From Candidatus Fermentibacterota bacterium (GTDB lineage Bacteria > JAFGKV01): a stretch of DNA of 6,952 bases. The translations under genes were made by a program, and so were the position numbers. Positions within the stretch are counted from its first letter, which is position 1. Every line of letters starts with the position of its first letter. The notes beneath the pieces are model-generated. The model had not been told where the DNA came from and ran no database searches. It saw only the letters and a program-made list of their open reading frames with translations. This document shows, piece after piece, positions 1 to 6,952 of this stretch. The DNA lies in contig JAUXFG010000184.1 of the NCBI GenBank assembly GCA_030620115.1, positions 1 through 6,952 on the forward strand. Direction: 5' to 3'.

Positions 1-22
1 CACGATGGGGTGACCCCGCTAT

Positions 23-211
23 CCCGGACTTCTCACCGGCTTTCGTGGCGAGACAGAAGAAATGGTTGTGGCTGCAAGACTTGCGACCGAGGCTCCCGCA
101 GGCGTATCCTCTGTCCCGCGGCCGACGCGGGATCGAGGAAGCTGACGGAGCGTAACGCAGCAGACAGAGCCATATCGGCTGCCGCAGCAGGAAGCTGGTG
201 AAAAGTTCGGG
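23..211 (+). repeat. Structured dispersed repeat, copy 1 (189 nt)
   Basis: This shares ordered conserved blocks with 4451-4685. The 12-base start at 23-34 is identical, 69-98 matches 4504-4533 at 27 of 30 bases, and 144-195 matches 4618-4669 at 48 of 52 bases. The two ends pair: bases 23-40 are complementary to 194-211 at 17 of 18 positions, counting two G-U pairs, with one C-A mismatch (32/202). The stem can extend by three more pairs outward (20-22 with 212-214). Inside is a 7-bp hairpin at 114-132. The copy lacks about 40 bases of extra palindromes present in copy 2. It ends six bases before the ribosome binding site of the beta-helix gene. It could be a folded 5' leader/RNA element or a miniature mobile element; the sequence alone does not decide. 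No open reading frame is shared by the two copies. Confidence 0.85.
114..132 (+). other. Internal hairpin of repeat copy 1
   Basis: The arms TCCCGCG (114-120) and CGCGGGA (126-132) form a 7-bp stem with a five-base loop. The hairpin is bracketed by CCTCTG (108-113) and TCGAGGAA (133-140). Copy 2 has the same brackets around a different stem (4591-4606), so pairing is kept while sequence is not. There is no T-run after it, so it is not an intrinsic terminator. Confidence 0.75.
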
Positions 212-216
212 ATAAT

Positions 217-221
217 GGAGG
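217..221 (+). promoter_or_regulatory. Ribosome binding site of the beta-helix gene
   Basis: GGAGG sits five bases before the ATG at 227. It decides the start, because the other in-frame ATG, at 215, overlaps this motif and has no purine-rich site of its own upstream. The motif lies just outside the closing stem of repeat copy 1, so folding of that element could influence ribosome access; that last point is inference. Confidence 0.7.
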
Positions 222-226
222 TTTCT

Positions 227-2455
227 ATGACATATTCCTTCTTGCTGGTCTTGTGTCTCACGTCTGGATGTGAGACTTCTCTTCTTCCTCTGACAAACGG
301 CATGGAGATCGATCAGAGCATTCGTTTCGCCCCCGGAATACATACTCTGACCGAATCTGTCATGATCACTGGTGACAATGTTACCGTGGATTTCAACGGA
401 GCGACACTGGTTGGCCCCCGCGCGGGCGGACCTCCCGATAGTTTTATGGCAACAGCCATTATCGTGGAAGGCAAGGAAAATGTCACCATACTGAATGCCA
501 AGATCCACGGCTTCAAGGTGGGCATCTATGCCAAGGGATGTCGCAACCTCTCCATACGAGGCTGTGATCTCTCATCCAACTTCAGGCAGCACCTTCGATC
601 AACTCCCGATCAGGAAGTGGCCTCCGACTGGTTGTGGCCACATCACAATGACAAGAACGAGTGGATGGAGCAGCATGGCGCGGGCATCTATCTCGACCGG
701 TGCGTTCATGCGGAGATTGCCGGAAACATGGGGCACAACTCACAAAACGGCATCATACTCTCCCGAACGGACAGCTCGTTTGTGTATGACAACGATATGT
801 CGTTCAACTCGGGCTGGGGCCTTGCTTTGTGGCGCTCCAGCTACAACGAGATCTCCCACAACAGATTCGACTATTGCGTTCGAGGATACAGCCATGGTGT
901 CTATCACCGTGGTCAGGACTCAGCGGGCATCCTCGTTTTCGAGCAGTGTTGCCACAACATGTTTGCCCATAACAGCGCCACCCATGGTGGCGACGGTTTC
1001 TTCCTGTACGCTGGTCACGAGACCACCGAACGCACCGGAGAGGGTGGATCGAATCATAATGTCCTCTACCTGAACGACTTCTCTCATGCGGTGGCCAATG
1101 GCATCGAAGCCACCTTCTCAGATGGGAATGTCTTCGCTGAGAATATGCTCCATGAGTGCGACTACGGGATCTGGGCAGGATACTCCTACAATACCACTGT
1201 GGTGGGGAACCACATCACGCGTTCCCTCCGCGCCGGTGTTGCCATCGAACATGGGCACAACAACCTGATTGAGGGCAACCGGTTCGAATCCAACAAGACC
1301 GGGATTCTATTGTGGTCATACCCCAATGAGCAGTTCGAGAGCATGCCTTATGGGCAGAAACAGAACACCAAATCAGAGCGCTACCTCATTGCTCGGAACC
1401 GATTTCTTGGAGATGACACCGCACTTCGATTCCACAACTCAGTCGACATCCTGGTGGAACAAAACGAATTCCAAGATCACGATCTTGTGCTCAACCTTCG
1501 GTCCGACTGCCCAGGCTTCGTGTTCCGCAACAACAATATTCTAAGCGCCGAGAAATTCGCTGAGAACCAAGGTGAAGTGCCAATCCAACCTCTTCAGAAC
1601 TACCTCGGTACACTTGAGGTGAGTGGCAATGTCGTGCTTCCCTTGGAGCCTGTGATCAAACCGTATCCCATTACTTGGGAGACACGTACGCAGCACGTGG
1701 ATATATCTCTGGTCCATGGGACCATGTTTGCATTCCTCCCGGATAACGCACGCCGGGGTCGTGAGACCATGATCGTGGACGAATGGGGCCCCATTGACTA
1801 CAAGACCCTGAAGCTTTTCCCGAGCCACGTATCTGCCTGGGGAGACGCGCGCTTCTTTCTCGTAGGCCCGGACATGCCGTTCCGGCTCGAGTCCAGTGGG
1901 GAAAAGGCGAATGTTGACCCGCAAGAGGGGCGCGTCCCTGCGAGACTCACGGTGACGGCTCACCAGCGTGGTCTCTCGGAGATCTCGTTCATCGCCCATA
2001 TGGGCGATGAGGCGCTGGAAGCAACGGCCACTTTGTTCAAATCCACATGGAAGGTGACGTATGTTGCATGGAGCGATACCGCCGAGGGACCGATCCCGGC
2101 CCGATGGGATGAGATCATCGCGCAACCATCAATGGCCACGATGGAGACCGAAACACTCGATCTCAACTGGAAAGGCAAGGCGCCGGCTGACAACGTCCCG
2201 GCAGACTACTTCGCCACCATGGCCGAGACTATCATCGACTTACCGGAAGGCGATTACGAAATCCACACGATTTCCGACGACGGAGTCCGGGTGATGATTG
2301 ACAAGGCCGTTGTTCTCGAGAACTGGACGCAGCACGCTCCGGAGGAAGATATGAGCCATGTGGCGCTTTCGGGTGGTTCTCATGAGATCCGTGTAGAACA
2401 CTTCCAGATTGACGGATATTCCCGGCTGAAATTCTGGCTGGAGCGACGCCCGTGA
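227..2455 (+). CDS. Secreted right-handed beta-helix protein with C-terminal PA14-like domain
   Basis: The product is 742 residues from the ATG at 227, chosen for its GGAGG site; an ATG at 215 would add four residues. Residues 5-15 form a short hydrophobic stretch ending LTSGC, a weak lipobox, so a lipoprotein or exported protein is likely. There is no basic residue before it, which is unusual. Residues ~45-440 are parallel beta-helix repeats (NosD/pectate-lyase fold), with recurrent patterns such as GI.L..., NRF and N.I followed by Asn/His turns. Residues ~490-605 look like beta-sandwich linker domains, with VDEWGP at 517-522. Residues ~640-738 resemble PA14, a carbohydrate-binding fold, with the typical SDDGVRVMID at 683-692 and GSHEIRVEHFQ at 717-727. 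Beta-helix proteins of this kind often bind or cleave polysaccharides. I cannot identify catalytic residues, so the reaction is unknown. Its stop overlaps the start of the GH2-like gene, which implies a shared carbohydrate-related role. Confidence 0.85.
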   Translation: MTYSFLLVLCLTSGCETSLLPLTNGMEIDQSIRFAPGIHTLTESVMITGDNVTVDFNGATLVGPRAGGPPDSFMATAIIVEGKENVTILNAKIHGFKVGIYAKGCRNLSIRGCDLSSNFRQHLRSTPDQEVASDWLWPHHNDKNEWMEQHGAGIYLDRCVHAEIAGNMGHNSQNGIILSRTDSSFVYDNDMSFNSGWGLALWRSSYNEISHNRFDYCVRGYSHGVYHRGQDSAGILVFEQCCHNMFAHNSATHGGDGFFLYAGHETTERTGEGGSNHNVLYLNDFSHAVANGIEATFSDGNVFAENMLHECDYGIWAGYSYNTTVVGNHITRSLRAGVAIEHGHNNLIEGNRFESNKTGILLWSYPNEQFESMPYGQKQNTKSERYLIARNRFLGDDTALRFHNSVDILVEQNEFQDHDLVLNLRSDCPGFVFRNNNILSAEKFAENQGEVPIQPLQNYLGTLEVSGNVVLPLEPVIKPYPITWETRTQHVDISLVHGTMFAFLPDNARRGRETMIVDEWGPIDYKTLKLFPSHVSAWGDARFFLVGPDMPFRLESSGEKANVDPQEGRVPARLTVTAHQRGLSEISFIAHMGDEALEATATLFKSTWKVTYVAWSDTAEGPIPARWDEIIAQPSMATMETETLDLNWKGKAPADNVPADYFATMAETIIDLPEGDYEIHTISDDGVRVMIDKAVVLENWTQHAPEEDMSHVALSGGSHEIRVEHFQIDGYSRLKFWLERRP
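2440..2443 (+). promoter_or_regulatory. Ribosome binding site of the GH2-like gene, inside the preceding gene
   Basis: GGAG lies eight bases before the GTG at 2452, within the last codons of the beta-helix gene. It supports the GTG start. The reading frame is open upstream only back to a stop at 2410-2412, and that interval holds no ATG or GTG. Confidence 0.6.
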
Positions 2456-4347
2456 ACGAGTCTTCCAAGAAACGCCTGGAAGATCAACTCATAACCAGAA
2501 GCTTCTCCCGCCCCGGACCAAATGCCTGGGTACGAGTCGAAGCCGCAGCCACCGCCGCCGAGGTCCGGCTCAACGGACATATGGTCGGTTCCCACCTCGG
2601 TGCATGGACACCATTCGAATTCGACCTCACGCCATGGTTACAGGCCGAGAATATCCTTGAAGTTCACTGCCGGCATGTGGATCACACGACCAACGGCTTC
2701 TTGCCACGCATCGGTGTCCAATGGGTGGGGACTCGAAATGTAGAGATCAGATCCTCTCCAACCGGACCAAGACCTGCGGTAGCCCAGCGGTCCGTCGTAC
2801 GCGGGCAGCAACTCCTTGTGGACGGCAGACCATTTCGCGTCCGCGGCATCCTGCACTGGGGTTACTATCCCGAATTGCCGGGCCCGTGGCCTTCAGAGGA
2901 GCAGATGCAAGATGAGATCGCCTACATCAAGTCGCTGGGCTTCAATCTCATCAAGTTCTGCCTCTGGGTCCCCCCGGAGCGATACTACCAGCTCTGCGAC
3001 GATATGGAGATGCTCGTGTGGCAGGAGTATCCCGTTTGGGACCGGCCGATGGATGACTGGAGCATTCTCGGTGAGTATGAGGATTTCTTCCGTTATGACA
3101 GGCCGTATCCTTGTGTCATCCTCCGCTCATTGACCTGCGAGAACGACCATCTTGACCCGAATATCGGGGGAGCACTGGTGAAACGCGCTCGGGAGCTCAT
3201 CCCCGGCTGTATTCTCATCGATAACTCCGGCTGGCTCTGCGCTGAGCGAACCGGAGATTTCCACGACGAGCATGTCTACCTGAACAACATGCAATGGGTG
3301 CACTACGGGAAACGTATGCGCGGCAAGCTGTCGAAACCATTGCTTCTCGGCGAGACCATGTGCGTTGACTCGAAACCGGATGGTCCCCATAACACAGCCC
3401 TTGCGGTCCGCCGATTTCAGATCGAAACCCTGGCGAGAGATCTACCTGATGCCGGCTATGTGGTAACGGTATTGCGCGATATCCCCTATGTGACGCCGGG
3501 AATCTTCAGCATCCATGGGAAACCGAAGTATACACCTGAGCAGTGGGCATGGCATGGCGACCAACTCGGAGAACCGCGACGCATCCATGATCTTGGAGCA
3601 CCGGTGATCGGCCCACGCAAAGGCCAATGGAAGTGCCCGGAGCACACGTGGTGGAGTCCGGTGGTCAATGTCCTTACCCTGGATCTGCCTGCGGATCTCA
3701 TTGAGCGCGAATGCGTGTTCGACCTCCTTTCGGGTCGTGTGCTCGAGCGCTGTGAGGGTACGCGAGTATTGGTAGAAGTCGTGGATCTCCATGACGGAAG
3801 GAACATCTCGCATCCATTGGTCATCGAGTTCGAGACCCAAGGTCAATACCGGCTGGTCTCAGCCTTCAGACACGACACTCCTGCAGGCCGCGAGCTTTCG
3901 CAGATCCTCAGTCAGCGCGCGGGACCGGCGCCTGAGATCGGTCCACTAATAGGAGATGCGCTGGTACTGGAGGACTGGGAGCTCTCCTTTGATGGAAACA
4001 CCTGGTTTCCCGTGAAATGCGATACCCAATTGGTCAATCGTGGGCGGAATGTATTCGAGGGCCGCGCCATGTTCCGCACCAAGCTGCGGTACCCCGGCGG
4101 AACTATGACCCTGCGATGCGAAGCAGTGGCAGACTACTACGAAATGCATCTTGATGGCGCCAAGTTTGCCGAAGCCGGCAATCCGACCGGCACATGGGAT
4201 AGCGGTCGATTCACCCCCATAGATTTCGACTTCACCTTCCCCCAAGGGACGTACGAAATCCTCGTCAAGGTCCGCGATTGGACAGCCTCCGGCGCCATGG
4301 TGGGCCCCGTGTATCTGGCCAAAGATCTCACCCAGCGCATCTTTTGA
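2452..4347 (+). CDS. Glycoside hydrolase family 2-like protein (beta-galactosidase/glucuronidase superfamily)
   Basis: The product is 631 residues with a GTG start; GTGA overlaps the upstream stop by four bases, so translation is probably coupled. Residues ~25-75 match the later part of a GH2 sugar-binding jelly roll (AEVRLNG at 36-42, TPFEFDLT at 53-60). Residues ~120-370 are a TIM barrel: VDGRPFRVRGILHWG at 123-137, then DEIAYIKSLGFNLIKF at 154-169. YPCVILRSLTCEN places the acid/base at Glu230, and KPLLLGET places the nucleophile at Glu301. The Asn that normally precedes the acid/base in this clan is Cys229 here. Residues ~505-625 look like a second, complete jelly-roll carbohydrate-binding domain. 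The immunoglobulin-like domain II of typical GH2 enzymes appears missing, the first jelly roll is short, and no signal peptide is visible. It probably hydrolyses a beta-glycoside. The substrate is unknown, and a non-catalytic role is possible. Confidence 0.85.
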   Translation: MNESSKKRLEDQLITRSFSRPGPNAWVRVEAAATAAEVRLNGHMVGSHLGAWTPFEFDLTPWLQAENILEVHCRHVDHTTNGFLPRIGVQWVGTRNVEIRSSPTGPRPAVAQRSVVRGQQLLVDGRPFRVRGILHWGYYPELPGPWPSEEQMQDEIAYIKSLGFNLIKFCLWVPPERYYQLCDDMEMLVWQEYPVWDRPMDDWSILGEYEDFFRYDRPYPCVILRSLTCENDHLDPNIGGALVKRARELIPGCILIDNSGWLCAERTGDFHDEHVYLNNMQWVHYGKRMRGKLSKPLLLGETMCVDSKPDGPHNTALAVRRFQIETLARDLPDAGYVVTVLRDIPYVTPGIFSIHGKPKYTPEQWAWHGDQLGEPRRIHDLGAPVIGPRKGQWKCPEHTWWSPVVNVLTLDLPADLIERECVFDLLSGRVLERCEGTRVLVEVVDLHDGRNISHPLVIEFETQGQYRLVSAFRHDTPAGRELSQILSQRAGPAPEIGPLIGDALVLEDWELSFDGNTWFPVKCDTQLVNRGRNVFEGRAMFRTKLRYPGGTMTLRCEAVADYYEMHLDGAKFAEAGNPTGTWDSGRFTPIDFDFTFPQGTYEILVKVRDWTASGAMVGPVYLAKDLTQRIF

Positions 4348-4450
4348 TCCAACTCTTCGCGCTTCCGCCTGGGTCTGCCCTTCCGCTCCCACCTCTTTAG
4401 ATTATCGGATTTGATATTCCAGATCGTTTATTCCAAATTCATCCGGTTAG
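4348..4450 (+). other. Non-coding stretch between the GH2-like gene and repeat copy 2
   Basis: This is the first part of a 364-base gap. I see no RNA gene, no hairpin followed by a T-run, and no convincing promoter boxes. The stretch 4395-4440 is visibly more AT-rich than the neighbouring genes and is the likeliest place for a promoter of the FG-GAP gene, but no -35/-10 pair with normal spacing stands out. Confidence 0.4.
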
Positions 4451-4481
4451 CCCGGACTTCTCGCCGGGTTTCGAAGCGAAG

Positions 4482-4500
4482 CCCCGCGTCGGACGCGGGG
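4482..4500 (+). other. GC-rich palindrome in repeat copy 2 (site 1)
   Basis: CCCCGCGTC (4482-4490) and GACGCGGGG (4492-4500) are perfect inverted arms around one central G. As RNA this gives a 7-bp stem with a TCGGA loop. Copy 1 has no hairpin at the equivalent place (about 52-68). A very similar CCCGCG/CGCGGG stem instead occurs in copy 1 at 115-131, a different internal site. Confidence 0.75.
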
Positions 4501-4553
4501 TTCTGGCTGCAAGGCTTGCGATTGAGGCTCCCGGCTCTGTCAGGGCGTAGCCT

Positions 4554-4586
4554 GGCTCCGCCGTGGCGAAGCCCGAAGGCGGAGCC
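4554..4586 (+). other. 9-bp inverted repeat in repeat copy 2 (site 2)
   Basis: GGCTCCGCC (4554-4562) and GGCGGAGCC (4578-4586) are exact complements separated by 15 bases. Most of this unit is absent from copy 1, which goes from about base 107 straight into the conserved CCTCTG. It therefore looks like an inserted or deleted hairpin module. Confidence 0.7.
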
Positions 4587-4590
4587 TCTG

Positions 4591-4606
4591 TCCGCCAGCT
4601 GGCGGA
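4591..4606 (+). other. Perfect 16-base palindrome in repeat copy 2 (site 3)
   Basis: TCCGCCAGCTGGCGGA is its own reverse complement. It sits between CCTCTG (4585-4590) and TCGAGGAA (4607-4614), exactly where copy 1 has its own hairpin with different stem bases. The conserved pairing argues that structure matters at this point. Confidence 0.75.
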
Positions 4607-4697
4607 TCGAGGAATCCGACAGAGCGTAGCGCAGCAGATAGAGCCATATCGGCTGTCGCAGCAGGAAGCCCGCGAGAAATTCGGGGTAGGGGCAAGT

Positions 4698-4705
4698 GAA
4701 AGGAG
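4698..4705 (+). promoter_or_regulatory. Ribosome binding site of the FG-GAP gene
   Basis: GAAAGGAG lies six bases before the ATG at 4712. It is outside the 3' arm of repeat copy 2, as the corresponding site is for copy 1. Confidence 0.7.
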
Positions 4706-4711
4706 TACACC

Positions 4712-6352
4712 ATGAGAACTCCGCCATTGATCGTTCTCTTACTCACAAGCATCCTGATCGGCAGCTCCTCTCCGGGCGTCTTGTTTACCCTCGCATCCCC
4801 CAACGAGCAAGAGGAAGGGCGGTTCGGCTGGGCAGTATCTGGTGTCGCCGATGTGAACAGCGATGGTGTGAATGACATTCTCGTAGGGGCATACGGAGAA
4901 GGACTTGGCACGGGCCTTGATCGAGCAGGCAGGGTCTATGTGTTCAGCGGCACTTCCGGTGAGATCCTCACCACACTCGTGTCTCCGAACCCCGAATCAT
5001 ATGGATACTTCGGATTCTCGGGGGTCGGGATAGGTGATGTAGATGGTGACGGCTCCGGGGATCTTGCCATTGGAGCTGTATTCGAAGATCCTGATCTGAA
5101 CTCTGTGAACGCCGGAAAGGTCTACATTGCGAGTGGCGTGAGCGGTGCAGTGTTGAGGGTATTGGTTTCCCCAAATCAGGAGACCTGCGGTCACTTCGGC
5201 TATTCGCTCGACAATACAGGAGATGTGGATGGTGACGGTTTTGATGACGTGGTGATCGGAGCTTTTTGCGAAGATCCGGGAGCCAGGCCCCTCAATGCCG
5301 GTCGAGCCTATGTTTTTGGCGGGAATGATGGTTCTCTCATCCACAGTTTGGTCTCGCCAGAGGAAGAAGAAGAAGGTCGATTTGGAACCGTAGTTTCTGG
5401 GGTCGGAGACGTCAACGGCGACGGCTTTGATGATCTGCTCGTCGGCGCACCTGATGCAAGCCCCGCTGAGGCAGGGAGGGTGTACATCTTCAGTGGTCAG
5501 ACCGGACATCTGCTCCATACCCTCCATTCTCCCAATGAAGAAGCATGCGGTCGTTTTGGTGGCTCGGTGTGCCGTGCAGGCGATGTGGACATCGACGGTT
5601 TCGCCGATATCGCAGTCAGTGCACCAGGAGAAGGCGGCGGTGGAAGGGTTTACGTCTTTGGCGGTCTATCGGGGGACGTGCTTCGCACGCTGGTCAATCC
5701 TTTTGGTGATGCCGGCTTTGCCTATTTCGGTCGCTCCATAGCCTACGCCGGTGATGTCAACAGCGATGGCTATCCTGACATCATGATCAGCGTGCTTGCG
5801 GAGGAAGGTCGGCAGTTGTGGGGAGGCGTGGTATGCGTCTTCAGCGGACAGACAGCGGACACACTCTGTACTCTGACGTCACCAGCCGGCGGTTTGAACA
5901 GCAGCGGCTTTGGCTGGACATTGTCCCCTATCGGAGACCAGGACGGAGACGGTTCTGATGACGTGGTGATCGGAGCGTATAGTGAGAGCCCCGGCATAAG
6001 CCCATATGACGCGGGACGAGTATACGTGTTCACTTGCCAGCCAAGTCCGGCGTCACATGGGGACAACATCGGTTCCTCTGCGCTGGAAATCATTGGTCCG
6101 ATTCCAAACCCAACGACGGGGGCCGTGCGTCTTGGCCTTCGATTTGCGGGAAAGGAACACGAGAGGATCACGATAGACCTGTATGACGCCATGGGAAGGT
6201 TGGTCGACACGGTCCTGAGTGAGACGTCGCAAGGCGGGGACTACATCGATCTGCATTGGACCCCGGACGAACAACTCCCCTCAGGAGCCTATTGGTGGTG
6301 CGCTACCTCTGGCGGCAGGACGACCCGGAAGCGAATGATAATCATGCGCTAG
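4712..6352 (+). CDS. Exported seven-bladed FG-GAP (integrin-alpha-like) beta-propeller with C-terminal sorting domain
   Basis: The product is 546 residues. Residues 1-20 are a signal peptide: one Arg, a hydrophobic core, then GSSS. Seven FG-GAP repeats follow, each with a calcium-binding DxDxDG-type loop, at residues 47-55, 109-117, 171-179, 233-241, 291-299, 348-356 and 409-417, a period of 57-62 residues. Most blades also carry an L.SPN.E..G.FG motif and end in AGRVYVFSG. Seven repeats match a complete closed propeller like that of integrin alpha chains. Blade 6 is the least regular, with DIMISV instead of the usual VIGA. Residues ~461-546 (IPNPTTGAVRLGL, then LYDAMGRLV and SGAYWW) resemble type IX sorting/FlgD-like C-terminal domains, which implies surface display or secretion across an outer membrane. 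Adhesion or ligand binding is the likely role; the ligand is unknown. The gene stands alone, directly after repeat copy 2. Confidence 0.9.
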   Translation: MRTPPLIVLLLTSILIGSSSPGVLFTLASPNEQEEGRFGWAVSGVADVNSDGVNDILVGAYGEGLGTGLDRAGRVYVFSGTSGEILTTLVSPNPESYGYFGFSGVGIGDVDGDGSGDLAIGAVFEDPDLNSVNAGKVYIASGVSGAVLRVLVSPNQETCGHFGYSLDNTGDVDGDGFDDVVIGAFCEDPGARPLNAGRAYVFGGNDGSLIHSLVSPEEEEEGRFGTVVSGVGDVNGDGFDDLLVGAPDASPAEAGRVYIFSGQTGHLLHTLHSPNEEACGRFGGSVCRAGDVDIDGFADIAVSAPGEGGGGRVYVFGGLSGDVLRTLVNPFGDAGFAYFGRSIAYAGDVNSDGYPDIMISVLAEEGRQLWGGVVCVFSGQTADTLCTLTSPAGGLNSSGFGWTLSPIGDQDGDGSDDVVIGAYSESPGISPYDAGRVYVFTCQPSPASHGDNIGSSALEIIGPIPNPTTGAVRLGLRFAGKEHERITIDLYDAMGRLVDTVLSETSQGGDYIDLHWTPDEQLPSGAYWWCATSGGRTTRKRMIIMR

Positions 6353-6444
6353 TGTGATTATTTATATTGATTTCGTCATACTGGGGGCTACTAGTTCCGG
6401 CCTGTCTGATGAATCGGGCTTAGACTATGCTGGAGATACTCTCT

Positions 6445-6952
6445 ATGACACGTATTGAGTTCTTTGATGACCTCGCTATCCGATGGGATACGATCGTTGA
6501 CGTGCAGGAAATTGGCCGTCGACTGCAACGTGGTCTTGCAAATCTGAGATTGGATAGAGCGGAACATGTGGTGGACATCGGCTGTGGTACCGGCGCCCTC
6601 TTGCGCTGCCTGGTTGATGCGCTAGGGCCGGATGGCCGGATTGATGCAATCGACTTCTCGGCTCAGATGATTGCCAAAGCCCAGGCCAAGATCCCGGACT
6701 CTCGAGTGATCTTCCATCAGGCCGATGTGCAGGCACTGCCGCTCCCCGACGAATCATTTGACCGAGTCTTCTGTTTCTCATCGTGGCCGCACTTCACCAA
6801 TCCCACCACGGCCATCAAGGAGATTCGCCGGATCCTCAAGCCATGGGGCATACTTCATATATGGCATGTTGATTCCCGTGAGACGATAAACCGAACACAT
6901 GAAGACGCAGGTGAGCCCGTCAGTGGCGACCTCCTGCCTCCCGCCTCGGTCC
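6445..6952 (+). CDS. Class I SAM-dependent methyltransferase, 3' end cut by the window edge
   Basis: 169 codons are visible and the frame is still open at the last base, so the C-terminus is missing. The ATG at 6445 is preferred because GGAG at 6432-6435 precedes it by nine bases; an in-frame ATG at 6427 would add six residues and lacks a clear site. Residues 42-50 (VVDIGCGTG) are the SAM-binding motif I, and Asp70 in IDAIDFS is the likely ribose-binding acidic residue. ALPLPDESFDRVFC at 97-110 is motif II, and AIKEIRRILKPWGIL at 123-137 is the usual post-II/III region of the UbiE/Methyltransf_11 type. The N-terminal FFDDLAIRWD and the later HVDSRETINRTH followed by DLLPP are seen, from memory, in a subgroup of UbiE-like enzymes. 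The substrate cannot be inferred, and no neighbour gives a hint. Confidence 0.88.
   Translation, partial: MTRIEFFDDLAIRWDTIVDVQEIGRRLQRGLANLRLDRAEHVVDIGCGTGALLRCLVDALGPDGRIDAIDFSAQMIAKAQAKIPDSRVIFHQADVQALPLPDESFDRVFCFSSWPHFTNPTTAIKEIRRILKPWGILHIWHVDSRETINRTHEDAGEPVSGDLLPPASV

Follow-up and report, generated by a model that had tools for sequence, protein, structure and literature searches.

Correia/NEMIS, ERIC and RUP are short non-coding multicopy repeats with terminal inverted repeats, stem-loops and a terminal TA (PMC2229807). The motif YTAR is known as the duplication motif of IS5 (PMC10359306). The window analyzed here, a stretch of 6,952 nucleotides from a 4.1-Mb MAG, carries two copies of an element that belong to a dispersed intergenic family of about 183 bp. 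The family very probably represents a lineage-specific, non-coding, MITE-like transposable element which inserted at YTAR, was presumably moved in trans by an IS5-like DDE transposase and now seems mostly to be decaying. One of the two readings offered in an earlier note on the two copies was a small mobile element whose terminal inverted repeats match; this reading is supported by copies dispersed in their hundreds, direct repeats of YTAR at the borders, empty sites, nesting and intergenic placement. The features of both copies in the window are the following.

19 to 22, no strand: left border 4-mer CTAT of copy 1, a putative decayed target duplication (read from the sequence and the family-wide YTAR borders)
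23 to 211, forward strand: copy 1 of the element, full length, CCCG...CGGG, with an extra tip hairpin (nhmmer family match at window positions 20-214 and whole-length hairpin)
23 to 44, forward strand: left terminal inverted repeat of copy 1 (terminal helix paired across 43 copies)
114 to 132, no strand: exchangeable tip module TCCCGCGGCCGACGCGGGA of copy 1, which replaces the CGATACG-type tip of most other copies
190 to 211, forward strand: right terminal inverted repeat of copy 1 (same 25-pair helix; fold)
212 to 215, no strand: right border 4-mer ATAA of copy 1, a putative decayed target duplication (read as for 19 to 22)
4447 to 4450, no strand: left border TTAG of copy 2 (sequence reading)
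4451 to 4685, forward strand: copy 2 of the element, made larger by three inserts (fold z -5.4; alignment row for window positions 4448-4687)
4482 to 4500, no strand: palindromic module CCCCGCGTCGGACGCGGGG in place of part of the left arm of copy 2 (alignment)
4530 to 4571, no strand: insert of about 42 bases, CCCGGCTCTGTCAGGGCGTAGCCTGGCTCCGCCGTGGCGAAG, in copy 2, also present in other copies (alignment)
4591 to 4606, no strand: palindromic module TCCGCCAGCTGGCGGA at the tip of copy 2 (sample-wide module counts)
4686 to 4689, no strand: right border GTAG of copy 2, identical to the left border in three of four bases (sequence reading)

Both copies folded far beyond the expectation from dinucleotide shuffles, with -109.9 kcal/mol (z -9.4) for copy 1 and -131.3 for copy 2; in either case none of 200 shuffles was as good. 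Folding of copy 1 and of the family consensus gave a single hairpin spanning the whole length, and the insert-enlarged copy 2 folded with side branches. In copy 1 the border TAT (20-22) together with the left repeat (23-44) completes a 25-pair terminal helix. The pairing of the arms described in the earlier note (23-40 with 194-211 and 4451-4468 with 4669-4685) holds, but the stem is not confined to these arms and continues over a full-length imperfect palindrome. The change from A35-T199 to G4463-C4673 is a genuine paired change at homologous positions. The second one put forward, from C40-G194 to G4468-C4669, compares positions that are not homologous: the homologue of G194 is G4668, which is still a G, and the register in copy 2 was off by one because C4465 is bulged.

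Downstream (3') of copy 1 the window encodes a NosD/beta-helix protein with a PA14 domain (227-2455) and a glycoside-hydrolase-2-like protein (2452-4347), two genes that overlap by 4 bases and likely form an operon. The gene at 4712-6352 encodes a protein with FG-GAP repeats whose C-terminus resembles a secretion tail (Por_Secre_tail slightly under the cut-off). Another FG-GAP-like gene comes after a Y1 transposase in L054.

The element had been taken for a two-copy one, a count that the genome does not support. Dozens of strong matches came up when the whole genome was searched, and the end motif CCCGVACTTCTCRCCRG gave 549 matches with at most two mismatches versus 7 for the reversed control, and 776 versus 109 with three mismatches. 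The 1.70 Mb that were read (41% of the genome) contained 204 loci, 97 of them full length, which scaled by end motifs corresponds to about 330 loci and about 157 full copies genome-wide. With 200 of the 204 loci in non-coding DNA, as judged by a simple hexamer gene finder, the family is short, non-coding, dispersed and high in copy number, as expected of a MITE. It makes up 1.6% of the sampled contigs and 7.8% of their non-coding DNA, densities that lean high as these contigs were picked partly for having matches. Copies share 76% identity on average in pairwise comparison and differ from the consensus by a median of 16%, so the family looks old; its three main subfamilies are separated by a distance of 24%. 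In L009, L011, L013 and L014, and in reverse in L003 and L004, one element sits inside another, always at the same position; as this composite is found at several loci, it appears to have been mobilized or copied as one unit. Solo hairpins of 48-50 bp, in which the left end is almost directly joined to the right end, also recur (e.g., L043:6006-6053 and L045:12447-12494) and are presumably internal deletions.

The borders of the element proper, CCCG...CGGG, were defined from 147 end pairs. TA stood on both sides in 81 of them, in the frame YTAR-CCCG...CGGG-YTAR with mostly Y before and R after. In 22 of the 81 the left 4-mer was identical to the right one, and in 9 it was its reverse complement. 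Associations were seen between the outer left and the inner right base (Fisher p 0.010) and between the inner left and the outer right base (Fisher p 0.0028), both in the direct sense, which is the prediction of a 4-bp duplication and not of a palindromic end. A 4-bp YTAR target duplication, as in an IS5-derived MITE, is therefore likely; with only 22 of 81 identical, a 2-bp TA duplication is a less likely alternative. Empty sites were found in paralogous DNA. The copy at L038:896-1078 lies inside a larger host element as GGGC-GTAG-[CCCGG...CCGGG]-GTAG-CCTGG, and a relative of this host at L039 is uninterrupted, with 212 bases aligned and no gap. Further empty sites were seen for L044:14751 (against L118) and L161:7455 (against L080 and L048), and a weaker case for L094:15409 (paralogue in L063). 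Nested copies that occupy the CGAG/CAAG position in their host elements, e.g., L060:13777, add to these cases.

The element is built of terminal inverted repeats of about 22-25 bp (CCCGVACTTCTCRCCRGCTTTCG) within an imperfect palindrome of about 183 bp. It inserted at YTAR sites, those 4 bp probably being duplicated, and was presumably mobilized in trans by an IS5-like DDE transposase that prefers YTAR as its target; the copies now appear mostly to decay in place. An IS5-like enzyme is suggested because YTAR is the duplication motif of IS5, and it may by now be lost, unassembled or too divergent. Genome-wide searches with PF13358, PF01609, PF13586 and PF01797 gave no autonomous partner, and the MAG may lack the partner gene. 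No IS630-type DDE_3 gene of the kind that serves RUP scored above the cut-off in the genome (best E 0.19), nor did any DDE_Tnp_1_2 gene. DDE_Tnp_1 had nine matches in the genome, none of them bracketed by element ends, so ends shared with an IS5-family element were not found. No transposase lay between paired ends in the portion of the genome that was read (41%), and the genes scanned within the ten wide end pairs of the sample were ordinary host genes. Four Y1_Tnp genes are present. End motifs lie near three of them without bracketing the gene, and two (L051:907-1872 and L052:1471-2445) are RAYT-like, encoding 321-324 aa with a C-terminal DnaA-like helix-turn-helix.

The element family appears to be lineage-specific, a new representative of a well-known type of element. 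Two genomes from the same bacterial family gave background motif counts only and no real match. The exact 18-mer core had 7 matches in about 85,000 species genomes (257 Gb, a collection that may leave out the genome of the window and its nearest relatives), in unrelated taxa and at about the chance number. This core was absent from the viral contigs searched, the plasmid and phage collections searched held no element match, and in none of the sequence collections searched was the element sequence matched.

Pairing along the hairpin was assessed in an alignment of 43 copies. In the full-length hairpin 88.8% of the cells were paired and 32 of 70 pairs had two-sided changes, values that none of 500 shuffles reached. 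In the terminal 25-pair helix 93.6% of the cells were paired; the terminal arms vary and keep their pairing, the opposite of what the earlier note had named as speaking against it. The covariation score was 0.207 versus 0.150 in shuffles (0 of 500) and 0.05-0.07 in slid registers, and 260 double changes were observed versus 136 +- 10 when whole 3' halves were shuffled between copies; relatedness inflates such tests, as subfamilies have changes in common. The three subfamily consensuses alone are separated by seven Watson-Crick double changes, and paired changes reach far inside the arms, beyond the 25-pair ends (helices 4-6). Paired subfamily changes may reflect either a need for matching ends and arms in mobilization or a quasi-palindrome correction templated by the opposite arm.

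The placement of the copies relative to genes was also determined. Among confidently oriented copies in the 1.70 Mb, 33 were co-oriented with tandem genes and 29 anti-oriented. A sense-orientation bias, considered as a sign of mRNA function, had been seen when the sample was smaller (0.99 Mb) and the copies were oriented less reliably (52:20), and it vanished at 1.70 Mb. Exactly at a stop codon start 16 of the 97 full copies, and 13.5% of the non-coding YTAR sites are stop codons (p 0.37). Since stop codons contain YTAR, random use of YTAR outside genes predicts the same share, and the stop codon was rejected as a special target. The 12 sense versus 4 antisense copies at stop codons (p 0.08) are too few for a claim.

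The other reading in the earlier note was selection on an RNA fold, which would make the element a structured cis-regulatory RNA acting as a leader or 3'-UTR element. The fold of copy 1 has z -9.4 on the forward strand versus -4.8 on the reverse strand, all of 60 copies fold better on the forward strand, the arms covary, and each window copy sits just upstream of a gene start. Selection on a forward-strand RNA would, however, tolerate G-U and not A-C pairs, and variants present in at most three copies comprised 40 G-U versus 51 A-C, without any preference for G-U. The subfamily consensuses had seemed to favor G-U because their pairs came from the forward-strand fold, which selects G-U; in a neutrally scored register the G-U and A-C columns were near balance (12:8 or 20:15), and the asymmetry was discarded as a sign of RNA selection. 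We see no strand-specific signal in the neutral register or in the rare variants. With the orientation to tandem genes unbiased in the larger sample and nothing at the gathering threshold in Rfam 15 (best 18.6 bits against 37), so that no riboswitch or sRNA identity was matched, a regulatory RNA is very improbable. Hardly more plausible is a REPIN-like element whose mobility depends on the RAYT-type Y1 transposases encoded here, a view to which the two Y1 genes with a DnaA-C-like tail, the end motifs flanking three of the four and the inverted pairs forming one hairpin, as REPINs do (PMC3116915), would lend themselves. The ends are not conserved hairpins themselves, lack the conserved GTAG/GGAG head and have Y, not G, before TAR, and the motifs near the Y1 genes do not form pairs around them; at the given motif density a motif in these 3.3-kb loci is unsurprising. 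The element borders, moreover, carry direct repeats. To our knowledge, direct border repeats are not expected of Y1 enzymes.

Compatible with the mobile-element reading is the view that template switching in the quasi-palindrome during replication, and not selection, makes the paired changes. The covariation well inside the arms (helices 4-6), the seven double changes among the three subfamily consensuses and the replacement of arm segments by perfect palindromic modules agree with it, but individual copies retain many single-sided changes and mismatches, and we regard it as possible though doubtful. A feature that the transposable-element reading does not account for is the set of exchangeable modules of 16-20 bp inside the arms and tips. 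They are perfect palindromes that take the place of pieces of an arm or of the tip, at more than one position. Of 112 CCCGCG-type palindromes in the sample, 90 fall within elements, whereas TCCGCCAGCTGGCGGA was counted 30 times in elements and at 46 intergenic sites outside them in the 1.70 Mb, in the manner of a micro-repeat of its own. Its non-element sites (e.g., L031:496, L045:15889 and L063:6025) place this 16-bp perfect palindrome in several sequence contexts. At L093:10061-10245 and L120:12528-12718 an inner CAAGGCTTG has grown to the near-perfect 28-bp palindrome TCCCGCACCCAAAGCTTTGGGTGCGGGA. More speculatively, and rather unlikely in our estimate, the whole palindrome may be kept self-complementary during amplification and may grow and change by swapping perfect 16-20-bp palindromic modules into arms and tip, modules that would also spread independently within the genome.

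Paired changes between two copies thus need not signal a regulatory RNA, as a palindromic mobile element has the same signature. For the matching of arms in palindromic elements, the estimated 150 or so full copies in this one genome are a good natural data set, and the family also suits the study of small palindromes invading larger ones.

In build and behavior the MITE-like element resembles prokaryotic MITEs generally (PMC10969869). It shares with Correia/NEMIS, ERIC and RUP the short, non-coding form, inverted ends, long stem-loops, TA termini and many copies (PMC2229807); unlike these, its borders fit a 4-bp YTAR rather than only TA, it pairs over the whole length, carries exchangeable hairpin modules and has an unmatched sequence. 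RUP has IS630-Spn1 as its partner (PMC2229807), whereas the element is without a known one. As in the REPINs of RAYT, two inverted ends form one hairpin at high copy number in one genome (PMC3116915), but the element is 183 bp long, has no conserved hairpin per end, shows YTAR direct repeats and is not tightly linked to Y1 genes. No transposase lies inside the element and no IS5-type gene with element ends was found in the genome, in contrast to IS5, with which the element has its target and duplication motif YTAR in common (PMC10359306).
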